From: Prevotella sp.
GTDB taxonomy: Bacteria > Bacteroidota > Bacteroidia > Bacteroidales > Bacteroidaceae
Direction of reading: 5' to 3'
Length of the DNA: 64,000 nt
Assembly: GCA_017554105.1 (NCBI GenBank)
Contig: JAFZIY010000015.1
Span: 186,001-250,000 of the forward strand
The notes under the pieces: generated by a model
What the model saw: the letters and a program-made list of their open reading frames with translations, nothing else
Database searches by the model: none
Told to the model about the DNA's origin: nothing
Shown: positions 1-64,000 of the stretch, piece after piece
How positions within the stretch are numbered: position 1 is the stretch's first letter
Layout: each line of letters begins with the position of its first letter
Position numbers and translations under genes: made by a program

Positions 1-874
1 GGTTGAACGAGGCGGCAGAATAGAATAGCGTTTGGTCGTTGAAGATGTTCTGTTCCTTACCTGTTGATCCGAACATACCGATATCAATGCGCAGCAGATC
101 GTCGAACATCATCTGTGTCATATTCATGTTCGTCATAATGGTATGGTCTTGTATGCGCTTGATTACCGCCTGGTCCTGAATCACTCCGAGACTGACACGA
201 TAGTTCGACTGTTCCGTGCCGCCCTGGAATGCAAGGTGGTGCTGCTGCCAGAAACCTGTGCGGTTAATCTCTTTCTGGAAGTCGGTATTGCCCCCAAGGT
301 CCAGAATGCTGATGCCTTTTTGCTTTCCGTAGTCACGATATTGGTCGGCATTCATCATCTTTAGTGTCTTGTAAACTTGATGAATACCTATGGAGCCGTT
401 GTAGTTGACGCGCATCTGTCCGGCCTTACCTCGTATGGTGGTGACCTCAATCACACCGGCGGCTCCTCGTGATCCGTATTGTGATGTCTCTGCTGCGTCC
501 TTCATAATGGTAAATGATTCGATGTCCGTAGGATAGACGCTCTCAAGCAAGGAGAGGTCGCCCATCACGCCATCCACGATAATCAGAGGGTCGTTGCCTC
601 CGGTAAGAGATGTGGTACCGCGCAATCTTACGACGTTCAGTGCGTTTGCTCCGTTGCGTGCCACTGTAAGACCTGCCACGCGTCCTCGAATAGCCTCAAG
701 AGCATTAGTAGCTTGGTCTTTGTTGTTCATTTGGTTTTTGTCGATGGTGTTAAAATTTCTTTCAACCTTCTGTCCATATCCGGCTGAGGCAAGTGAGTCT
801 TTTTTTACTTGTGCCATTGTGTTTTGCACGGATAATGTGGCAATTACTGTTAGTGTCAGAAGTGTTTTGTTCAT
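1..874 (-). CDS. SusC/RagA-type TonB-dependent outer-membrane receptor, N-terminal part
   Basis: I translated this by hand; the gene runs off the left edge, leaving 291 N-terminal residues. A signal peptide (starts MNKTLLTLTV, ends TMA, then Gln) is followed by a TonB plug domain with the family hallmarks GRVAGLTV, LRGTTSL and DPLIIVDGV, then KDAAETSQYGSRGAAGVIEV, typical of SusC/RagA proteins that import glycans or peptides with a SusD partner. The CarboxypepD_reg-like domain of about 80-90 residues that usually precedes the plug is absent: the plug begins about 30 residues after the signal. The start is set by a Bacteroidota promoter at 921-950. The substrate cannot be read from this part. 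Confidence 0.93.
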   Translation of the reverse strand, partial: MNKTLLTLTVIATLSVQNTMAQVKKDSLASAGYGQKVERNFNTIDKNQMNNKDQATNALEAIRGRVAGLTVARNGANALNVVRLRGTTSLTGGNDPLIIVDGVMGDLSLLESVYPTDIESFTIMKDAAETSQYGSRGAAGVIEVTTIRGKAGQMRVNYNGSIGIHQVYKTLKMMNADQYRDYGKQKGISILDLGGNTDFQKEINRTGFWQQHHLAFQGGTEQSNYRVSLGVIQDQAVIKRIQDHTIMTNMNMTQMMFDDLLRIDIGMFGSTGKEQNIFNDQTLFYSAASFN

Positions 875-920
875 TGTGTCTGATTTATCAGTTTAAATTA
901 TTAGGTATAGAATTCGGGTG

Positions 921-950
921 CAAAAGTACTCAAAAACCACTAAAGAACAA
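921..950 (-). promoter_or_regulatory. Bacteroidota-type promoter of the SusC gene
   Basis: On the minus strand, TACTTTTG (complement of 921-928) matches the -7 consensus TAnnTTTG. TTG (complement of 948-950) lies 19 bp upstream as the -33 element. Confidence 0.6.
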
Positions 951-1011
951 ATTAAAAATGGATAAATCTTACAAAAATGCTACTTTTGTGCTGTCTTTTG
1001 ATACTTTTTGT

Positions 1012-1019
1012 TATCTTTG
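1012..1019 (+). promoter_or_regulatory. Bacteroidota -7 element (TATCTTTG)
   Basis: TATCTTTG matches TAnnTTTG about 40 bp upstream of the small lipoprotein gene. TTTG-rich sequence lies at 984-1000, but no -33 element has exact 19-21 bp spacing. It is divergent from the SusC promoter. Confidence 0.5.
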
Positions 1020-1058
1020 CATGGCATAATTCTTTTTATTATTAATTTACAGCAAGTT

Positions 1059-1508
1059 ATGAACGTTTTATACGCAACCGAGCGCAGAGCGATGCTCAAG
1101 ACTCTTCTTTTATTTGCCACCTCGCTCTTCACAGCGATGATTATTGCTTCGTGTGAAGGTACGGAAAAGCAGAAGGAAGTGGAAAAGAACGCTGACAACA
1201 ATACAGAGGTAATAGTACCAGACACCACAGCAAAGGGATTGCCACAACGAGTTATTGATGATGGTAAGGAATGGCTGGAGAAGCACGTCAGCGAGACGCT
1301 TGCAGGAAACTCTGCAGGGGCGACGGCAAGTCGCACGGTGAAGCGTATAGATACTGAGTATAGCAAGGAAAGCGGTGGTAATGCCGTATATCTTGTCTCC
1401 GGCGAGATGCAGAACGGTACGGAGTTTTCCTATGAGTTCCGCCTTGCTTCCGAAGGAAAAGACTTCAAGATAGTATCAACGGACGCGCCGAAGTACTTTT
1501 ATGAATGA
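1059..1508 (+). CDS. Small hypothetical lipoprotein
   Basis: Product of about 149 residues with no recognised family. It has a hydrophobic signal ending in the lipobox-like IIASC, so it is probably acylated at that Cys and anchored in a membrane facing the periplasm. The rest is polar (EKQKEVEKNADNN, then a mixed alpha/beta-looking tail ending YFYE). Two starts are plausible: 1059, 40 bp after a TATCTTTG promoter, and 1092, which gives a more typical 20-residue signal. The first in-frame ATG at 1008 overlaps the promoter and is unlikely. It ends at a perfect bidirectional hairpin shared with the convergent FMN-binding gene. Confidence 0.75.
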   Translation: MNVLYATERRAMLKTLLLFATSLFTAMIIASCEGTEKQKEVEKNADNNTEVIVPDTTAKGLPQRVIDDGKEWLEKHVSETLAGNSAGATASRTVKRIDTEYSKESGGNAVYLVSGEMQNGTEFSYEFRLASEGKDFKIVSTDAPKYFYE

Positions 1509-1509
1509 A

Positions 1510-1539
1510 TTAACGTGAGTTCAATCGAACTCACGTTAA
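1510..1539. terminator. Bidirectional terminator hairpin
   Basis: Perfect 13-bp stem (TTAACGTGAGTTC at 1510-1522 and its complement at 1527-1539) with loop AATC. It fills the gap between two convergent genes. Confidence 0.7.
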
Positions 1540-1540
1540 C

Positions 1541-1960
1541 TTATTTATGTGTCTTATAATAATCTAAGCCGCGATGCATATTCTCTACTACGGCATTGCT
1601 TGAAAGGGTAGCGCCAGTGGTGGTGTCAACCTTCATCTTACGCGCTTTCGACACTGTCATGCCGTCCCATTTCACGAGCACCTCGCGCTTTACTACCGCG
1701 AAGTATTTTGGTGTCTCGCGGTTGCGCAGAGCCTCCACCTTAACCACTTTGTTGTTCTTGATATGTATTTTCAGAGGAGTGGCGGAGTTATATCCTCTCA
1801 CGTCCTTAGCCAGTGAGGTGGTGTTCACGATGACCGTTCCGTCAGCCATCTTTGTCATTACGTTATCCTGATTCACTGCGGCACGTGCATGCTGCATCAT
1901 AGCAACCGATGACAACAGCACCACTGCTGCCATGGCGATGTTTATAAATGATTTCTTCAT
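1541..1960 (-). CDS. Exported FMN-binding domain protein
   Basis: 139 residues from the ATG at 1958-1960; a more upstream ATG at 1987 adds nine residues before a clear signal peptide (MKKSFINIAM... ending ARA). The mature part is one FMN_bind domain: it ends in TTTGATLSSNAV, the site at which ApbE-type flavin transferases attach FMN covalently to a Thr (target T in GAT). In Rnf, Nqr and fumarate-reductase-like proteins such domains carry electrons outside the cytoplasm. Here the domain stands alone with no redox operon nearby, so the partner is unknown. It follows the GH115 gene after about 140 bp of AACTCCT-rich sequence. Confidence 0.85.
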   Translation of the reverse strand: MKKSFINIAMAAVVLLSSVAMMQHARAAVNQDNVMTKMADGTVIVNTTSLAKDVRGYNSATPLKIHIKNNKVVKVEALRNRETPKYFAVVKREVLVKWDGMTVSKARKMKVDTTTGATLSSNAVVENMHRGLDYYKTHK

Positions 1961-1994
1961 ATTTTCCTTTTTTCTTATAAGACGCAATTTTTCG

Positions 1995-2105
1995 TCTGAA
2001 GTTTCATTTGCGCCTGCAAAGATATCACTTTTTAATGAAATAAAGAACTTCTCACTCCTAATTCCTCACTTCTAACTCCTAACTCCTAACTCTTAATTCC
2101 TAACT
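1995..2105. repeat. AACTCCT-type low-complexity intergenic repeat
   Basis: Between the GH115 and FMN-binding genes, 2045-2105 consists of imperfect 7-bp steps (CTAACTCCTAACTCCTAACT and variants). Related text occurs at 9876-9930 and 41165-41205, always between genes. No coding potential is seen. Confidence 0.55.
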
Positions 2106-4607
2106 CTTAATTTCTTTCCTGCTTTCTTTTCCGAAGAGATAAGATGGTTTATAACCTCCGCAGTCGATAATAATCTTTTCTATCACCACACCTGGGTCGA
2201 GCGGAGCGAAGACGAGGCGATGCACATCGGCCTTGTTCACGGCAAATGGTGTCACTTTCTCTATTACGCGGCGCGCCACGGTGGGGTAGTAGATGGAGTA
2301 GATGTTCTTCGGTTTCTCGTTCAGTTCACTGTTGAAGTTCACTGTCACAGCATCCCCACCGTCGAGCGAAAGGCTATATTCCAGTCCACCCTTGTTGAGG
2401 AAGTCGAGTGTTGACTTCAATACTACATGTACCTTAACCTCTTTGACATCCTCAGGCAATGTGAAGCGATATTCCAGACTTGCCCCTTCCACGCCTGCCG
2501 TCTGTGGCATCAGTTCCATAGCACTTAGCGTTCTGCCCATGAAAGGTATCACAGTCCACTTCGCTTCCTTAGCATCGGTCTTGCTGAAATAGTGTTCAGC
2601 CTCAATCGAGACATAGCCATCGCTCTCAGAGAACACGTATCCGCCCTCGCCGTTTGTGTCAACATGCTTCAATGCCGGCAGACGGTCGGCGGGGAAGTTA
2701 TCGTTCCACATGGTGTAACCGATATGCTTCTGTGTCATCATGCCGTTCCATTTGCCATTGGCAAGCCGTGTGTTATAGTCGTTGCATAGTAGTGAGTCGC
2801 GCCGGAAAGCCTGTTTGCAACGCTCCTCCCATTCATTTGCGGCAGGATTGTTCTGTGCTGCCAGCGCATTGTTCATTGCCTGTGCATAGTACATCTGATA
2901 TACATTCGACATTGCCTCCACGGGGAAAAGCACCAGTTGATAGTAGGCATCGCGTGCCTCTTTATCGATGTCCGCATATTGCCTTAACGCCCTGTTCTCC
3001 AATTCCATCCACTGACGTGTCACCTCTTCCCATTCTCCCGACTCCAGGTTATATGTCCTCCTGTCGAGCATTTCGGCAGTACAGCGACCAGCATATTTAC
3101 AGTAGAGGTTCAGTATTTCCGCTGCCTCTTGTGCCTCTTCCTTTCCGAACATCTCGCAGAACCGCTGTGTGTGGTCGGTGATGTTCTGTGCGTTGTACTC
3201 ATGTGGATGCCATGCCATGTCCATGAAGAGTGTGATGGGATACTCCATCGGCTTGAGGTCGCCCACGTTGAGGATCCACATGCGGTCGAGTCCGTAGTCG
3301 TATGCCAGTGTCAGTTGCTCCCACATATTTTGTGTCGGGGTGACATTAAGCCATTTTGAGTTGCGTGGTGCCCCCACATAGTCAACGTGATAGTAGAGTC
3401 CCCAGCCACCAGGATGCTTGCGTTCCTTTGCCGTCGGCACCCGTCGCACATTGCCCCAGTTGTCGTCGCAGAGCAACATGATGACATCATCGGGCACTTT
3501 CATCCCCTTGTCATAATAGTCGAGAACCTCCTTATAGAGTGCCCATACCTGCGGAGTGCTGCTTGCAGGCTTGCCAGTCACTTCCTTTATGATACGCCGC
3601 TGGTTCTCTACGATGTTCTGAAGCAGTCGTGTGTCGGCATCTTCCGACATCGCCTCGTCGCCGTCACCGCGCATACCTATGGTCACTATGTCGTCGGTTC
3701 CCTTCATGCGTTCTATTCCCTCACGGAAAAACTTGTCGAGAACGGTTTTGTTGGTCTGGTAGTTCCATGCGCCATATTCCTTTCTGTGGCGTGCATATTC
3801 CTGATGATTGCGTGCCATCGGCTCATGATGGCTGGTGCCCATCACCACACCCATCTCATCGGCAGTGCGGCTGTTCTCGGGGTCGTCGGCATAGAATGCC
3901 CATCCCCACATGGCAGGCCACATGAAGTTTCCATGCAGACGCAGTATCAGTTCGAACACTTTAGCATAGAAACGATGGTCGCCATAGTCGGTACCCCACG
4001 TGTTCTTCACCCACGATGTGAGGCATGGAGCCTCGTCGTTGAGGAACAGTCCGCGATAGCGTACGGCAGGTTCACCGTCGGTGTAACTTCCTTTGCGCAC
4101 AAAGATCTTATCATTGTGAGGTGTGGGAACATCAGCCCACCAGTACCATGGCGACACTCCTATCTGCCGTGACAGTTCGTATATGCCGAAGATAGTACCT
4201 CGGCGGTCGCTTCCAGCAATGGCAAGGCGTCCGTCATTTGTGGTCTGTATTATGTATTTCTCTGTCTTTCCCTGCAATGCCTTACGGTCTATCACACCCT
4301 GTTTCACCAGTTTGTCTATTTCCTTGGAATGTCCTATGGTGCCTACGATGATGCGTGCGTCGCCCTCGGTTAGTACCGTTGCGTTGGTTCCTGTCACCCT
4401 TCCGAAGTCTTCGGCAAGGTTTCTTGCGGCAATCATCACACCCTTTTGGTCTTGCGGGTCAACAAGTATTGTCGTTATGCCGTTGCCTGCTAACTGAATG
4501 TCTCCGCTCTCGAAGGTCACAAATTGTTCGGCAGCCACTGCCGCCATTGACATTGCTAAAAAGGCCACTGCTGCCATGCAGCGTTTAATAGATTTTGATT
4601 TATTCAT
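2100..4607 (-). CDS. Glycoside hydrolase family 115 (alpha-1,2-glucuronidase)
   Basis: 835-residue exported enzyme with a signal peptide (MNKSKSIKRC... ending AVAAE). It resembles GH115 enzymes throughout: an N-terminal beta/alpha domain (about residues 30-160, AGSDRRGTIFGIYELSRQIG), the central barrel (RYRGLFLNDEAP, LHGNFMWPAMWGWAFY, GMRGDGDEAM, LLCDDNWGNVRRVP) and a C-terminal beta domain rich in aromatic residues. GH115 enzymes remove 4-O-methyl-glucuronic acid from internal xylose units of glucuronoxylan or arabinogalactan. It lies 33 bp after the Fur-family gene in the same direction, which suggests readthrough. No substrate-binding SusD or xylanase is present in the window. Confidence 0.92.
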   Translation of the reverse strand: MNKSKSIKRCMAAVAFLAMSMAAVAAEQFVTFESGDIQLAGNGITTILVDPQDQKGVMIAARNLAEDFGRVTGTNATVLTEGDARIIVGTIGHSKEIDKLVKQGVIDRKALQGKTEKYIIQTTNDGRLAIAGSDRRGTIFGIYELSRQIGVSPWYWWADVPTPHNDKIFVRKGSYTDGEPAVRYRGLFLNDEAPCLTSWVKNTWGTDYGDHRFYAKVFELILRLHGNFMWPAMWGWAFYADDPENSRTADEMGVVMGTSHHEPMARNHQEYARHRKEYGAWNYQTNKTVLDKFFREGIERMKGTDDIVTIGMRGDGDEAMSEDADTRLLQNIVENQRRIIKEVTGKPASSTPQVWALYKEVLDYYDKGMKVPDDVIMLLCDDNWGNVRRVPTAKERKHPGGWGLYYHVDYVGAPRNSKWLNVTPTQNMWEQLTLAYDYGLDRMWILNVGDLKPMEYPITLFMDMAWHPHEYNAQNITDHTQRFCEMFGKEEAQEAAEILNLYCKYAGRCTAEMLDRRTYNLESGEWEEVTRQWMELENRALRQYADIDKEARDAYYQLVLFPVEAMSNVYQMYYAQAMNNALAAQNNPAANEWEERCKQAFRRDSLLCNDYNTRLANGKWNGMMTQKHIGYTMWNDNFPADRLPALKHVDTNGEGGYVFSESDGYVSIEAEHYFSKTDAKEAKWTVIPFMGRTLSAMELMPQTAGVEGASLEYRFTLPEDVKEVKVHVVLKSTLDFLNKGGLEYSLSLDGGDAVTVNFNSELNEKPKNIYSIYYPTVARRVIEKVTPFAVNKADVHRLVFAPLDPGVVIEKIIIDCGGYKPSYLFGKESRKEIKS

Positions 4608-4640
4608 ATAGATTAGTTGTTTATGTTTCGCAAAATCTCT

Positions 4641-5168
4641 CTATGCGAGAAATGTCTTCATGCTGCATTCCGGACAAGTACCTTTCAAGACGTAGTTGAT
4701 GCTCGACAAACGGAATCCGTCGGGCAGTTCCACTACAGGCACACGGATGTTCTTCAGACAGAACGTGCGGTGACAAAGGGTACAGTAGAAATGAGTATGC
4801 TCGTCCTCGATGAATTCCTCACATTCACAATCGTCACTGCATACATTGTACTTCATCGTTCCACTACCGTCATCAACGGCATGTATCAGTCCGTGAGCAA
4901 GGAATAAGGTGAGTGTCCTCGAAATAGTACTCTTGTCGACGGTGGGTAGCAGCCGTTCCAGTTCCGGCAGCGACACCATCTCGTCACCGCGATACATCTC
5001 ACGCAGAATCAATATCCGGGTAGCCGTCGGTTTTATGCCACGATGTAATAAAGTGGAGGTAATACCCACCATCTTTTCCTCAACACCCACCCTATGTCCC
5101 TCCCCAAGGGAGGGATTCTTAACAGACATTGAGTCGTTTTGTTTAATCTTCTTTTTATCTTCCTTCAT
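4641..5168 (-). CDS. Fur-family metal-dependent transcriptional regulator
   Basis: The winged-helix part (RGIKPTATRILILREM, then VDKSTISRTLTLFLAHGLIH) and metal-binding part (HTHFYC, CTLC, CPEC) are typical of Fur/Zur/PerR-type repressors; which metal or peroxide it senses cannot be told. The gene as drawn has 175 residues, but residues 17-28 (KNPSLGEGHRVG) are a translation of the GC-rich repeat at 5085-5115. Family members usually begin close to residue 33, so translation may start at the ATG at 5070-5072 (143 residues). The repeat therefore either extended the N-terminus or lies in the leader. Next to the OPT transporter and GH115. Confidence 0.88.
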   Translation of the reverse strand: MKEDKKKIKQNDSMSVKNPSLGEGHRVGVEEKMVGITSTLLHRGIKPTATRILILREMYRGDEMVSLPELERLLPTVDKSTISRTLTLFLAHGLIHAVDDGSGTMKYNVCSDDCECEEFIEDEHTHFYCTLCHRTFCLKNIRVPVVELPDGFRLSSINYVLKGTCPECSMKTFLA

Positions 5169-5227
5169 TTACTTATTATCATAGTTGCGTTTCAAGTCCC
5201 TCCCTTGGGGAGGGATATAGGGTGGGT
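5085..5227. repeat. Inverted pair of a 31-bp GC-rich palindromic repeat
   Basis: Copy 5085-5115 (ACCCACCCTATGTCCCTCCC...) and copy 5197-5227 are reverse complements with one mismatch in 31 bases. Each copy also contains its own hairpin (CCCTCCC / GGGAGGG). They bracket 81 bp holding the upstream start codon of the Fur-family gene. The same inverted pairing recurs at 29166-29255. Confidence 0.8.
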
Positions 5228-5230
5228 CCT

Positions 5231-7213
5231 TTATTTTTTCGTCGCTTTCACGAAATAAACTATCAGACAAATGTATGCCACGAGTGAGAGCACCTCAGAA
5301 AGTGAGTTCTGCAACCATGCCTCGTTTATCAGATTGATGCCACCGAAGCGCATCAATGCACTTACAACACCCATGAGAGCACCGCCGGCAATAAATCCAG
5401 AGGCAATCAGTGTACCCTTGTCGCCACGTTCCTTGTTCACCTCAGCATTCTTCGAACGTGTTGTAACATACCAGTTGATGGCACCACCCACGAGCAGAGG
5501 GATGTTCAGTTCAAGCGGTATGAACATACCCAGAGCGAATGCCAGTGCAGGAATCTTGAAGAAAGTAAGCACGATGGCAATAACAGCACCGATAGCATAT
5601 AGTACCCATGGCGCACCGACACCACTCATCAGCGGCTCGATAACGGCTGCCATGGCATTTGCCTGTGGAGCTGCCAGTTCGCCCGAAGCGAAGTCGTATG
5701 TCTGGTTGAGCACTATCATCACACCGCCTACTGTGGCTGCCGACACCAGAGTGCCGAGGAATTTCCATGTCTCCTGTTTCTTGGGTGTCGTACCAAGCCA
5801 ATAACCAATCTTAAGGTCGGTGATGAAAGAACCGGCAACAGAGAGGGCAGTACATACTACGCCACCCATTATCAGGGCTGCAAGCATACCGCCGGGACCC
5901 TTCAGTCCCACGGCAACCATTACCACAGAGGCAAGAATCAAGGTCATCAGCGTCATACCACTCACGGGGTTCGAGCCCACGATGGCAATGGCATTTGCCG
6001 CCACGGTGGTAAAGAGGAACGCAATGACGGCAACGAGCAGTATGCCGACAACAGCGAAGAGGATGTTATCCATCACACCAAGCCAGAAGAAGATGAAGGT
6101 CACGATGAGTGTAACAGCGGTGCCTATGGCGATAATCTTAAATGCAAGGTCTTTGTCGGTGCGCTTCTCCTCTGCCTCCACAACACCCGACTTCTGTGCT
6201 GCGGGAGCAGGCTTCAGTCGCATTATGGCACCCTTTATGATTGGCCAACTCTTGATGATGCCTATCACACCAGCCATCGCAATGCCGCCGATACCTATCG
6301 ACTTGCCGTAAGCCTTGAATATCTGCTCTGGCGACATATCGCCAACGGCGGTGGTTATAGATGGGTCCCACTGATTCAATACATCACCGGAGAACAGCAA
6401 TGCCATGCCAGGAACGATGATCCACCACACTGCCAGTGAACCCAGACAGATGATGAACGCATATTTCAGACCTACGATATATCCCAGACCGAGCACTGCC
6501 GCGCCAGTGTTTACCTTGAACACGAGTTTAGCCTTCTCGGCAAGTGTCTCGCCAAAGTCCACGACACGGGTGGTGAAATTCTCGTTCCACCAACCGAAAG
6601 TGCTGACGATGAAGTCATAAAGTCCGCCCACGATACCTGCAATGAGCAGCGGCTTGGCCTGTGAACCACCCTTCTCGCCGCTCACAAGGACTTGTGTTGT
6701 GGCTGTCGCTTCAGGGAAAGGATACTTTCCGTGCATGTCTTTCACGAAGTATTTGCGGAACGGAATAAGGAACAAGATGCCCAAGATGCCGCCCAATAAC
6801 GATGCAAGGAAGATGTTGATGAACGACGCGCTCATCTCGTCGCCATACTTCGCCTGCAGTATATAGATGGCAGGCAGGGTAAAGATGGCACCAGCCACCA
6901 CCGCTCCCGAGCATGCTCCGATGCTCTGTATGATGACGTTCTCGCCCAGGCCCTGCTTACGCTTTGCTGCCGTGGACACTCCGACGGCGATGATAGCGAT
7001 TGGGATTGCGGCCTCGAACACCTGTCCTACCTTCAGTCCGAGGTATGCTGCGGCGGCAGAAAACAGTATTGCCATGATGATACCCCATGTCACACTCCAT
7101 GCGTTGACCTCCGAATACTGGCGGTCGGGACTCATCAGCGGTTTATATTCCTCACCCTCCTTCAGTTCCCGAAACGCGTTTTCGGGCAGTTGCATTGTTT
7201 CTTTTTCTTTCAT
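5231..7213 (-). CDS. OPT-family oligopeptide transporter
   Basis: 660-residue multi-spanning inner-membrane protein of the OPT/YSL superfamily. It shows the N-terminal family motif (SVTWGIIMAILFSAAAAYLGLKVG) in the first membrane segment, many further hydrophobic helices, KYPFPEATATTQVLVSGE and a conserved C-terminal part (GGAINWYVTTRSKN). Bacterial OPT proteins import small peptides, or metal-chelate complexes in some cases, with proton symport; the substrate cannot be told here. The stop lies next to GC-rich repeat copy 5197-5227. A 22-bp-period palindrome array (7279-7395) occupies the upstream gap to the sirtuin gene and may sit in this gene's leader. Confidence 0.92.
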   Translation of the reverse strand: MKEKETMQLPENAFRELKEGEEYKPLMSPDRQYSEVNAWSVTWGIIMAILFSAAAAYLGLKVGQVFEAAIPIAIIAVGVSTAAKRKQGLGENVIIQSIGACSGAVVAGAIFTLPAIYILQAKYGDEMSASFINIFLASLLGGILGILFLIPFRKYFVKDMHGKYPFPEATATTQVLVSGEKGGSQAKPLLIAGIVGGLYDFIVSTFGWWNENFTTRVVDFGETLAEKAKLVFKVNTGAAVLGLGYIVGLKYAFIICLGSLAVWWIIVPGMALLFSGDVLNQWDPSITTAVGDMSPEQIFKAYGKSIGIGGIAMAGVIGIIKSWPIIKGAIMRLKPAPAAQKSGVVEAEEKRTDKDLAFKIIAIGTAVTLIVTFIFFWLGVMDNILFAVVGILLVAVIAFLFTTVAANAIAIVGSNPVSGMTLMTLILASVVMVAVGLKGPGGMLAALIMGGVVCTALSVAGSFITDLKIGYWLGTTPKKQETWKFLGTLVSAATVGGVMIVLNQTYDFASGELAAPQANAMAAVIEPLMSGVGAPWVLYAIGAVIAIVLTFFKIPALAFALGMFIPLELNIPLLVGGAINWYVTTRSKNAEVNKERGDKGTLIASGFIAGGALMGVVSALMRFGGINLINEAWLQNSLSEVLSLVAYICLIVYFVKATKK

Positions 7214-7278
7214 TGTTTATTGCTTTTTATTCTGTTTCTTTTTGTCCAGTTGACATCCTTATGTTTCTACCAATATTA

Positions 7279-7395
7279 TTACAAGTGTCTGGTAGAGACC
7301 TTACCAACGGCTGGTAACACGACTACCAATGGCTGGTAAGGTCTTTACCAATGGCTGGTAATACGATTACCAAAAATGGGTGTGTGTTTTGGTAA
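7279..7395. repeat. Array 1 of 22-bp-period palindromes (TTACCAATGGCTGGTAA type)
   Basis: Units of 17 bp start at 7279, 7301, 7323, 7345 and 7367, exactly 22 bp apart, with 5-bp spacers (agacc, cacga, ggtct, tacga). Units 2-4 are TTACCAACGGCTGGTAA, CTACCAATGGCTGGTAA and TTACCAATGGCTGGTAA. The first is degenerate. The last has an extended loop, closing at 7395. The array lies 24 bp after the sirtuin stop and upstream of the OPT gene. Confidence 0.88.
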
Positions 7396-7418
7396 TTTCG
7401 TTTTGAGGTTTCAGCAGG

Positions 7419-8117
7419 CTATTTCACAAGCTTTTCAAACAGTTCCTCCATTCCAGCCGAGGCACCCTTCTTGATGTGGGTGACGTTGTAGCGTCCGCTG
7501 CCCATCACGTCGTTAGGGTCGATGAGATATACGGGGACGTTTCGACGGGCATACTGGATGAGTCCTGCGGCAGGATAGACCACCATCGATGTTCCGATGA
7601 TAATCATGATATCGGCCTCGGCAACTGCCTCGGCGGCAATGGAGATGTTAGGAACTCCTTCGCCGAAGAACACGATAAAGGGACGCAGAAGTGAACCGTC
7701 ACCGGCACGCTCTCCCGGTTCTACGGTGAGTTTGTCGGGACCCAGTTGCACATGATAGCGCGGGTCGTCAACGTCACGGCTCGAGCAAGCCTTCATCAGT
7801 TCGCCGTGCAGATGCACCACATGGGTGCTTCCGGCCACCTCGTGCAGGTTGTCTACATTCTGTGTGACAACGGTCACGTCAAAGTGTTTTTCAAGTTCAG
7901 CAACGAGCAGATGCCCCTTGTTTGGCTTCACATCGGTGTATTTAGTGCGTAGCATGTTGTAAAAAGCATTCACATACTCGGGGTCGGCCTCCCATGCCTC
8001 ATGCGTTGCGACACGCTGTACGGGATAGTTCTCCCATAGTCCGTCGGCATCGCGGAACGTACTCAGTCCGCTTTCCACCGACATTCCTGCACCAGTTAAA
8101 ACGACGATTTTCTTCAT
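7419..8117 (-). CDS. Sirtuin-type NAD-dependent protein deacylase
   Basis: 232 residues from the ATG at 8115-8117; an upstream in-frame ATG at 8192 would add 25 unrelated residues and is rejected. Sir2 hallmarks are clear: GAGMSVESGLSTFRD (NAD binding), TQNVDNLHE, the catalytic His in HLHGEL, FGEGVP, and GTSMVVYPAAGL. Sirtuins remove acetyl or longer acyl groups from lysines with NAD+. The small zinc-binding module, usually four cysteines after HGEL, has only one Cys here (KACSSRDVDDPRY), so zinc is probably not bound. It is monocistronic in appearance; the palindrome array begins 24 bp downstream. Confidence 0.92.
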   Translation of the reverse strand: MKKIVVLTGAGMSVESGLSTFRDADGLWENYPVQRVATHEAWEADPEYVNAFYNMLRTKYTDVKPNKGHLLVAELEKHFDVTVVTQNVDNLHEVAGSTHVVHLHGELMKACSSRDVDDPRYHVQLGPDKLTVEPGERAGDGSLLRPFIVFFGEGVPNISIAAEAVAEADIMIIIGTSMVVYPAAGLIQYARRNVPVYLIDPNDVMGSGRYNVTHIKKGASAGMEELFEKLVK

Positions 8118-8146
8118 AATTAAGGTTTTTAGTGGATTTCTGTTTG

Positions 8147-8154
8147 CAAAAATA
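8147..8154 (-). promoter_or_regulatory. Likely -7 element of the sirtuin gene
   Basis: TATTTTTG on the minus strand fits TAnnTTTG and lies 30 bp upstream of the chosen start. No exact -33 partner is seen. Confidence 0.35.
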
Positions 8155-8225
8155 GCGATTAATTTCCTAACATTACACCTCCTTAACTCCATTTAACGTC
8201 TCAACTTCCAATTTTCTTCCTTTTG

Positions 8226-8257
8226 TTTGCAAGTAAGGAAATTTATCAGTACTTTTG
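8226..8257 (+). promoter_or_regulatory. Bacteroidota promoter of the FKBP cluster
   Basis: TTTG at 8226-8229, a 20-bp spacer, and TACTTTTG at 8250-8257, giving a leader of about 45 bases before the first isomerase gene. Confidence 0.7.
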
Positions 8258-8308
8258 CAGCCAAATTATAATCTTTTGAACAACTTAAACAAAGAATAAT
8301 AGAGAAAG

Positions 8309-8914
8309 ATGGATAAACTTAGTTATGGTTTAGGCCTCGGTATCGGTCAGCAACTGGCTCAGATGAATATCGAGGGTCTTAGCATTGATGACTTCGCAGA
8401 TGCGATAAGGGACGTTATCAACGGTAACAAACTGAAGGTAGAGCATCGCGAAGCACAGCAGATAGTGCAGAACTACTTCGCTCAGCAGGAGCAGAAGTTA
8501 CAGGCAGAACGTGCAGAGAAGGGTAAGGCTGCAAAGGAAGAGGGCGAGAAATACCTCGTAGAGAACGCCAAGAAGGAAGGTATCATCACCACTGCAAGTG
8601 GTTTGCAATATAAAGTACTGAAGGAAGGAACGGGCAAGCAGCCTAAGGCTACTGACAAGGTACGCTGTCATTATGAGGGATTCCTCATCGACGGTACGGT
8701 GTTCGACTCCAGCGTTCAGCGTGGTGAGCCCGCAGTGTTCCCACTCGACGGTGTCATCGTAGGTTGGACAGAAGGTCTGCAACTGATGCGCGAGGGTGGC
8801 AAGTACCGCTTCTTCATCCCCTACAAACTGGGCTATGGCGAAAGTGGTGCAGGTCGGTCAATCCCTCCATTCGCAACCCTCGTATTCGATGTGGAATTGT
8901 TAGAGGTACTTTAA
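8309..8914 (+). CDS. FKBP-type peptidyl-prolyl cis-trans isomerase (cytoplasmic, FklB-like)
   Basis: 201 residues without a signal peptide. An N-terminal helical dimerisation region (YGLGLGIGQQLAQM...) and a charged helix (residues about 60-90) precede the FKBP domain, which shows VRCHYEGFLIDGTVFDSS, the active-site stretch GWTEGLQLMREGG and a C-terminal VFDVELLEV. This is the arrangement of FkpA/FKBP22-type dimeric chaperone-isomerases. First of three related genes in the same direction. The two following copies carry export signals, so the set serves cytoplasm and envelope. Confidence 0.93.
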   Translation: MDKLSYGLGLGIGQQLAQMNIEGLSIDDFADAIRDVINGNKLKVEHREAQQIVQNYFAQQEQKLQAERAEKGKAAKEEGEKYLVENAKKEGIITTASGLQYKVLKEGTGKQPKATDKVRCHYEGFLIDGTVFDSSVQRGEPAVFPLDGVIVGWTEGLQLMREGGKYRFFIPYKLGYGESGAGRSIPPFATLVFDVELLEVL

Positions 8915-8973
8915 TAGTTGTCAACTTGTCAACTCGTTTACTCGTCAACTAATAAATTTTAAAAATAACAACA

Positions 8974-9852
8974 ATGAAGAAATTATCAATTGTGGCAGTA
9001 ATTGCCATCGCAGCCGCTTCTTTCACGGCATGCAACAACTCGGCTACCAAGGCCGACCTCAAGACAGACCTCGATACTCTGAGCTATGCAATCGGTATGG
9101 CACAGACAAACGGTCTTAAAGACTATCTCGTTCAGCGTCTCGGTGTTGACACCGCTTATATGGATGACTTCCTCAAGGGTGTTAACGAGGGTATAAACTC
9201 GGGTGACGACAAGAAAAGAAATGCATATATGGCAGGTATCCAGATCGGTCAGCAGATTGGTCAGCAGATGATGCCGGGCATCAACCGTGAGATCTTCGGT
9301 TCAGATTCTACACAGACTATCTCCCTGAAGAACTTCATGGCTGGTTTCTCCACCGCAGTACTCGGTAAAAAGGGTGTTATGAATACTGAGCAGGCTATTC
9401 AGACAGCACAGAAAAAGATGGAGGCATTAAAGGCCAAAGCAATGGAGGAGCAGTATGGCGAGAACAAGAAGAAAAGCGCTGCCTTCGTTGCTGAGTATGC
9501 TAAAAAAGATGGCGTGAAGAAACTCGATAAGGGAATCTATTACACCGTTATCAAGGAAGGCAACGGTCCGCTGCCAAAGGATACCTCTATGGTTACTCTG
9601 CAGTATGAGGGTAAACTTGCTGACGGTACAGTATTCGACAGCTCTTACCAGCGTGGCAAGCCAGTTCCAATGCGCGTAAACCAGGTTATCCCAGGCTTCA
9701 CAGAGGCTCTGCTTCACATGCCTGTAGGTAGCGTATGGGAGGTTTGCATCCCACAGGAGCAGGCTTACGGTGCACGTGAGGCTGGCAAAATTAAGCCGTT
9801 CTCTGCTCTCGTGTTCAAGATTGAACTCTTATCTCTTGGAGCGCAGAAATAA
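8974..9852 (+). CDS. FKBP-type peptidyl-prolyl isomerase, lipoprotein
   Basis: 292 residues starting with a lipoprotein signal (lipobox FTAC, Cys20). The N-terminal FKBP-associated helical domain (about residues 35-165, DTLSYAIGMAQTNGLKDYL) is followed by a charged linker and the FKBP domain (VTLQYEGKLADGTVFDSSYQ, PGFTEALLHMPVGSVWEVCI, ALVFKIELL). It probably assists folding of outer-membrane or surface proteins in the periplasm. The 59 bp between it and the preceding gene hold only TCAACT-type simple sequence. A tight hairpin (9855-9872) follows the stop. Confidence 0.93.
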   Translation: MKKLSIVAVIAIAAASFTACNNSATKADLKTDLDTLSYAIGMAQTNGLKDYLVQRLGVDTAYMDDFLKGVNEGINSGDDKKRNAYMAGIQIGQQIGQQMMPGINREIFGSDSTQTISLKNFMAGFSTAVLGKKGVMNTEQAIQTAQKKMEALKAKAMEEQYGENKKKSAAFVAEYAKKDGVKKLDKGIYYTVIKEGNGPLPKDTSMVTLQYEGKLADGTVFDSSYQRGKPVPMRVNQVIPGFTEALLHMPVGSVWEVCIPQEQAYGAREAGKIKPFSALVFKIELLSLGAQK

Positions 9853-9854
9853 TC

Positions 9855-9922
9855 TTCCGCTTTTTCGCGGAATGGGGAGTTAAGGAGTTATGGAGTAAGG
9901 TGCTCCATAACTCCTTAACTTC
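9855..9922. terminator. Two intergenic hairpins between FKBP genes 2 and 3
   Basis: TTCCGC/GCGGAA (9855-9860 and 9867-9872) directly follows the stop. A longer 20-bp inverted repeat (9876-9895 with 9903-9922, 18 of 20 paired, loop TAAGGTG) of the AACTCCT type comes next. Neither has a T-run, so they may stabilise or separate messages rather than terminate. Confidence 0.55.
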
Positions 9923-9959
9923 TTAACTCCAAGAAAGATGCAAATAACAATTAGAAAAT

Positions 9960-10868
9960 ATGAGAAAGACAATACTCATGGCACTGCTTATCATCGCCAG
10001 TGCCACCGTGACAACAGCCACGGCAGGAAAGAAAGACAAGAAAAAGAAGGGCAACGTTACGGCATTGCAGCCGGTACAACTCACTAACAGCATCGACTCG
10101 CTGAGTTACGCTCTTGGTTTGACACAGTCTCAGGGACTGAAGAATTATCTCACCACACAGTTGAAGGTTGACACCACTTATATCGATGCCTTCTGTGAAG
10201 GACTGCTCGAGGTGGCAAACCAACCCATCACTGACGAGGAGGCAGCACGATATGCCGGCCAAACCATCGGTCTTCAGATACTTAAGTCGATGATACCAAC
10301 AGTGGAAAGCGATTTAAAGGCGGCAGACGAGTCGTTTAGCGTAAACCGCAACGCATTCCTGTCAGCATTCGTAAGCGGTGCGAGGAATGAGGCAGGTCTT
10401 ATGAACAAGGGAAAGGCACAGAGTTATACACGCAACAAGATGAATGAGTTGAAGGAAGAGGCAGACCAGAAGTACAAGAAGGCTGGCGAAGACTTCCTTG
10501 CTGAGAATGCCAAGAAGGAAGGCGTGGTGACGCTTCCCAGCGGACTGCAGTATAAGGTGCTAAATCAGGGAACGGGTGCCGTTGCCAAGGCTGACGACAA
10601 GGTGCGTGTGAGATATGAGGGTCGACTGATTGACGGTACGTTGTTCGATGCCAGTGCAAAGCACGATGACAATGGTGTTGTGTTCCAACCCAAGCAGGTG
10701 ATAAAGGGATGGACCGAGGCACTCACCATGATGCCTGTAGGTTCCAAGTGGCAACTCTATATTCCTCAGGAACTGGCTTACGGACAGCGCGGTGCCGGCA
10801 AGGACATCAGACCTTACTCAGCGCTTATCTTTGACGTTGAGGTGCTGGGCATTGAGGATGAAAAGTAA
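9960..10868 (+). CDS. FKBP-type peptidyl-prolyl isomerase, exported
   Basis: 302 residues. A cleavable signal (MRKTILMALLIIASATVTTA) is followed by a Lys-rich stretch (GKKDKKKKG), the helical N-domain (SLSYALGLTQSQGLKNYL, clearly paralogous to the preceding gene) and the FKBP domain (VRVRYEGRLIDGTLFDAS, KGWTEALTMMPVGSKWQLYI, IFDVEVLGI). A short insertion (KHDDNGVV) lies in the FKBP domain after DAS. Unlike copy 2 it has no lipobox, so it should be soluble in the periplasm. Paralogue order suggests tandem duplication followed by divergence in cell location. Confidence 0.92.
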   Translation: MRKTILMALLIIASATVTTATAGKKDKKKKGNVTALQPVQLTNSIDSLSYALGLTQSQGLKNYLTTQLKVDTTYIDAFCEGLLEVANQPITDEEAARYAGQTIGLQILKSMIPTVESDLKAADESFSVNRNAFLSAFVSGARNEAGLMNKGKAQSYTRNKMNELKEEADQKYKKAGEDFLAENAKKEGVVTLPSGLQYKVLNQGTGAVAKADDKVRVRYEGRLIDGTLFDASAKHDDNGVVFQPKQVIKGWTEALTMMPVGSKWQLYIPQELAYGQRGAGKDIRPYSALIFDVEVLGIEDEK

Positions 10869-10919
10869 GCACTGACAATACAAAATGCGACAGAAATCAT
10901 AACTTTTCCTTTCAAATTG

Positions 10920-10950
10920 TTGCGTAATCCAATTATTCTTTCTATTTTTG
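10920..10950 (+). promoter_or_regulatory. Bacteroidota promoter of the Lrp-dipeptidase-cyclase set
   Basis: TTG at 10920-10922, a 20-bp spacer, and TATTTTTG at 10943-10950, 52 bp upstream of the regulator gene. Confidence 0.65.
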
Positions 10951-11002
10951 CTATCGAAATTAGGAAAAACAGAAACAACAACAGGAAATAAACTTAACAA
11001 GA

Positions 11003-11464
11003 ATGGAAAAGATTGATGCGCTCGATATGAAGATATTGAGCATCTTGTCGAAAAATGCACGCATTCCTTTCAAGGATGTGGCTGCAGAATGTAACGTCAG
11101 CAGGGCTGCAATACACCAGCGTGTGCAGCATCTTATCGAGGACGGAGTGATAACGGGAAGCGGTTTCGACGTGAACCCTAAGTCGCTTGGATACAGTACA
11201 TGCACCTACGTAGGTATCAACCTGGAGAGAGGAAGCATGTATAAGAAAGTGGTGGAAAGACTGCAGCATATCCCGGAAATCGTGGAATGTCACTTCACCA
11301 CAGGTCCATACACCATGCTTGTGAAACTCTACGCACGCGACAACGAGCAACTGATGGACTTGCTCAATAACCAGTTGCAGAGCATCGATGGCGTGGTGAC
11401 AACAGAGACTCTCATCTCGCTGGAGCAAAGCATCAAGAGAGAGGTGCCTGTTGTGACAGACTAA
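11003..11464 (+). CDS. Lrp/AsnC-family transcriptional regulator
   Basis: 153 residues: an N-terminal helix-turn-helix (DALDMKILSILSKNARIPFK, VSRAAIHQRVQHLIEDGVI) and a C-terminal RAM/ACT-like effector domain (TGPYTMLVKLYARDNEQLMDL). Lrp-type proteins form dimers and larger oligomers and respond to amino acids. It has its own promoter and lies 20 bp ahead of the GATase/dipeptidase gene, so it probably heads and may control this amino-acid/peptide operon. The signal is unknown. Confidence 0.93.
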   Translation: MEKIDALDMKILSILSKNARIPFKDVAAECNVSRAAIHQRVQHLIEDGVITGSGFDVNPKSLGYSTCTYVGINLERGSMYKKVVERLQHIPEIVECHFTTGPYTMLVKLYARDNEQLMDLLNNQLQSIDGVVTTETLISLEQSIKREVPVVTD

Positions 11465-11484
11465 CTTAAAACATCAACATCATC

Positions 11485-13239
11485 ATGCGCACATACGAAC
11501 TGAAGCGCCACTTAGAAGATATCTATGCCCACTATCCAGAGGGCAAACACCAGCCTGTAATAGGCATTACAACAAACTTTGTGGAACATGATGCACGGAT
11601 TGCCGACCGCTACTATCTTTCAGTGTTGGAAGCGGGCGGCACTCCTGTGCTTATACCACCTATCAACGACAAGAATGTAATACTGGGTACGTTGGATCTT
11701 CTCGACGGTCTGATGCTTACAGGCGGTGCCGACATCAATCCCCTGTGGACGGGTGAAGAGCCATCGGCAAACCTTAGTAACATCAACAGCACGCGTGACC
11801 TTCCCGAACTGCTTATCACACGTCTGGCATACAACAGGCAGATTCCTATCCTTGGCATCTGCCGAGGAATACAGACTCTGGCAGTGGCTTTGGACGGTAA
11901 GGTGCAGCAGCATGTGGCATCCGAGATAAAACACTCGCAGGATGCTCCGCGTGATGAACTTACCCATAGCGTGACGATAGAGCCGGGAACACAGTTGCGC
12001 AAGATATTCAAGGACCAGAAACGCCTGCTCGTAAACAGTTTCCATCATCAGGCAGTGGCAGACCCCGGCAGTCGCTTCCGTGTGTCGGCACGTGCGGCAG
12101 ACAATACGATAGAGGCGATGGAGAGCAGCGAGTACAAGCCTATTCTTGGTGTGCAGTGGCATCCCGAGTGGTTGCCAGAGGGTGCTCCCTTGTTCAAGTG
12201 GCTCGTTGATGAGGCTGAGAAATTCCATCTCGCAAAGCAGATGCACCGCCGTGTGCTGACGCTTGACACCCACTGCGACACCCCGATGTTCTTCCCCAAG
12301 GGCATTCATTTCGAGCAGCGTGACCCAAGGATACTCTACGACCTGCATAAGATGACCGAAGGCCGACAGGACGCCGTTATCATGGCGGCTTATCTGCCAC
12401 AGCCGAAGATAGGAGAGGCCTTCTCGCAGAAGGTGGCTTTCGATGTGAAGGGTCCGACGGAATATGCCGACCTTATATTCGACAAGATAGAGGAGATAGT
12501 GAAGAACAACCGCGAGTATCTGAGCATAGCACGTAATGCGAGCGACCTCTACGAGGACAAGCGCAAGGGACGCCGCTCCATAATGTTCGGTATAGAGAAT
12601 GCCCTGGCACTGAGCCACGACATCCAGAACGTACGTCACTTTGCACAGCGCGGTGTCGTCTATATCACGCTTTGTCATAATGGCGACAACGATGTGTGCG
12701 ACTCTGCCAAGGGATGCAACACCCACGGAGGAGTGAGCAAGTTCGGTCGTCAGGTGATAAAAGAGATGAACGACTATGGTATCATGATCGACCTGTCGCA
12801 TGCTGGCGAGAAGTCATTCTATGATGCTATTGAACTGAGTAGTGTTCCTATTGTGTGCAGCCATAGCAATTGCCGTGCTCTGTGCGACCATCCGCGAAAC
12901 CTCACCGACGATCAGTTGAGGGCACTTGCACAAAAGGGTGGTGTGGCACAGATAACTCTATATCCTGGATTCCTGCGCACACAGGGCGAGGCAACAATCG
13001 TTGATGCCCTGCGCCATCTGGAACATGCCATCGAGATAATGGGAATAGACCATGTAGGAGTGGGCACCGATTTCGATGGTGACGGTGGAGTGCGTGGCAT
13101 GGCCGATGCTTCAGAGATGATAAACTTCACCCGTCATCTGATGGAACGCAGATACAGTGAGCGTGACATACAGAAGATATGGGGCGGCAACTGGATTCGT
13201 GTCATGACTCAAATACAGGCAGCCGCGACAAAGAAATAA
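11485..13239 (+). CDS. Fusion: class I glutamine-amidotransferase-like hydrolase (C26) plus membrane dipeptidase (M19)
   Basis: 584 residues with two catalytic domains. Residues 24-245 are a gamma-glutamyl-GABA-hydrolase-like peptidase C26 domain with nucleophile Cys126 (LGICRGIQ) and His226/Glu228 (GVQWHPEW). Residues 255-584 are a renal-dipeptidase-type M19 domain with metal ligands His263 and Asp265 (DTHCDTP), Glu371 (GIENALA), His439 (DLSHAGEKS), His460 (VCSHSNCRALCDHP) and Asp529 (GVGTDFDG). No signal peptide is seen, so it should be cytoplasmic. A plausible but unproven job is cutting gamma-glutamyl bonds and the released dipeptides in sequence, for example on glutathione-like or imported peptides. 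Eight bp separate it from the next gene. Confidence 0.93.
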   Translation: MRTYELKRHLEDIYAHYPEGKHQPVIGITTNFVEHDARIADRYYLSVLEAGGTPVLIPPINDKNVILGTLDLLDGLMLTGGADINPLWTGEEPSANLSNINSTRDLPELLITRLAYNRQIPILGICRGIQTLAVALDGKVQQHVASEIKHSQDAPRDELTHSVTIEPGTQLRKIFKDQKRLLVNSFHHQAVADPGSRFRVSARAADNTIEAMESSEYKPILGVQWHPEWLPEGAPLFKWLVDEAEKFHLAKQMHRRVLTLDTHCDTPMFFPKGIHFEQRDPRILYDLHKMTEGRQDAVIMAAYLPQPKIGEAFSQKVAFDVKGPTEYADLIFDKIEEIVKNNREYLSIARNASDLYEDKRKGRRSIMFGIENALALSHDIQNVRHFAQRGVVYITLCHNGDNDVCDSAKGCNTHGGVSKFGRQVIKEMNDYGIMIDLSHAGEKSFYDAIELSSVPIVCSHSNCRALCDHPRNLTDDQLRALAQKGGVAQITLYPGFLRTQGEATIVDALRHLEHAIEIMGIDHVGVGTDFDGDGGVRGMADASEMINFTRHLMERRYSERDIQKIWGGNWIRVMTQIQAAATKK

Positions 13240-13247
13240 TCACCCAA

Positions 13248-14258
13248 ATGAAAAAGTCACTTAGTTATATCTTCGTAATATGTGCAGCGATAGTATTGCT
13301 GCCATTACTCAACAGTTGTAAAACAAAAAAGCAGGACAACGGCGGTGAATCGTTGGTGAAGATGACTCCCGTGGGTCCTGATTTCAATGCTGACAGTGCC
13401 TTCAACTACTGTAAGGCACAGTGCGACTTCGGACCCAGAACAATGAATTCTACCGCACATGACGAGTGTGGCAAGTGGATAGTTCAGAAGTTCCAGCAGT
13501 TCGGATGCACCGTCACAGAACAGAAGATAGACCTTATAGGATGGGATGGCAAGACGCTGAAATGTAACAATATCATTGCTTCCTACAAACCAGAACTCAC
13601 TACCCGTGTGTTGATATGCGCACATTGGGATAGTCGTCCTTGGGCAGACAACGACCCCGACTCCGCCAATTGGAATAAGCCTGTCTTGGCTGCTAACGAC
13701 GGTGCATCGGGAGTGGCAGTGCTCTTGGAACTGGCACGCATAGTGAATGATGCCGACTCTCTAAAGATGGGAGTCGATTTCGTGTGCTTCGATGCTGAGG
13801 ACTACGGAGTTCCTCAGTGGATAGATTCTCCCAACGGTAGCGACTCATGGGCACTGGGAGCACAGTATTGGGCACAGAACCCACATAAGCAGGGCTATGA
13901 GGCGACCTACGGCATATTGCTTGACATGGTGGGAGGTCAAGGATCTAGGTTCTATCAGGAGGGAATGTCGGTACAGTATGCACCGATGATAGTTAAGAAG
14001 ATACATGCTGCTGCGAAAGTGGTGGGTTTTGGTAGTTTCTTCCCTGACGAAACTGATGGTTCTGTCACTGACGACCATATCCCTGTAAACAAGTACGCTA
14101 AGATACCCACTGCTGATATCATCGCCCATTATCCCGACTGCATGCAGAGTTCTTTCGGTCCTACATGGCACACCGTCTCAGACGACATGGACCATATCGA
14201 CCGCAATACACTGAAGGCGGTAGGACAGACAGTGGTGCAAGTGATATTCTCTGATTAA
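13248..14258 (+). CDS. M28-family glutaminyl-peptide cyclotransferase-like lipoprotein
   Basis: 336 residues from the ATG at 13248, 8 bp after the preceding stop; an ORF extension overlapping that gene is rejected. A lipoprotein signal (lipobox LLNSC) is followed by an M28 zinc-dependent fold: CAHWDSRPWAD, AANDGASGVAVLLELAR, CFDAEDYG, LLDMVGG and a late His in PTWHTVSDDMDHID. The NDGASG and WHT contexts fit type II glutaminyl cyclases of Bacteroidota, which convert N-terminal Gln of exported proteins to pyroglutamate. An aminopeptidase role is the alternative. It converges on serB and shares a perfect palindromic terminator with it. Confidence 0.87.
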   Translation: MKKSLSYIFVICAAIVLLPLLNSCKTKKQDNGGESLVKMTPVGPDFNADSAFNYCKAQCDFGPRTMNSTAHDECGKWIVQKFQQFGCTVTEQKIDLIGWDGKTLKCNNIIASYKPELTTRVLICAHWDSRPWADNDPDSANWNKPVLAANDGASGVAVLLELARIVNDADSLKMGVDFVCFDAEDYGVPQWIDSPNGSDSWALGAQYWAQNPHKQGYEATYGILLDMVGGQGSRFYQEGMSVQYAPMIVKKIHAAAKVVGFGSFFPDETDGSVTDDHIPVNKYAKIPTADIIAHYPDCMQSSFGPTWHTVSDDMDHIDRNTLKAVGQTVVQVIFSD

Positions 14259-14286
14259 TGTAGAATGCGCGCATTCTACATTAATC
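14253..14286. terminator. Perfect palindromic terminator containing both convergent stop codons
   Basis: 34-bp perfect palindrome (arms of 17 bp, starting GATTAATGTAGAATGCG). The TAA of the M28 gene (14256-14258) and the TAA of serB (complement of 14281-14283) both lie inside it, and both proteins end in Asp. Confidence 0.8.
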
Positions 14287-15510
14287 AAGATAAGAGTCTT
14301 TGAATCCCAAGAAGTAGAGAACACCATCAAGTCCGATGGTGTTTATGCTTTGTTCGGCATTGGCCACCACGCGAGGCTTGGCATGGAAGGCGATGCCCAG
14401 TCCTGATTCCGAGAGCATGGGCAGGTCATTGGCACCGTCGCCAACGGCAATAGTCTGTGCGATGTTTACCTTCTCGACCTGTGATATAAGTCGCAGCAAC
14501 TCACGCTTGCGCTGACCGTCAACTACATCACCGATGTAGTGTCCCGTCAGTTTACCGTTCTCGTCAATCTCCAGTTCATTGGCATAGACGTAGTCGATGC
14601 CCCAACGCTTTTGCAGGTATTCACCAAAGAAAGTGAATCCACCGCTAAGAATGGCTATCTTGTAACCGCAGCGCTTCAGCACACTCATCAGTCGGTCGGC
14701 ACCCTCCGTGATGGGAAGGTTCTCGGCAATCTCTTTCATCACACTGACGTCAAGACCTTTCAACAGAGCCACACGCTCGGTGAAACTCTGCTTGAAGTCT
14801 ATCTCGCCACGCATGGCACGTGCCGTGATTTCCTTTACCTTGTCTCCGACGCCGGCGCGCATTGCCAGTTCATCGATGCACTCGGTCTGTATCAGCGTGG
14901 AGTCCATATCGAAACAGATGAGTCGGCGCATTCTGCGGAACATATTGTCCTCCTGGAACGAGAAATCCATCTCCATGGTGTGTGACAGTTGCATGAGGCT
15001 TGCCTGCATGGCATCACGGTCCTTGGCATTGCCACGCAGCGAGAACTCGATGCATGCACGTGCGTTCTTGCGAGGGTTGCGTATCGAGAGACGACCGGTG
15101 AGTCGACGGATGGAGTCGATGTTAAATCCCTGTTCCGCAATCACCGTCGTTGCTGCCTCTATCTGTCGTGCCTCGAGATGGCGGCCTATGATAGTGAGGA
15201 TATAGCGGTTCTTTCCCTGACGGTTCACCCACTCCTCGTATTCATCGTCACCGATGGGGGAGAAGCCGATGTTCACACCCAGTTCGGTGGCCTTGAACAA
15301 CAGTTCCTTCATTACATGACCAGAGTTATTCTCGTCAATCCTGAACATCACACCCAGTGACAGAGAGTTGTGGATATCTGCCTGACCGATGTCGAGAATC
15401 ATGGCATCGTACTTCGCCAAAATGCTCATTACCGAGGCAGTGAGACCGGGTCGGTCCACACCAGTGATGCGAACCACTATCTGTTCCTTGCGTACTTTCT
15501 CCTTCATCAT
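14281..15510 (-). CDS. serB: Phosphoserine phosphatase with N-terminal ACT domains
   Basis: 409 residues. Two ACT-like regulatory segments (about 8-90 and 100-180, the first containing RITGVDRPGLTASVMSILA) precede an HAD-type phosphatase with nucleophile Asp201 and Asp203 (FDMDSTLIQTE), LSGGFTFFGEYLQ and GDGANDLPML. It catalyses the last step of serine synthesis, O-phosphoserine to serine. ACT domains suggest feedback by serine. A structured leader (15543-15596) lies between its start and the -7 element at 15623-15630. Confidence 0.95.
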   Translation of the reverse strand: MMKEKVRKEQIVVRITGVDRPGLTASVMSILAKYDAMILDIGQADIHNSLSLGVMFRIDENNSGHVMKELLFKATELGVNIGFSPIGDDEYEEWVNRQGKNRYILTIIGRHLEARQIEAATTVIAEQGFNIDSIRRLTGRLSIRNPRKNARACIEFSLRGNAKDRDAMQASLMQLSHTMEMDFSFQEDNMFRRMRRLICFDMDSTLIQTECIDELAMRAGVGDKVKEITARAMRGEIDFKQSFTERVALLKGLDVSVMKEIAENLPITEGADRLMSVLKRCGYKIAILSGGFTFFGEYLQKRWGIDYVYANELEIDENGKLTGHYIGDVVDGQRKRELLRLISQVEKVNIAQTIAVGDGANDLPMLSESGLGIAFHAKPRVVANAEQSINTIGLDGVLYFLGFKDSYLD

Positions 15511-15542
15511 AATGAATAATATTAGGTAACAATATACAATCA

Positions 15543-15596
15543 GACCTTTTCGCCCTGAAAGGGCATTGAGAACTCAGCCACTAGTACTCACAGGTC
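15543..15596. repeat. Multi-hairpin element in the serB leader (GCCCTGAAAGGGC type)
   Basis: An outer pair GACCT/AGGTC (15543-15547, 15592-15596) encloses GCCCTGAAAGGGC (15552-15564) and TGAGAACTCA (15567-15576). The inner hairpin resembles a dispersed Bacteroidota palindrome. It lies where the serB 5' leader would be. Confidence 0.5.
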
Positions 15597-15622
15597 AAAT
15601 AATATATCCCATAACTTTTCTG

Positions 15623-15630
15623 CAAAGTTA
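15623..15630 (-). promoter_or_regulatory. -7 element of serB
   Basis: TAACTTTG on the minus strand fits TAnnTTTG. No exact -33 element is seen at the usual distance. Confidence 0.45.
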
Positions 15631-15692
15631 GGCATTTTTGATAATAAAAGCACATGGGATAGAACAAAAATTGTTAAAGCACAGTCTTGTTA

Positions 15693-15723
15693 TTGTGTTA
15701 TTGTCCGAGAATTCATAACTTTG
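15693..15723 (+). promoter_or_regulatory. Promoter of the methyltransferase gene, very short leader
   Basis: TTG at 15693-15695, a 20-bp spacer, and TAACTTTG at 15716-15723. Transcription should start near 15730, so translation must begin at the ATG at 15739 or 15745, not at the TTG inside the promoter. Confidence 0.7.
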
Positions 15724-15738
15724 TCATCGAAACCCGTA

Positions 15739-16947
15739 ATGCCGATGAATGATTCTACACTCGATTTTGCGCGTCAACACCGTGACGAAGACCCAAGGAC
15801 CTTGGCACTGCATGCAAAGGTCCCGGAAGGTGTGAACCTCACGGAGGCACTGCAACAGATTGCAGGGTGGCAGACGGCACGTCATAAACTGCCTGCATGG
15901 GCAGACTGTGACGGTATCATCTATCCCCCGCACCTTGCCATGGAGCAATGCTCGTCGGAGCAGACGGCACGTTATAAGGTTGGTGTCGTTCAGCGTTTGC
16001 TTGGTAAGTCGGCAACCGAGGGGGTGATGTATGACCTCACTGGTGGTTTCGGCGTCGATTTCTCTTTCCTCGCCCCGCTTTTCCGTAAGGCGGTTTACGT
16101 GGAACAACAGGAGCATCTTGTTGAGGTGGCACGGCATAACTTCAGTATCCTGAACATTGATAGTGCGCAGCCGTTGTGCGATAATGCGGCAGAGATACTG
16201 CACGGCATCGACCATGCCACTATGATTTATCTCGACCCTGCACGCCGTGATAGTAAAGGTGGACGTACGTATGCCTTGAGCGACTGCACTCCTGATGTAC
16301 TGACGATGAAGGAGGAACTGGTCAGTAAGGCAGACGTTGTGATGCTGAAACTGTCGCCAATGCTCGACTGGCGTGCTGTGGTGCAGCAATTGGGTAATGT
16401 GCATGAACTGCACATTGTGTCGGTGAAGAACGAATGTAAGGAACTGTTGGCAGTTATCGCCCCCCTCTTATTCCCCCCACAGGGGGAAGATTATCCCCAG
16501 ATATATTGTGTTAACGACGACCAGCAGTTCATATACCACCCATCTACCATCACCCGATCCCCCCTCAATCCCCCCAGGGGGGGAAGGATGGGGGTCTTGC
16601 TTGTCCCCAACTCCTCCATCATGAAGGCTGGATGTTTCTCTGAGATTGCCCACTATTATGGTGTGTCACCGCTCTCAGACAACAGTCATTTGTTCATCTC
16701 TGACCATTTCATCGAGGGTTTCCCGGGAAGACAGTTCCAGATAGAAGCCATTTCATCGATGAACAAACGTGAGTTGCGTAGCACCTTCGCTGACATACAA
16801 CAGGCAAATGTAGCGGTAAGGAACTTCCCAATGACTGCGGAACAACTGCGCCAGCGACTACACCTCCGCGATGGAGGCGAACATTATGTCTTCGCTACCA
16901 CCGACCACAACGGCCAGCACGTCCTCTTCCTGTGTAAAAAAACATAG
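15739..16947 (+). CDS. Class I SAM-dependent methyltransferase with THUMP-like domain
   Basis: About 402 residues; the start at 15739 is fixed by the promoter overlapping the TTG candidate at 15721. An N-terminal helical region (QIAGWQTARHKLPAW) is followed by a Rossmann methyltransferase: YDLTGGFGVDFSFLA (SAM loop), VYVEQQEHLVEVARHNF, and IYLDPARRD (DPAR catalytic/binding motif). A C-terminal THUMP-like part (SDHFIEGFPGRQFQIEAI) follows. The family is widespread in Bacteroidota and presumably modifies RNA; its substrate is unknown to me. Two copies of the GC-rich palindromic repeat are translated in frame between the domains (LLFPPQGED and RSPLNPPRGGRMG), making a disordered insert of roughly 45 residues. 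Confidence 0.88.
   Translation: MPMNDSTLDFARQHRDEDPRTLALHAKVPEGVNLTEALQQIAGWQTARHKLPAWADCDGIIYPPHLAMEQCSSEQTARYKVGVVQRLLGKSATEGVMYDLTGGFGVDFSFLAPLFRKAVYVEQQEHLVEVARHNFSILNIDSAQPLCDNAAEILHGIDHATMIYLDPARRDSKGGRTYALSDCTPDVLTMKEELVSKADVVMLKLSPMLDWRAVVQQLGNVHELHIVSVKNECKELLAVIAPLLFPPQGEDYPQIYCVNDDQQFIYHPSTITRSPLNPPRGGRMGVLLVPNSSIMKAGCFSEIAHYYGVSPLSDNSHLFISDHFIEGFPGRQFQIEAISSMNKRELRSTFADIQQANVAVRNFPMTAEQLRQRLHLRDGGEHYVFATTDHNGQHVLFLCKKT
16460..16597. repeat. Two in-frame GC-rich palindromic repeats inside the methyltransferase gene
   Basis: 16460-16490 (TTCCCCCCACAGGGGGAAGA core) and 16557-16597 (CCCCCCAGGGGGGGAAGGAT core) are G/C-run hairpins read through without stop or frame change. A further copy lies just after the stop at 16962-16996. 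Confidence 0.8.
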
Positions 16948-16961
16948 TTTACCCTGTACCG

Positions 16962-16996
16962 AGTTCCTCCCCTATGGGGGGAGGTTAGGAGGGGGC
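16962..16996. repeat. GC-rich palindromic repeat between convergent genes
   Basis: CTCCCCTATGGGGGGAG hairpin followed by GTTAGGAGGGGGCT. It fills the 50-bp gap between the methyltransferase and M16 stop codons and could serve as terminator for both. Confidence 0.7.
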
Positions 16997-16997
16997 T

Positions 16998-18236
16998 TTA
17001 CTTAATCACCAATGTTTTCATCAACTGTGGATTAAATATATCTGCCGCCACTTGTTGTATTTCCTCTGCCGTGACGCTGTCGATGAGTTCGAACAGTTGT
17101 TCCAGGTGTCGTTCGTTGCCATAGTGCAGGAAACTCTTACCGAAGCTTAGTGCGAAGTTCTCACGGTTGTCACACGACACTCCGAGTTGTCCCTTCAATT
17201 GTCTTTTGGCATTCATCAGTTGTGTTGCGGTCAGTGGTTTCTCGATGAAATGGTTCAGTTCGCGCCTAACTATCCGCAGGCATTTATTTACGTCAGCGGA
17301 ATCGCACCCGAAGTATGTGCACCACATCCCAGTGTCACCGTAAGCCACCATCGCGCTGTCAACGGTATATACCAGTCCGCGTCGCTCGCGCAGTGCGATG
17401 TTCAGCCGTGTGTTCATCGCCGGTCCTCCTAAGATGTTATTAAGCAGGTAGAGTGTCCATCGTCGATGGTCGGTTGCTGCATAGGCACGGTTACCTATCA
17501 TCACGTGTGCCTGATGGGTGCCTCTTTCGATAACGACGTTGATACCTTCCGTTTCATTTGTTTCCCAACGTACTTCCTTTAGTGTGTCGTTGACGGGACT
17601 TAAAGGTGCGGATGCTTTAGGTGTTGTTTTCTTTATCTGTTTTACCAGTTTCTTGAAATCTATGTCGCCGTATGCGAAGAACACTGCATTGTCTGTTCGG
17701 TAGTTGCGTTGCGTGAAACGCAGTGCGTCGTTGGTGGTGAATCCCCTTACCTTCACTGTCGTTCCGAGGATGTTGTGTCCTAAGGGATGGTCTTTGAACA
17801 GCAGGTTCTCGAACTCGTCGTATATCAGTTCTGCCGGTGAGTCGTTGTAACTCTCTATCTCGTCACAGATCACCTCCACTTCCTTGTCTATCTCATGCTG
17901 TGGATAGGTGCTGTGGAACACCATGTCGGAGAGCAGGTCAACGGCTTTTGGAAGGTGCTCACGCAGTATTGCGGCATAGAAGACTGTGTCTTCCTTGTTG
18001 GTGAATGCGTTGATGTCGCCTCCCACGCGTTCCAGTTCATTGATAATCTTCATGGCGTTCCTCCGTTGCGTTCCTTTGAACGTCACGTGCTCGCAGAAGT
18101 GTGCCAGTCCTTCCTCTCCCTTCTCCTCGTTGCGTGTTCCTGCCGCAATCTGATACCCACAGTACACCACGTTGGATGGTGACGACAGGTGTATGATGCG
18201 CAGTCCGTTGTCTAAAGTACAGGTGTTATATTTCAT
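16998..18236 (-). CDS. M16-family zinc metallopeptidase
   Basis: 412 residues from the ATG at 18234-18236; the upstream ATG at 18296 adds 20 residues that are not family-like. The inverted zinc motif HFCEH (residues 46-50) with the distal Glu in VICDEIESYNDSPAE identifies an active M16 (pitrilysin/insulinase, YmxG/PqqL-like) subunit. The C-terminal half (GGPAMNTRLNIALRERRGLVY) is the second M16 homology domain. No signal peptide is evident, so it probably degrades peptides in the cytoplasm. The -7 element TAATTTTG lies on the minus strand at 18242-18249, right upstream of the start. Confidence 0.92.
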   Translation of the reverse strand: MKYNTCTLDNGLRIIHLSSPSNVVYCGYQIAAGTRNEEKGEEGLAHFCEHVTFKGTQRRNAMKIINELERVGGDINAFTNKEDTVFYAAILREHLPKAVDLLSDMVFHSTYPQHEIDKEVEVICDEIESYNDSPAELIYDEFENLLFKDHPLGHNILGTTVKVRGFTTNDALRFTQRNYRTDNAVFFAYGDIDFKKLVKQIKKTTPKASAPLSPVNDTLKEVRWETNETEGINVVIERGTHQAHVMIGNRAYAATDHRRWTLYLLNNILGGPAMNTRLNIALRERRGLVYTVDSAMVAYGDTGMWCTYFGCDSADVNKCLRIVRRELNHFIEKPLTATQLMNAKRQLKGQLGVSCDNRENFALSFGKSFLHYGNERHLEQLFELIDSVTAEEIQQVAADIFNPQLMKTLVIK

Positions 18237-18361
18237 GACTGCAAAATTACGTTTTTCTCCGCAAATTAACGCAAATGACACGTAAATTTTTCTCACTGGG
18301 GAACGGTGCTTATGAAGTACAAGACTCCTGTGTAGATTGGAAACAAAGACCTAAAAGAACT

Positions 18362-18494
18362 CCCACGTCAGTATGTAAGTGCTTGCAGCACTTATAAGAT
18401 TCAATTCAGTTATTTTTCCTTGGAAATGTATTTCCAGATAAAAATACCAGTCTTGCATCTTCGCCTCTTTAGAGGCTTTACATACTGACATGGG
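18362..18494. repeat. 133-bp structured element with 17-bp terminal inverted repeats
   Basis: The ends CCCACGTCAGTATGTAA (18362-18378) and TTACATACTGACATGGG (18478-18494) are inverted repeats with one mismatch. Inside are three hairpins: AAGTGC/GCACTT (18377-18393), TGGAAAT/ATTTCCA (18421-18436) and GCCTCT/AGAGGC (18463-18476). The whole can fold as a closed multi-branch structure on either strand. No open reading frame or target-site duplication is visible. It may be a MITE or a structured RNA. Confidence 0.7.
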
Positions 18495-18513
18495 CGAAAA
18501 CAGTGAAAAACAG

Positions 18514-18552
18514 CCTCACCCCCTTCCCCTCTCCCGCAGAGAGGGGCTTTTT
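18514..18552. repeat. GC-rich palindromic repeat, solo copy
   Basis: Reads CACCCCCTTCCCCTCTCCCG followed by CAGAGAGGGGC and a T-run. CCCCTCTC pairs with GAGAGGGG. Intergenic member of the family also found in frame in genes. Confidence 0.7.
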
Positions 18553-18727
18553 TTCTGTTTTTGCTTTTAGTGATTTCACAGCATGGAATGCGGCGGTTGG
18601 TGTTGATGGTGAATGGCGAAAACTCGTTTGCAGGCAGGCAACATCAATGTCAAACGATAATCTGAAAGATGAAATCAGTAAAAGAGTTATTTTTGTTTTT
18701 GTAAATGGGAATACAGAGTTTTACGGT

Positions 18728-18947
18728 TCTCCGCTAATTACCACTAATTACACGCAAATAAAGTATTATCGTTATATTCTCGTTAATTCGTGGAGATGCT
18801 TTTAACGTAAATGACCGAGAATAATACGTCAGTAACCGGATATAATTAATGTGTATTTACGTTTCATTTACGTCGATTTACGTTTTCTCCACTAATTAAT
18901 TACACGCAAATAAAGTATTATCGTCTCATTGGCGTTAATTTGCGGAG
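18728..18947. repeat. AT-rich intergenic repeat, copy 1 (downstream of LRR module A)
   Basis: Two palindromic sub-units, 18728-18795 and 18886-18947, each starting TCTCCRCTAATTA, holding ACACGCAAATAAAGTATTAT and ending in GCGTTAATTTGCGGAG or a variant. They are separated by a link with TTTAACGTAAATGACCGA. Copy 2 lies at 21328-21585 in the same position relative to module B. Confidence 0.85.
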
Positions 18948-18960
18948 CGTACGTGTAATT

Positions 18961-18995
18961 AAGCCCCTTCCCTTCGGGAGGGGTTGGGGGTGGGC
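18961..18995. repeat. GC-rich palindromic repeat, solo copy
   Basis: CCCTTCCCTTCGGGAGGGG followed by TTGGGGGTGGGCC. Lies between AT-rich repeat copy 1 and the terminator of module A; a shortened remnant occupies the same place after copy 2 (21583-21598). Confidence 0.75.
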
Positions 18996-19027
18996 CAAAA
19001 AAGCGTGCCAGTCAATGACTGGCACGC
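18996..19027 (-). terminator. Terminator of module A
   Basis: Stem GCGTGCCAGTCA/TGACTGGCACGC (19003-19014, 19016-19027) followed on the minus strand by a T6 run. Nearly identical to the terminator of module B. Confidence 0.85.
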
Positions 19028-19071
19028 CCGTAAGTTATTTATTCTAGGATGTTTCTTGCAACTATTGGGTA

Positions 19072-19284
19072 TTAGTCCCAGATTTTCTTGATATAGTCGT
19101 TAGTAAAGAAAGTCATTGGCTTTGCTTCTTTCTCTACGATAGAAGTCTCTTCTTCGTCGTCAACTATCTCATCATGCTTTTTAGCCATATCTTCGCCAAT
19201 AACACCCTGCTCACTACCTGCCATTATAGGCTGTGCATAGATAGGTGTCACATCAGCGATTGGCTTTACATACAAATTTTTCAT
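19072..19284 (-). CDS. Acidic small protein of LRR module A (YVKP / NDYIK family)
   Basis: 70 residues with no match I recognise. It shares three landmarks with the products at 21660 and 26318: the start MKNLYVKP, the short core IMAGS at residues 20-24, and the end TFFTNDYIKKIWD. Between the last two is an acidic stretch (DEIVDDEEETSIVEKEAKP). There is no signal peptide or membrane helix. It begins 14 bp after the LRR gene stop and shares its terminator, so the two are co-transcribed. A peptide precursor, an anchor or chaperone for the LRR protein, or a regulator are all possible; no modifying enzyme is near. Confidence 0.85.
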   Translation of the reverse strand: MKNLYVKPIADVTPIYAQPIMAGSEQGVIGEDMAKKHDEIVDDEEETSIVEKEAKPMTFFTNDYIKKIWD

Positions 19285-19298
19285 ATCTACTGTTATCT

Positions 19299-20984
19299 TT
19301 ATTTTACAATAAATTTCTTTCCGTTCTGGATATATACACCCTTTGAAGGATTCTCAACCTTAACACCCTGCAAGGTGTAGATTACACCATCCTCTGTATT
19401 TTCAACAGTTACGTTGCTGATTCCTGTAGCCTCTTCGTTTGGTTCACCGAAAGACTTAGAGAAGAAGGCAGGAAGAGTACGAGGCTTTTCGCCCCAGTCA
19501 CCATATTCAGCAAAGTCTCTTGGCCACTCATCTTCTCTAAACTCAGATGGGTTGATAGTTAAAAGCTCAGCACCCTTGGGCTCTTCATAGATAGAGTTTG
19601 GCAACTTCAAATGAGCCTTGTTCTTACCAGGAGTCAACTTCTTAGCACGGAAGAAAGCAACATAATCGTTAGAAATGGGGGATGTTGCTGACATATCAGT
19701 CTTGCTATACGGACCCATCACAAAGTTTCTTTCAACTACAGTACCGTCAGAACCGAGCTCATAAGGACCAATCTTTGTTCCAGTTTCAAGTGTGCAGTTT
19801 GCTACCAGATAGTTCTGCAGATTGATTGTCTTATTGTCGACAACGGTTGACCTTACAGTTCTGTCATAGGGATTGGTCTGCCAAGAAGCGCCTGACAAGA
19901 TAGGAAGTGCGAATGAACCACTGTCAGCCTCGCCATAGATAATCACACCTGTATTGGCAGGAATACCGAAAATTTCCTGCAACTTCAAAGTATAGGAACC
20001 GTCTGAATTCTTTGTTACTCCGTTTACAATGTATGCACGATAGCACAATGGAACATAGTGGGCAACATTGTCGCTGAACGTTCTCAATACAACAGGCTTG
20101 TCAACAGGGATGCCTTTACCAGGAGAAGAACTGATGAAGTCCTGCCAGCCATTGTTGGAGACAGTATAGTGGTTATCCAGCCATGCCTGGAACTTACCAG
20201 CGTGCAATGAAGTCTCGAGATCAAGTTGATGCTGGGTGTTCGTGAAGAACTCCTCAGAACCTGCGGGGAAATGTAACGTAGCATAAATTCTCGTTCCGTC
20301 TGCCTGAGTCTGTCCAACGGTAACGTCCTTGTCAAATGCACCATGCTCCGCAGTAGTATATCCCTCAACAGTCACTTCAATAAGATTGTCAATTTCTGCA
20401 TTCTGGAAAGCCTGATTTTCGATATACTTAACTGTTTTAGGAATTGTGATCTCATGAATTGGAGTATCATCAACAGCATGACCTGCAATATATTCAACAG
20501 ATGAAGGAATCGTAAATGTTGTCGTCATCGCAAAATTATTATCAAAACAACTTTGACAGAGTGTCTTTACACTTGCGAGCTTTGCTGTTGAGCAATTGGG
20601 GAAATACTTGAATGTCATACAATTTTTAGTCTTCTGAACTGTTGCAGTATAGTATGACTTAGTATCGGGGTTCCATGCCTGATATTCTTTTGGATCACCG
20701 TCATTTGTCTCAACAAAAGTAGCACCACTATAATCTACAGTAGTTGCATTTGTGAAACCTCCACCCTGGAACGGATCCAAAGTATTGATTGTTCCAGTGA
20801 AAATCAAAGTTTCTGCAGCTTTAATAGCAGCCTCAGAAACACCCAAATCACCCAGGTTCTGTCCATCACTACCAGAACCTACAATGTAGGCAGTTTTACC
20901 GTCACTACTAAAAGTGACTTGCCATGCGTTTGCAGTAAGGACGCTGAAAATCCCTGCTACCAAAATAAGTAAACACTTTTTCAT
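19299..20984 (-). CDS. Secreted BspA-type leucine-rich-repeat protein, module A
   Basis: 561 residues. A signal peptide (MKKCLLILVA... ending TANA) is followed by a beta-rich N-part and BspA/LRR_5-type repeats around residues 130-215 (FTIPSSVEYIAGHA, ITIPKTVKYIENQAF). A long region with a bacterial-surface look (FQAWLDNHY, IPANTGVIIYG, FVMGPYSKTD) comes next, then a C-terminal tail YTLQGVKVENPSKGVYIQNG and KKFIVK. The tail is shared with three other exported proteins of the window and resembles a short type IX secretion sorting domain (inference). LRR_5 proteins of Bacteroidales often mediate adhesion. It has a long leader (about 200 bases) from a clear promoter. Confidence 0.88.
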   Translation of the reverse strand: MKKCLLILVAGIFSVLTANAWQVTFSSDGKTAYIVGSGSDGQNLGDLGVSEAAIKAAETLIFTGTINTLDPFQGGGFTNATTVDYSGATFVETNDGDPKEYQAWNPDTKSYYTATVQKTKNCMTFKYFPNCSTAKLASVKTLCQSCFDNNFAMTTTFTIPSSVEYIAGHAVDDTPIHEITIPKTVKYIENQAFQNAEIDNLIEVTVEGYTTAEHGAFDKDVTVGQTQADGTRIYATLHFPAGSEEFFTNTQHQLDLETSLHAGKFQAWLDNHYTVSNNGWQDFISSSPGKGIPVDKPVVLRTFSDNVAHYVPLCYRAYIVNGVTKNSDGSYTLKLQEIFGIPANTGVIIYGEADSGSFALPILSGASWQTNPYDRTVRSTVVDNKTINLQNYLVANCTLETGTKIGPYELGSDGTVVERNFVMGPYSKTDMSATSPISNDYVAFFRAKKLTPGKNKAHLKLPNSIYEEPKGAELLTINPSEFREDEWPRDFAEYGDWGEKPRTLPAFFSKSFGEPNEEATGISNVTVENTEDGVIYTLQGVKVENPSKGVYIQNGKKFIVK

Positions 20985-21188
20985 ATTATAAAAGTTTAGT
21001 TAATTATATATTCTATATTTTCTCGCTAAGAGCTTCTAAACCGTAAGAGTCTTGATTGTACATGAAAACGTTGTTGAATACACCGCTTAGATATATAAAT
21101 CTTCTCTCGTTCTGTGTGGCACGTTTCTATCATTGATAGAGACACGTCTAATAGTGCCTACTTGAATAGGCAATTCCATATTTGGGGG

Positions 21189-21219
21189 CAAAGGTAAGGA
21201 GTTTTAATGAAATACACAA
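21189..21219 (-). promoter_or_regulatory. Promoter of LRR module A
   Basis: On the minus strand, TACCTTTG (complement of 21189-21196) with TTG (complement of 21217-21219) 20 bp upstream. The leader of about 200 bases starts with two hairpins: 21155-21172 (TGCCTACTTGAATAGGCA) and 21123-21143 (TCTATCATTGATAGA core). Confidence 0.75.
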
Positions 21220-21327
21220 GTAAAACGAAGAAAAATAGAACAAAACACGTTGATTTTTAGGCAGATTTGTTATATATGCGATAAAAATACAAGAAAATGA
21301 GGCTCTCCACAAATCATCGCTTTAAAG

Positions 21328-21585
21328 TCTCCGCTAATTAACACAAATTACACGCAAATAAATATTATCGTTATATTAGCGTTTATTTGTGGGGACTTTT
21401 TTAACGTAAATGACCGAAAATAACACGTAAATAATCGGTAATAATTAATGTGTATTTACGTTCCATTTACGACAATTTACGTTTTTGTTTTCCACAAATC
21501 ACCTCTGCTCGGCTATGCCGCTTGCCAGAGCAAGAAATTCCACGCAAATAAAGTATTATCGTCTCATTGGCGTTAATTTGCGGAG
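21328..21585. repeat. AT-rich intergenic repeat, copy 2 (downstream of LRR module B)
   Basis: Same order as copy 1 (18728-18947): TCTCCGCTAATTA, ACACGCAAATAAA, TTTAACGTAAATGACCGA, TAATTAATGTGTATTTACGT, ATTATCGTCTCATTGGCGTT, TTTGCGGAG. About 40 extra bases at 21496-21540 contain GCCAGAGCAAGAAAT; a similar GACAGAGCAAGAAAT occurs at 49850-49864. Confidence 0.85.
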
Positions 21586-21600
21586 GGGTTGGGGTGGACA

Positions 21601-21632
21601 AAAAAAACGTGCCAGTCGTAATGACCGGCACG
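21601..21632 (-). terminator. Terminator of module B
   Basis: Stem CGTGCCAGTC/GACCGGCACG (21608-21617, 21623-21632) with a T-run on the minus strand (complement of 21600-21607). Homologous to the module A terminator, including flanking sequence. Confidence 0.85.
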
Positions 21633-21659
21633 CCCGTTAAGTATTTATTCTGGGATATT

Positions 21660-21893
21660 TTATTCCCAAACTTTCTGGATATAGTCGTTAGAGAAGACGT
21701 CTGACAACACAATCTTCTCAGGCTTGAAAGACTCCAACTCTTCGTCGTCCTCTTCGTCTTCCTCAACAACGTCACGACGTTTAGCCCATGCACCACCTGG
21801 ATCCATCTGTCCTACTTCGCTTGCACCCACCATGATGCTTGAATACCCCATCTTTGTCTCTTCAACGAGAGGTTTAACATATATCTTCTTCAT
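21660..21893 (-). CDS. Acidic small protein of LRR module B (YVKP / NDYIK family)
   Basis: 77 residues, paralogue of the module A and C peptides: start MKKIYVKPLVEE, core SIMVGAS at residues 19-25, a strongly acidic middle (VVEEDEEDDEELE) and end VFSNDYIQKVWE. It carries a Gly-rich insert (MDPGGAWAKRR) after the core. No signal peptide. Gene start lies 15 bp after the LRR gene stop. Function unknown; conservation of both ends but not the middle suggests the ends are recognition segments. Confidence 0.87.
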   Translation of the reverse strand: MKKIYVKPLVEETKMGYSSIMVGASEVGQMDPGGAWAKRRDVVEEDEEDDEELESFKPEKIVLSDVFSNDYIQKVWE

Positions 21894-21908
21894 ATTTCTA
21901 TGCTTTAT

Positions 21909-23798
21909 TTATTTAACGATGAATTTCTTACCATTCTGGATATAGATGCCCTTCACGGCCTTGTCAACCTTCATGCCCTGGAGAGTGTAGATGTTGCCGT
22001 CGTTCTTGACGTTCTTTGTATGTACGTCCTCGATGCCTGTAGTCTGGCTGTTCAGGTATTCCATCCACTCCTCGTCGTTTAGTTCGTCCATATATTTAGC
22101 CATGGTGTAGCCATCTTTAAGTTGGCGAGTTCCCCACAGGTGCTCCCACTTAAGTTGCTGGTCACTGCCCATAGCATCCTTATAATACCACCATCCATAT
22201 TGTACCATTTCCGTCTCGGTAAATTTAGTGTTCTCATCCTTATATTCATTTCTGTAATACTCGTCGCTGCTTGAATCCTTCTGGTCGTCGCATACTATGA
22301 TAATCTCACCGCCACCAGGGAATGGGAACTGAGTTGTAGAAAGGTTCAGATATGCCTTGTTAGCAGGAATATATCCAGGCTTTGAGCGGAAAAAGCCAAT
22401 CCAGTCACCGTTGGTATTTGACTCGTCTATACTACCTGTCTGCTTGTTGTAACGGCATATGGTGCTTTCTCCGTAGTTGCCATATTGACTGTAATATTCC
22501 TGACCTGCATCCGTCTGGCTAAACAAGCCCATCACGAACTGGCGGGTAACGGATCCTGAGCCATACTGGGTATCTACATGATAGGGCTCCAGATAGGTTG
22601 CGTGGTCACCAACATTTGCAGTTGCCGTAAGGAGGTTGTCTGTATAGATATCGCCTTCCCATGCCACTGTTGACATCTGTAGAATATCTTTTCCGTCACC
22701 GTCCTTTGCGTTAGTGCCACCCATGAGTATCACACCTGATGCCTGTGGTATAGCATTCACACGCTTTAGTTTCACGGTCACCGTACCTGTTGTAGGGTCA
22801 GAAGCGTTTGCAACCGCATTGATGTCGGTCACGATGTAAGCCCTGACACCTGCTGGCACGAGATGTGCGTCAAAGGTGTGGCTATAGGTGGTAAGGAAAT
22901 TCTTGTCCCACATTCTCTTTATGTTCTCTTGAGTGCGAAGGAACTCATAGAAGCCATTTGGAGTGTTATCTTCATTTACTGCATTTTGGTAATGAGCGAC
23001 GAGCCACTCCTGGAACAGTTTTGTGTTTTCGGCTATCGCTGCTGTAAGCTTATGATGCAGATTGACATACAGTTCTTTTGTCTCCTGCGGGAAATAGAGT
23101 GTTGCATAGTCTCTTGAGGGGTCTGCATGGCCATAGGTTTTCATGTGCGGGAATGCATTTCTACCTGCCTTAATGACACCTAATGTTTCAACATGAACTT
23201 CGGTCAGACCATAGGTGTTGCTGAATGCCTGAGTTTCAATTTGCATATTCACGTCTGCACTGTGTCCTTCCCATTCATCGAAATACACCTTCTTCAGGAA
23301 CTTTTGGTCCGAAGTCTCATCAAAGGCTTGTGAAGCAATGTGCTTGATATATCCAGGAATATGCACTTCCTCAATGCCGCACTGCTTGAAGGCATAACTA
23401 GGAATATACCTGATATTACCCGATCCAGTAGGAGAGACTCCATCTGGCCATATGATTTTCGTAAGTCTTCGGAAGTTGGAGAATCCCCATTTAATGTTTG
23501 GGTCGTTATTAAACGTGGCTTCGCTAAGGTCTATTATGGTAACATTATTCTTGGTAGCGAGACCACCATTATCACCAAACCAGTTGGCCCCCCATCCTTG
23601 ACCGAAGTTTCCTACCAACTTAATGGTGTTATAACTATGTGTACCATCTTCTGGTCTGCTTTGAAGACCGTTATTAGCAAGGTCTTCAGGAGTAATTGTG
23701 CACACACCGTCACTTATGGTGTAAGCACTCGCGCCAACCCATGCGAATGCGCCAATCAAAAAGGCAATTAGCCTATGAAAATGTAAACACTTTCTCAT
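21909..23798 (-). CDS. Secreted BspA-type leucine-rich-repeat protein, module B
   Basis: 629 residues: signal peptide ending GASA, LRR_5-like repeats at about 110-215 (IPSYAFKQCGIEEVHIPGYI, HIASQAFDE, METQAFSNTYGL-like), a long conserved region (LYFPQETKELYVNLHHKL, LFQEWLVAHY, VPAGVRAYIV, GDWIGFFRSKPG), then the tail IYTLQGMKVDKAVKGIYIQN plus GKKFIVK. It is much closer to module C (24470) than to module A in the central region (CGIEEVHIPGYIKHI against TGIETLHIPGYIKFI), so B and C share a recent ancestor. Divergent from module C with a 671-bp shared upstream region. Confidence 0.88.
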   Translation of the reverse strand: MRKCLHFHRLIAFLIGAFAWVGASAYTISDGVCTITPEDLANNGLQSRPEDGTHSYNTIKLVGNFGQGWGANWFGDNGGLATKNNVTIIDLSEATFNNDPNIKWGFSNFRRLTKIIWPDGVSPTGSGNIRYIPSYAFKQCGIEEVHIPGYIKHIASQAFDETSDQKFLKKVYFDEWEGHSADVNMQIETQAFSNTYGLTEVHVETLGVIKAGRNAFPHMKTYGHADPSRDYATLYFPQETKELYVNLHHKLTAAIAENTKLFQEWLVAHYQNAVNEDNTPNGFYEFLRTQENIKRMWDKNFLTTYSHTFDAHLVPAGVRAYIVTDINAVANASDPTTGTVTVKLKRVNAIPQASGVILMGGTNAKDGDGKDILQMSTVAWEGDIYTDNLLTATANVGDHATYLEPYHVDTQYGSGSVTRQFVMGLFSQTDAGQEYYSQYGNYGESTICRYNKQTGSIDESNTNGDWIGFFRSKPGYIPANKAYLNLSTTQFPFPGGGEIIIVCDDQKDSSSDEYYRNEYKDENTKFTETEMVQYGWWYYKDAMGSDQQLKWEHLWGTRQLKDGYTMAKYMDELNDEEWMEYLNSQTTGIEDVHTKNVKNDGNIYTLQGMKVDKAVKGIYIQNGKKFIVK

Positions 23799-23987
23799 TT
23801 TGCAAAAGTTTTAGTTAATGTTATATTTGTAATTTATAATAGATTTTACTTGTATTTTTCTCGAGTTATAGGAATAAATATCCTCTCTTCTGTTGCTTCT
23901 TGTTCTATAGGTATTCTGTAGTTATAAGTGTCATTTACAGACACTTTTCAGCATCATCTTTCGGCAAGATGATGTTTAAACATGTGG

Positions 23988-24018
23988 CAAAAGTAAATAA
24001 TTATAATGAAACAAACAA
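23988..24018 (-). promoter_or_regulatory. Promoter of LRR module B
   Basis: On the minus strand, TACTTTTG (complement of 23988-23995) with TTG (complement of 24016-24018) at 20-bp spacing; predicted leader about 180 bases. Confidence 0.72.
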
Positions 24019-24253
24019 GTTATATAAGGAAAAAATACACAAACAGGCTGTTCTTTTCATGGAAAAATCGTTTTTTTTTACATAATTACATTCACTTATC
24101 CATAGATTATCGCATCGACGTGCAAATCTTTTTTAACGTAAATGGTATTGCCTTGGCTATATTATATAAATAATGTATCATGTTGTTTTTTTTATTTTTC
24201 AGTATTAACATCCTTAATTAATTGTAATTTTTACATTCTTTTTTATCAAAATG

Positions 24254-24284
24254 TTTGGTATAAAGAAAAAAGTGTGTACCTTTG
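24254..24284 (+). promoter_or_regulatory. Promoter of LRR module C
   Basis: TTTG at 24254-24257, a 19-bp spacer, and TACCTTTG at 24277-24284. The leader to the start codon is about 180 bases. Confidence 0.75.
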
Positions 24285-24469
24285 CGCCTCGAAATCGGAA
24301 AAGTCGTTTCAAAAGGACCACTTCACGATTCTGTTGATGATAGAATTAGCCACACACAAAAAGAGAGACGAATTTTAATCATAAAAACACAAACAGGATA
24401 AAATATTTTAGGGTATTTAGAATAACACCTAGCACAAAAAACATTTAAAACATTAATTTTAGATTTAAG

Positions 24470-26275
24470 ATGAAAAAGAACTTCAAGAGGTTTCTGACCT
24501 TGTCGCTGTGCGCTGTAGCATGTATGAGCGTTAGCGCTAAAGCAACAATTAATGGTGGAGTACTGACAATTAACGGCTCCAATGATGTACAATTCAACAA
24601 TCTTAATGAAATCGGCGGTGGTCAGATCACGAAAATCAAGCTTGTAGGTGATTTCCGTAATGGATGGTCAGGTTACTGGCTGCAGAACGGTACTGCACAG
24701 GAGAAGGCTTCGATTACTGAAATCGACATGAGCCAAGCAGACATGTCTGGTGACAACAACGTATGGAGCTTCGTTAGCTTCCCAAATCTTAAGACTGTAG
24801 TATGGCCTGCAGAAGGTAAGATTACAAACATCCCAAGTTACGCATTCAAGCAGACAGGTATTGAAACACTGCATATTCCTGGTTACATCAAGTTCATCCG
24901 TAGCCAGGCCATTGATGACGCTTCAAACGCAAAGAACCTCAAGAAGGTTTATTTCGACAAACTCGAGGGTAAGGATGCAAGCGTACGCATGCACATCGAG
25001 CGTCAGGCATTCAGCAACAACTACGCCCTTCGTGATGTCTATATCCTTACCGAGGGTGTCCTTACTGCTGACAACAACGCTTTCCCACACTGGGACACAT
25101 ACGGACACGCTGACGTGAGCAGAACCTATGCTCGTCTTTACTATCCAAAGAGCAGGATTGAACTCTATGTGAACCTGAAGCACGTTATCACTGAGAATAT
25201 GGTAGGTAACGAGAAACTTTTCCAGGAGTGGCTTGTTGAGCATTACAACCAGGCATGCCGCTATCAGAACGGTTTCTATGAGTTCCTTAACCATGGTCCG
25301 ATTGATGTCAAGCCAGAGCCAGTAGGCACTTCTAACCTTTACACTTTCAGCGATACCGTTTCTTATATCGTACCAGCAGGTGTAAAAGCATATATCGTAA
25401 ACAGCATATCACCTGACCCTAACGACAAGAGAATTCTGCACCTGTCACTGCGTAGTGTTAAGGTTATCCCGGCTTATACTGGTGTTATCCTCTATGGCGG
25501 TACAAACGCATTTGACGAAAAGGGTAATCCTTACATCTCAATGTCAGTCGTTAATTATGATGGTGAGGTGTTCGACAGAAACAACACAAATGGCAACGTG
25601 AACTATCTGACTGGAACTGCAAACAAGAGTGGTGTTGTTACCCACATTTATCCTACTCAGACCTACCCAGGTTCCGACATTGTATACTATAACTACTGGA
25701 TGGGTCGTTACAGCCAGACAGAGTCAGGTAAGATTTATAAGAATAATCATGGCAACTATGGTAATGGTGCCGGTCTTCCAGAAAACGACTGGGTTAGTTT
25801 CTTCCGTATCGCTAAGAAAGGTGGCACAGCACCTCTCGGAAGAGCATATCTTAGTCTGTCTTCCAACGAGTTCTCATTTGCAGCGAGTGGTGGTGCCATC
25901 GTAATTGATGTTGATGACCAGTTGGATGCAAGCAATATTGCAGAGTTCTACAGGAACGAGTTCAAGGACGAGCATATGAACCTTATGAATGAGGACGAGA
26001 TGAAGGCCGCAAGACTATGGTATCTCTCTGATGGTACAAAGATTGAGTGGGTTAAGGACTGGGGTACTGTAAACATCAACTATAACGAGATTATCGCTAC
26101 AAATGCGGCTAACGCCAAGCCAGCAACTGTTGTAGAGGAAGACGGTATCGCAGGTTCTATCGCAGCAGAAAAGACCACAGGCGACAATAATTACTACACT
26201 CTTCAGGGTGTAAAGGTTGACAATCCTAAAAAGGGTGTCTTCATCAAGAATGGCAAGAAGATTGTTTTGAAATAG
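24470..26275 (+). CDS. Secreted BspA-type leucine-rich-repeat protein, module C
   Basis: 601 residues: signal peptide (MKKNFKRFLTLSLCAVACMS... ending VSA), LRR_5-type strands (ITNIPSYAFKQTGIETLHIP, FIRSQAIDDAS, HIERQAFSNNYAL), conserved central blocks shared with module B (LYYPKSRIELYVNLKHVI, LFQEWLVEHYNQA, VPAGVKAYIV, ENDWVSFFRIAKKG) and tail YTLQGVKVDNPKKGVFIKNG plus KKIVLK. Probably surface-located or secreted. It is the only module on the plus strand, so modules B and C look like an inverted duplication. Confidence 0.88.
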   Translation: MKKNFKRFLTLSLCAVACMSVSAKATINGGVLTINGSNDVQFNNLNEIGGGQITKIKLVGDFRNGWSGYWLQNGTAQEKASITEIDMSQADMSGDNNVWSFVSFPNLKTVVWPAEGKITNIPSYAFKQTGIETLHIPGYIKFIRSQAIDDASNAKNLKKVYFDKLEGKDASVRMHIERQAFSNNYALRDVYILTEGVLTADNNAFPHWDTYGHADVSRTYARLYYPKSRIELYVNLKHVITENMVGNEKLFQEWLVEHYNQACRYQNGFYEFLNHGPIDVKPEPVGTSNLYTFSDTVSYIVPAGVKAYIVNSISPDPNDKRILHLSLRSVKVIPAYTGVILYGGTNAFDEKGNPYISMSVVNYDGEVFDRNNTNGNVNYLTGTANKSGVVTHIYPTQTYPGSDIVYYNYWMGRYSQTESGKIYKNNHGNYGNGAGLPENDWVSFFRIAKKGGTAPLGRAYLSLSSNEFSFAASGGAIVIDVDDQLDASNIAEFYRNEFKDEHMNLMNEDEMKAARLWYLSDGTKIEWVKDWGTVNINYNEIIATNAANAKPATVVEEDGIAGSIAAEKTTGDNNYYTLQGVKVDNPKKGVFIKNGKKIVLK

Positions 26276-26317
26276 GATATAATTAAACGTTTAATTAAAC
26301 AGAGTTTATAAACTGTT

Positions 26318-26542
26318 ATGAAAAAGATGTATGTAAAGCCCAGTGTTGAGGGTGTAGTAACAAGTCTTACCGACAGCATCATGGTTGGTGCGAGTGGCGA
26401 GATACTCCCTGGGGCTAAGGTTCAGAACATTGTCGATGATGACGATGATTATGATTTTGACGATGATTTCGAGACAGAGACTGCTTCTGTTGAGCCGCAG
26501 TCATTCTTCTCAAATGACTACATCAAAGAAGTCTGGGAATAA
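26318..26542 (+). CDS. Acidic small protein of LRR module C (YVKP / NDYIK family)
   Basis: 74 residues: start MKKMYVKPSVEG, core SIMVGAS at residues 20-26, an Asp-rich run (DDDDDYDFDDDFETE), end SFFSNDYIKEVWE. It follows the LRR gene by 42 bp and ends in a strong terminator. A second reading frame over the same bases (26385-26582) is Arg/Ser/Thr-rich and rejected. With its two paralogues it defines a small-protein family tied to these LRR genes; function unknown. Confidence 0.87.
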   Translation: MKKMYVKPSVEGVVTSLTDSIMVGASGEILPGAKVQNIVDDDDDYDFDDDFETETASVEPQSFFSNDYIKEVWE

Positions 26543-26565
26543 GAAAGCAATTACATGGATTAAGG

Positions 26566-26598
26566 CGTGCAGGTCGTTTTGACCTGCACGTTTTTTTT
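26566..26598 (+). terminator. Terminator of module C
   Basis: Stem CGTGCAGGTC/GACCTGCACG (26566-26575, 26581-26590), loop GTTTT, then T8. Confidence 0.9.
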
Positions 26599-26681
26599 GT
26601 ACTAATACGAATTATACTTGTAGTTTCATTAAAAAATAGTAAATTATTGTTGTTTATTCTTTTATTAGTACAATTATGATT

Positions 26682-26689
26682 ATCTTTGC
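26682..26689 (+). promoter_or_regulatory. -7 element upstream of pnp
   Basis: TATCTTTG fits TAnnTTTG, 43 bp before the pnp start. No exact -33 element at standard spacing. Confidence 0.5.
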
Positions 26690-26732
26690 ACGAATTATTT
26701 TTTTAGATGTAATTTTTTGATGTTTTAAAAAG

Positions 26733-29108
26733 ATGAACGTAATTACGAAAACAGTTCAATTGCCTGATGGTAGAACCATCACAATTGAGACCGGGAAAGT
26801 TGCAAAACAGACCGACGGTTCGGTCATGCTCCGCATGAACAACACCGTACTGCTCGCAACTGTTTGTGCAGCAAAGGATGCAGTTCCCGGCACCGATTTT
26901 ATGCCTTTGCAAGTTGATTATCGCGAGCAGTATGCTGCCGCAGGTCGTTTCCCAGGTGGGTTTACAAAGCGTGAAGGCAAAGCTTCTGACAATGAAATTC
27001 TTACTTCGCGCCTCGTTGACCGTGTGCTCCGTCCGCTGTTCCCAGCAGACTATCACGCAGAGGTGTTTGTTAATGTGATGCTTTTCAGTGCCGACGGCGT
27101 TGACCAGCCCGATGCCCTTGCAGGCTTCGCTGCTTCTGCCGCTCTGGCATGTTCAGATATCCCATTCGAGTGCCCTATCTCTGAGGTTCGTGTAGCACGT
27201 ATCAATGGCGAGTATGTCATCGATCCTACCGTTGAGCAGATGAAGGATGCCGACATGGACATCATGGTGGGTGCAAGTGCCGAGAACATCATGATGGTGG
27301 AAGGAGAGATGGATGAAGTTTCTGAGCAGGACCTGCTGGGAGCATTGAAGGCTGCGATGGATGCCATCAAGCCGATGTGCGAGCTTCAGGTAGAGTTGTC
27401 TAAGGAACTTGGCAAGGACGTTAAGCGCGAGTATTGCCATGAGATTAACGACGACGAGCTTCGCGAGCGTGTCCGCAAGGAGTGCTACCAGAAGGCTTAC
27501 GACGTTGTGGGCCAGGCTCTGGAGAAGCAGGAGCGTGCTGAGGCTTTCGAGCAGATCGTGGCAGACTTCAAGGAGAAGTTCTTCGCAGAGTTCGAAGAGA
27601 AAGAGGGCGCTGAGGAAGAAATCACACGAGAGGACTATGAGGCAATGATAGACAAGTACTACCACGACGTGGAGCGCGACGCTATGCGCCGTTGCATCCT
27701 CGACGAGGGCAAGCGCCTTGACGGTCGTAAGACCGACGAGATTCGTCCTATCTGGTGCGAGGTAAGTCCGCTGCCAATGCCTCACGGAAGCAGCATCTTC
27801 ACCCGTGGTGAGACACAGAGTCTCTCAACATGTACACTGGGTACCAAACTTGATGAGAAACTGGTTGACGATGTACTCGAGAAGAGTTACATGCGCTTCC
27901 TGCTTCACTATAACTTCCCTCCATTCTGCACCGGCGAGGCTAAGGCACAGCGTGGTGTAGGCCGTCGCGAGATTGGTCACGGCCATCTGGCATGGCGCGC
28001 ACTGAAGGGACAGATTCCTGCAGACTTCCCCTATACCGTTCGTCTGGTGAGCCAGATTCTGGAGTCTAACGGCTCTTCATCAATGGCTACCGTATGTGCC
28101 GGCACACTGGCACTAATGGACGCAGGTGTTCCAATGAAGAAGCCTGTCAGCGGTATCGCCATGGGACTCATCAAGAATCCTGGTGAGGACAAGTATGCAG
28201 TGCTTAGCGACATCCTCGGTGACGAGGACCACCTGGGCGACATGGACTTCAAGACCACCGGTACACGCGATGGTCTGACAGCAACACAGATGGATATCAA
28301 GTGCGACGGTCTGTCGTTCGAGATTCTCGAGAAGGCGCTGATGCAGGCTAAGGCTGGACGCGAGCATATCCTCGGCAAGATACTTGAGACGATGTCTGAG
28401 CCACGTGCTGACTTCAAACCTCAGGTACCACGTATCGAGCAGTTCGATATTCCGAAGGAGTTCATCGGTGCCGTTATCGGTCCTGGCGGAAAGATTATCC
28501 AGCAGATGCAGGAGGACACTGGTGCTACTATCACCATCGACGAGGTGGAAGGCAAGGGCATCGTACAGGTGTCTGCTCCTAACAAGGAGAGCATCCAGGC
28601 TGCTATCGCTAAGATCAAGGCTATCGTTGCAGTGCCCGAGGTAGGAGAGGTATATGAGGGAACGGTACGTTCTATCATGCCTTATGGCTGCTTCGTAGAG
28701 ATTCTGCCAGGCAAGGATGGTCTGTTGCACATCTCTGAGATAGACTGGAAACGCCTTGAGACTGTAGAGGAGGCTGGTCTGAAGGAAGGTGACAAGATTA
28801 CTGTCAAGTTGCTCGAGATAGACCAGAAGACTGGTAAGTACAAGTTGTCTCACCGTTGTCTTATCCCGAAGCCAGAGGGATATGTAGAGCGTGAGCGTCG
28901 TCCACGTCCAGAGCGTGGTGACCGTGGTGACCGCCGTCAGCGCCCGGAGCGTTTCGATCGTGGTGATCGTCGTCAGCGTCCAGAGCGTGGTGACCGTCGC
29001 TTCGACCGTAACAACGGTGGTTTTGGTGAAGGCAATGACTACGTTGCTCCTAATGAGGACCGTGAGCCAAAGGACTTCACTGACACCCTCGACCACATGG
29101 ACTTCTAA
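26733..29108 (+). CDS. pnp: Polyribonucleotide nucleotidyltransferase (PNPase)
   Basis: 791 residues. Two RNase PH-like domains (N-terminal with [20 protein letters not shown], second with [16 protein letters not shown] and [12 protein letters not shown]), a helical linker, a KH domain ([20 protein letters not shown]) and an S1 domain ([29 protein letters not shown]). It degrades RNA 3' to 5' with phosphate. The C-terminal tail of about 75 residues is an Arg-rich repeat ([10 protein letters not shown] units) followed by an acidic end ([16 protein letters not shown]). The repeat is a tail-specific RNA- or protein-binding extension not needed for the catalytic fold. Confidence 0.97.
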
Positions 29109-29132
29109 GACAGATTAATTCTTAGTATACAG

Positions 29133-29165
29133 AATAGGTGCAACTTAGGTTGCACCTATTTTTTT
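29133..29165 (+). terminator. Terminator of pnp
   Basis: Stem AATAGGTGCAAC/GTTGCACCTATT (29133-29144, 29149-29160), loop TTAG, then a T-run. Confidence 0.92.
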
Positions 29166-29255
29166 ACCCACCCTAAACCCCTCCCCAAGGGATGGGCTTC
29201 GAATATTCTAATATCAATTATAAATCCCTCCCTTGGGGAGGGAAATAGGGTGGGT
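29166..29255. repeat. Inverted pair of the GC-rich palindromic repeat
   Basis: 29166-29196 (ACCCACCCTAAACCCCTCCC start) and 29225-29255 (TCCCTCCCTTGGGGAGGGAA start) are imperfect inverted copies 28 bp apart, the same arrangement as at 5085-5227. Confidence 0.8.
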
Positions 29256-29347
29256 TTCTACCTATTATATTAAACACGTGCGCGCGTGCGATAGTATTCT
29301 TTTTGTTGTGCAGTCTTTTTTGTCTTACTATAGTAGCGTGGAAATCC

Positions 29348-29378
29348 TTGATTTCGTTTCTTGAATGTGTTACCTTTG
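29348..29378 (+). promoter_or_regulatory. Promoter of the HU-like gene
   Basis: TTG at 29348-29350, a 20-bp spacer, and TACCTTTG at 29371-29378; leader of about 115 bases. Confidence 0.7.
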
Positions 29379-29500
29379 CAATCGCAAACACGGAGATGGA
29401 GTTGCGGCTCGAGACACAACGAACATGGAAGTGAATGCACCGCGCGGATAAGTTTTCAGAGATAACAAACATTAGTATTAATCATTAAAACAAAAATCAA

Positions 29501-29953
29501 ATGTCAGTATTTTATAAACTTTATCAGGATAACAGAGATAATAGCACTCACAAGGGAATGTGGTATGGACGTGCAAAGCACATCGACATTGTGACCACCG
29601 AACAACTCGCGGACGAGATGCAGGAGAACTGCACCGTGAAGCGCTCAGATATCCTCGCCGTAATCTCAGAGTTGGTGACCACAATGCAGAAGAAGTTGCA
29701 GCAAAGCATGGCGGTGAAGATAGATCGTCTGGGTACTTTCAAGATAGGTCTCAACACCACTCCCGCTCCTTCGGCCAAGGAATTCACTGCTACCAAGAAC
29801 GTGAAGGGCACCCATCTCCTGTTCCAGCCAGAGACGAAGATCGACAAGAACGGCTATCGCCAGCGTGCAATGCTCGTGGGTGTCTCTGTGAAGGAACTGC
29901 CGAAGAATGCCGTTGGTGTCGAGGACGAGAGTGCAAATAATGTCAATCCATAA
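29501..29953 (+). CDS. HU-like DNA-binding protein (HU-HIG type)
   Basis: 150 residues of the extended HU family common in Bacteroidota: helical N-part (TTEQLADEMQENCTVKRSDI, LAVISELVTTMQKKLQQSM) and beta arm (VKIDRLGTFKIGLNTTPAPS, FTATKNVKGTHLLF). It probably binds and bends DNA. The N-terminal segment (MSVFYKLYQDNRDNSTHKGM) is the family extension ahead of the HU core. The smalltalk mini-gene follows 14 bp later, a pairing often seen in Bacteroides and Prevotella genomes. Confidence 0.92.
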   Translation: MSVFYKLYQDNRDNSTHKGMWYGRAKHIDIVTTEQLADEMQENCTVKRSDILAVISELVTTMQKKLQQSMAVKIDRLGTFKIGLNTTPAPSAKEFTATKNVKGTHLLFQPETKIDKNGYRQRAMLVGVSVKELPKNAVGVEDESANNVNP

Positions 29954-29967
29954 AAAGACCGATGCCC

Positions 29968-30078
29968 ATGAATAAGATGAATAAGGAAGTGTGGAAGATA
30001 GTCCTAAGGGTAATTGTCGCCGTGGCAACAGCGTTGCTCGGTGTGTTCGGAGCAAATGCCGCTATAGAGCAACTGTAA
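29968..30078 (+). CDS. Smalltalk-type mini-protein
   Basis: 36 residues (33 if started at 29977). It begins MNKMNKEVWKIVLRV, followed by one hydrophobic segment (VIVAVATALLGVFGA) and ends NAAIEQL. Length, the N-K-x-x-W-K start, the single membrane helix and position right after an HU-like gene match the 'smalltalk protein' family named in Bacteroidota annotations. Function unknown; likely an inner-membrane micropeptide. A third ATG at 29962 is also in frame. Confidence 0.8.
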   Translation: MNKMNKEVWKIVLRVIVAVATALLGVFGANAAIEQL

Positions 30079-30090
30079 TTTAGTTTGAAA

Positions 30091-30113
30091 GGGGAGGGTG
30101 GGAAGCCCTCCCC
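30091..30113 (+). terminator. Terminator after smalltalk
   Basis: Stem GGGGAGGG/CCCTCCCC (30091-30098, 30106-30113) followed by TTATTCTTT. Confidence 0.8.
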
Positions 30114-30215
30114 TTATTCTTTGTCATACAATTCAGACAATTTTGAAATATGCGACTTGTAGGATAGGATAGATAGGGAGGAAAAAATTTTTTTATTAAT
30201 TTTTCTGTCTTTTTC

Positions 30216-30245
30216 TTTGTATTTTAGAAATTAATTGTATCTTTG
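30216..30245 (+). promoter_or_regulatory. Promoter of nrdD
   Basis: TTTG at 30216-30219, an 18-bp spacer, and TATCTTTG at 30238-30245, giving a leader of about 130 bases. Confidence 0.6.
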
Positions 30246-30252
30246 CAGCGTG

Positions 30253-30321
30253 AAAAGTTTTCCAAAACGGAAAACTTTTTAAAACACAAAAAGAAAAAAG
30301 TTTTCCAAAACGGGAAACTTT
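30253..30321 (+). promoter_or_regulatory. Tandem palindromes at the nrdD transcription start
   Basis: Two near-identical palindromes: arms AAAAGTTTTCC/GGAAAACTTTT (30253-30263, 30269-30279) and the same left arm with GGGAAACTTT (30296-30306, 30312-30321), each with centre AAAAC. They lie 43 bp apart, just after the -7 element. They fit a repressor operator pair or twin leader hairpins. They do not match the known NrdR box. Confidence 0.6.
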
Positions 30322-30379
30322 GTTAGTTGGAAGAGGCAAATAAAAGAGTAATCTAAACAATAAGTATTAACCTAAAGAC

Positions 30380-32497
30380 ATGATGGAAAGTAAACTTTTC
30401 TCTATTACAAAACGCGACGGCCAGAAGGTCCGTTTTTCGTTAGACAAGATAATGAATGCCATTATCAAGGCATTCGAGTCGGTGGGCGAACCCGTTGATT
30501 TATCGGTACTTAGCAAGGTTTTGGCTCACCTTGACATACATGAAGACATTAAGGTGGAGGAGATTCAGAACCAGGTAGAAGAGTCACTGATGAAAGAGGG
30601 CTTCTATCAGGTTGCGAAATCGTTCATGCTTTATCGTCAGCGTCACACTGAGGATCGCGAGACGATGGAGAAGTTGAACTTTTTGGTTGACTATTGCCAG
30701 GCAGAGAATGCTGCTACTGGTTCAAAATATGATGCCAACGCCAATGTTGAGCACAAGAATATCGCCACACTCATCGGCGAACTTCCAAAGGCAAGTTTCA
30801 TCCGTCTTAACCGTCGTCTGCTCACCGACCGCATCAAGAAGATGTACGGCAAGGACATGGCAGACAAATACATTGACCTGCTGACGCACCACTTTATATA
30901 TAAGAACGACGAGACCAGCCTGGCAAACTACTGCGCCTCGATAACGATGTACCCCTGGCTCATCAGCGGTACGGCATCCATCGGCGGTAACTCCACAGCA
31001 CCTACAAACCTGAAGTCGTTCTGCGGTGGCTTTGCCAACATGGTGTTCATGGTGAGCTCGATGCTCAGTGGCGCATGTGCTACACCGGAGTTCCTTATGT
31101 ATATGAACTATTTCATCGGTCAGGAATATGGTGCCGACTATTGGAAGGACCCCGACAGAGTTGTCGATCTGAGTCTGAAGCAGCGCACCATCGACAAGGT
31201 GATAACCGACTGCTTCGAGCAGATAGTATATACCCTGAACCAGCCCACAGGTGCCCGTAACTATCAGGCCGTGTTCTGGAACGTGGCATACTATGATAAG
31301 TATTACTTCCAGAGTCTTTTTGGTGAGTTCTACTTCCCTGATGGCAGCAAGCCTGACTGGGAGAGTCTCTCATGGTTGCAGAAGCGTTTCATGAAGTGGT
31401 TCAACAAGGAGCGTACCAAGGCAGTGCTTACCTTCCCTGTGGAGACGATGGCACTGTTGACTCAGGATGGCGACTGTCTGGACAAGGAATGGGCGGACTT
31501 CACTGCTGAGATGTATTCGGAGGGACACTCGTTCTTCACCTATATGAGTGACAATGCCGACTCACTGAGTTCTTGCTGCCGTCTGCGCAACGAGATTCAG
31601 GACAACGGCTTCAGTTACACCCTCGGTGCCGGCGGTGTGTCGACAGGTTCGAAGAGCGTGCTCACCATCAACCTCAACCGCTGTATCCAGTATGCCGTGA
31701 ACCACAAGAAGGTTTACACTGAGTTCCTCGGCGAGGTGATAGACCTCTGCCATAAGGTGCAGATAGCATACAACGAGAACCTGAAGGAACTGCAGAAGTC
31801 GGGTATGCTGCCATTGTTCGATGCCGGTTATATCAACATCGGACGCCAGTATCTCACCATTGGTGTCAACGGTCTGGTTGAGGCTGCCGAGTTCCTTGGC
31901 ATCAAGATTAGTGACAACCCAGAGTATCTGCGTTATGTTCAGACCGTGCTCGGACTGGTTGAGAAGTACAACAAGCAGTATCGCACGAAGGAACTGCTGT
32001 TCAACTGCGAGATGATTCCTGCCGAGAACGTTGGTGTGAAGCATGCTAAGTGGGACCGTGAGGACGGATATTTCGTGCCACGCGACTGCTACAACAGTTA
32101 CTTCTACATCGTGGAGGACGACTCACTGAACATCATTGACAAGTTCAAACTGCATGGTGCCCCATACATCGAGCACCTCACGGGCGGTTCGGCTCTGCAC
32201 ATGAACCTTGAGGAGCACCTCTCGAAGCAGCAGTACCGCAACCTGCTGAAGATGGCTGCCAAGGAAGGCTGCAACTACTTCACGTTCAATATCCCTAACA
32301 CCATCTGCAACGAGTGCGGTACAATAGACAAGCGTTACCTGAAGGAGTGTCCTAACTGCCACAGCCATAACGTGGACTATATGACACGTATCATTGGTTA
32401 CCTGAAGCGAGTGAGCAACTTCAGCGAGCCACGACAGAAGGAGGCAAGCCGCCGCTTCTACTATGAGGCAACGCCGCAGGAATTGGTGGAAATGTAG
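30380..32497 (+). CDS. nrdD: Anaerobic ribonucleoside-triphosphate reductase
   Basis: 705 residues. An N-terminal ATP-cone (residues about 5-95, ITKRDGQKVRFSLDKIMNAI) for allosteric control precedes the glycyl-radical core. The C-terminus carries a zinc-type four-Cys site (CNEC and CPNC, about residues 643-660) and the radical loop MTRIIGYLKR with the probable radical Gly near residue 673. It reduces ribonucleotides for DNA synthesis without oxygen. The start at 30380 (MM) or 30383 differs by one residue. nrdG follows 12 bp later. Confidence 0.96.
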   Translation: MMESKLFSITKRDGQKVRFSLDKIMNAIIKAFESVGEPVDLSVLSKVLAHLDIHEDIKVEEIQNQVEESLMKEGFYQVAKSFMLYRQRHTEDRETMEKLNFLVDYCQAENAATGSKYDANANVEHKNIATLIGELPKASFIRLNRRLLTDRIKKMYGKDMADKYIDLLTHHFIYKNDETSLANYCASITMYPWLISGTASIGGNSTAPTNLKSFCGGFANMVFMVSSMLSGACATPEFLMYMNYFIGQEYGADYWKDPDRVVDLSLKQRTIDKVITDCFEQIVYTLNQPTGARNYQAVFWNVAYYDKYYFQSLFGEFYFPDGSKPDWESLSWLQKRFMKWFNKERTKAVLTFPVETMALLTQDGDCLDKEWADFTAEMYSEGHSFFTYMSDNADSLSSCCRLRNEIQDNGFSYTLGAGGVSTGSKSVLTINLNRCIQYAVNHKKVYTEFLGEVIDLCHKVQIAYNENLKELQKSGMLPLFDAGYINIGRQYLTIGVNGLVEAAEFLGIKISDNPEYLRYVQTVLGLVEKYNKQYRTKELLFNCEMIPAENVGVKHAKWDREDGYFVPRDCYNSYFYIVEDDSLNIIDKFKLHGAPYIEHLTGGSALHMNLEEHLSKQQYRNLLKMAAKEGCNYFTFNIPNTICNECGTIDKRYLKECPNCHSHNVDYMTRIIGYLKRVSNFSEPRQKEASRRFYYEATPQELVEM

Positions 32498-32509
32498 AGA
32501 ATTAATGCA

Positions 32510-32983
32510 ATGCTGAAATATGTAAACACTGGCGTGGTCTTTCAGGAAATTCCTGACGAGACCACGCTTTCAATAAACATCTCAGGTTGTCCCAATCACT
32601 GTCCAGGATGCCATAGCAAATACCTCTGGGCAGACATTGGCGAGAAACTGAGTACTGATGCCATCGACTCCTTTGTCAAGGAGTTCAATGGCGATTTCAC
32701 ATGTATCTGCTTCATGGGTGGCGACAACGACCCTGCTGAGGTGGAGCGCCTGGCACTATATATCCATCAGAAATACCCGCAACTGAAGGTGGGGTGGTAT
32801 AGTGGCAAGCAATATTTCCCACATTATCTCGACCGCAACTCATTCGACTATTTCAAACTTGGGCCATACATTGCCCATCTGGGTAGTCTGAAGGAACGCA
32901 CCACCAACCAGCGACTATATAAAAAAGTTGATGCCAACAATTTTGTTGACATCACCAGTAGATTTTGGAAAGTTGAGGGTTGA
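32510..32983 (+). CDS. nrdG: Anaerobic ribonucleotide reductase-activating protein (radical SAM)
   Basis: 157 residues. The SAM-radical cluster motif is CPNHCPGC with Cys27, Cys31 and Cys34 (CX3CX2C), and MGGDND binds SAM. It installs the glycyl radical on NrdD. Co-transcribed with nrdD. The stop codon lies inside a hairpin shared with the convergent flavodiiron gene, whose stop is only four bases away. Confidence 0.95.
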   Translation: MLKYVNTGVVFQEIPDETTLSINISGCPNHCPGCHSKYLWADIGEKLSTDAIDSFVKEFNGDFTCICFMGGDNDPAEVERLALYIHQKYPQLKVGWYSGKQYFPHYLDRNSFDYFKLGPYIAHLGSLKERTTNQRLYKKVDANNFVDITSRFWKVEG

Positions 32984-32998
32984 GCAATCAACCCTCAA
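32973..32998. terminator. Palindromic terminator containing both stop codons (nrdG / flavodiiron gene)
   Basis: Perfect 11-bp stem TTGAGGGTTGA/TCAACCCTCAA with loop GCAA. The TGA of nrdG (32981-32983) and the TGA of the opposing gene (complement of 32988-32990) close the loop; both proteins end in Glu-Gly. Confidence 0.85.
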
Positions 32999-34193
32999 GC
33001 AACTTCTCCGCCATAGCCTTTCCCAGTGCCTCGCACTGTTCTTTTACCTCTGGCGTCATGGCCTGTTTCATGTCCACAGGAGTGCCAACAGCCTCGAACT
33101 TCAATGCATTCTCGTTCCATTCCTGAATCTTACCTACTGCCTTCGATGCCCAGCCATGTGAGCCGAACCATCCCAGGTAGTGGTTCTTGATGTCCTTGCC
33201 TGCCAGTTCCGAGAGCAGCACCTCCATCTCATGATAGAGTGCGGTGTTATAAGTCGGTGCACCTACAATGAGTCCCTTGTAGCGGAATACGTCACGGATG
33301 ATGTAAGAGTGGTGGGTCTTCGACACGTTATACATCACGATGTTCTTCACTCCTGCCTTCGACGCGGCGGCGGCGATATACTCCGCCATGCGCTCGGTGT
33401 TGCCGTACATTGTGCCGTAGCAGATGACGAGACCGTTCTCTGTCTCATAGCGGCTCATGCGGTCGTATTCGGCAATCACGCGATTGATGTTCTCATGCCA
33501 TACTGGTCCGTGGGTAGAACAGATGAAGTCGAGATTCACCCCAGCGAGTTTCTTCAGCGCTCCCTGCACAGGTACGCCGTACTTACCCACGATATTGCTG
33601 TAATAGCGTACCATCTCAAGCCAGAAAGTGTCGCAGTTTATCTCTGAGTCAATCACTCCACCGTTAAGAGCACCAAAGCAACCGAAGGCGTCTCCGCTGA
33701 ACAGTGTGCTTACCACGCCGTCACTCTTTTCAGTGCAGAGAGTGACCATCGTTTCCGGCCAGTGAACCATAGGGGTGAGCACAAACTGCAACTGATATGT
33801 GCCGAGGTCGAGAGTGTCGCCGTTCTTCACCTCTATGTCGCGCTCATCTTGCAATCCGTAGAACCCTGCCATCATGCCAAAGGTCTTTTTGTTACCTATC
33901 ACCTGCACGTCAGGGTAGTATTTCTTTATCAGTGCAATGCTTCCGCTGTGGTCGGGTTCCATGTGGTTCACCACCAGATAGTCAATCTTGCGGTCGCCAA
34001 TCACCTCCTGGATGTTCTCGATGAACTGAGTGAAGAAATCCACTTCAACGGTATCGATGAGGCACACTTTCTCGTCGTTGATAATGTATGAGTTGTAGCT
34101 AACGCCATTAGGCAGTGGCCACAAACCCTCGAAGAGAGCCTTGTTACGATCGTTTACGCCAACGTAGTAGATCTTTTTCTTAATTTCTTTCAT
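32988..34193 (-). CDS. Flavodiiron protein (FprA-type oxygen or nitric-oxide reductase)
   Basis: 401 residues. The metallo-beta-lactamase-like N-domain has the diiron motif HMEPDHSGS (His77, Glu79, Asp81, His82) and further ligands (MVHWPETM, FSGDAFG). The C-domain from about residue 252 is a flavodoxin (VICYGTMYGNTERMAEYI). Such proteins reduce O2 to water or NO to N2O and protect oxygen-sensitive enzymes; the neighbouring oxygen-sensitive NrdDG fits. No rubredoxin domain is fused, so an external electron donor is needed. Confidence 0.95.
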   Translation of the reverse strand: MKEIKKKIYYVGVNDRNKALFEGLWPLPNGVSYNSYIINDEKVCLIDTVEVDFFTQFIENIQEVIGDRKIDYLVVNHMEPDHSGSIALIKKYYPDVQVIGNKKTFGMMAGFYGLQDERDIEVKNGDTLDLGTYQLQFVLTPMVHWPETMVTLCTEKSDGVVSTLFSGDAFGCFGALNGGVIDSEINCDTFWLEMVRYYSNIVGKYGVPVQGALKKLAGVNLDFICSTHGPVWHENINRVIAEYDRMSRYETENGLVICYGTMYGNTERMAEYIAAAASKAGVKNIVMYNVSKTHHSYIIRDVFRYKGLIVGAPTYNTALYHEMEVLLSELAGKDIKNHYLGWFGSHGWASKAVGKIQEWNENALKFEAVGTPVDMKQAMTPEVKEQCEALGKAMAEKLLEG

Positions 34194-34219
34194 ATGGTAT
34201 TATTTGTGAGTTTATAAGT

Positions 34220-35143
34220 CTATCGGAATTGCACAACACTGATGTAATTGAAGATGCTGCGGCAGCAGTTGCCACTGAAGGCCATTGCATAGTCTACGAT
34301 GCGCTGCATCTGAGCATCGCTGATGCCTTGATAGAGCATATCGCGGGTGATGCCTTCCTTGATGATGCCATAGACAAAGCCGGCATTGAAGTTGTCGCCG
34401 GCACCTATGGTGCTCACTATCTCTCCCTCGATGGGCGGCACGTCGTAGCGTCGGCACTTGCCGTCGGCAGTGAAGATGTCTATCGGTTGTGAACCGCGGG
34501 TATATATGAAGTTGTCGCACAAGGGCTTCACGTCCTCCTGATAAACCTTTGTTGCCTCGTCCTTGCCGAACATCACCTCGAAGTCTTCGTCGCTGCCGCG
34601 CACAATGTCGGCATACCTGAAGTTGTCAAGGATGTTGGGCAGCAGTATATCCACCTCGTCACGGTGTGACGGACGGAAATTGACGTCATAATAGATGATG
34701 GCACCCGACTGTCGTGCATGGTCGAGAACACTCTTCATCTGTTTCCTGATAACTGGATTCACGGCATAGTAGGAACTTATCAGCACTATGTCGTTGGCAG
34801 CAATCTCCGGCATCGTCATCTCCAGTTTATCGTTTGGATGGTCTTTGTAGAAGACGTATTCAGCATCGTTGCGCTCGTTGAGGAACGCCAGTGACAGAGG
34901 CGACTTCACCCCCTCGTACATTTGTACTCCTGTAGCATCAATGCCGTTCTGCTGAAGGAACGACACTATTATCTCGCCAACACGGTCGGCTCCTGTCTCG
35001 CTGATGAACAATCCAGGTATTCCCATGCGACCCAGCGACACCAGTGCGTTATATGCACTGCCGCCGGGAACAGCATCCACAGGGTGGTTGTCACGGAATA
35101 TGATGTCGAGAACGGTCTCGCCAATGCCAATTACTTTCCTCAT
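34220..35143 (-). CDS. PfkB-family carbohydrate kinase (fructokinase-like)
   Basis: 307 residues of the ribokinase/PfkB family: PGGSAYNALVSLGRMG near the N-terminus and the catalytic motif IGAGDNFNAGFVYG about residue 245. It phosphorylates a sugar with ATP, most likely fructose, but the substrate cannot be fixed by sequence alone. It lies 26 bp upstream of the flavodiiron gene in the same direction. A -7-like TATCTTTG sits on the minus strand at 35160-35167. Confidence 0.92.
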   Translation of the reverse strand: MRKVIGIGETVLDIIFRDNHPVDAVPGGSAYNALVSLGRMGIPGLFISETGADRVGEIIVSFLQQNGIDATGVQMYEGVKSPLSLAFLNERNDAEYVFYKDHPNDKLEMTMPEIAANDIVLISSYYAVNPVIRKQMKSVLDHARQSGAIIYYDVNFRPSHRDEVDILLPNILDNFRYADIVRGSDEDFEVMFGKDEATKVYQEDVKPLCDNFIYTRGSQPIDIFTADGKCRRYDVPPIEGEIVSTIGAGDNFNAGFVYGIIKEGITRDMLYQGISDAQMQRIVDYAMAFSGNCCRSIFNYISVVQFR

Positions 35144-35185
35144 TTTCCTCTTTTATTTGCAAAGATACTAAATTTACTCTTCAAA

Positions 35186-35272
35186 GACTACGAATTACAC
35201 GAATTTTACGAATTATTATGTGTTGACCATTGTTCAACTTGGAAATCCGTAAAATCCGTGTAATCCGTAGTC
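35186..35272. repeat. 87-bp inverted repeat of the ACGAATT type
   Basis: Arms 35186-35214 (GACTACGAATTACACGAATT start) and 35243-35272 (ending CCGTGTAATCCGTAGTC) pair almost fully, with A/C mismatches where the left arm has GAA and the right TCC. It lies between the kinase promoter and the preceding secreted-protein gene's 3' end. Confidence 0.8.
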
Positions 35273-35315
35273 CTAATTATGATACAGCTATTGTATTATA
35301 ATAAGGTGTGTCGTT

Positions 35316-37100
35316 TTACTTAACGATGAACTTCTTGCCGTTCTGGATATAGATACCCTTCACAGTCTTTTCAACGCGCTGTCCGGCGAGGTTGTAGATA
35401 GGACCGTTGGCTTCGTTCTCGGCAGTTACGTTCTCGATGTTCGTAGATTCATACTCAAACGCTGTGACGCCGATAGCGGCATTGCCGTCAGTGAATACCA
35501 CGATACCAGTTATTGTAGCGGTGTCGTCGTCTGACAGAACGGAGATGTCTGTACCCTCAAGCTTCGACCACTTGCGATAGAATGGCACCTCGTTGTTGCT
35601 CTCATCCTTGAGATAGTAGTTGGTACGCTCGTATGGATCACCTGTTGAAGGTGTGATGGTCACAACCTCTGTTCTTACTGTTCCTGAAACCTTTACGTAT
35701 GCGCATGCCATGTCATCGGTAACGGCTGTTACAGCCACCTCCTGAGGAGTAGCCGTACCTTCGGAGGTTTCCAGTTGGTTCTCGGTTACCTTTGTAATCT
35801 CAGGCAGTTTGTTGTAAACCTTGTATTCTGTAACATCGATAGTGCCGTTGAGCACCGTTCCTGCAGTGTATCCGAGTGAGCAGTTGTAGAAGTCGATAGA
35901 GCCCGAATCGTCTGTCACAAACATATCCTTGCCGTTAACGAATGTCACAACGGCATTGGTGAGTGTCAGTCTTACCTTGCTGGTTGGTGCTTTCGCTTTG
36001 AGTGCTGCGATGTTTGCAACGGTCTCAATATCCTCGCCTCCCTCATATTCGATATTGGTCACACCGATGGCAGGAGTATTGTTGAGCAGAACCACGATAC
36101 CAGTAACGGTTGCTGTTGCACCGTCAGTGAGTCCAGAGAGGTCAGTACCGTCGAGTGACGACCACTTGCGATAGAACTGCACAGAGTTAGCATCATCGTC
36201 CTCAAGGAAGTAGTTGGTATAGCCTGTCTCTTCGTTATTCTCAATATAAACTTTTCCTGTTACCTTGATGAGGTGGCAGAGGAGGTCGCTGTTGATGTCC
36301 TCAATAGACGGCTCGCTTGGAGTTGCGGTGCCAGAGGTAGCAGTCAGTTCGTTGTTGATAACTGATGTGATTTCTGGCATGCCGTTGTAAACTTTGTATT
36401 CAACAACTGCTGTACCGTTCAACTTCTGCCCTGCAGTGTAAGAAAGACCGCAGTTGTAGATGTCGATAGCACCAGTGGCATCCTGAACATACATGTCACT
36501 TCCGCTTGCGAAGTTCACCTGAACATCGGTGAAAGTAAGTTTTGCCTTTGATCCTGACTCAAGGGCTTTCAGTTCGGCGATGTTAGCCACTTCCTGATAT
36601 TCCTGTGCTGAACCACCTGTAACCAGTTTGATGTTGTCAAGACGTGCGTTTTGAGACATGGGGTTAGAGAAAGTAAGTTTCAGTTTCTGTGTGCCAGACG
36701 GAACACTTATGAGGGCTCCATCCTTGCTCACATCACTGACGGTAACACCAGTAGTCTCTGAGGTTACGGTAATCTGGTTCTTGTTATAACTGTATGACAA
36801 AGTCAAGTTACCGGATTTACCGTTAAGGTTAATCTCTGCAGTCCATGACTCGTTACGGTCTTTTTTGGGAAGAAGCAACTCTAGATTTGACTCGTCGTTT
36901 GCATTAACCCATAACTTCGTGTAAGGATTCTCATTAGAAGAAGAGAGCGTGTAAACGGCATTGGCATTTGTAACCTCATTTACGAGTTTTCCCGCCTCCG
37001 ATGACTGCCAGTCCTCCTCCCAAATCGTTGTCTGGGCGGAAGCGCCGAGCGCAATTAAAGAAAAAAATGCCCCAAGGGCTAAGCGTAAAGTTTTTTTCAT
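35316..37100 (-). CDS. Secreted protein with two tandem OB-like domains and a C-terminal sorting-type tail
   Basis: 594 residues. A signal peptide (ending GASA, next residue Gln) is followed by a beta-sandwich (about 25-165, LDNIKLVTGG near its end). Two tandem repeats at about 170-355 and 360-545 share DMYVQDATGAIDIYNCGLSY / DMFVTDDSGSIDFYNCSLGY, EYKVYNGMPEI / EYKVYNKLPEI and QFYRKWSSLDGTDLS / PFYRKWSKLEGTDIS. They look like OB-fold surface domains; no catalytic residues are recognised. The end IYNLAGQRVEKTVKGIYIQN plus GKKFIVK is the tail also found on the three LRR proteins. Confidence 0.85.
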   Translation of the reverse strand: MKKTLRLALGAFFSLIALGASAQTTIWEEDWQSSEAGKLVNEVTNANAVYTLSSSNENPYTKLWVNANDESNLELLLPKKDRNESWTAEINLNGKSGNLTLSYSYNKNQITVTSETTGVTVSDVSKDGALISVPSGTQKLKLTFSNPMSQNARLDNIKLVTGGSAQEYQEVANIAELKALESGSKAKLTFTDVQVNFASGSDMYVQDATGAIDIYNCGLSYTAGQKLNGTAVVEYKVYNGMPEITSVINNELTATSGTATPSEPSIEDINSDLLCHLIKVTGKVYIENNEETGYTNYFLEDDDANSVQFYRKWSSLDGTDLSGLTDGATATVTGIVVLLNNTPAIGVTNIEYEGGEDIETVANIAALKAKAPTSKVRLTLTNAVVTFVNGKDMFVTDDSGSIDFYNCSLGYTAGTVLNGTIDVTEYKVYNKLPEITKVTENQLETSEGTATPQEVAVTAVTDDMACAYVKVSGTVRTEVVTITPSTGDPYERTNYYLKDESNNEVPFYRKWSKLEGTDISVLSDDDTATITGIVVFTDGNAAIGVTAFEYESTNIENVTAENEANGPIYNLAGQRVEKTVKGIYIQNGKKFIVK

Positions 37101-37148
37101 AATCTTATCGTTTTAAAGTTAGTATTTCGTTTATGCTGCAAAGATAAT

Positions 37149-37189
37149 AAAAAAGCGGAACAAAAGAAATTTTTGCACCGCTTTTTTTT
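37149..37189. terminator. Terminator hairpin after the 37220 gene
   Basis: Stem AAAAAAGCGG/CCGCTTTTTT (37149-37158, 37179-37188); A- and T-runs make it active on both strands. It directly follows a TATCTTTG-like -7 element of the 35316 gene (minus strand, 37139-37146). Confidence 0.7.
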
Positions 37190-37219
37190 AATATGTAAAC
37201 TTAATTAACTTTAGAGAAA

Positions 37220-37771
37220 TCAATAACCGAGCGAGGATAAACTATTTACCATTTCTTTTATAGTTTTGGCAACATCCAAAGGGTCTGACAAAGAATACAT
37301 GGTATTCTCTATCTTTGCGGGAACGGCCTTCAGCAGTTTCCCCTTTTCGTAATACAGGCGTTGTTCCACCATGTTTCCACTTTCGCCCATGCAGCGTTGG
37401 TAGCAGAATATCAGATTTCCTGTCTTGGTGTCGAAAAGCAACTCGCGGTATAGGTCGCTCGCCCTGCTGCTCTTTTCGCGTACAAACCACGGCGAGGGCA
37501 TGTTGAAGTTGTCTCCCTCATAGTCGTCGCTGACGTCGATGAACACCTCGGTGTTGGTTGAAATCACTCCGCCGCCGGCATAATTGATTCTCGAACTAAA
37601 GTCGAAGGAGTAGCATCCGTGCTCCATCCATTCGTCGGTGTTCTTCCACTTGGCAACTTCTTGTGCTTGGTTGTACAGCTCCCTGATTTTGTTAATCTTG
37701 CTGTCAACCGTTTGTGCCAATGCAAATTGTGTCATTAGCAGGGTAATTGCAAATAAAAATAATTTCTTCAT
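37220..37771 (-). CDS. Exported hypothetical protein
   Basis: 183 residues with a cleavable signal (MKKLFLFAITLLMTQFALA, then Gln). The mature part (YNQAQEVAKWKNTDEWMEHG, CYSFDFSSRINYAGGGVIST, a Tyr-rich middle, IFCYQRCMGESGNM) has no family I recognise. It is probably periplasmic or outer-membrane associated. It lies 55 bp after the next lipoprotein gene in the same direction and may be co-transcribed with it. Confidence 0.75.
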   Translation of the reverse strand: MKKLFLFAITLLMTQFALAQTVDSKINKIRELYNQAQEVAKWKNTDEWMEHGCYSFDFSSRINYAGGGVISTNTEVFIDVSDDYEGDNFNMPSPWFVREKSSRASDLYRELLFDTKTGNLIFCYQRCMGESGNMVEQRLYYEKGKLLKAVPAKIENTMYSLSDPLDVAKTIKEMVNSLSSLGY

Positions 37772-37826
37772 AGTCTTATAATTTTTTTCTCTGTTTTGCT
37801 CCGAAAGTCATCACCTATTACCCGAA

Positions 37827-38795
37827 CTACTTATTCTCCATCGCACGCAGGTTTATCCTCTGCATGGTGGTCATGGCAGGAAGGTAATAGAGACTCTGGA
37901 TTAGCGTGCCGATGACATCCTCCGGGATGTTCTCCATAAGCGATGTCGTCAGTACTGCCTTGTTCAGCATGTCGGCATTAGAGGCATCTTTACGTCTCAG
38001 GCTATAGAGCAGTTCACCTTGTTTCCACATCTCGTCGAGCACTTCCACGAGCGGTTCAGCCTTTTTCTCTGCCTTGTAGAGATGCAGTCCTTCATTGGTT
38101 ACCGTGAAGAACAGTTTTTTGTCACCGATATTCACCATGTGCCATATAGTGGAATAAGGCTCTTTCTTGCCATTTGCCGTTATCACCTCATTATCCTTGA
38201 ATGTCCAGTCGTTGCCGTTCTGGTCGATATAACTGCCCTCGATGAGGCTGTTGTTTGCCGCTTCCTGCGCCTTGTCGAGCGATGTGCGTTCCTTTCCCTC
38301 GTGCTTGCCAACCCTCACGAATAGAGTGCGGGCGTTGTTGTACACGTCAACGTTCTTCGGACTTATAACCAGGAAATCATTGTCTCCTATGACGTAGCGC
38401 AGCACGCCATCCTCCTCTTGCAGTAACCCCTTGTCGAGATAGGTCACCGTCTTGTCTGCCATCGGCGGCATCTCATCGTTGATATATACGAGGTTACCGT
38501 CGGCATCGGTGGTCTCCTTCAGATATACCATGCCCTGCACGTCATAGATGGCTGTGACCTGGATTTTCTTTCCAGAACCGTTGTCGCTCACCTTCAGTTC
38601 GAGAACTCCGTTGCTCCATATTCCAGGCTCCAGGGCTACTGAACTCACGGTATCGAGATCGTTATATTGCGTGCCTTCGTCACCATCATCACCGCCTCCG
38701 CGCAGTCTGAAGTTACATGAGGTGACCAGTGTTACGACAACGAATGCCAGCAAAGTGAGCATCGTGCAAACCATAAGGGCAGATGATTTTTTCAT
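37827..38795 (-). CDS. Hypothetical lipoprotein
   Basis: 322 residues; lipobox VTSC with Cys27, then a Gly/Asp-rich linker (RLRGGGDDGDEGTQ) and a mainly beta domain with repeated short hairpins (MVYLKETTDADGNLVYINDE, IEGSYIDQNGNDWTFKDNEV, IGDKKLFFTVTNEGLHLYKA). No catalytic motif or family recognised. The upstream gap to the DPP7 gene holds palindrome array 2, which would lie in or near this gene's leader. Confidence 0.78.
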   Translation of the reverse strand: MKKSSALMVCTMLTLLAFVVVTLVTSCNFRLRGGGDDGDEGTQYNDLDTVSSVALEPGIWSNGVLELKVSDNGSGKKIQVTAIYDVQGMVYLKETTDADGNLVYINDEMPPMADKTVTYLDKGLLQEEDGVLRYVIGDNDFLVISPKNVDVYNNARTLFVRVGKHEGKERTSLDKAQEAANNSLIEGSYIDQNGNDWTFKDNEVITANGKKEPYSTIWHMVNIGDKKLFFTVTNEGLHLYKAEKKAEPLVEVLDEMWKQGELLYSLRRKDASNADMLNKAVLTTSLMENIPEDVIGTLIQSLYYLPAMTTMQRINLRAMENK

Positions 38796-38902
38796 AGGGT
38801 CCTTTTTTAGGTGTTGTTATTTGTATCTTTTTAGATTTTCGGAATACTGACTGCAAATATAATAATAAATTGGAAGACTGCAATAAAAAAACGTCAAAAA
38901 TA

Positions 38903-39007
38903 TTACCAGCCACTGGTAGCAGGGTTACCAAATGCAGGTAAGGCTGTTACCGATGGCTGGTAAAACGATTACCAAGTACTGGTAAGACAGTTACCAGATA
39001 CTGGTGG
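38903..39007. repeat. Array 2 of 22-bp-period palindromes (TTACCAGCCACTGGTAG type)
   Basis: Five 17-bp units start at 38903, 38925, 38947, 38969 and 38991, exactly 22 bp apart: TTACCAGCCACTGGTAG, TTACCAAATGCAGGTAA, TTACCGATGGCTGGTAA, TTACCAAGTACTGGTAA, TTACCAGATACTGGTGG. The last ends six bases before the DPP7 stop codon, which itself starts one period later (TTAC at 39013). Confidence 0.9.
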
Positions 39008-39012
39008 GATTC

Positions 39013-41139
39013 TTACTTCGCGTTAATCTCGCGCAGCAGGCGGTCGGCATGACCCCAACGGTCCATCATATAGAGCACGTAGCGGATGTCAACGCCAATG
39101 CAGCGAGCCAGTTTCGTGTCGAAGAAGATGTCGCTCGACAGACTGTCCCAGTTGCCGTCGAAGGCGAGACCGATGAGTTCACCCTTGCCGTTGAACATAG
39201 GTGAACCGCTGTTTCCACCCGTGATGTCGTTGTTGGTGAGGAAGCAGAGTTGCATCTTACCCGTGGTCTTGTCGGAGTAAGGCTCGTAGTTGCTTTTGCT
39301 GAACAGTTCGTGCATCACTGGTTCAGCGAAGTATTCCTCGTTCTCCTCGCTGCGCTTCATCTTGGCCAGCAGACTCTCGGCAGTGGTGTAGTAGCCCGAT
39401 GGCGAGCCATTGAGCAGGTAGCCGCCCACCTGTCCGTAACTGAGTCGCATGGTGAAGTTGGCATCGGAATAGTGAGGCATATCCTCTTCCATGCGCAGTT
39501 TCGCTGCACACAGCATCTTCTCCTGCTGCTCGATTTTTTCGTTTATACTGTTTGTTGCGATATACATCATCGCGATATCTGACATAAGGTCAACACCCAT
39601 GTCAACGCCCGGGTCTTTCTCGAAGCCTTTTTTGTTGATGTAGAGTTTCTTCCCGCTCTTCATCAGTACCGACTTCTTGAAGACATAATCCACATATTTC
39701 TTGTAATCGCCTTTGAATTTGGTGTCGATGATGTTATAGAAATCGGGCAAATACTCTGCGGGAACGTTCTCGCGGTAGTTTTTCATCAGTGCCGCCATCA
39801 CCTCTTTGTCGAGAGGTGCGTCCCATTCGTCTTTGTTGTCCTTGAATACACAGTATTGTTTCTGTGGATTGTCGGCAGGTCCCTGCAGTTCCACCTGCAT
39901 GGTGTTTACCTTCAGGGTGCGTGTAACCAGTTCGTTGGAGCGGTAGAATGTCTCGATGAAATAGTTCATGGCACGTGTTGCCTCGAAGCGCTGCTTGTAG
40001 AGCTCGCCCAGTTCGTCAAGGTCGAGTTTGCCTTTCAGGAAGCCTGTGCTGTCCTGATATGCGCGGATGCGTGCCTCGTGCTGTCGCTTCAACTGTACGA
40101 TACCTACTGAGTCGATGCACTTGTTCATGCCGATGGAGTTCTTCCAGTAGTTGGAACTCTGCGCATATTTCGAGTCATACTTGATGCGCACAGCCTCCGA
40201 TGCATCCATGTGACGCTTCATTATCTCCTGCTTAACGCCACGCACCTGTGCACGCACAGCGTTCTCGGCATCGCGCATCTCCTGTATTCCGTAACTTGAG
40301 AGGTAGCGGCTGGTGCTTCCGGGATAGCCTACTGTCATCGAGAAGTCGCCTTCCTTATATCCCTGCATCGACACCTGAGCATAGCGCTTAGGGTGGTAAG
40401 GCACGTTGTTCTCGCTATATGCTGCCGGACCGTTGGTCACGGGGTCAGCATAGATGCGGAACACCGAGAAGTCGCATGTCTGTCGCGGCCACATCCAGTT
40501 GTCTGTCTCACCGCCGAACTTACCCATTGACTTTGGAATGGCGAACACCAGTCGGAGGTCGGTGAACATCTGGTAGGTGGTGGCATAATACTTGTTGCCC
40601 TCATAGAAAGCGTCAATCTCAAGGTGATAGGTCTTGTCGACGTTCTTCACAGAGTCGTTCATCGCTGTCTGCACCGAGTCGATAAGAGTCTCCCAGTCGC
40701 CGTCAGCAATACCGTTCTTGTCTGCTATAGCCTGCAGTTGGTCTGTGATGTCGCGCTGGTCGATCATGAAACTGACATACATGTTCTCGTTGGGCAGTTC
40801 CTCCTCATACGAGTTGGCGATGAAGCCGTTCAGCATGTAGTCGTGCTCAACTGTGGAGTGGCTTCTGATAGACTCGAAGCCGCAGTGGTGGTTGGTGAAT
40901 ACCAGTCCGTCGGGACTTACAACCACGCCAGTGCAGTAGCCGGAGAAGTTCACCACGCACCCCTTCAGCGCACCTTCGCCCTGATAGAGTGCGTCGTAAG
41001 GCATGTCGAAACCCTCAGCCCTCATCTGCTCATAGACAGCATAAGGCAGGTTGTACATTGTCCACATTCCCTCGTCAGCCTTTGCCGACTGCAGTGAGAA
41101 CATGGAAACCATGGAAATGAATAAGAATAATTTCTTCAT
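39013..41139 (-). CDS. S46-family dipeptidyl-peptidase, DPP7-type
   Basis: 708 residues: signal peptide, chymotrypsin-like halves split by a helical domain, catalytic His in FTNHHCGFE (about residue 85), and the serine in GGNSGSPMF (Ser644). The residue 18 positions after the serine, which in characterised enzymes separates DPP7 (Gly) from the acidic-specific DPP11 (Arg), is Gly662 (LAFDGNWD), so DPP7-type specificity for hydrophobic P1 residues is expected. It trims dipeptides from peptides in the periplasm, feeding peptide uptake in protein-fermenting Bacteroidales. Confidence 0.94.
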   Translation of the reverse strand: MKKLFLFISMVSMFSLQSAKADEGMWTMYNLPYAVYEQMRAEGFDMPYDALYQGEGALKGCVVNFSGYCTGVVVSPDGLVFTNHHCGFESIRSHSTVEHDYMLNGFIANSYEEELPNENMYVSFMIDQRDITDQLQAIADKNGIADGDWETLIDSVQTAMNDSVKNVDKTYHLEIDAFYEGNKYYATTYQMFTDLRLVFAIPKSMGKFGGETDNWMWPRQTCDFSVFRIYADPVTNGPAAYSENNVPYHPKRYAQVSMQGYKEGDFSMTVGYPGSTSRYLSSYGIQEMRDAENAVRAQVRGVKQEIMKRHMDASEAVRIKYDSKYAQSSNYWKNSIGMNKCIDSVGIVQLKRQHEARIRAYQDSTGFLKGKLDLDELGELYKQRFEATRAMNYFIETFYRSNELVTRTLKVNTMQVELQGPADNPQKQYCVFKDNKDEWDAPLDKEVMAALMKNYRENVPAEYLPDFYNIIDTKFKGDYKKYVDYVFKKSVLMKSGKKLYINKKGFEKDPGVDMGVDLMSDIAMMYIATNSINEKIEQQEKMLCAAKLRMEEDMPHYSDANFTMRLSYGQVGGYLLNGSPSGYYTTAESLLAKMKRSEENEEYFAEPVMHELFSKSNYEPYSDKTTGKMQLCFLTNNDITGGNSGSPMFNGKGELIGLAFDGNWDSLSSDIFFDTKLARCIGVDIRYVLYMMDRWGHADRLLREINAK

Positions 41140-41203
41140 GTTTTATAAGTTTTTATTTAATGTTTTCTTAACTCCTTAACTTCACAACTCCCTAACTCCT
41201 CAT

Positions 41204-42694
41204 TCAATGCTTGAACTTCTTACCGATAACAGGCAGGCTCTCCAGCGGGATGTCGCGTTTCACCGCTATAGCGATGAAGAGTAGCAGTATTAGTGTGTTC
41301 AGCGACAGGGCAGCCCATACCGGCAAGTGCTTGTTGATAAGCACTATAGCACCGAACAGAACCAATGCGATTAACACATAGAAGAACATCTCGCGGATAG
41401 GATAGTTGATGCGATAGTAGCGCTGTCCGATGAAATATGACAGCAGCATCGACACTCCGTACGCGGCGAAACCAGCCCAGGCGCAAGCCATGTAACTGTA
41501 GCGCGGTATCAGCAGGATGTCGATGATGATGAGCACCACCGCTCCGATGCCCGAGAAATAGGCTCCCCAGATGGTGCGGTCGGTGAGTTTATACCAGAAC
41601 GAGAGGTTGAAGAACACGCCGAACATTATCTCCGCAGCCATCACGATGGGCACCACGCGCAGTCCTTCCCAGTAGGTCTTGCCGACAAGGAAGCGCAGTA
41701 TGTCCATGTAACCCATCACGGCGAGGAATGCCAGAAGGGTGAAAATGACGTAGTATTTCATTGCCTTGGCGTATGTCTCGCGCTTGTCAGCGTCCTTGTT
41801 GCTGAACACAAAAGGCTCGTAGGCGAAGCGGAAAGCCTGGGTTATCATCACCATTATCATCGCTATCTTGATGCAGGCGCCATAGATTCCCAGTTGTTCG
41901 CGGGCCTCGGCGAGGGTACCGTCATAGAAACTTGGGAATAGGATTTGTGACGCCGCCTGGTTCAGTTGTCCTGCCAAGCCCATCACCAACAGTGGCCAGG
42001 CATAAATGAGCATGTTCTTGCATGCCTTTTTGTCGAAGCCGAACTTGATGCCGCGCAGTTCCTTGTACAGCATCAGCAGTGTGAAGAGTGTGCAGACGAG
42101 GTTGATGTAGAACACAAACGCCACGTCGAGGGTGAAGTTCTCGTCGTATATCCCGAACAGGTTTATCTTCAGGTCGGGCAATACTACGAGGTATAGCAGG
42201 TTGAGGAATATATTCAGCAGGATGTTCGCAATCTTCAGTGCTGCGAACTTCACCGGTCTGTTCTTTATCCTGAGGAATGCAAAGGGGATGGCGGTAAAGG
42301 CATCAATGGCCACCGTGGTGTACATCACCGCAATGTATTCGGGATGGTCGGCATAGCCTGTGATGTCGGCTATAGGATTGAGGAACAGCAGCATCAGCAC
42401 GATGGAAACCAGCGAGGTGAATCCGACCATGCGGAGCGAGGTAGAATAGATACGCTGCGGGTCCTCTCCTTCCTTCGTCATATAACGGAAGAATGCCGTC
42501 TCCATGCCGTAGGTGAGGATGATTATGAGCAGTGACACGTAGGCATAAACATTAGTGATGATGCCGTATTCCCCGCCCGACGCGGCAAAGCGCGCGGTCT
42601 GAATAGGCACCAGCAGATAGTTGATGAATCGTGCCACTATGCTCGACAGACCATAGATAGCAGTGTCTTTCGCTAACGATTTCAGATTTGCCAT
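41204..42694 (-). CDS. Polysaccharide/oligosaccharide flippase (Wzx/MATE-like)
   Basis: 496-residue inner-membrane protein with about 12-14 hydrophobic helices and the polysaccharide-biosynthesis flippase start (LAKDTAIYGLSSIVARFINY, LLVPIQTARF). Such proteins move lipid-linked oligosaccharides across the membrane for capsule or O-antigen synthesis. No glycosyltransferases are adjacent, so it is an orphan copy and its glycan is unknown. It is followed by AACTCCT-type sequence and the DPP7 gene. Confidence 0.9.
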   Translation of the reverse strand: MANLKSLAKDTAIYGLSSIVARFINYLLVPIQTARFAASGGEYGIITNVYAYVSLLIIILTYGMETAFFRYMTKEGEDPQRIYSTSLRMVGFTSLVSIVLMLLFLNPIADITGYADHPEYIAVMYTTVAIDAFTAIPFAFLRIKNRPVKFAALKIANILLNIFLNLLYLVVLPDLKINLFGIYDENFTLDVAFVFYINLVCTLFTLLMLYKELRGIKFGFDKKACKNMLIYAWPLLVMGLAGQLNQAASQILFPSFYDGTLAEAREQLGIYGACIKIAMIMVMITQAFRFAYEPFVFSNKDADKRETYAKAMKYYVIFTLLAFLAVMGYMDILRFLVGKTYWEGLRVVPIVMAAEIMFGVFFNLSFWYKLTDRTIWGAYFSGIGAVVLIIIDILLIPRYSYMACAWAGFAAYGVSMLLSYFIGQRYYRINYPIREMFFYVLIALVLFGAIVLINKHLPVWAALSLNTLILLLFIAIAVKRDIPLESLPVIGKKFKH

Positions 42695-42744
42695 TCGTCC
42701 ATTTTATTCTTGCTTCTCACCTCTTGCTTCTCACCTCATACCTC

Positions 42745-42785
42745 ATGCTTCTCTCCTCCCCCCAGGGGGAGGCAGGAGGGGGCCC
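42745..42785. repeat. GC-rich palindromic repeat, solo copy
   Basis: TCCTCCCCCCAGGGGGAGG hairpin followed by CAGGAGGGGGCCC, between the flippase start and the stop of the upstream gene, which it abuts. Confidence 0.75.
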
Positions 42786-44017
42786 TATCCAAAGAACATA
42801 TACCCGATGAATATCGCCGCGATGATGCCGGCGAAGTCGGCAAGCAGACCACATGTCACGGCATGGCGTGTGTTCTTTATTGCCACACTGCCGAAATATA
42901 CGGCGAGGATATAGAACGTAGTGTCTGTGGAACCCTGGAAGATGCACGACAGACGACCCACGAAGGAGTCGGCACCATAGGTGGTCATGGCATCAACCAT
43001 CAGTCCGCGGGCACCGCTTCCCGACAGTGGTTTCATAAGTGCAGTGGGCAGGGCGGCGACGAAATCGCTGTTGATGCCGCACAGTTTAACCAACCATCCC
43101 ACACCGTCGATGAGCAGGTCCATGGCACCCGAGGCACGGAAAACGCCGATGCCAACGAGAATAGCCACAAGATAAGGTATTATTCTCACGGCAGTGGTGA
43201 ACCCGTCTTTCGCCCCTTCGATGAATGCTTCATAGACATTCGCTTTCTTTACTATGCCGGCAATGATGAATCCTATGATGATAACCATCAGCAGGATGTT
43301 TGCCACCGAGGTGCTCACGGTGTTCATCATCACCTTGTCCATCGCAGAGAAGCCCCATATAATGCCTGCCACCGCCAGCGAGACACCACCGAGGGTGAAC
43401 AGCAGCGTGCGGTTCAGCAGGTTAATCTTCTGGAACAGTGATGTCACGATAACACCTGCTAGCGTCGAGAAGAAGGTGGCAAGCAATATCGGTATGAAGA
43501 TGTCGGAAGGCTGGGCGGCACCGAGTTCTGCTCGATACACCATCACCGTCACGGGGATGATGGTGAGTCCCGAGGTGTTCAGTACCAGGAACATTATCAT
43601 CGGGTTACTCGCCGTGTCCTTCTTGGGGTTCAGTTCCTGCAACTGTTCCATTGCTCGCAGTCCCAGGGGAGTGGCGGCATTGTCCAGTCCCAGCATGTTT
43701 GCTGCGATGTTCATGAAGATGCTTCCCGTCACGGGATGTCCCTTTGGGATGTCAGGGAACAGTTTCGTGAAGACAGGCGACAGCACACGGGCGAAGGCAT
43801 TCACCACACCGCCCTGTTCACCTATCTTCATTACACCGAGCCACAGTGCCAGAACACCGGTAAGACCGAGGCTTATCTCGAACGCAGTCTTCGATGACGT
43901 GAACGTGGAATCCATCATTGCAGGGAATACATCAACATCGCCGAAGAACAACAGTTTTATAAGTCCTACGACGAAAGCAATGATGAAAAACGCAATCCAA
44001 ATATAATTAAGTACCAT
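42785..44017 (-). CDS. Nucleoside-recognition (Gate) domain membrane protein, SpmA-SpmB fusion type
   Basis: 410 residues, about ten membrane helices in two halves. The N-terminal half (SLGLTGVLALWLGVMKIGEQ, MFLVLNTSGLTIIPVTVMVYRAE) resembles SpmA and the C-terminal half (EGAKDGFTTAVRIIPYLVAI, GADSFVGRLSCIFQGSTDTT) resembles SpmB; both are Gate-domain proteins. Fused versions occur in non-sporulating Bacteroidota, with presumed transport of a nucleoside-like compound or ion. Role unproven. Confidence 0.88.
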   Translation of the reverse strand: MVLNYIWIAFFIIAFVVGLIKLLFFGDVDVFPAMMDSTFTSSKTAFEISLGLTGVLALWLGVMKIGEQGGVVNAFARVLSPVFTKLFPDIPKGHPVTGSIFMNIAANMLGLDNAATPLGLRAMEQLQELNPKKDTASNPMIMFLVLNTSGLTIIPVTVMVYRAELGAAQPSDIFIPILLATFFSTLAGVIVTSLFQKINLLNRTLLFTLGGVSLAVAGIIWGFSAMDKVMMNTVSTSVANILLMVIIIGFIIAGIVKKANVYEAFIEGAKDGFTTAVRIIPYLVAILVGIGVFRASGAMDLLIDGVGWLVKLCGINSDFVAALPTALMKPLSGSGARGLMVDAMTTYGADSFVGRLSCIFQGSTDTTFYILAVYFGSVAIKNTRHAVTCGLLADFAGIIAAIFIGYMFFG

Positions 44018-44489
44018 AACGACTGCAAAATTAGATATTTTTTTTGAGAATATGACTCAGAAAAGATAAAAACTTACATATTAATTGACGTGTGTTAAGC
44101 ATAAAACAAAATGGACTCATCTCACGATGAATCCATTTCATGGTTATTAAGAATGTAATAAAACCCAAATAACTATCTACTAATCGTACGTAAAAATCCA
44201 ATTATTTTATCTCTAAATTTAAGACATAATACGACGTCACGTCGTAATATACTTTAAACTGCTAAAACAAATAAATATGTCATAAATGCTGTAACCTTAA
44301 TAGTTAATAGCTTCTTTACCTTTTTTTCACTTTGCAAATATAGATATTACAGAAGGTAAATCAAAGGAAAATATGGACATAATTCATGCCCTTCTTCAAA
44401 TCATTACCCATTTTTCTTCAAATCATTACCCTCGTGGACATAAAGATAATGATTTGAAGAAAGAAAACAGAGCCGCGAAGAACGTGATT
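44018..44489. other. 472-bp intergenic region with palindromes
   Basis: No gene seen. It holds a perfect palindrome TACGACGTCACGTCGTA (about 44231-44247), an imperfect hairpin at 44110-44140, and the motif TTCTTCAAATCATTA twice directly (44392-44406, 44414-44428) and once inverted (44447-44461). The inverted pair precedes the stop of the GH2 gene on its downstream side and could end its transcript. A -7-like TATATTTG lies on the minus strand at 44336-44343. Confidence 0.55.
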
Positions 44490-47333
44490 TTAATATTGCG
44501 TTATGTTGAAAAGTTGCTTTATCTTACCTTCCTCTGCGGGTGTGGTAAGCAGTTGTTGCAGTTCGGAGAGCGTGATCTGTGTGGACGGGTTGAAGTCTCC
44601 GGAATTCATATATGCCATGATGCTGGCATATAGTTGTCGTGCCTCAGGATACTTCTCGAGTTGATGGAGTGGTGACATGCATATCATCAGTTTGCCCTTT
44701 CCAATGGTAAACTCGAACAGCAGACCCAGTTTATGGTTGCGCTCCACGTTGTCAATCACTTGAACGATGGGCCGATACTGTGCCGGAGTATTGTCGAGAA
44801 TGAAGGGGCGCGATGCCTTTATCATCGGGAACCACTGCCATGAGGTGTGCTCTTCGGTGGGGAAGAGGCTGAACACGGGATGGCTCGGATTGGTGAGGAT
44901 GCCCAGAGTGCCAGGACTTACGGCCTTGTTGTTGTTCTCGCAGATGGTCTTGAACATGCGATAGTTCCAGTAGTCGGTCTGGAAGAGTCCAGGAATGGTG
45001 GTCTTCTCCATATCACTGCCATTGCATATCGTACCTGTTGAGTCGGGCATCAGCAGTACCGTTGCCCCATTTTGCAGTTTCTTGCCGATTTCATCGGTCA
45101 TTTCCTTCGCCACGACAATCTTCCCGCTCTGCGTGTTCTGTCGTGAGGGGTAGAACCACAGAGGATAAGTGTTATGGTATTCGGTTCCTTCTATCGTTAG
45201 GGTGAGTGTCGTCTTCTGCGGCACGTTGGCCGGAGCCTTCACGCTGACATTGCCCATATCTATCAGTCCTTTGCCCGCAGGAATGACGAAAGTGCCCTTT
45301 TCATCGCCCATTTTCCATGTCAGTGTCTTTCCTGAAATGTCCTCATTGCCGTAGTTCGCTATCTGTATCTTGCCTGTAAGACGCTCGTCGGCGGTGTAGC
45401 AGAACTTGTCGGTAACGAGCAGGGGAACCACAGGTGAGCACCACTGGCGCCATTCCTGTGGCGTGGTGATGCCTTTCGAATCCATGAAAGCGTCGAGAAT
45501 ACCCACATAGGCAGAGCCCTGACCGGGATAGTCCTGTATGTCGAGCAGTTGGAAACCTGCCATTCCACGGGTACGCAGGTCCATCTCTATGTCGGCCTTG
45601 TACAGTTGCACGCTCCACAGACCACTGGCACGGTGGAATGCCTCTGCTTGGTCTGCCATGCCCGCCTTCTCGAGTCTTTGTTTGAACACCTCCATGTTAT
45701 CGGGACGCAACACACCGGTGTATTTCTGAATCTCACGGAAGTCGGGGAAGGTCTGGAACTGTCCTGTCTCATGACTGATAATGGGCACGTCGCATTTCTC
45801 TACCGCAGCATCGAAATTCATCGATGAATTGGGGTAAAAATGGTTGATTATGCCACCATCATAGGCATCGGCAAAGGAGAACGAGCCGCGAGTGTGGGTG
45901 TCGTAACTGCCCCATGCCTCGCCCCCGTTGCGACATGTCGTGAAGTAGTCCATCCCTTCCTTTGTCCCTTGATATCCGAGATAATAGTTCGAACCGAAGG
46001 TGAACAGTTTGTTGGGAGCAATGCGGCGGAAATCATCGACAAAGCGTTTCATCGTCGGGATGTCGCCCCATAGTTCGTTGCCCAGTGCCATCATCACGAA
46101 CGACGGGTGGTGACCGTACTCTTGTATTATGTCTAATCCCTCTCTGTAGAGGAATAGCAGGAGTTCTGTATTCTCTTTCTTGAAGTCGCCCCAGAACGGC
46201 AGTTCGGGCTGCAGGTAAACGCCTTCGATGTCTGCTGCCATAAAAGCAGCCTCCGGAGGACACCATGAATGGAAGCGTATATGATTTATTCCGTAGCCTT
46301 TGCACACCTGCATGTAGCGTCGCCACGACTGCATGTCCATCGGCACATGAGCCGTGTAAGGGAACACGCAGGCATCATGCTTGCCACGAAGGAAGGTGCG
46401 TTCGCCGTTAACGGTGAACTGTGTGCCGTCGGTCTTGAAGTCAACTATTCCGAAATCCTTTTCCATCACGTTATCGCCTCCAATCATCACAATGAGGCGG
46501 TAGATACGTGGATTGAACTCACTCCACGTTTCAAGGTCTTCGTTTTTGTATTTTATGGTAATGCGGTGATGGTCGCCATCGGTCTTCTTTATCTCTTCCT
46601 GTGCGATAACTGTGCCGAATTCTTCGCCCAATGGTGCCAGAACCGCCTGTAGTGTCTGTTTTTTCTTTAACTTTCCAACAAGTGATATCGTTGCCGTAAA
46701 ACTCTTGTCTGCTGCTGATGTCTTAATCTGAATATCATCGATGTGCAGTGGCGATAGCGCGTCGAGTTTTATCTTACCAAGTATTCCGTTCCAGTTTGTC
46801 TGCGTGTCCTCGGTGCAGGCATGGCTGTTTGTGAGTATTTGTTCCGGTACGGCATCCTTGCTGTTGTCCACCTCTATCGTAATAATGTTTTGTCTTCCAG
46901 GTGACAGGAATTTGGTGAGGTCGTATTTCTGACAGGTCGATATCTTGTTGCTTGTCCCCACCTTATTACCATTTACATATACCGTTGTCGATTTGGTGCG
47001 CTCTAGAGTGAGCACGATATTCATGTCTTTCCAATACAGCGGTATTTCCACTATCTTCGAGTAGTATGCTTTTCCCGTGAAAGTGTATCTGCGTGCGAGG
47101 TGTGTCGTCTCCTCTCCCGGTTGCGTCATGGTGCCTTTATGATTGGTGTCGGTGGTGCCGGGCAGCATCACATGGTCGTCAGGCATTATGAATTTTGGGA
47201 TGTCGCCTTCTTTTGTTGAGAAAGCCCACTCGCCTTGCAGGTTGATGGAGAAAAAGTAAAGGTCTTCGTATGTCTGTGCACTGGAGAGAGCAGCGCATGC
47301 CATAAATATGATGGAAAGAAAAGTTTTTTTCAT
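44490..47333 (-). CDS. Glycoside hydrolase family 2 enzyme
   Basis: 947 residues from the ATG at 47331-47333 (an upstream ATG adds four residues). A signal peptide ends SSA, next residue Gln. Sugar-binding N-domain (INLQGEWAF), immunoglobulin-like domain, then the barrel with acid/base Glu about 420 (LGNELWGD) and nucleophile Glu about 522 (PIISHETGQFQ). A C-terminal extension follows that could bind substrate. GH2 covers beta-galactosidases, glucuronidases and related exo-enzymes; the linkage is not clear. Exported, so it acts on glycans in the periplasm or on the surface. Confidence 0.9.
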   Translation of the reverse strand: MKKTFLSIIFMACAALSSAQTYEDLYFFSINLQGEWAFSTKEGDIPKFIMPDDHVMLPGTTDTNHKGTMTQPGEETTHLARRYTFTGKAYYSKIVEIPLYWKDMNIVLTLERTKSTTVYVNGNKVGTSNKISTCQKYDLTKFLSPGRQNIITIEVDNSKDAVPEQILTNSHACTEDTQTNWNGILGKIKLDALSPLHIDDIQIKTSAADKSFTATISLVGKLKKKQTLQAVLAPLGEEFGTVIAQEEIKKTDGDHHRITIKYKNEDLETWSEFNPRIYRLIVMIGGDNVMEKDFGIVDFKTDGTQFTVNGERTFLRGKHDACVFPYTAHVPMDMQSWRRYMQVCKGYGINHIRFHSWCPPEAAFMAADIEGVYLQPELPFWGDFKKENTELLLFLYREGLDIIQEYGHHPSFVMMALGNELWGDIPTMKRFVDDFRRIAPNKLFTFGSNYYLGYQGTKEGMDYFTTCRNGGEAWGSYDTHTRGSFSFADAYDGGIINHFYPNSSMNFDAAVEKCDVPIISHETGQFQTFPDFREIQKYTGVLRPDNMEVFKQRLEKAGMADQAEAFHRASGLWSVQLYKADIEMDLRTRGMAGFQLLDIQDYPGQGSAYVGILDAFMDSKGITTPQEWRQWCSPVVPLLVTDKFCYTADERLTGKIQIANYGNEDISGKTLTWKMGDEKGTFVIPAGKGLIDMGNVSVKAPANVPQKTTLTLTIEGTEYHNTYPLWFYPSRQNTQSGKIVVAKEMTDEIGKKLQNGATVLLMPDSTGTICNGSDMEKTTIPGLFQTDYWNYRMFKTICENNNKAVSPGTLGILTNPSHPVFSLFPTEEHTSWQWFPMIKASRPFILDNTPAQYRPIVQVIDNVERNHKLGLLFEFTIGKGKLMICMSPLHQLEKYPEARQLYASIMAYMNSGDFNPSTQITLSELQQLLTTPAEEGKIKQLFNITQY

Positions 47334-47444
47334 ATAATGCAGCAATTATGGTAGTTTGAGTATTATGATGCAAAGATATAAAAGAAATGGTAAAAAGTGC
47401 TGTTTTGAGACTGAAAAATAGTTGGGGTTGCGAAGATACATGCA

Positions 47445-47480
47445 AAAACAGGCGATTTCACCGATGAAATCGCCTGTTTT
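47445..47480. terminator. Strong bidirectional terminator hairpin
   Basis: Perfect 16-bp stem (AAAACAGGCGATTTCA at 47445-47460, complement at 47465-47480) with loop CCGA, flanked by A- and T-runs. It ends the sigma/lipoprotein operon leftward. Confidence 0.85.
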
Positions 47481-47513
47481 GACTTGGAATGGTACTGCTA
47501 GTTATAGGATTAT

Positions 47514-48590
47514 TTACGATCGCTTACGGAAAAAGAATAGGCTGGCGACGGCAATGAGGATGACGAGGACTGTGACGATGTAGGCCCAGACATGGGTGAC
47601 ACGTGAGGTGGCGGTGATGACGTAGTCTTGGGGAATCAGGCGTTCGCCCGTCAGCGGATATATGATTATCCCGTCCTTGATGGTGCCTGTACCAGGATCG
47701 GTGATATGTCCAGGCATGGAGAGGGTGTAGGGCACGGAGAACCAGAGGATGTTCATACGGTTTGCAAACTCGTTGTTCAAGGCCTTGCCAAGCGATGTGT
47801 TTTCATCGAAGAATATAGCATAAGCATTGGAATGGAAGAAATTGCTGAAGGCATCGGTGGGTTTGACGTTCAGGATATCATCTTGGCCTTCAAGCATTTT
47901 CTTGGTCATGGAATCCTGGAGTTCTACGAACCGTTCGCGGCTGACGGGAGGATTAGCGATGGAATCGTAGTTGCTGACGATAAAGTCGAAGCAGGTCTTT
48001 GCCAGGTTATCGTTCAGCCATTTGGTAATCTTTGGCTCCATCTGGTTGAGTTTCGCTGTTGCCTCGGCACCACTCATGCCTTGTATCAGGTTGGGTTGGC
48101 CAGTGAACCAGAAACTGACCACATCCTTGTCGGCATAGTTGGTGGCCGGCAACTTGAACGTGTCACCTACACAGGTAAATACTTCCTTGAAGGTGTATTC
48201 GGTATAGAAACAGCGGAACCGCTTGTCGAGCGTTGCCTTCGACTGGAGGCGCTTGCCGTTCAGTTGCAAGGGTGTCTGCTGGCACATCTCTTCAGCAGAA
48301 TCAAAGATGTGCGAGAATTTTGTGGTTACGGTATCGCCTTCCACTTCAGTGTGCGTATCTTTGAAAGCCTTTGTGTTCAGACATTCGGGGATAGGCTGGG
48401 CCAGACGTACCGTATCGCCCTGCCACAGTGAGTCACGCTCTTTTTGGGACATCACGGTGCTGTAACTGACCTCACGTTCACAACGCCCGTCTTCGTGTAC
48501 GATGGTGTGCATCTTGATATTCGACTCGCTGCACGATGCGAGGAGAATGGTGGCTATCAGGAGAAGCCCTTTGAAACTATTTCTTTTCAT
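47514..48590 (-). CDS. Hypothetical lipoprotein with C-terminal membrane helix
   Basis: 358 residues; lipobox LASC (Cys20), a mature domain without recognised family (RCEREVSYSTVMSQKERDSL, SFWFTGQPNLIQGMSG) and a C-terminal helix (AYIVTVLVILIAVASLFFF) ending FRKRS. A lipid anchor plus a membrane helix is unusual and would tether both ends. It overlaps the anti-sigma-like gene start by 14 bp, so it is the third gene of the ECF operon and a candidate sensor or target. Confidence 0.8.
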   Translation of the reverse strand: MKRNSFKGLLLIATILLASCSESNIKMHTIVHEDGRCEREVSYSTVMSQKERDSLWQGDTVRLAQPIPECLNTKAFKDTHTEVEGDTVTTKFSHIFDSAEEMCQQTPLQLNGKRLQSKATLDKRFRCFYTEYTFKEVFTCVGDTFKLPATNYADKDVVSFWFTGQPNLIQGMSGAEATAKLNQMEPKITKWLNDNLAKTCFDFIVSNYDSIANPPVSRERFVELQDSMTKKMLEGQDDILNVKPTDAFSNFFHSNAYAIFFDENTSLGKALNNEFANRMNILWFSVPYTLSMPGHITDPGTGTIKDGIIIYPLTGERLIPQDYVITATSRVTHVWAYIVTVLVILIAVASLFFFRKRS

Positions 48591-49026
48591 AATTCATTGT
48601 CTTTAGTTGATTATAAGTGACGGTTCTCTCTTGACTTGCGCGGCGGCGGCTTGTGTACACATCCTTGAGGGTGCTGCCTTGCGACAGGTCTTGGGTATAG
48701 TAATGAGGTACATCATTCTTTTCTTGCACGGTATTTGTTTCAGGTCGCTGTTGATAGAAAAACAGGCCTACGAGATAAAGGGCAGCAACGGTGGAAATGA
48801 TACGTATGGCTCTTATGATGGCCGACGGCTTCTTGTTTCGCTGAGCTATGATGGTGTCGTATTCCGCCTCGCCCATCATAAGTTCACCCAGCATCAGTCG
48901 GATGGCTTGCCATTCTGTAGGAATGTCATTGCGCTGGAGTTCGTGAGCCAGCCGGCGCTCTTCTGCAGGAGAGGTCTCCCCTGCGAGATATTTATCGATG
49001 AGATGTTGTATTTCCTTGTTTGTCAT
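48577..49026 (-). CDS. Membrane anti-sigma-like protein
   Basis: 149 residues. An N-terminal helical cytoplasmic part (IQHLIDKYLAGETSPAEERR) like the sigma-binding end of FecR/anti-sigma factors, one membrane helix (AIRIISTVAALYLVGLFFYQ, about 85-105) and a short periplasmic tail. It overlaps the ECF sigma gene by four bases (ATGA). It lacks the FecR and DUF4974 periplasmic domains, so any signal must come from a partner, possibly the following lipoprotein. Role inferred from position. Confidence 0.8.
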   Translation of the reverse strand: MTNKEIQHLIDKYLAGETSPAEERRLAHELQRNDIPTEWQAIRLMLGELMMGEAEYDTIIAQRNKKPSAIIRAIRIISTVAALYLVGLFFYQQRPETNTVQEKNDVPHYYTQDLSQGSTLKDVYTSRRRASQERTVTYNQLKTMNYEKK

Positions 49027-49544
49027 TGCTTCATCCTCCTTGTTAGTTCGGTGAATACCTTTTTTCTTGCTGCCGAGATCATCACGGCTACCGAGGTTTT
49101 TGGAATGCCCGTCTGCTCAGAGATTTCTTCCGTCGACAGTTCCTCTGTCTGTCGCATTTCAAAGAGTTGTCGTTCTCGCGGTTTCAAGAGTGACACCACC
49201 TCGTTCATCATCCGCTGTGTGTCCTCGGCTTCCAGGAGTTCCTGCGGAGAGTTCGACGTGTCTTTCTGACGCAGAACCCGTGGGCTGATGTCGGTTAGTC
49301 GTTTGGTCGTCTGGTTGTTTTGTCGTTTACGGTAAAGACTGACACAGCAGTTCTTCGCCACTCGTATGGCCAGTCCCGACACGTTGCGTCCGCTGTCTAT
49401 CTGTTCGCAGTAGCGCCAGAGTTGCACCATCGCATCCTGTGCCACATCCTCGGCATCATCTTGTGAACCGAAGAAATCCAGTGCCACTTTTAGCATCTGC
49501 GACCTTAACTGTGGGGCTATATGTTCGAATTCTGACTGTGTCAT
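49023..49544 (-). CDS. ECF-type sigma-70 factor (operon 1)
   Basis: 173 residues with region 2 (DFFGSQDDAEDVAQDAMVQL) and region 4 (LLKPRERQLFEMRQTEELST, EEISEQTGIPKTSVAVMISA). Typical ECF sigma factor of Bacteroidota, presumably held by the membrane protein encoded four bases downstream. Operon order: sigma, anti-sigma-like, lipoprotein. No TonB receptor is linked, unlike operon 2 upstream at 50-53.7 kb. Confidence 0.93.
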   Translation of the reverse strand: MTQSEFEHIAPQLRSQMLKVALDFFGSQDDAEDVAQDAMVQLWRYCEQIDSGRNVSGLAIRVAKNCCVSLYRKRQNNQTTKRLTDISPRVLRQKDTSNSPQELLEAEDTQRMMNEVVSLLKPRERQLFEMRQTEELSTEEISEQTGIPKTSVAVMISAARKKVFTELTRRMKQ

Positions 49545-49619
49545 ACATATATAATACGCAACAATAACCCAATTATTAAGTCAGAAAAGTATTTTTTCCG
49601 AAATCATTAAAACATCAAG

Positions 49620-49911
49620 CCTCCGCAAATTAACAATAATGAAACGCAAATACTTGGAAATAAAAACACTTACGTCCATTTACGTTAAGAAGAAAAACGT
49701 GAATTGTCGGCAGTCTATTCACCAATCCTGCCAGGATTGGTCAGTAATTCTGGCAGGATTGCACAGCAATTTCGGCGGTTTTACTTTGCAATTACGCCGA
49801 AATGACTTTCTGAAAGATGTCTAAATAATACTTTATTTGTTTACGCTTGACAGAGCAAGAAATAGACATAAATGGTACACAAATAATTATCGTTTAATTC
49901 GCGGAGACTTT
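49620..49911. repeat. About 290-bp inverted-repeat element carrying palindrome array 3
   Basis: Ends CCTCCGCAAATTAAC (49620-49634) and the inverted TTTAATTCGCGGAG (about 49895-49909) resemble the ends of the AT-rich repeats at 18.7 and 21.3 kb. Inside are four units with a 22-bp period: CCAATCCTGCCAGGATTGG (49722-49740), GTAATTCTGGCAGGATTGC (49744-49762), GCAATTTCGGCGGTTTTAC (49766-49784) and GCAATTACGCCGAAATGAC (49788-49806). A degenerate unit may precede them near 49700. No gene seen; ORFs here are short and A/T-rich. Confidence 0.75.
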
Positions 49912-50000
49912 GAAATGACGATGCGCGGAGGCCTTGAGCAAACTGAGTGTCATCGAGTTTGCTCAAAATGGCTGAGATGCAGCCAAAGGGCGAGGGGGAG

Positions 50001-52646
50001 TTAGAGTCGGTTCTTCTCGGCATTACCTGCACCAGTACCCTTGTACTTCGACGGAGTGACATTGAAGCGGTAGCGCAGGGAGAGTTGGACGCAACGTGAG
50101 TCGTTGTCTTCCATCTTGCGGAACATCATCCGGTTGCTGTAGAGCATGACATGGTTGACGCCGCCGTTGAGGAGGTCATTACCTGTCAACTTGACATTGA
50201 GACGATGCTGGAAGAAGTCTTTACTGACACTGAGCGAGAGCATTGGATTAGTGCAGTCAACCCAGATATTCGAGCCTGTGTTGCCGTGGGTGTGCATGTT
50301 GAAGTCGGCTTGCAGCAGCCATTCGTGAGGTAGTGTCACGATATTTCCCAGTTGCAGGGAAAGCATAGGATGGCTGAAACTTTTCTTCTGACCCAGGAAC
50401 GTCCCTTCAAGCCACGGCTTCATCAACGACACGTTATATTGTGGCGTCCATGTAATCCCGTCGTGCAGTTTGACGTTTTTCTGTGCGCCGAGCGTGATGG
50501 TGAGCCAGTCGGCGTGGTCATAGTTCAGGTAGGTCACAAAATTCACCTTTGAATCCTCTTCCAGACAGCCCGCCGTATAAAGGATAGGATCAACACAATG
50601 GGAGAAGTTGGTCATCATATAGAGCCACTTCCACATAACCATCATGTTCAGGTTATGGTACTTGATAGGCTTCAGATAGGGATTGCCCGTCTGCTGATTC
50701 AAGCGATTCTCGTAAGTGACATCGCTACTCAACTGCCAATATGAAGGACGTGTCGTCCGCTTTGCGTAACTGAAAGAAAGGCCCACCCCCTGCCCCAGGC
50801 CCCCCTCTGTCTCCCCCCGAAAGGGGGAGGGGAGTTGTGTAGAAACAGAAAAGGACGGGAAAAAGTCGTCGTAGGTGCGGCACTGCTCGTCATGTCGCTG
50901 TCCGCTGATGAAATACTCCGACTTCACGTGTTCGTAGCGAATTCCTGCCGAGAGTTGGAAGCGTCCCAAACGCTGGCGCAGTTCTACGAAGGGGGCGATG
51001 TTGCTTTCATGCTGCTCGTTGTTGCTATTAGCAATGTATCCTTCTTGATTGTCGAATCTGCTGCGCCAGCGCGTATTGGTGTATTCCTCACCAATCTCTA
51101 TCTGTCCTTTCCATAATGGATGGGTGAAGAAAAGTTTCTCGGCAAACATTTTACTGCGCGTCAGGCTCTCAGTGTTCACGTCGCGGTCTTCGTACTCGGT
51201 ACTGAGTTCTTGCTGCTGATTGCGACTCTGCTGCTTACGGGAGGTATAGTCGGCGTTGAAGTCGATGCTGAGTTTCCCTACTTTTCCTGTGTAGTAGAGA
51301 TTCACCTGATGGTTGGGAGCGTTCTTGTCCCGTCTGACGCTACTATTTTGCAGGTGGTCGTAGAAGCCCCCTCCAACCTCCCCCGACTGGGGGAGGCTTT
51401 GAATATCGTCATCATACTCGCTGCGAGTCTTCACGTAGTCATAGGTGTTCTGGTAGAATCCGCCGAAAGAGTGGTTCTCATTAATCTGGTAGTTGAAGCC
51501 AAATCGTCCTTCTAAGAAGGGATTGCGCACATTGTTCTTCTGCTTATTGTTAATCACCCACAGTGTATCAGCAAAGATTGTCTGTTCGAACTCACCATGG
51601 CTTTTCCGTCTGTTATAGGCTCCAAAGAGGTTGGCGAAGAGTTCCAGTCCTCCCGTCCGGTAGGTCAGGTTGATTCGCTCGTTATTGGCATAGCCACGGC
51701 CACTGCGAGACCACGATGTCAGTTCCACACCCAGACCTTCACCTGCTGCCCGTTTGGTGCGGATGACGATGACGGCATTAACCGAAGCATCGTATCGGGC
51801 ACCTGGATTTTGGATGACCTCCACACTGCGGATAAAGTCCGACTGTATGTTTCTCAACTCGTTCAGGTCGGTCAGTTTGCGGTTGTTCAGGTAAATCAAC
51901 GGTGCGCCTTTGCCTAAGATTTCAAAGCCCTCGCCTCGTTTGGCAATCATTGGCACGCGGGTGAGTACATCCTCTGCCGTACCCATTCGTTCCATCACAG
52001 TCCCTTCCACATTCATCATCAGCGAGTTACCTTGCAATTGTACTTTGGGACGTTCACCATGTACCACCACACCATTCAAGGTATAGTTGTCGGGTTGCAT
52101 CCTTATCGTGCCTAAAGCCCCCTCCTGATCTCCCCCTTGGGGGAGGAGACGATAGATGGTCTTGTAACCTATGTATGAGATGCGGGCAAGGACAGGTTCT
52201 GTATCGTATGGTACGGCGAAGTAGCCAGCCTCATTGCTCACACCTCCACCTATGACGGTTGAGTCTGATGGATGAAGCAGGTAAACATTAGCATAAGCAA
52301 CAGGTTGGCCTGCTTCGTCGATGATAGTGCCAGTCAAATGACAATCGGTCTTGTGGATACACTCTATGAAGATTTCATGATTGTCGGGGGCAATGGTCAT
52401 GCGGACGGGATAGAAGCCAATCATCTGCCTGATAGCATCTGGAAGTGACTTTCGGCTTACTGATGTGGTAATACGGAAGTCTTCCAACTCGTTGTAGATG
52501 AAACTGATGGTGTAATCAGTTTGTTCCCGACTCAATTGTAAAAGAGCCTCACTAAGCGACACATTATTATATTGCCTGGTAATGCGCTGTGCTTTCACTG
52601 CGCAAAATGACAACAGAAGAAAAAGCAGTAAACTTAGTCGTCTCAT
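50001..52646 (-). CDS. TonB-dependent receptor with N-terminal STN signalling domain
   Basis: 881 residues. Signal peptide (ending VKA, next Gln), an STN-like domain (about 25-95, VSLSEALLQLSREQTDYTIS), a carboxypeptidase-regulatory-like domain (CHLTGTIIDEAGQPVAYANV), plug (YDASVNAVIVIRTKRA) and outer-membrane beta-barrel of the OMP_b-brl_3 type. STN plus a FecR and an ECF sigma in the same overlapping operon indicates FecA-like cell-surface signalling: substrate binding is relayed to the sigma. Three GC-rich repeat copies are translated in frame (LLPQGGDQEGA, SLPQSGEVGGG, LPSPFRGETEGGLG). Substrate unknown. Confidence 0.93.
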   Translation of the reverse strand: MRRLSLLLFLLLSFCAVKAQRITRQYNNVSLSEALLQLSREQTDYTISFIYNELEDFRITTSVSRKSLPDAIRQMIGFYPVRMTIAPDNHEIFIECIHKTDCHLTGTIIDEAGQPVAYANVYLLHPSDSTVIGGGVSNEAGYFAVPYDTEPVLARISYIGYKTIYRLLPQGGDQEGALGTIRMQPDNYTLNGVVVHGERPKVQLQGNSLMMNVEGTVMERMGTAEDVLTRVPMIAKRGEGFEILGKGAPLIYLNNRKLTDLNELRNIQSDFIRSVEVIQNPGARYDASVNAVIVIRTKRAAGEGLGVELTSWSRSGRGYANNERINLTYRTGGLELFANLFGAYNRRKSHGEFEQTIFADTLWVINNKQKNNVRNPFLEGRFGFNYQINENHSFGGFYQNTYDYVKTRSEYDDDIQSLPQSGEVGGGFYDHLQNSSVRRDKNAPNHQVNLYYTGKVGKLSIDFNADYTSRKQQSRNQQQELSTEYEDRDVNTESLTRSKMFAEKLFFTHPLWKGQIEIGEEYTNTRWRSRFDNQEGYIANSNNEQHESNIAPFVELRQRLGRFQLSAGIRYEHVKSEYFISGQRHDEQCRTYDDFFPSFSVSTQLPSPFRGETEGGLGQGVGLSFSYAKRTTRPSYWQLSSDVTYENRLNQQTGNPYLKPIKYHNLNMMVMWKWLYMMTNFSHCVDPILYTAGCLEEDSKVNFVTYLNYDHADWLTITLGAQKNVKLHDGITWTPQYNVSLMKPWLEGTFLGQKKSFSHPMLSLQLGNIVTLPHEWLLQADFNMHTHGNTGSNIWVDCTNPMLSLSVSKDFFQHRLNVKLTGNDLLNGGVNHVMLYSNRMMFRKMEDNDSRCVQLSLRYRFNVTPSKYKGTGAGNAEKNRL
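50787..52150. repeat. Three in-frame GC-rich palindromic repeats inside the TonB receptor gene
   Basis: 50787-50835 (core TCCCCCCGAAAGGGGGAGGG), 51364-51405 (core CCTCCCCCGACTGGGGGAGG) and 52116-52150 (core TCTCCCCCTTGGGGGAGGAG). All keep the reading frame and add 10-17 residues each, in predicted loops. Confidence 0.85.
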
Positions 52647-53242
52647 TTTACAATCAGTTTTTCGGGTTCGTGAATGATGTTTACTGCCTCAAAGATATTC
52701 AGTCGCTCTACGACCTTGTCTAGACTCTCGTTGCGCTTCCATTCGAAGTGGAGGCGTAGTTGACGGATATCGTCACGTTGGAAATCTACGGTGACATGGT
52801 AGTAATCAGCCATCTCCATAAGCATAGTGTCGAGTGGTACGTTGTCGAAGGTGATGGTAGCCTCGCCCTCAACTCCTATCCGGTTGGAGAGGGGAGTAGA
52901 ATGTTTGATTGTATCGGAAGTTTGTATGTAACTATTCTCCTCACCCTTTGGAGAGGGGTTGGGGGTGAGGCGCCATATATGAATGGCAGCGATAGCGATG
53001 CCTGAAATGATAATCACTCCAACGGTGGAGGCTGCGATTTTCATCCAGCGATGTGTCGGGCGCTCGGTAACATGGAGATGGTCCTGTGTAAACTTCTGCC
53101 ATGCCGTTTCTGTCTCAGGCATTTGGTCGAGTTCGTCCATCAGTGTCTCAATCTGCTCATCAGAGTACTTTTCGGGATGCTCCTGCATGTCTAGAAACAT
53201 CTGTTTTTTCCTGCGTCGATTGTCTATAGTTTGCATAGTCAT
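52643..53242 (-). CDS. FecR-type anti-sigma factor (operon 2)
   Basis: 199 residues: cytoplasmic helical part (about 1-60), one membrane helix (VGVIIISGIAIAAIHIW) and a C-terminal DUF4974-like domain (ITFDNVPLDTMLMEMADYYH, VTVDFQRDD, LRLHFEWKRNESLDKVVERL). The usual FecR domain between helix and C-domain is very short; in its place are two translated GC-rich repeats (LTPNPSPKGEEN and TPLSNRIGVEGEAT). It overlaps the receptor start by four bases and the sigma stop by one. Confidence 0.9.
   Translation of the reverse strand: MTMQTIDNRRRKKQMFLDMQEHPEKYSDEQIETLMDELDQMPETETAWQKFTQDHLHVTERPTHRWMKIAASTVGVIIISGIAIAAIHIWRLTPNPSPKGEENSYIQTSDTIKHSTPLSNRIGVEGEATITFDNVPLDTMLMEMADYYHVTVDFQRDDIRQLRLHFEWKRNESLDKVVERLNIFEAVNIIHEPEKLIVK
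52866..52970. repeat. Two in-frame repeats inside the FecR gene
   Basis: 52936-52970 (core ACCCTTTGGAGAGGGGTTGG) gives LTPNPSPKGEE on the minus strand; 52866-52895 (core CAACTCCTATCCGGTTGGAG) gives a SNRIGVEG-like stretch. Same family as the receptor repeats. Confidence 0.75.
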
Positions 53243-53715
53243 TACTTGTTAAAATGGTTTCTAATCAGGTTCAAGACGTGTGATAGATGTTTCCAAACGG
53301 CTACTTTGCTGATGCCTTCGGCTATTGCAATCTCCTCATAACTATACCCGTCGGTGAAACGGAGACGGAAGATACGCTGTTCTTGTGAAGACAGATGGCT
53401 GACAACGAACTCGTCGATGTTTGTCAGCCGTTCGTCCTCTGCTTCGGAATCGTCAGCAGGTTCCGCGTAGCCATTACTGCCGAGAGATTCTGAAATGTGT
53501 CGCAGTCGCTTGAAACATTGGTTGCGGACACTTGTCATCAGGTAGCGTTCCTCAGTGTCGGGCATTAAGACAGTCTGCCCGTGAAGCAGTTTTTCGAAGA
53601 TGTCACTAACCACATCCTCGCTCTCCTGCTCGTCGTAGAGGATGGTGCGTGCCACCCTGTACATTTTTGCATAATGCTGTCTGAACAGCCGTTGGATTGC
53701 GTTTTTTTCCATCAA
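53242..53715 (-). CDS. ECF-type sigma-70 factor (operon 2)
   Basis: 157 residues. Region 2 (TILYDEQESEDVVSDIFEKL) and region 4 (LSSQEQRIFRLRFTDGYSYE, EIAIAEGISKVAVWKHLSHV) are typical of ECF sigma factors. Its stop TAA overlaps the FecR start by one base (TAATG), so translation is coupled. Signal chain by analogy with FecA/FecR/FecI: receptor, FecR, sigma. Confidence 0.94.
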   Translation of the reverse strand: MMEKNAIQRLFRQHYAKMYRVARTILYDEQESEDVVSDIFEKLLHGQTVLMPDTEERYLMTSVRNQCFKRLRHISESLGSNGYAEPADDSEAEDERLTNIDEFVVSHLSSQEQRIFRLRFTDGYSYEEIAIAEGISKVAVWKHLSHVLNLIRNHFNK

Positions 53716-53902
53716 GTCTTTTACTATAATACCCTTTAGAAGTAATAAAAACTAACCCTATAGTTCTTTTTTTTATTTTTTCCTTAATAATTTAGGAACA
53801 GCAAAGGTACAAAAAATATAGATAGGAAGGAATACTGAGTGTAAAACACGATGCCGATAAGGTTTGAAACAATGGGGATGAATCAAAAAAAAGCGTTTTT
53901 GT

Positions 53903-53933
53903 TTTGTAATGCCATCATTTTCCACTAATTTTG
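53903..53933 (+). promoter_or_regulatory. Promoter of the thioredoxin-like lipoprotein gene
   Basis: TTTG at 53903-53906, a 19-bp spacer, and TAATTTTG at 53926-53933, 32 bp before the start codon. Confidence 0.68.
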
Positions 53934-53965
53934 CAAGTTGAAAACGAGAAAACTTAAACAACGAT

Positions 53966-55114
53966 ATGAAACGTAACATTATAAAAATTGCCACATGTGC
54001 TGTGGCTGCAGTGGCTCTTACGGCATGTACTGAGGGTAAATTCCAGATTGTCGGAAACATCACCAATGCCAAGGACTCGGTGCTCTATCTGGAGAATATG
54101 AGTCTTGACGGACCGGTGAAGACCGACTCGGTGAAACTCGGAGAAGACGGTGCTTTCTCCTTCACTGGTGCCAAGCCCGACGCCCCGGAGTTCTATCGTC
54201 TGCGCATTGCAGCACAGATAATCAATATTTCTATTGACTCCACAGAGACTGTGACGGTGAAGGCGGAATACCCCGGCATGGCTTCGAAATACACCGTGGA
54301 GGGTTCGGACAACTGCTCAAAGATAAAGGAACTCACGCTCTTGCAGATGGCATTGCAGCAGAAGGCAAGAGAGATTGCACAAAACCCGACAATGGGCGTC
54401 AAGGCTTCCGACGACTCGATACGGAAGGTGGTTGATGCCTATAGGAAAGAGATAAAGCAGAATTATATCTATAAGGAGCCGATGAAGTCGTATGCCTACT
54501 TCGCTCTGTTCCAGACGCTGGGCAACACATTCATCTTCAACCCGCACCAGGACCCCGATGACCTGAAGGCGTTCGGTGCTGTGGCCACCAGTTGGGACAC
54601 CTATCATCCCAACTCGCTGCGCGGACAGAACCTGCACAACATCACCATCGAGGGAATGAAGAACCAAAGGATAGCAAACAGCGAATTAGAGATAGATCCC
54701 TCGAAAATAGAAGTCAGCAACTTGATAAACCTTAAGTTGCTTGACAACAAGGGAGTGGTGAGACAACTGACCGACCTTCAGGGCAAGGTGGTGATGCTCG
54801 ACTTCCATATCTTCGCCTCGGAGAACAGTATGGAGAGGATAATGATGCTGCGCGACATATATAATAAGTATCATGAGCGCGGACTGGAGATATTCCAGGT
54901 GAGTCTCGATGAAAACGAGCATTTCTGGAAACAACAGACGGCGGCGCTTCCATGGATAAGCGTCAGGGCGGCAGAGAATGAGGCCAGCGACGTACTGACG
55001 AAATATAACGTGCAGGCGATACCGACCTATTTCCTCATCGACCGCACCAACACGCTGTACAAGAGGGACTCACAAGTGAAGGACTTCGACGCGGAGATAC
55101 AGAGTCTTCTTTAA
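53966..55114 (+). CDS. DUF4369 plus thioredoxin-like lipoprotein lacking the CxxC motif
   Basis: 382 residues; lipobox LTAC (Cys21). The N-domain resembles DUF4369 (FQIVGNITNAKDSVLYLENM), then a helical linker, then a thioredoxin fold from about residue 240 (KVVMLDFHIFASENSMERIM, LEIFQVSLDENEHFWKQQ, YNVQAIPTYFLIDRTN with cis-Pro). Where active members have WCxxC this protein has FASENS, so it cannot do disulfide exchange there. Probably an envelope-bound binding or chaperone variant. A strong hairpin follows the stop. Confidence 0.88.
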   Translation: MKRNIIKIATCAVAAVALTACTEGKFQIVGNITNAKDSVLYLENMSLDGPVKTDSVKLGEDGAFSFTGAKPDAPEFYRLRIAAQIINISIDSTETVTVKAEYPGMASKYTVEGSDNCSKIKELTLLQMALQQKAREIAQNPTMGVKASDDSIRKVVDAYRKEIKQNYIYKEPMKSYAYFALFQTLGNTFIFNPHQDPDDLKAFGAVATSWDTYHPNSLRGQNLHNITIEGMKNQRIANSELEIDPSKIEVSNLINLKLLDNKGVVRQLTDLQGKVVMLDFHIFASENSMERIMMLRDIYNKYHERGLEIFQVSLDENEHFWKQQTAALPWISVRAAENEASDVLTKYNVQAIPTYFLIDRTNTLYKRDSQVKDFDAEIQSLL

Positions 55115-55122
55115 AATACAAT

Positions 55123-55171
55123 GCCTTGCGGCTTGCTTCTTAGGAATATCCTACGGGGCAAGCCGCAAGGC
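55123..55171 (+). terminator. Terminator-like double hairpin (GCCTTGCGGCTTGC type)
   Basis: 14-bp perfect arms GCCTTGCGGCTTGC (55123-55136) and GCAAGCCGCAAGGC (55158-55171) enclose a second hairpin TAGGAATATCCTA (55141-55153), followed by TTTAT. Confidence 0.7.
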
Positions 55172-55215
55172 TTTATAAGCATCGACAACAAACTAACAAC
55201 AAACAATAGACTACT

Positions 55216-55854
55216 ATGAGAAAACTTTTATTTATGATTCTTTGCCTGCTCGTGATGGGTGTTGCCACGGCAGACGCACAAAAACATAAGTCGTCAAAAT
55301 CGAGAAAACACCAGAAAACAGTGAGAGTTAAGACGCCACAGCCGAAAGACTCTGTCGTAATATTTGAATATACAGAAGAACACGGAATGGAGACGACGGG
55401 AGTGAGGCTGCGCCGTATAGGCAATGACTACCTGCTTACAGCAATACTCACAGAAGTGATACGGGCAGACATGGACCGCCTGATTGTCTCCTCACGTGAG
55501 AGGACGGACGAGATGCTTGCTTATGGACGCTTTTCCCATGAGATAGAAATGGGCGATTCCATCGTTATTTCACAGATTCCGGGCATCGAGGTGAAAGTCC
55601 CGAAAAGTGTGGCAGACAAAGTAGTGCAGATGGCAGAGGAAGGTGGACTTGCCGAGATGAAGTCCTACTATACTACGGAAGAGGATGAGAGGTTGGTAGG
55701 TGGCTCGTGGTGGAGCCTCAGGATGCGACTCCCGGGAAAGGAACCTGTGTCATCAGGTGGAAGAAACGGTATGGGTCCCAATGTGGTTTTCAAAATCTAT
55801 CAGAACCTGTTCTACCAGAAGGTGATATACAAAAAGAAAACGAGGAAGAAGTGA
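55216..55854 (+). CDS. Exported hypothetical protein, first of three in a row
   Basis: 212 residues: signal peptide (ending TADA, next Gln), a basic linker (KHKSSKSRKHQK), a beta-rich body (VVIFEYTEEHGMETTGVRLR) and a very basic end (VIYKKKTRKK). No family recognised. It shares layout with the two following proteins (signal, Gln+1, similar length) but only weak sequence similarity. Separated by 32 bp from the next gene, so co-transcribed. Confidence 0.75.
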   Translation: MRKLLFMILCLLVMGVATADAQKHKSSKSRKHQKTVRVKTPQPKDSVVIFEYTEEHGMETTGVRLRRIGNDYLLTAILTEVIRADMDRLIVSSRERTDEMLAYGRFSHEIEMGDSIVISQIPGIEVKVPKSVADKVVQMAEEGGLAEMKSYYTTEEDERLVGGSWWSLRMRLPGKEPVSSGGRNGMGPNVVFKIYQNLFYQKVIYKKKTRKK

Positions 55855-55886
55855 AAAGAGTCTAATAATATATACCGAATCAGTTT

Positions 55887-56519
55887 ATGAAGTACAATAA
55901 GTTTTTTATACTGTCTTTTCTTCTGTTACTGACAAGCATCACAGTATCGGCACAGAAGAAGATGATTCCCATGGGAGATAAAGTCATGTTTTCGCTCAAT
56001 CATTCTGGAGCGGACCCCAATCCTTATGGCACACTGTATAGGGACAAGGGTTATCTGAGAAGTTACAGATTTATAACGTCATTACGGAGTTTAATTGTCA
56101 AGAATGACGAGGGGGAAGAAAAAACCGTGTATACTAACAATTATGATCCTGTCGTTTCAGATTCTGTGATAGATGTGATATACCCAATGTTGAAGAAGGC
56201 TGTCGCAAAGAAGGAGAAAGAAATAAAGAAACTGGAGAAGAAACGCAAGAAATACAGGAAGGAACATCCCGATGAAATCGACAAATTAGGTGGGTATGAA
56301 TGGTCGGTCTCAATAAATATAAGAGACCTGAAGTTCTCTTATAGAGCGCGATCCAGCGAACTCTTTACTGACGTTTATTCCAAGTTCTGGGATAAGATGG
56401 AGGAAACCAGCCATATCATCGATAAGTATCAGCGTGGCTATTCACAGGAGGATGTTGATGAAATGACAGAAAATGGGAAATTCAAGTTGCCTTTCAATGT
56501 TGAGATATACAGAAAATAA
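55887..56519 (+). CDS. Exported hypothetical protein, paralogue of the next gene
   Basis: 210 residues: signal peptide (ending TVSA, next Gln), a beta-rich N-part (GDKVMFSLNHSGADPNPYGT), a Lys/Glu helix (AKKEKEIKKLEKKRKKYRKE), then WSVSINIRDLKFSYRARSSE, FWDKMEETSHIIDKY and an end ENGKFKLPFNVEIYRK. The following protein has the same order of blocks. Function unknown; probably periplasmic. Confidence 0.78.
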   Translation: MKYNKFFILSFLLLLTSITVSAQKKMIPMGDKVMFSLNHSGADPNPYGTLYRDKGYLRSYRFITSLRSLIVKNDEGEEKTVYTNNYDPVVSDSVIDVIYPMLKKAVAKKEKEIKKLEKKRKKYRKEHPDEIDKLGGYEWSVSINIRDLKFSYRARSSELFTDVYSKFWDKMEETSHIIDKYQRGYSQEDVDEMTENGKFKLPFNVEIYRK

Positions 56520-56539
56520 AACTTAATACGGATAAAGAC

Positions 56540-57205
56540 ATGAGCAAAAGGTTATTGGCAATAATAGCGTTCACGCTCTGCCTTGGCGCGATGATGAATG
56601 CTCAGGAGAAGAACAATGGTGAGAAGACTCTCTTTGAGGTGTCTTTTAACAACTATGGACCAAGTGTCCGACTGTTCACAAGATACGGGCAGTTGATGAT
56701 GTCTCAGCACAGTTCTGGATTATCGACTCCCCAAAATACTTATTCAATTAACAAGAAGGGTGAGGAGTTTGAACGTGAGTTGCACGTCAATGTATGCGCC
56801 TATGATGTGGAGGTGGGCGACTCGGTAATCACCAAAATCTACCAGAGACTGAAGCAGGACGTGAAGCGTAAGAAGAAGGAAGACAAACGATGGGCGCGTC
56901 AGTTGAAGAAGAACCAGAAGGGAAAGGATGAGGTCGTTGTGCATAATAATGGTGCCACGCGACTCAGAGTGAATATAAATGTCAAGGATGTGTGCTACCA
57001 AGGCTCGATAACTTTGGGAGACAAGGACAGCCAGTATGCCAAATGGTTCTGGGACGACATGCTCGATATTGCCTCCGAGATAGCAGAAACCAGAGGAGTG
57101 TTGCCACAAGAAACTATTGATAAATTGTCGGATAATGGCAAGATGCCATTGGTTTATGAATACCAAAGGAAGTCTTTCTTATTCCCAAAGTTCTGGCTTG
57201 AATAA
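56540..57205 (+). CDS. Exported hypothetical protein, paralogue of the preceding gene
   Basis: 221 residues: signal peptide (ending MMNA, next Gln). Matches the preceding protein block by block: VSFNNYGPSVRLFTRYGQLM, DSVITKIYQRLKQDVKRKKK, LRVNINVKDVCYQGSITLGD, WFWDDMLDIASEIAETRGVL, DNGKMPLVYEYQRK. Basic helices in the middle suggest binding to an acidic partner. Spacing of 20 bp supports an operon of three. Function unknown. Confidence 0.78.
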   Translation: MSKRLLAIIAFTLCLGAMMNAQEKNNGEKTLFEVSFNNYGPSVRLFTRYGQLMMSQHSSGLSTPQNTYSINKKGEEFERELHVNVCAYDVEVGDSVITKIYQRLKQDVKRKKKEDKRWARQLKKNQKGKDEVVVHNNGATRLRVNINVKDVCYQGSITLGDKDSQYAKWFWDDMLDIASEIAETRGVLPQETIDKLSDNGKMPLVYEYQRKSFLFPKFWLE

Positions 57206-57214
57206 GCGAAAGTC

Positions 57215-57242
57215 CATCATAAGTTTCATGATGCCTTTTTTT
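57215..57242 (+). terminator. Weak terminator after the three-gene set
   Basis: Stem CATCAT/ATGATG (57215-57220, 57228-57233) followed by CC and T7. Confidence 0.55.
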
Positions 57243-57260
57243 GTCGTTATTTTTTAAGTG

Positions 57261-58085
57261 TCAGAAACTCTTGAGCCAGGCCTTCAGTTCAAGCAGCATC
57301 TCGATGTGATACTCGAACGAGGAGCGGAAGCCCCAGCCGTGACCGCCCGTAGGATAGACGTGGATTGAGGCGGGAACGTCGTGCTTATAGAGTTCAGTGT
57401 AGTAGTTGCTGCCATTGATGGGCATAACCACATCGTCGTTGAAACTGAGCGCTATCCATGCGCGTGGCGTCAGTCGGCTTACCTGCAGGTCGTTGCTGAA
57501 CTCCACTTCGCGTTTTTTTCTTGGCTTCTCGCCCAACAGGTTGTCGTGAGAGCCACGGTGGGTGAACTCAGGATTCATCGATATCACGGGGTAGAAGAGA
57601 ATCTGAAAATCGGGTTTCGCGGTACCCGTCGAGTGGGTGGCAATGGTTGAGGCGAGATGACCGCCCGCCGAACTGCCCATGATGCCCACGTCGCTGGGGT
57701 TGATGCGCCACTCCTCGGCATTGCGGCGCACCAGTCTCATCGCCTCCTCGGCATCGCTGATGGGTACTTCATACTTGCCGTGAGGCATGCGGTATTTCAA
57801 CACTATGACGGCAATGCCCTCCTGATTGAAGAACGTTGCCCAGTCGTATCCCTCGTGTTCTATTGCCATATGTGAGTAACCGCCACCAGGACAGATTACC
57901 ACTGCTCGCCTTGTGTTCCTGTTCTCGGCAGGCAAGAAGACACGAACGCGCGCGGTGTCTTCCCTGTCGGTGCTTTTCACTTCCGGACCATTTGGCCAAA
58001 GGTCGATGTCAAACACTTTCTGCGCCGATGCTGTTACAGAGGTCGTAATGATTCCAATAGTCAATAGGATAGTCTTGATATTCAT
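57261..58085 (-). CDS. Exported alpha/beta-hydrolase (carbohydrate-esterase-like)
   Basis: 274 residues: signal peptide (ending TASA, next Gln), oxyanion motif PGGGYSHMA, nucleophile elbow GSSAGG (Ser139) and catalytic His in PTGGHGWGF. The fold is that of BD-FAE/acetyl-xylan-esterase-like hydrolases; the substrate is probably an acyl-decorated glycan. Divergent from a sialate O-acetylesterase, so the pair may serve deacylation of plant or host glycans. Promoter region 58086-58181 is shared. Confidence 0.9.
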   Translation of the reverse strand: MNIKTILLTIGIITTSVTASAQKVFDIDLWPNGPEVKSTDREDTARVRVFLPAENRNTRRAVVICPGGGYSHMAIEHEGYDWATFFNQEGIAVIVLKYRMPHGKYEVPISDAEEAMRLVRRNAEEWRINPSDVGIMGSSAGGHLASTIATHSTGTAKPDFQILFYPVISMNPEFTHRGSHDNLLGEKPRKKREVEFSNDLQVSRLTPRAWIALSFNDDVVMPINGSNYYTELYKHDVPASIHVYPTGGHGWGFRSSFEYHIEMLLELKAWLKSF

Positions 58086-58119
58086 AATGGCTGATTATTC
58101 ATTAAAAAACAATTAAACA

Positions 58120-58151
58120 TTTGCAAAGATACGGTTTTTTTTGTAATATTG
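58120..58151 (+). promoter_or_regulatory. Promoter of the sialate O-acetylesterase gene
   Basis: TTTG at 58120-58123, a 20-bp spacer, and TAATATTG at 58144-58151 (one mismatch to TAnnTTTG). An overlapping -7 for the opposite gene (TATCTTTG, minus, 58124-58131) lies in the spacer, so the two may compete. Confidence 0.55.
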
Positions 58152-58181
58152 CACGAAATAATACCAAAACATAATCGAAAA

Positions 58182-59630
58182 ATGAAAAAGTTACTGTTTA
58201 TCGTGGCGCTGATGTTTTGTGTCATCAGTGTACAGGCAAAGGTGAAGTTGCCGCACCTGCTTGGCGACAACATGATTCTGCAGCAGAATAGTGATGCCCG
58301 TCTGTGGGGCGAGGCAAAACCGGGAGCACGTGTGAATGTCAGTGTGAGTTGGAGTGATGCCAAGTATGAGGCAAAGGCCGATGAAATGGGTAAATTCTTA
58401 CTCACGGTGCGTACTCCCAAGGCGAGTTACACACCGCTAAGCATCACCTTTGACGACGGCGATAAACTGACGCTTAACAATATACTTGCAGGTGAGGTAT
58501 GGGTATGTGCTGGACAGAGCAACATGGAAATGCCGATGAAGGGTTTCGGCAACTGTCCCGTCGAGGGTTACATGGACGAGGTAATCAATGCCCGCAACTA
58601 TAAGGGAATACACTATGTGAAGATACCGAGCGTGATGAGCATGACACCGCTTGAGGATGCCGACTGTGAGTGGAAGGAGATTGGTTCGCAGACCATCAGC
58701 GAGGCATCGGCAACGGGTTATTTCTTCGCACAGACGCTGAACAAGACACTTGACATACCTGTGGGACTCATCATGGCAAACAAGGGTGGTTCGAGAGTGG
58801 AGAGTTGGTTCACTAAGGAGAACCTTGAGAAATACACTGAGGAACCGACCGACTCCGATGGAATCGTTGCTTTTAAGCCCGAATGGGACTACCATAGGGC
58901 ACTGGTTTGGGGCAACGGAACATTCAATCCCATACTGAAATACACCGTGAAGGGCATAATCTATTATCAGGGTTGTTCCAACGTAGGTGATCCCGGTAAC
59001 CAGTATTCCGACCGAATGAAGATTCTTGTTGACCAGTGGCGCAGCCAGTTCGGCCTTGGTGAGATACCTTTCTATTTCGTGGAGATTGCCCCTTTCTGGT
59101 ATGATGACTCCAACGGTACCAGTGCGGCGAAGTTGCGCGAGCAGCAGTTCCGTGCCTCGCAGATAATTCCTAATAGCGGTCTGGTGTGTACCAACGACCT
59201 CGTTTATACTTATGAGCCGCAACAAATACACCCGGCACAGAAACGTCAGGTGGGGCAGCGACTGGCTTTGCTGGCGCTGAACGGCACCTACGGCATGCAG
59301 GAGATGTGGTGCCAGAGTCCGTCGTATAAGGATATGAAGGTCATTGAAGGTGCTGTTCATATTCATCTCAACAACGACTATGGTGCAATATCACGCTTCC
59401 AGGAAATCTCTGGCTTCGAGATAGCAGGTGAGGACAGGGTGTTCCACATGGCCATAGCAGAGCATTTCTGGCAGCCTGGCGGTGGATACTGGGACGAGAC
59501 GATAAAGATATGGTCGCCTGAAGTACCCAACCCCGTTGCCGTTCGCTACTGTTTCCGCAACTTTGAGATAGGCAACCTGAAGAACGCAGCAGGTCTGCCC
59601 CTCTTCCCGTTCCGTACGGATGACTGGTGA
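58182..59630 (+). CDS. Sialate O-acetylesterase-type SASA-domain enzyme
   Basis: 482 residues from the ATG at 58182; an upstream ATG at 58149 overlaps the promoter and is rejected. Signal peptide (MKKLLFIVALMFC... ending VQA), an N-terminal beta domain (LPHLLGDNMILQQNSDARLW), and the GDSL/SGNH-like catalytic domain with nucleophile Ser113 (CAGQSNMEMP) and block WYDDSNGTSAAKLREQQF. The catalytic His is in QQIHPAQK; family members usually have Asp two residues before that His, here Gln. It removes O-acetyl groups from sialic acids or acetylated plant glycans. Confidence 0.92.
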   Translation: MKKLLFIVALMFCVISVQAKVKLPHLLGDNMILQQNSDARLWGEAKPGARVNVSVSWSDAKYEAKADEMGKFLLTVRTPKASYTPLSITFDDGDKLTLNNILAGEVWVCAGQSNMEMPMKGFGNCPVEGYMDEVINARNYKGIHYVKIPSVMSMTPLEDADCEWKEIGSQTISEASATGYFFAQTLNKTLDIPVGLIMANKGGSRVESWFTKENLEKYTEEPTDSDGIVAFKPEWDYHRALVWGNGTFNPILKYTVKGIIYYQGCSNVGDPGNQYSDRMKILVDQWRSQFGLGEIPFYFVEIAPFWYDDSNGTSAAKLREQQFRASQIIPNSGLVCTNDLVYTYEPQQIHPAQKRQVGQRLALLALNGTYGMQEMWCQSPSYKDMKVIEGAVHIHLNNDYGAISRFQEISGFEIAGEDRVFHMAIAEHFWQPGGGYWDETIKIWSPEVPNPVAVRYCFRNFEIGNLKNAAGLPLFPFRTDDW

Positions 59631-59713
59631 TTTGGTTTAGACAGAAAGACATGTTTTGGACAAAAAGACATAAGAGTAATATTAATATAAATATAAATAT
59701 AAATGAGATAAAT

Positions 59714-59902
59714 ATGGGAACAGATGATAAGTCAAAGAATGGTGAAGTAGAAGCGATTCAGACTCTATGCGCGGCAAATGAAGTGCAACTCGTGAATTAT
59801 CTTAATGCATTGCATATTGATAACGGTCTGCTAATCAACTTTGGCGGTGAGACCCTGGAGTGCAAAAGAAAATACCGGGTATATAAATGCCCATTCAAAT
59901 AA
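59714..59902 (+). pseudogene. Remnant of a GxxExxY-type protein
   Basis: 62 residues from the ATG at 59714 (an upstream ATG adds an Ile/Asn repeat and is unlikely to be real). VEAIQTLCAANEVQLVNYLN, GLLINFGGETLECKRKYR match the C-terminal third of GxxExxY/PD-(D/E)XK-like proteins of Bacteroidota (usually about 120-130 residues). The N-terminal two thirds, with the GxxExxY motif, are missing. It lies among AAAGACATAA/TTATGTCTTT repeats. Whether the fragment is translated is open. Confidence 0.7.
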
Positions 59903-59927
59903 CCCTGAATTTATAATTGTCTATTAT

Positions 59928-59978
59928 GTCTTTATGTCTAAAAAATTTGTCTTTATGTCAAAAATAAGTCTTTATGTC
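59928..59978. repeat. Three copies of GTCTTTATGTC, the last at the NUDIX start codon
   Basis: Copies at 59928-59938, 59949-59959 and 59968-59978; in the third the ATG is the NUDIX start codon (59974). Inverted forms AAAGACATG and AAAGACATAA lie at 59645-59653 and 59664-59673, on the other side of the GxxExxY remnant. Confidence 0.7.
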
Positions 59979-60501
59979 AAACCATCCTTTAGATAAATTC
60001 AAGTATTGTCCTGTATGTGGGTCGAATGAATTCCTGGAGCATACAGAGAAGAGTAAGAAATGTGCCAAGTGTGGGTTCGAGATGTTCTTGAATCCCTCTG
60101 CCGCTACGGCAGCAATAATAGTTGATGCCCAGGGTAGGGTGCTTGTGGTGCGTCGCAGCAAGGACCCGGCGAAGGGCACTCTCGACCTTCCCGGAGGCTT
60201 CAGTGACATCGGCGAGACATCAGAGGAGGGAGTGAAGCGTGAGGTAATGGAAGAGACAGGACTCACGGTCACCTCCGTGAAATTCCTCTTCTCTCTGCCA
60301 AACACATATTTATATAGTGGACTGAACATCCCCACCGTCGATATGTTCTACCTTTGCACTGTGGAGAATGCTGCCAGTGCTGAGGCTCATGACGATGCCG
60401 CAGAAGCCATTTGGGTGCCTATAAACGAATTGGAGCCCGAGAAGTTCGGGCTCCAAAGTATTGGAAAGGGTGTCGCTAAATGGTTAAGTGAGTATGTTTA
60501 G
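59974..60501 (+). CDS. NUDIX hydrolase with N-terminal zinc ribbon
   Basis: 175 residues. Zinc ribbon Cys12, Cys15, Cys30, Cys33 (CPVC, CAKC) and a full NUDIX box (GFSDIGETSEEGVKREVMEE followed by TGL, about residues 75-97). Family members with this ribbon include NADH pyrophosphatases and ADP-ribose hydrolases; which nucleotide is cut is unclear. A terminator-like hairpin (TTGGAGCCCGA/TCGGGCTCCAA, 60430-60440 and 60446-60456) lies inside the coding sequence near the 3' end. Confidence 0.93.
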   Translation: MSNHPLDKFKYCPVCGSNEFLEHTEKSKKCAKCGFEMFLNPSAATAAIIVDAQGRVLVVRRSKDPAKGTLDLPGGFSDIGETSEEGVKREVMEETGLTVTSVKFLFSLPNTYLYSGLNIPTVDMFYLCTVENAASAEAHDDAAEAIWVPINELEPEKFGLQSIGKGVAKWLSEYV

Positions 60502-60516
60502 CGACATTCCTTAATG

Positions 60517-61326
60517 TTACTCAATAGTCTTAGCGAACTCCTCTTCCAACCATCCGTTCTTCTTCAGGTCTTTCAGTGCGATCTTGGTACTGGGGATTCC
60601 GAAGGCGTATGGTGCAATCTCGTATTGCTGATATACGAACACTGCGCTGTCGTTTTCAATGAATATGCCATTCTCCGGCAATTCCACAATCTTTTCTTTG
60701 CCGTTCTCTTTCAAAGGAGAGTCTTTTTCGTAATCCTCACCCATCATGTCTTTGAAGAAGTCTTGCAGTTGTTTGGTCACTTGATTCTTCACGTCAGCAA
60801 GTTTGTCCTGTGCCAGGATGTTGTTGCCGATGACTTTGCCGTCTGCCTTGTTGAATGTCGTAGCGTCAATGATATAGGAACCGTGGGGACCTCCAAGATA
60901 AACGTCGTGGTTGGCATTCATGGTGATAATCTTGTCGTTCTCATAGGACACGCCTATCTCCAGGAAATAAGTACGTGGAAGATCATAGGGACCTTCTTCT
61001 TCCTTCACGTCTTTCTTAAACTCTTCAATCTTAGAGGTCACGAAATAATGAGCGATGGCCTTGAGGTCGGTAGAGTCAACAGAAGCCTTTCCATCTATCG
61101 CTTTCATGATAAACTGGGTGATGCTCTTGTTAAGAGCCTCGTTACCAACTGGTGCGACAATCTTAATGGTTGCCGTGAGATCGTGTTTTCCCTCCTTAAT
61201 GCCGATAGAGTCTGTTACGCTATCGGTTTTCAGCATTCCGCCTTCTTCTTTAACAGCGGGGTCTTTGACATTGGTGCAAGCAGCGAGAATAGCCAGCATG
61301 CCTGCGAAAAACAATATTTTTTTCAT
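60517..61326 (-). CDS. DUF3298-domain lipoprotein (RsiV-like)
   Basis: 269 residues; lipobox LAAC (Cys16 or nearby), a DUF4163/PdaC-like N-part (IKIVAPVGNEALNKSITQFI, YFLEIGVSYENDKIITMNAN, GGPHGSYIIDATTF) and a DUF3298 C-part (FVYQQYEIAPYAFGIPSTKI). RsiV of Bacillus uses this domain to bind lysozyme; a similar ligand-binding role is possible but unproven here. It converges on the NUDIX gene, 15 bp away. First of three consecutive lipoprotein genes read leftward (62883 to 60517). Confidence 0.86.
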   Translation of the reverse strand: MKKILFFAGMLAILAACTNVKDPAVKEEGGMLKTDSVTDSIGIKEGKHDLTATIKIVAPVGNEALNKSITQFIMKAIDGKASVDSTDLKAIAHYFVTSKIEEFKKDVKEEEGPYDLPRTYFLEIGVSYENDKIITMNANHDVYLGGPHGSYIIDATTFNKADGKVIGNNILAQDKLADVKNQVTKQLQDFFKDMMGEDYEKDSPLKENGKEKIVELPENGIFIENDSAVFVYQQYEIAPYAFGIPSTKIALKDLKKNGWLEEEFAKTIE

Positions 61327-61338
61327 GTTATTAATAAG

Positions 61339-61941
61339 TTATAAGTTGTTCCATTCTCCCAAAACATCAGCAAGTGACTTTGCCTCTTCCTTGCCAATCT
61401 TATCGATGAAGGACTGTGCCTCTTTCTCATCATAGGGTTTGTCGTCATCGTCGGTGTAGGTCTTCTTGCCGTCCTTCTCCGTCACAGTGAAAAGACGGTT
61501 GAAACCCTCACTCTCGGTTTTCTCGTAATAGGTGGTCTTGTCACCATCTTTGACAACCAGGCAAGACCCTTGGAAAGACAGTTCCTGTCCTTCTTTTAGT
61601 TCGATTCCATCGAAGTTGTCGATGTCTTTCATATCCTTGTAGAACGAGAGGAACAGACAGTCCTTGCCGTCCTCGCTGCCTAATACCACGTAGTCGTTGG
61701 CAAGAGCATATTTAGTGAATTTCTTGTCCTTTCCGATGGATAACTCCCATAATGCCTGGATGTCCTCCTGATGAGACTTGATGTTGTTCAATGCTGCAAC
61801 CATGCCGGTGCTGTCTGCGACAGCAGTTTCTGTGTTGTTGCCTTCCTGTTCCTTGACAGGTGCATTACTTGTGCAGCATACGAAGACCATTCCCAATGCT
61901 GCTACGCAGAACAGACTGCATAAACTGATTATTCTTTTCAT
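61339..61941 (-). CDS. Hypothetical lipoprotein
   Basis: 200 residues from the ATG at 61939-61941 (203 from 61950). Lipobox-like VFVCC, then an acidic mature domain (GSEDGKDCLFLSFYKDMKDI, LVVKDGDKTTYYEKTESEGF) with no family recognised. Spaced 12 bp from the next gene and 24-33 bp after the previous one, so part of a three-lipoprotein operon. Confidence 0.76.
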   Translation of the reverse strand: MKRIISLCSLFCVAALGMVFVCCTSNAPVKEQEGNNTETAVADSTGMVAALNNIKSHQEDIQALWELSIGKDKKFTKYALANDYVVLGSEDGKDCLFLSFYKDMKDIDNFDGIELKEGQELSFQGSCLVVKDGDKTTYYEKTESEGFNRLFTVTEKDGKKTYTDDDDKPYDEKEAQSFIDKIGKEEAKSLADVLGEWNNL

Positions 61942-61974
61942 AATTGCCAAAAAATAGTTGTCGTTCTTCTGGAC

Positions 61975-62883
61975 TTACTCTTCGGAATTGTCAGACTCAA
62001 TCATCTTCTCCAGCATCTGCAGGTTGATGGTCTCAATCTCGCTGGCCTTGTCGCCTTTTGCCTTCAGATCGTCACGCATCTTCGCGCGCTCGTTCTTTGT
62101 GAAGAAACCAAGCTGTGAGGAGTTGAGGATTTCCTTTGACACGTTGCCTGTCTGGTCGTCCGAACCTTGTACGCGCTTTAATACTATTGGCTTGCCAGCA
62201 TCATCCCATAGTTCCTCGTCTTCTTTCGACTGCTTGATTGGTTGCAGGGTGATTCCCTCGTCGGTACGTTTTACGTTGTATGCCTCGTTGCCCAGTTTGA
62301 AAGAACCGCTTGGCAAATCGTATGAATAGATGAAATCGATGGCAGTAGCGTCTGCGCTCAAGCCAGTAACCTCAAACTTGGTGGCATCGAACACAACCTT
62401 TGAGCCGTCTTCCTTGGTGAACTCACCGCTGAAGAGATAGCGCTGCTGATTTTCATTCATGGTCTTAACGATATCAGTGGTTTGCAAATAAGTTGCAATG
62501 ACCTTATTCTCCTTGTTGTAATGAATGAGTACGTTCTTATCGTTAAACACTTTCTGTACGACCTTGTCACCCACTTCGCCATCGAAGCAATATCCGGTAG
62601 TGTAGTTGGAGTCAGTCTTCTCCACACCATTGTTTCCTTCTGCGGTCACAAAACCATCGTCTGTAGGCACGAGCATGAACATTATGCCGCCCTCATGGGT
62701 GCTACCGCCCTCGCAGTTATAGCCGCTGTCACATTTTGCGACATTGAAGAAATACAGACCGTCGGTCCATGTAGTACCGGCAAGGTCGATTTTTTCTTCA
62801 GTTACCTTTTTACCTTGATCCTGGCAAGCACCCAATAGCATAATACCGATGGCCAAGCCAGCAAATAATCCCTTTTTGTTCAT
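61975..62883 (-). CDS. Hypothetical lipoprotein, first of a three-gene operon
   Basis: 302 residues; lipobox LGAC (Cys20). The mature protein (GTTWTDGLYFFNVAKCDSGY, EGGSTHEGGIMFMLVPTDDG, YTTGYCFDGEVGDKVVQKVF) has no recognised family; a C-terminal helix is Lys/Glu-rich. It has its own promoter at 62946-62977, so it heads the leftward set 61975, 61339, 60517. Confidence 0.78.
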   Translation of the reverse strand: MNKKGLFAGLAIGIMLLGACQDQGKKVTEEKIDLAGTTWTDGLYFFNVAKCDSGYNCEGGSTHEGGIMFMLVPTDDGFVTAEGNNGVEKTDSNYTTGYCFDGEVGDKVVQKVFNDKNVLIHYNKENKVIATYLQTTDIVKTMNENQQRYLFSGEFTKEDGSKVVFDATKFEVTGLSADATAIDFIYSYDLPSGSFKLGNEAYNVKRTDEGITLQPIKQSKEDEELWDDAGKPIVLKRVQGSDDQTGNVSKEILNSSQLGFFTKNERAKMRDDLKAKGDKASEIETINLQMLEKMIESDNSEE

Positions 62884-62945
62884 AGTTTTTTTGTTTTTAT
62901 GTTTAACGATTTATTAATGAATTGTATGTATGCACATAAACGTTG

Positions 62946-62977
62946 CAAATTTAGAGAAAAACAAAATACACTACAAA
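62946..62977 (-). promoter_or_regulatory. Promoter of the three-lipoprotein operon
   Basis: On the minus strand, TAAATTTG (complement of 62946-62953) with TTTG (complement of 62974-62977) 20 bp upstream. Confidence 0.65.
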
Positions 62978-63086
62978 TAACATAGTGTGGACTTTTGGTT
63001 TTTATACAAAAATCCACACTTTTTAGCATTTCCCCATACCCCTTGGTATCGATGAAATGGCATATTTCATTTTTTTCTTTACAACT

Positions 63087-63118
63087 TTTGTTTATGTTAA
63101 GAAGAAACATTAACTTTG
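63087..63118 (+). promoter_or_regulatory. Promoter of the membrane AraC-type regulator gene
   Basis: TTTG at 63087-63090, a 20-bp spacer, and TAACTTTG at 63111-63118, 41 bp before the start codon. It is divergent from the lipoprotein operon promoter. Confidence 0.72.
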
Positions 63119-63159
63119 CATTCAGGTTTTATCAATAATATAATTTACTGCATAATCAT

Positions 63160-64000
63160 ATGCCATTATACTATTTCCTGACGATTTACACTTGTGCTGT
63201 CACGTCAATGATTCTCTCTTTGCTGCTTATGGGAGTTTCTATACGCCAGGATGAGTCGTTGAAGAAGTATCGTACTGCCCGTTGGTGTCTGTGCATAGCC
63301 TTTTTGGTCTTTGGCATAGCCAATTTGTTTCAGGCAAGTATGGAATACGACGGCAAGGAAGAGGCACTCACCGGAGTGATGATGATTCTCATAGGTAGTG
63401 TTCAGGCTATGATGTTCACCATGGTTGCCCTTGTTTTCATCCGTCCTTCGGTAGTTACCTTGCGCAACGTGGTTATACAGTTGGCAGTAATCCTTTTGCT
63501 TTCCGGTTTCCTTTTTATAGCGCGTTTCACGTTCCCACTGAATGTGTTTTATGTCATTTACTATGTGTTTATTCTTGGTTATGTGCTGCTTATGGCAACA
63601 TATACTTACATCTTCGTAAGGAGTTACAAGGTGTTCAAGAAACAGATGCTGGACTACTATGAGGATGAGGAGTTACTTTATCGCATGCGCTGGATACAGT
63701 GGATTTTCTGGTCGGCATTGGTCGTAGGTGTACTGGCATTGATGCTTATCACAGACAACCATTATGTAAACATGGTGTTTACATCACTCTTCACTGCATA
63801 TTTCGTCTTTGTTACCATCTCGTTCATCAACTATCAACAGTATGCGCAACTGATAGTTCGTGCCTATGGGGATGAGACTCAGGAAGTCCAGCAAGAAACA
63901 GTTCAGGATATGCCGGTGCATGTCGTGCATGCTGACGTTGAGAAACTCAAGGCAAGCATTGACGAGTGGATACGTCAGAAAAAGTTTGTGGAGACAGACA
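63160..64000 (+). CDS. Membrane protein, probable AraC-type regulator, N-terminal part
   Basis: I translated this by hand; it runs off the right edge (280 residues seen). It begins MPLYYFLTIYTCAVTSMI and has about six membrane helices (for example ILSLLLMGVSIRQ, IQLAVILLLSGFLFIARF, WIFWSALVVGVLALMLI). After that comes a cytoplasmic part ending KLKASIDEWIRQKKFVETD, the usual run-in to an AraC-type helix-turn-helix. Bacteroidota have many such one-component membrane regulators. The DNA-binding domain itself lies beyond the window, so the call is inference. Confidence 0.75.
   Translation, partial: MPLYYFLTIYTCAVTSMILSLLLMGVSIRQDESLKKYRTARWCLCIAFLVFGIANLFQASMEYDGKEEALTGVMMILIGSVQAMMFTMVALVFIRPSVVTLRNVVIQLAVILLLSGFLFIARFTFPLNVFYVIYYVFILGYVLLMATYTYIFVRSYKVFKKQMLDYYEDEELLYRMRWIQWIFWSALVVGVLALMLITDNHYVNMVFTSLFTAYFVFVTISFINYQQYAQLIVRAYGDETQEVQQETVQDMPVHVVHADVEKLKASIDEWIRQKKFVETD

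Follow-up and report, generated by a model that had tools for sequence, protein, structure and literature searches.

The closest described relatives of the genes considered here are the linear polyphosphorylated peptides (LPPs), RiPPs encoded by lpp clusters that have been called restricted to Bacillota and that are patchy in their occurrence in Bacilli (Popov et al. 2026, PMC13381572). In the sections of that report used here, LPPs are linear products polyphosphorylated at core Ser3, the position of the Ser in LppA, and in a crystal structure N33 and D70 of LppB contact the leader Pro and Tyr. The same sections describe the paeninodin-like phosphorylated lasso peptides, which combine an RRE, an HprK-like kinase, an NTase and an exporter with a [Y/W]xxP leader. 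Two further points of comparison are the SynChlorMet system (ScmC/ScmD) with the HprK-related kinase A/B families of NCBIfam, and the short-CTD cargo of T9SS in Prevotella intermedia (Ye et al. 2025, PMC11969387). A keyword search of a PMC subset returned no paper describing such a system in Bacteroidota.

The genes examined here share much with the LPPs as the consulted parts of that report present them. The precursor is short, with a YxxP leader, a C-terminus that varies and a Ser that is conserved close to the cleavage site. The other shared parts are a discrete RRE, an HprK-like kinase, an SpI/S26-like peptidase in which Ser and His are conserved and, in some loci of the order, an NTase and an ABC exporter. 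Of the traits by which LPPs are recognized, the YxxP motif, a discrete RRE with the leader-contacting Asn and Asp, an HprK-like kinase encoded with that RRE, and SpI-like peptidase residues are present. Unlike the LPPs of those sections, the hosts here are Bacteroidota, about 20 precursor places are scattered over the genome, many of them behind T9SS cargo genes, and the genome's own module lies beside rpoD with neither exporter nor NTase in the stretch read. The leaders differ as well: of the full consensus YxxPxVLxHQxIxFETxxS only Y, P, the hydrophobic positions and the terminal Ser correspond, the HQxIxFET part is absent, and the distance from Y to S is 20 rather than 18.

The paeninodin-like peptides are similar in RRE, kinase, NTase, exporter and leader motif. 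They differ in the type of leader peptidase, which is S26-like here, and neither a macrolactam cyclase nor a B2 peptidase is among the Pfam matches of those gene runs that were scanned. The combination of an HprK-like with a PqqD-like protein also recalls SynChlorMet and HprK-related kinase A/B through weak matches, but all scores are far under the curated cut-offs. In our reading the family belongs to an LPP-like system of Bacteroidota whose roughly 20 precursors lie dispersed, many of them encoded together with T9SS cargo, and we think it likely that the small proteins are precursor peptides matured by the RRE, kinase and peptidase. This reading is based on the division into leader and core, on constraint at the protein level, on gene runs of other families in which RRE, kinase and peptidase stand beside homologous precursors, on the conserved maturation locus, and on co-occurrence across genomes.

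Gene pairs in the window

The window is a stretch of 64,000 nucleotides from a Prevotella sp. genome. The six open reading frames of the initial annotation, three for LRR proteins and three for small proteins 14-42 nt behind them, were all found where it had placed them:

19001 to 19029, minus strand: terminator-type hairpin 3′ of the small ORF, 13 pairs then a T run (fold -23.6 kcal/mol)
19072 to 19284, minus strand: putative LPP-like precursor, 70 aa, acidic core behind the leader
19299 to 20984, minus strand: BspA-type LRR protein, 561 aa, signal-like N-terminus, short T9SS sorting tail (..YTLQGVKVENPSKGVYIQNGKKFIVK)
21605 to 21635, minus strand: terminator-type hairpin 3′ of the small ORF, 13 pairs (scan and fold)
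21660 to 21893, minus strand: putative LPP-like precursor, 77 aa
21909 to 23798, minus strand: BspA-type LRR protein, 629 aa, signal-like N-terminus, short T9SS sorting tail
24470 to 26275, plus strand: BspA-type LRR protein, 601 aa, signal-like N-terminus, short T9SS sorting tail
26318 to 26542, plus strand: putative LPP-like precursor, 74 aa
26562 to 26594, plus strand: terminator-type hairpin 3′ of the small ORF, 15 pairs (scan and fold)

The gaps between LRR gene and small ORF are 14, 15 and 42 nt for the pairs at 19072, 21660 and 26318, respectively. All three LRR genes exceed the Pfam LRR_5 cut-off, and their products are probably secreted, as judged by eye from the signal-like N-termini. 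Their tails match the tail profile at E=4.6e-18 (19299-20984), 1.1e-17 (21909-23798) and 1.2e-16 (24470-26275), each tail being itself a row in that profile. The hairpin at 19001-19029 was found by folding and is missing from the hairpin scan listing.

Anatomy of the small proteins

The three small proteins have conserved ends around a variable middle, as had been claimed, with 41-42% identity to the first sequence. The shared end FFSNDYIKxVWE holds for the trio and is not family-wide; it marks the window's own subfamily, which also occurs in genome G028. A family profile matches 19 places in the genome at E<=0.016, the window's three among them, and the family is therefore not a chance resemblance. 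This profile (A6) was extended outward from the trio and is biased to window-like members.

We compared 68 distinct genus ORFs selected by profile, those of the own genome among them, and none of the 68 lacks the Tyr or the Pro of YxxP. The Pro codons are CCA in 24, CCT in 19, CCG in 14 and CCC in 11; because Pro is invariant although all four codons occur, the constraint acts on the protein, and the protein-level check proposed in the initial annotation comes out positively for the YxxP end. Y..P is also found in 30 of the 31 ORFs read from seven named genomes. A second block, [LI][LM]AGS, follows 16-20 residues past the Tyr in the genus ORFs, and conservation is low farther on. The small proteins thus look like RiPP precursors: the leader, YxxP ... 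[LI][LM]AGS, is conserved, and the acidic end varies. In the protein at 19072-19284, where conservation falls after the AGS block, the leader would span about codons 1-21 (19222-19284); it would span about codons 1-23 in those at 21660-21893 (21825-21893) and 26318-26542 (26318-26386).

Of the four roles that had been guessed for the small proteins, precursor fits best, and the overall interpretation given to them earlier is upheld in that part. Processing had been placed after the GxS core, near the leader/core boundary that we favor. The statement that no family was described is correct as far as Pfam and NCBIfam are concerned, where the three proteins match no family at E<=1; the type of system does have a published relative in the LPPs (PMC13381572). 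The protein at 26318-26542 has no match in phage records. A double-glycine leader for a C39 exporter, prompted by the GS motif, was set aside after S26-like peptidases were found.

T9SS cargo as the upstream partner

The initial annotation described the small proteins as having a fixed partner gene of the LRR type. The LRR part does not hold: LRR_5 is over cut-off in six of 17 paired and two of eight unpaired cargo proteins scanned, and the real partner class is T9SS cargo with a short sorting tail. In the own genome, 17 of 19 profile-found homologues lie directly behind such a tail (the chance level is 2.3%, calculated with an estimated 2,600 genes), as do 46 of the 68 genus ORFs read, with a median gap of 17.5 nt in those 46; the latter count excludes L025, L026, L030, L034 and L035, in which the match is inside a long ORF. 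Because the rows of tail profile A5 are themselves tails lying 5′ of these ORFs, both same-locus counts are partly circular. The seven named genomes are independent of the A5 rows, and there only 10 of 31 ORFs (30 loci read out of 75 matches) are behind a T9SS tail, 21 having no tail within 150 nt upstream. Strictly obligatory pairing is ruled out by these genomes, which nearly reach the state of mostly solitary homologues that had been named beforehand as speaking against a pair. Pairing is frequent, not obligatory. Seen from the other side, 43 of 61 own-genome tails have no small-ORF partner, two of them at a contig end; the 61 were examined out of 65 tail-profile matches, leaving out C13:85495, C23:29484, C17:100039 and C17:106647.

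Membership of the tails in the short-CTD class is indicated by motifs B, D and E, present in a 36-row alignment, and by SprA in the own genome. They resemble the P. intermedia cargo, as covered in the consulted part of PMC11969387, in TGI at the cleavage region, a Y..xG motif B, a GxY or GxN motif D and a basic end. That report differs in that the part consulted mentions no small gene behind the cargo, and the terms 'downstream', 'small protein' and 'operon' occur zero times in its main text. Against eight long CTDs of other families the short-tail profile gives E=4e-6 (probability 87, 21 columns); the one of these checked against PF18962, from G180, passes it. TIGR04183 (T9SS Por_Secre_tail) matches three of ten tails at E<=10, none over the curated cut-off. 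Direct conjugation of cargo to an A-G-S peptide is unsupported by the N-alanyl dHex-HexNAc linkage quoted in the part of PMC11969387 consulted.

Small ORFs are linked to T9SS cargo in other families too, in G164, G180, G086, G191 and G433. Among 13 other-family genomes with profile matches, only four (G164, G180, G191 and G433) have upstream T9SS cargo in the loci read; this count, like the 21 of 31 named-genome ORFs without a tail and the unpaired small ORFs of G010 described below, weighs against the LPP-like reading with its cargo link. The recurrence in other families bears on the idea that one gene pair was duplicated and that the small ORFs are hitchhikers without a shared function. The three window pairs are indeed paralogous as units, and a near-identical tandem pair exists at G000:C25:55174 and 59220. 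However, the paired cargo proteins differ in their domains (LRR, Ig-like, CotH, lyase), and Y and P are fixed under free codon choice. We consider hitchhiking very improbable.

A second alternative is that each small protein is the unmodified, dedicated partner of its cargo, for example a cytoplasmic chaperone, secretion pilot or anchor. The tight 3′ linkage, the terminator-type hairpin behind each window pair and the recurrence in other families are what such a partner would predict. Against it stand the 21 named-genome homologues lacking an upstream tail and the 43 tails lacking a small ORF, as well as genome G010, where none of the eight small ORFs follows a tail and SprA has no match. It also leaves membership in RRE gene runs unexplained, and the distribution described below follows the maturation module rather than SprA. 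We consider an unmodified partner quite unlikely.

A kinase-peptidase-RRE module

The own genome has one kinase-peptidase-RRE locus (L168), in the order rpoD, a 177-aa protein, kinase, peptidase and RRE; the 14 kb read around it revealed neither an ABC exporter nor an NTase, which counts against an LPP-like pathway. The order kinase-peptidase-RRE on a single strand is found at 73 of 80 loci on genome contigs.

The RRE of the own genome matches PqqD at E=2e-15. Its best solved relatives are TfuB1 (3e-7), TbiB1 (7e-5), PbaB1 (8e-4) and LppB (0.007), the lasso RREs thus outranking LppB by profile score. N35 and D74, positions counted by hand, are invariant in 12 of 12 sequences and align with N33 and D70 of LppB (9x8z). 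In the peptidase, G-x-S-M-x-P, H-R and G-D are invariant in 13 of 13, as are S44, H82 and D97, the last being the presumed catalytic Asp. Its best solved relative is the SEC11A signal peptidase (E=3e-6), and TIGR02228 is passed by the L146 and L151 peptidases, not by that of the own genome. In the kinase the P-loop and DD are invariant in 14 of 14, and the best solved relative is HPr kinase (E=0.0023); the match to ScmC (E=9e-6) is below the curated cut-off and there is no Pfam match, which weakens the assignment.

Small-protein homologues also occur within such loci. Gene runs in five further families of the order combine a homologue with a PqqD-type RRE, and in three of these families an HprK-like kinase and an S26-like peptidase lie in the run as well. 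When 392 genomes of the order were searched with a profile built from genus sequences only, ORFs were found within RRE gene runs in two other families: in G180 (T9SS cargo, RRE, precursor, kinase, peptidase, ABC) and in G416 (RRE, kinase, peptidase, ABC, NTase, precursor). Twenty other-family loci, out of 38 such places, were also selected on PqqD only and searched jointly with six known loci; the top three profile matches among the 20 (E 0.0018, 0.008 and 0.013) fall in the RRE gene run. The runs are precursor, kinase, peptidase, RRE, NTase and ABC in G078; T9SS cargo, RRE and precursor in G086; and RRE and precursor in G088. Two results here count against the LPP-like reading: 17 of the 20 loci have no match below E=0.02, and the 17 kb read in G086 and G088 showed neither a kinase nor a peptidase motif. 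ABC and NTase are both present in G416 (by Pfam) and G078 (by sequence), and ABC is present in G180, G044 and G054 (the last by sequence).

These gene runs bear on a further alternative, namely that the small proteins are RiPP-type precursors of another chemistry, in which the kinase-like protein acts otherwise; the product might be an antibacterial or signalling peptide and the T9SS protein merely a co-regulated neighbour. The variable, acidic core would suit such a peptide, as would the weak kinase similarity and the existence of members without T9SS cargo, including some in four f54/g57 genomes that have 2 to 13 profile matches each. But RRE, HprK-like and S26-like proteins, joined by NTase and ABC in G416 and G078, constitute the LPP set as published in the consulted part of the report, the P-loop and DD of the kinase are invariant, and the linkage to T9SS cargo recurs in several families. 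We regard a different chemistry as unlikely.

Co-occurrence across genomes

Small-ORF presence tracks the PqqD/kinase module rather than SprA. A PqqD-type RRE is widespread in the genus as sampled, occurring in 50 of 60 genomes, in contrast to the patchy occurrence described for LPPs in Bacilli. Among the 34 that are >=90% complete, profile matches, most of which were not read as ORFs, occur in 29 of 30 with PqqD and one of four without (Fisher p=0.0026; the test ignores kinship, and the genomes without PqqD may be closely related). All four of the latter carry SprA, and three of them have no small ORFs. In 16 genomes tested for the kinase, it is absent from 10 of 10 without PqqD and present in six of six with it. 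Five incomplete genomes have profile matches and neither PqqD nor kinase; about 5.8 of 25 would be predicted from incompleteness, which is not proof. G032, with two small ORFs and no module, counts against the LPP-like reading. We reject the idea that the small ORFs require T9SS itself: SprA occurs in each of the five genomes of the genus that have no profile matches (G020, G042, G043, G044 and G052), and G010, which has eight such matches, gives none for SprA.

Proposed pathway and implications

If the small proteins are LPP-like precursors, each would be translated from one transcript shared with a T9SS cargo protein, and its YxxP leader would be bound by the genome's sole PqqD-type RRE, supplied from the locus beside rpoD. 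The HprK-like kinase of that locus may then phosphorylate the conserved Ser in the [LI][LM]AGS block, and the S26-like Ser/His peptidase would remove the leader by cutting just N-terminal of this block. A cut before A-G-S would make Ser the third core residue, its position in LppA. The acidic core would finally be exported, to act at the cell surface with or alongside the co-made cargo.

More speculatively, and as a proposal that we hold doubtful in its entirety, this may be a dedicated surface-phosphopeptide system of Bacteroidota. Many operons for T9SS cargo would each include a precursor gene, maturation of every precursor would fall to one central kinase-RRE-peptidase module acting in trans, and the acidic peptide, once phosphorylated, would become a physical partner or decoration of the cognate surface protein, or of the polysaccharide to which T9SS cargo is anchored. 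If the LPP-like reading is true, a RiPP family reported in 2026 extends to a second phylum, in a RiPP-like layout that combines one locus for maturation with about 20 precursors spread over the genome, and a peptide-modification pathway is tied to type IX secretion cargo. The cargo link would then offer a lead on the purpose of such phosphopeptides, namely partnership with particular surface proteins.

Paired genes in the window

The initial annotation described three LRR genes, each with a small gene behind it, and this arrangement is present, with the small ORFs lying 14, 15 and 42 nt 3′ of their partners.

19072-19284, minus strand: small ORF, 70 aa, behind LRR gene 19299-20984
21660-21893, minus strand: small ORF, 77 aa, behind LRR gene 21909-23798
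26318-26542, plus strand: small ORF, 74 aa, behind LRR gene 24470-26275
18750-18771, 18902-18923 and 21540-21561: 22-base intergenic repeat, flanking the first two pairs
35316-37100, minus strand: fourth protein, likewise carrying a short T9SS tail

LRR_5 is above the Pfam cut-off in all three LRR proteins, and their N-termini, judged by eye, are signal-like. The suggestion that the small proteins belong to no described family held for Pfam and NCBIfam, which none of the three matches at E ≤ 1. Homology between the pairs covers both members. Because a strong hairpin and T run lie 3′ of each small ORF (two of three by motif scan, three of three by folding), each pair looks like a single transcription unit.

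The three repeat copies differ by 0-1 mismatch, with zero expected in shuffled sequence. The fourth protein has a signal-like N-terminus, no Pfam match and no small ORF behind it.

Small ORFs and T9SS tails

A profile of the three small proteins found five additional places in their own genome (E ≤ 10), and a 31-sequence profile found 19 in total (E ≤ 0.016); one more ORF was recognised by position alone. Seventeen of the 19 lie directly 3′ of an ORF ending in a short T9SS-type tail, the exceptions being C29:216709 and C29:230958 (contig positions). Conversely, of 65 tail matches, 61 were checked downstream, and a small ORF stands behind 18 of these; the 43 others include two at a contig edge (C20:39 and C29:365360). 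Across the genus, own genome included, a tail lies within 121 nt upstream of 46 of 68 distinct ORFs read (median gap 17.5 nt). One of the other 22 is at a contig edge, its tail being known from the own-genome tail search, and 21 have no tail, three of these coming from genomes G032 and G044.

The profile also matched all seven named genomes (Prevotella koreensis, P. pallens, P. ihumii, P. lacticifex, Hoylesella oralis, H. marshii and Hallella bergensis), 75 times altogether. Here 10 of 31 ORFs read, in 30 of the matched loci, come after a tail, against about 2.3% of genes with a tail, the gene number being an estimate (p ~1e-9). The small gene had been called a fixed partner; pairing is indeed far above chance, but at 10 of 31 it is not obligatory.

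In alignment, the C-termini of the upstream proteins have TGI, Y..xG, G-[YN]-I and a basic terminus in common. TGI marks the cleavage region, and the other three correspond to motifs B, D and E as described for short CTDs in Prevotella intermedia (PMC11969387). Over 21 columns the tail profile aligns with one built on eight long CTDs found in other families (E = 4e-6, probability 87); the protein among these that was compared with Pfam, from genome G180, passes PF18962. The own genome is SprA-positive. Cargo paired with small ORFs is mixed in domain content: LRR_5 is above cut-off in 6 of 17 paired proteins scanned versus 2 of 8 unpaired, and the remaining paired proteins carry Big_2, Big_3, Y_Y_Y, CotH or rhamnogalacturonan-lyase domains, or in some cases none. 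C10 and M6 peptidases also occur among the unpaired proteins.

Near-identical small ORFs at G000:C25:55174-55413 and 59220-59465 follow cargo of very different length (633 versus 1243 aa). At loci L210 and L214 (genome G010) and L361 (Hallella bergensis), proteins that end in RPVFKF or RPVFEF and have no T9SS tail lie directly 5′ of homologues.

Leader and core

Among the 68 genus ORFs, leader Tyr and Pro are invariant, the Pro being encoded by all four codons, and a second block, [LI][LM]AGS, follows 16-20 residues C-terminal of the Tyr. Information content declines beyond it; acidic residues make up 11% of the leader versus 28% of the remainder, and Trp occurs within the final 12 residues in 47.

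A probable maturation module and its co-occurrence

PqqD is found in 75 of 100 relatives and 50 of 60 members of the genus, with one copy in the own genome, where the locus reads:

rpoD
177 aa protein
HprK-like kinase
S26-like peptidase
PqqD

This order is kept in seven of nine additional same-genus genomes read; the two others (G044 and G054) have kinase, peptidase and PqqD with an ABC transporter. Scanning genome contigs with a kinase alignment confirmed at least 589 of at least 597 matched stretches. All but two of the best 80 of these loci are labelled Prevotella or other genera of the Prevotellaceae. In 73 of the 80, kinase, peptidase and PqqD follow one another in this order on a single strand; six of the other seven have no PqqD in the available stretch, and one has it on the opposite strand.

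Thirty-four genomes of the genus are at least 90% complete. PqqD is present in 30 of them, of which 29 have small-ORF matches (E ≤ 0.05); the exception, G044, has one plausible small ORF (E = 0.029, separate search). Small ORFs are absent from three of the four PqqD-less genomes (G020, G032, G042 and G052); G032 gave one match in this search and two ORFs in later search and reading. The association has a Fisher p of 0.0026 with relatedness ignored, or 0.0007 with G044 as positive. Sixteen genomes were searched with a kinase profile: the kinase is absent from all ten that are PqqD-less and present in all six that are PqqD-positive. Five incomplete genomes (G001, G023, G027, G053 and G055) have small-ORF matches without the module, against about 5.8 of 25 such genomes expected from incompleteness. 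SprA occurs in all four PqqD-less genomes, and in G043 and G044. G010, the source of eight of the 21 genus ORFs without a tail, has PqqD and eight small ORFs, and no SprA match.

Gene runs in other families

A profile built from genus sequences alone was run against 392 genomes of the order; 18 matched at E ≤ 0.01, and 13 of these belong to other families. At the loci read, T9SS cargo lies upstream in four of the 13 (G180, assigned by Pfam; G164, G191 and G433, by eye), G277 and G390 have another kind of tail, and the remainder have none. In wider stretches, two of the 13 place the small ORF and PqqD in one run:

G180: T9SS cargo, PqqD, small ORF, HprK-like, S24/S26-like, ABC
G416: PqqD, HprK-like, S24/S26-like, ABC, NTP_transf_5, small ORF

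A further scan covered 20 of 38 other-family PqqD loci together with six that were known before. Its three strongest new matches all fell inside the PqqD run (G078, E = 0.0018; G086, 0.008; G088, 0.013, narrowly missing HMMER's inclusion threshold), and the next two (0.58 and 0.63) outside it; 17 of the 20 gave no small-ORF match under E 0.02. Kinase and peptidase motifs were not found in the G086 and G088 loci read.

The other tail kind, at L125, L126, L140 and L142 (G277 and G390) and also L029, has a Y..xG-like motif last, as if the T9SS motif order were reversed, with gaps up to 220 nt. In G071 (L235, 1716-3956), a 746 aa ORF 3′ of PqqD-like and kinase-like ORFs combines, at motif level, an S26-like peptidase and an ABC transporter P-loop, resembling a peptidase-exporter fusion. 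In G088 (L223, 8020-16966), an RRE and a YTKP-type ORF precede a partly masked 2708 aa ORF in the same direction with a signal-like start. Four genomes of one genus (f54/g57: G112, G342, G394 and G439) have 2-13 profile matches each; eight loci read show an N-terminal extension ahead of a KKxYxKP-like motif, with no T9SS tail seen upstream.

Relation to linear polyphosphorylated peptides

According to PMC13381572, LPP precursors of 35-200 aa carry YxxPxVLxHQxIxFETxxS and are served by an RRE (LppB, whose N33 and D70 touch the leader), an HprK-like kinase that phosphorylates core Ser3, an exporter, an NTase and a SipW-like peptidase (catalytic S29, H68 and D93) cleaving after T-1. Its discussion restricts LPP to Bacillota, and 'Bacteroid' does not occur in that text. 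The key residues are kept here: all 14 kinases have the P-loop and the DD motif, all 13 peptidases have the Ser, the His and an Asp, and all 12 RREs have the residues matching N33 and D70, with positions counted from the alignment. We nevertheless call the system LPP-like rather than a member, because the complete leader consensus is absent and neither exporter nor NTase was seen in the stretch read at the own module.

Position and co-occurrence support the small proteins as substrates of the kinase-peptidase-RRE module. If cleavage precedes the Ala of AGS, the Ser would be core position 3, as in LppA (A-Q-S), although two of the three window proteins read IMVGAS, which leaves the Ser register uncertain by one residue. 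By analogy with LPP, this serine may be phosphorylated. Finally, the order of cargo and small ORF recurs in the genus and in G164, G180, G086, G191 and G433, from which we infer that the small protein may act together with T9SS cargo.
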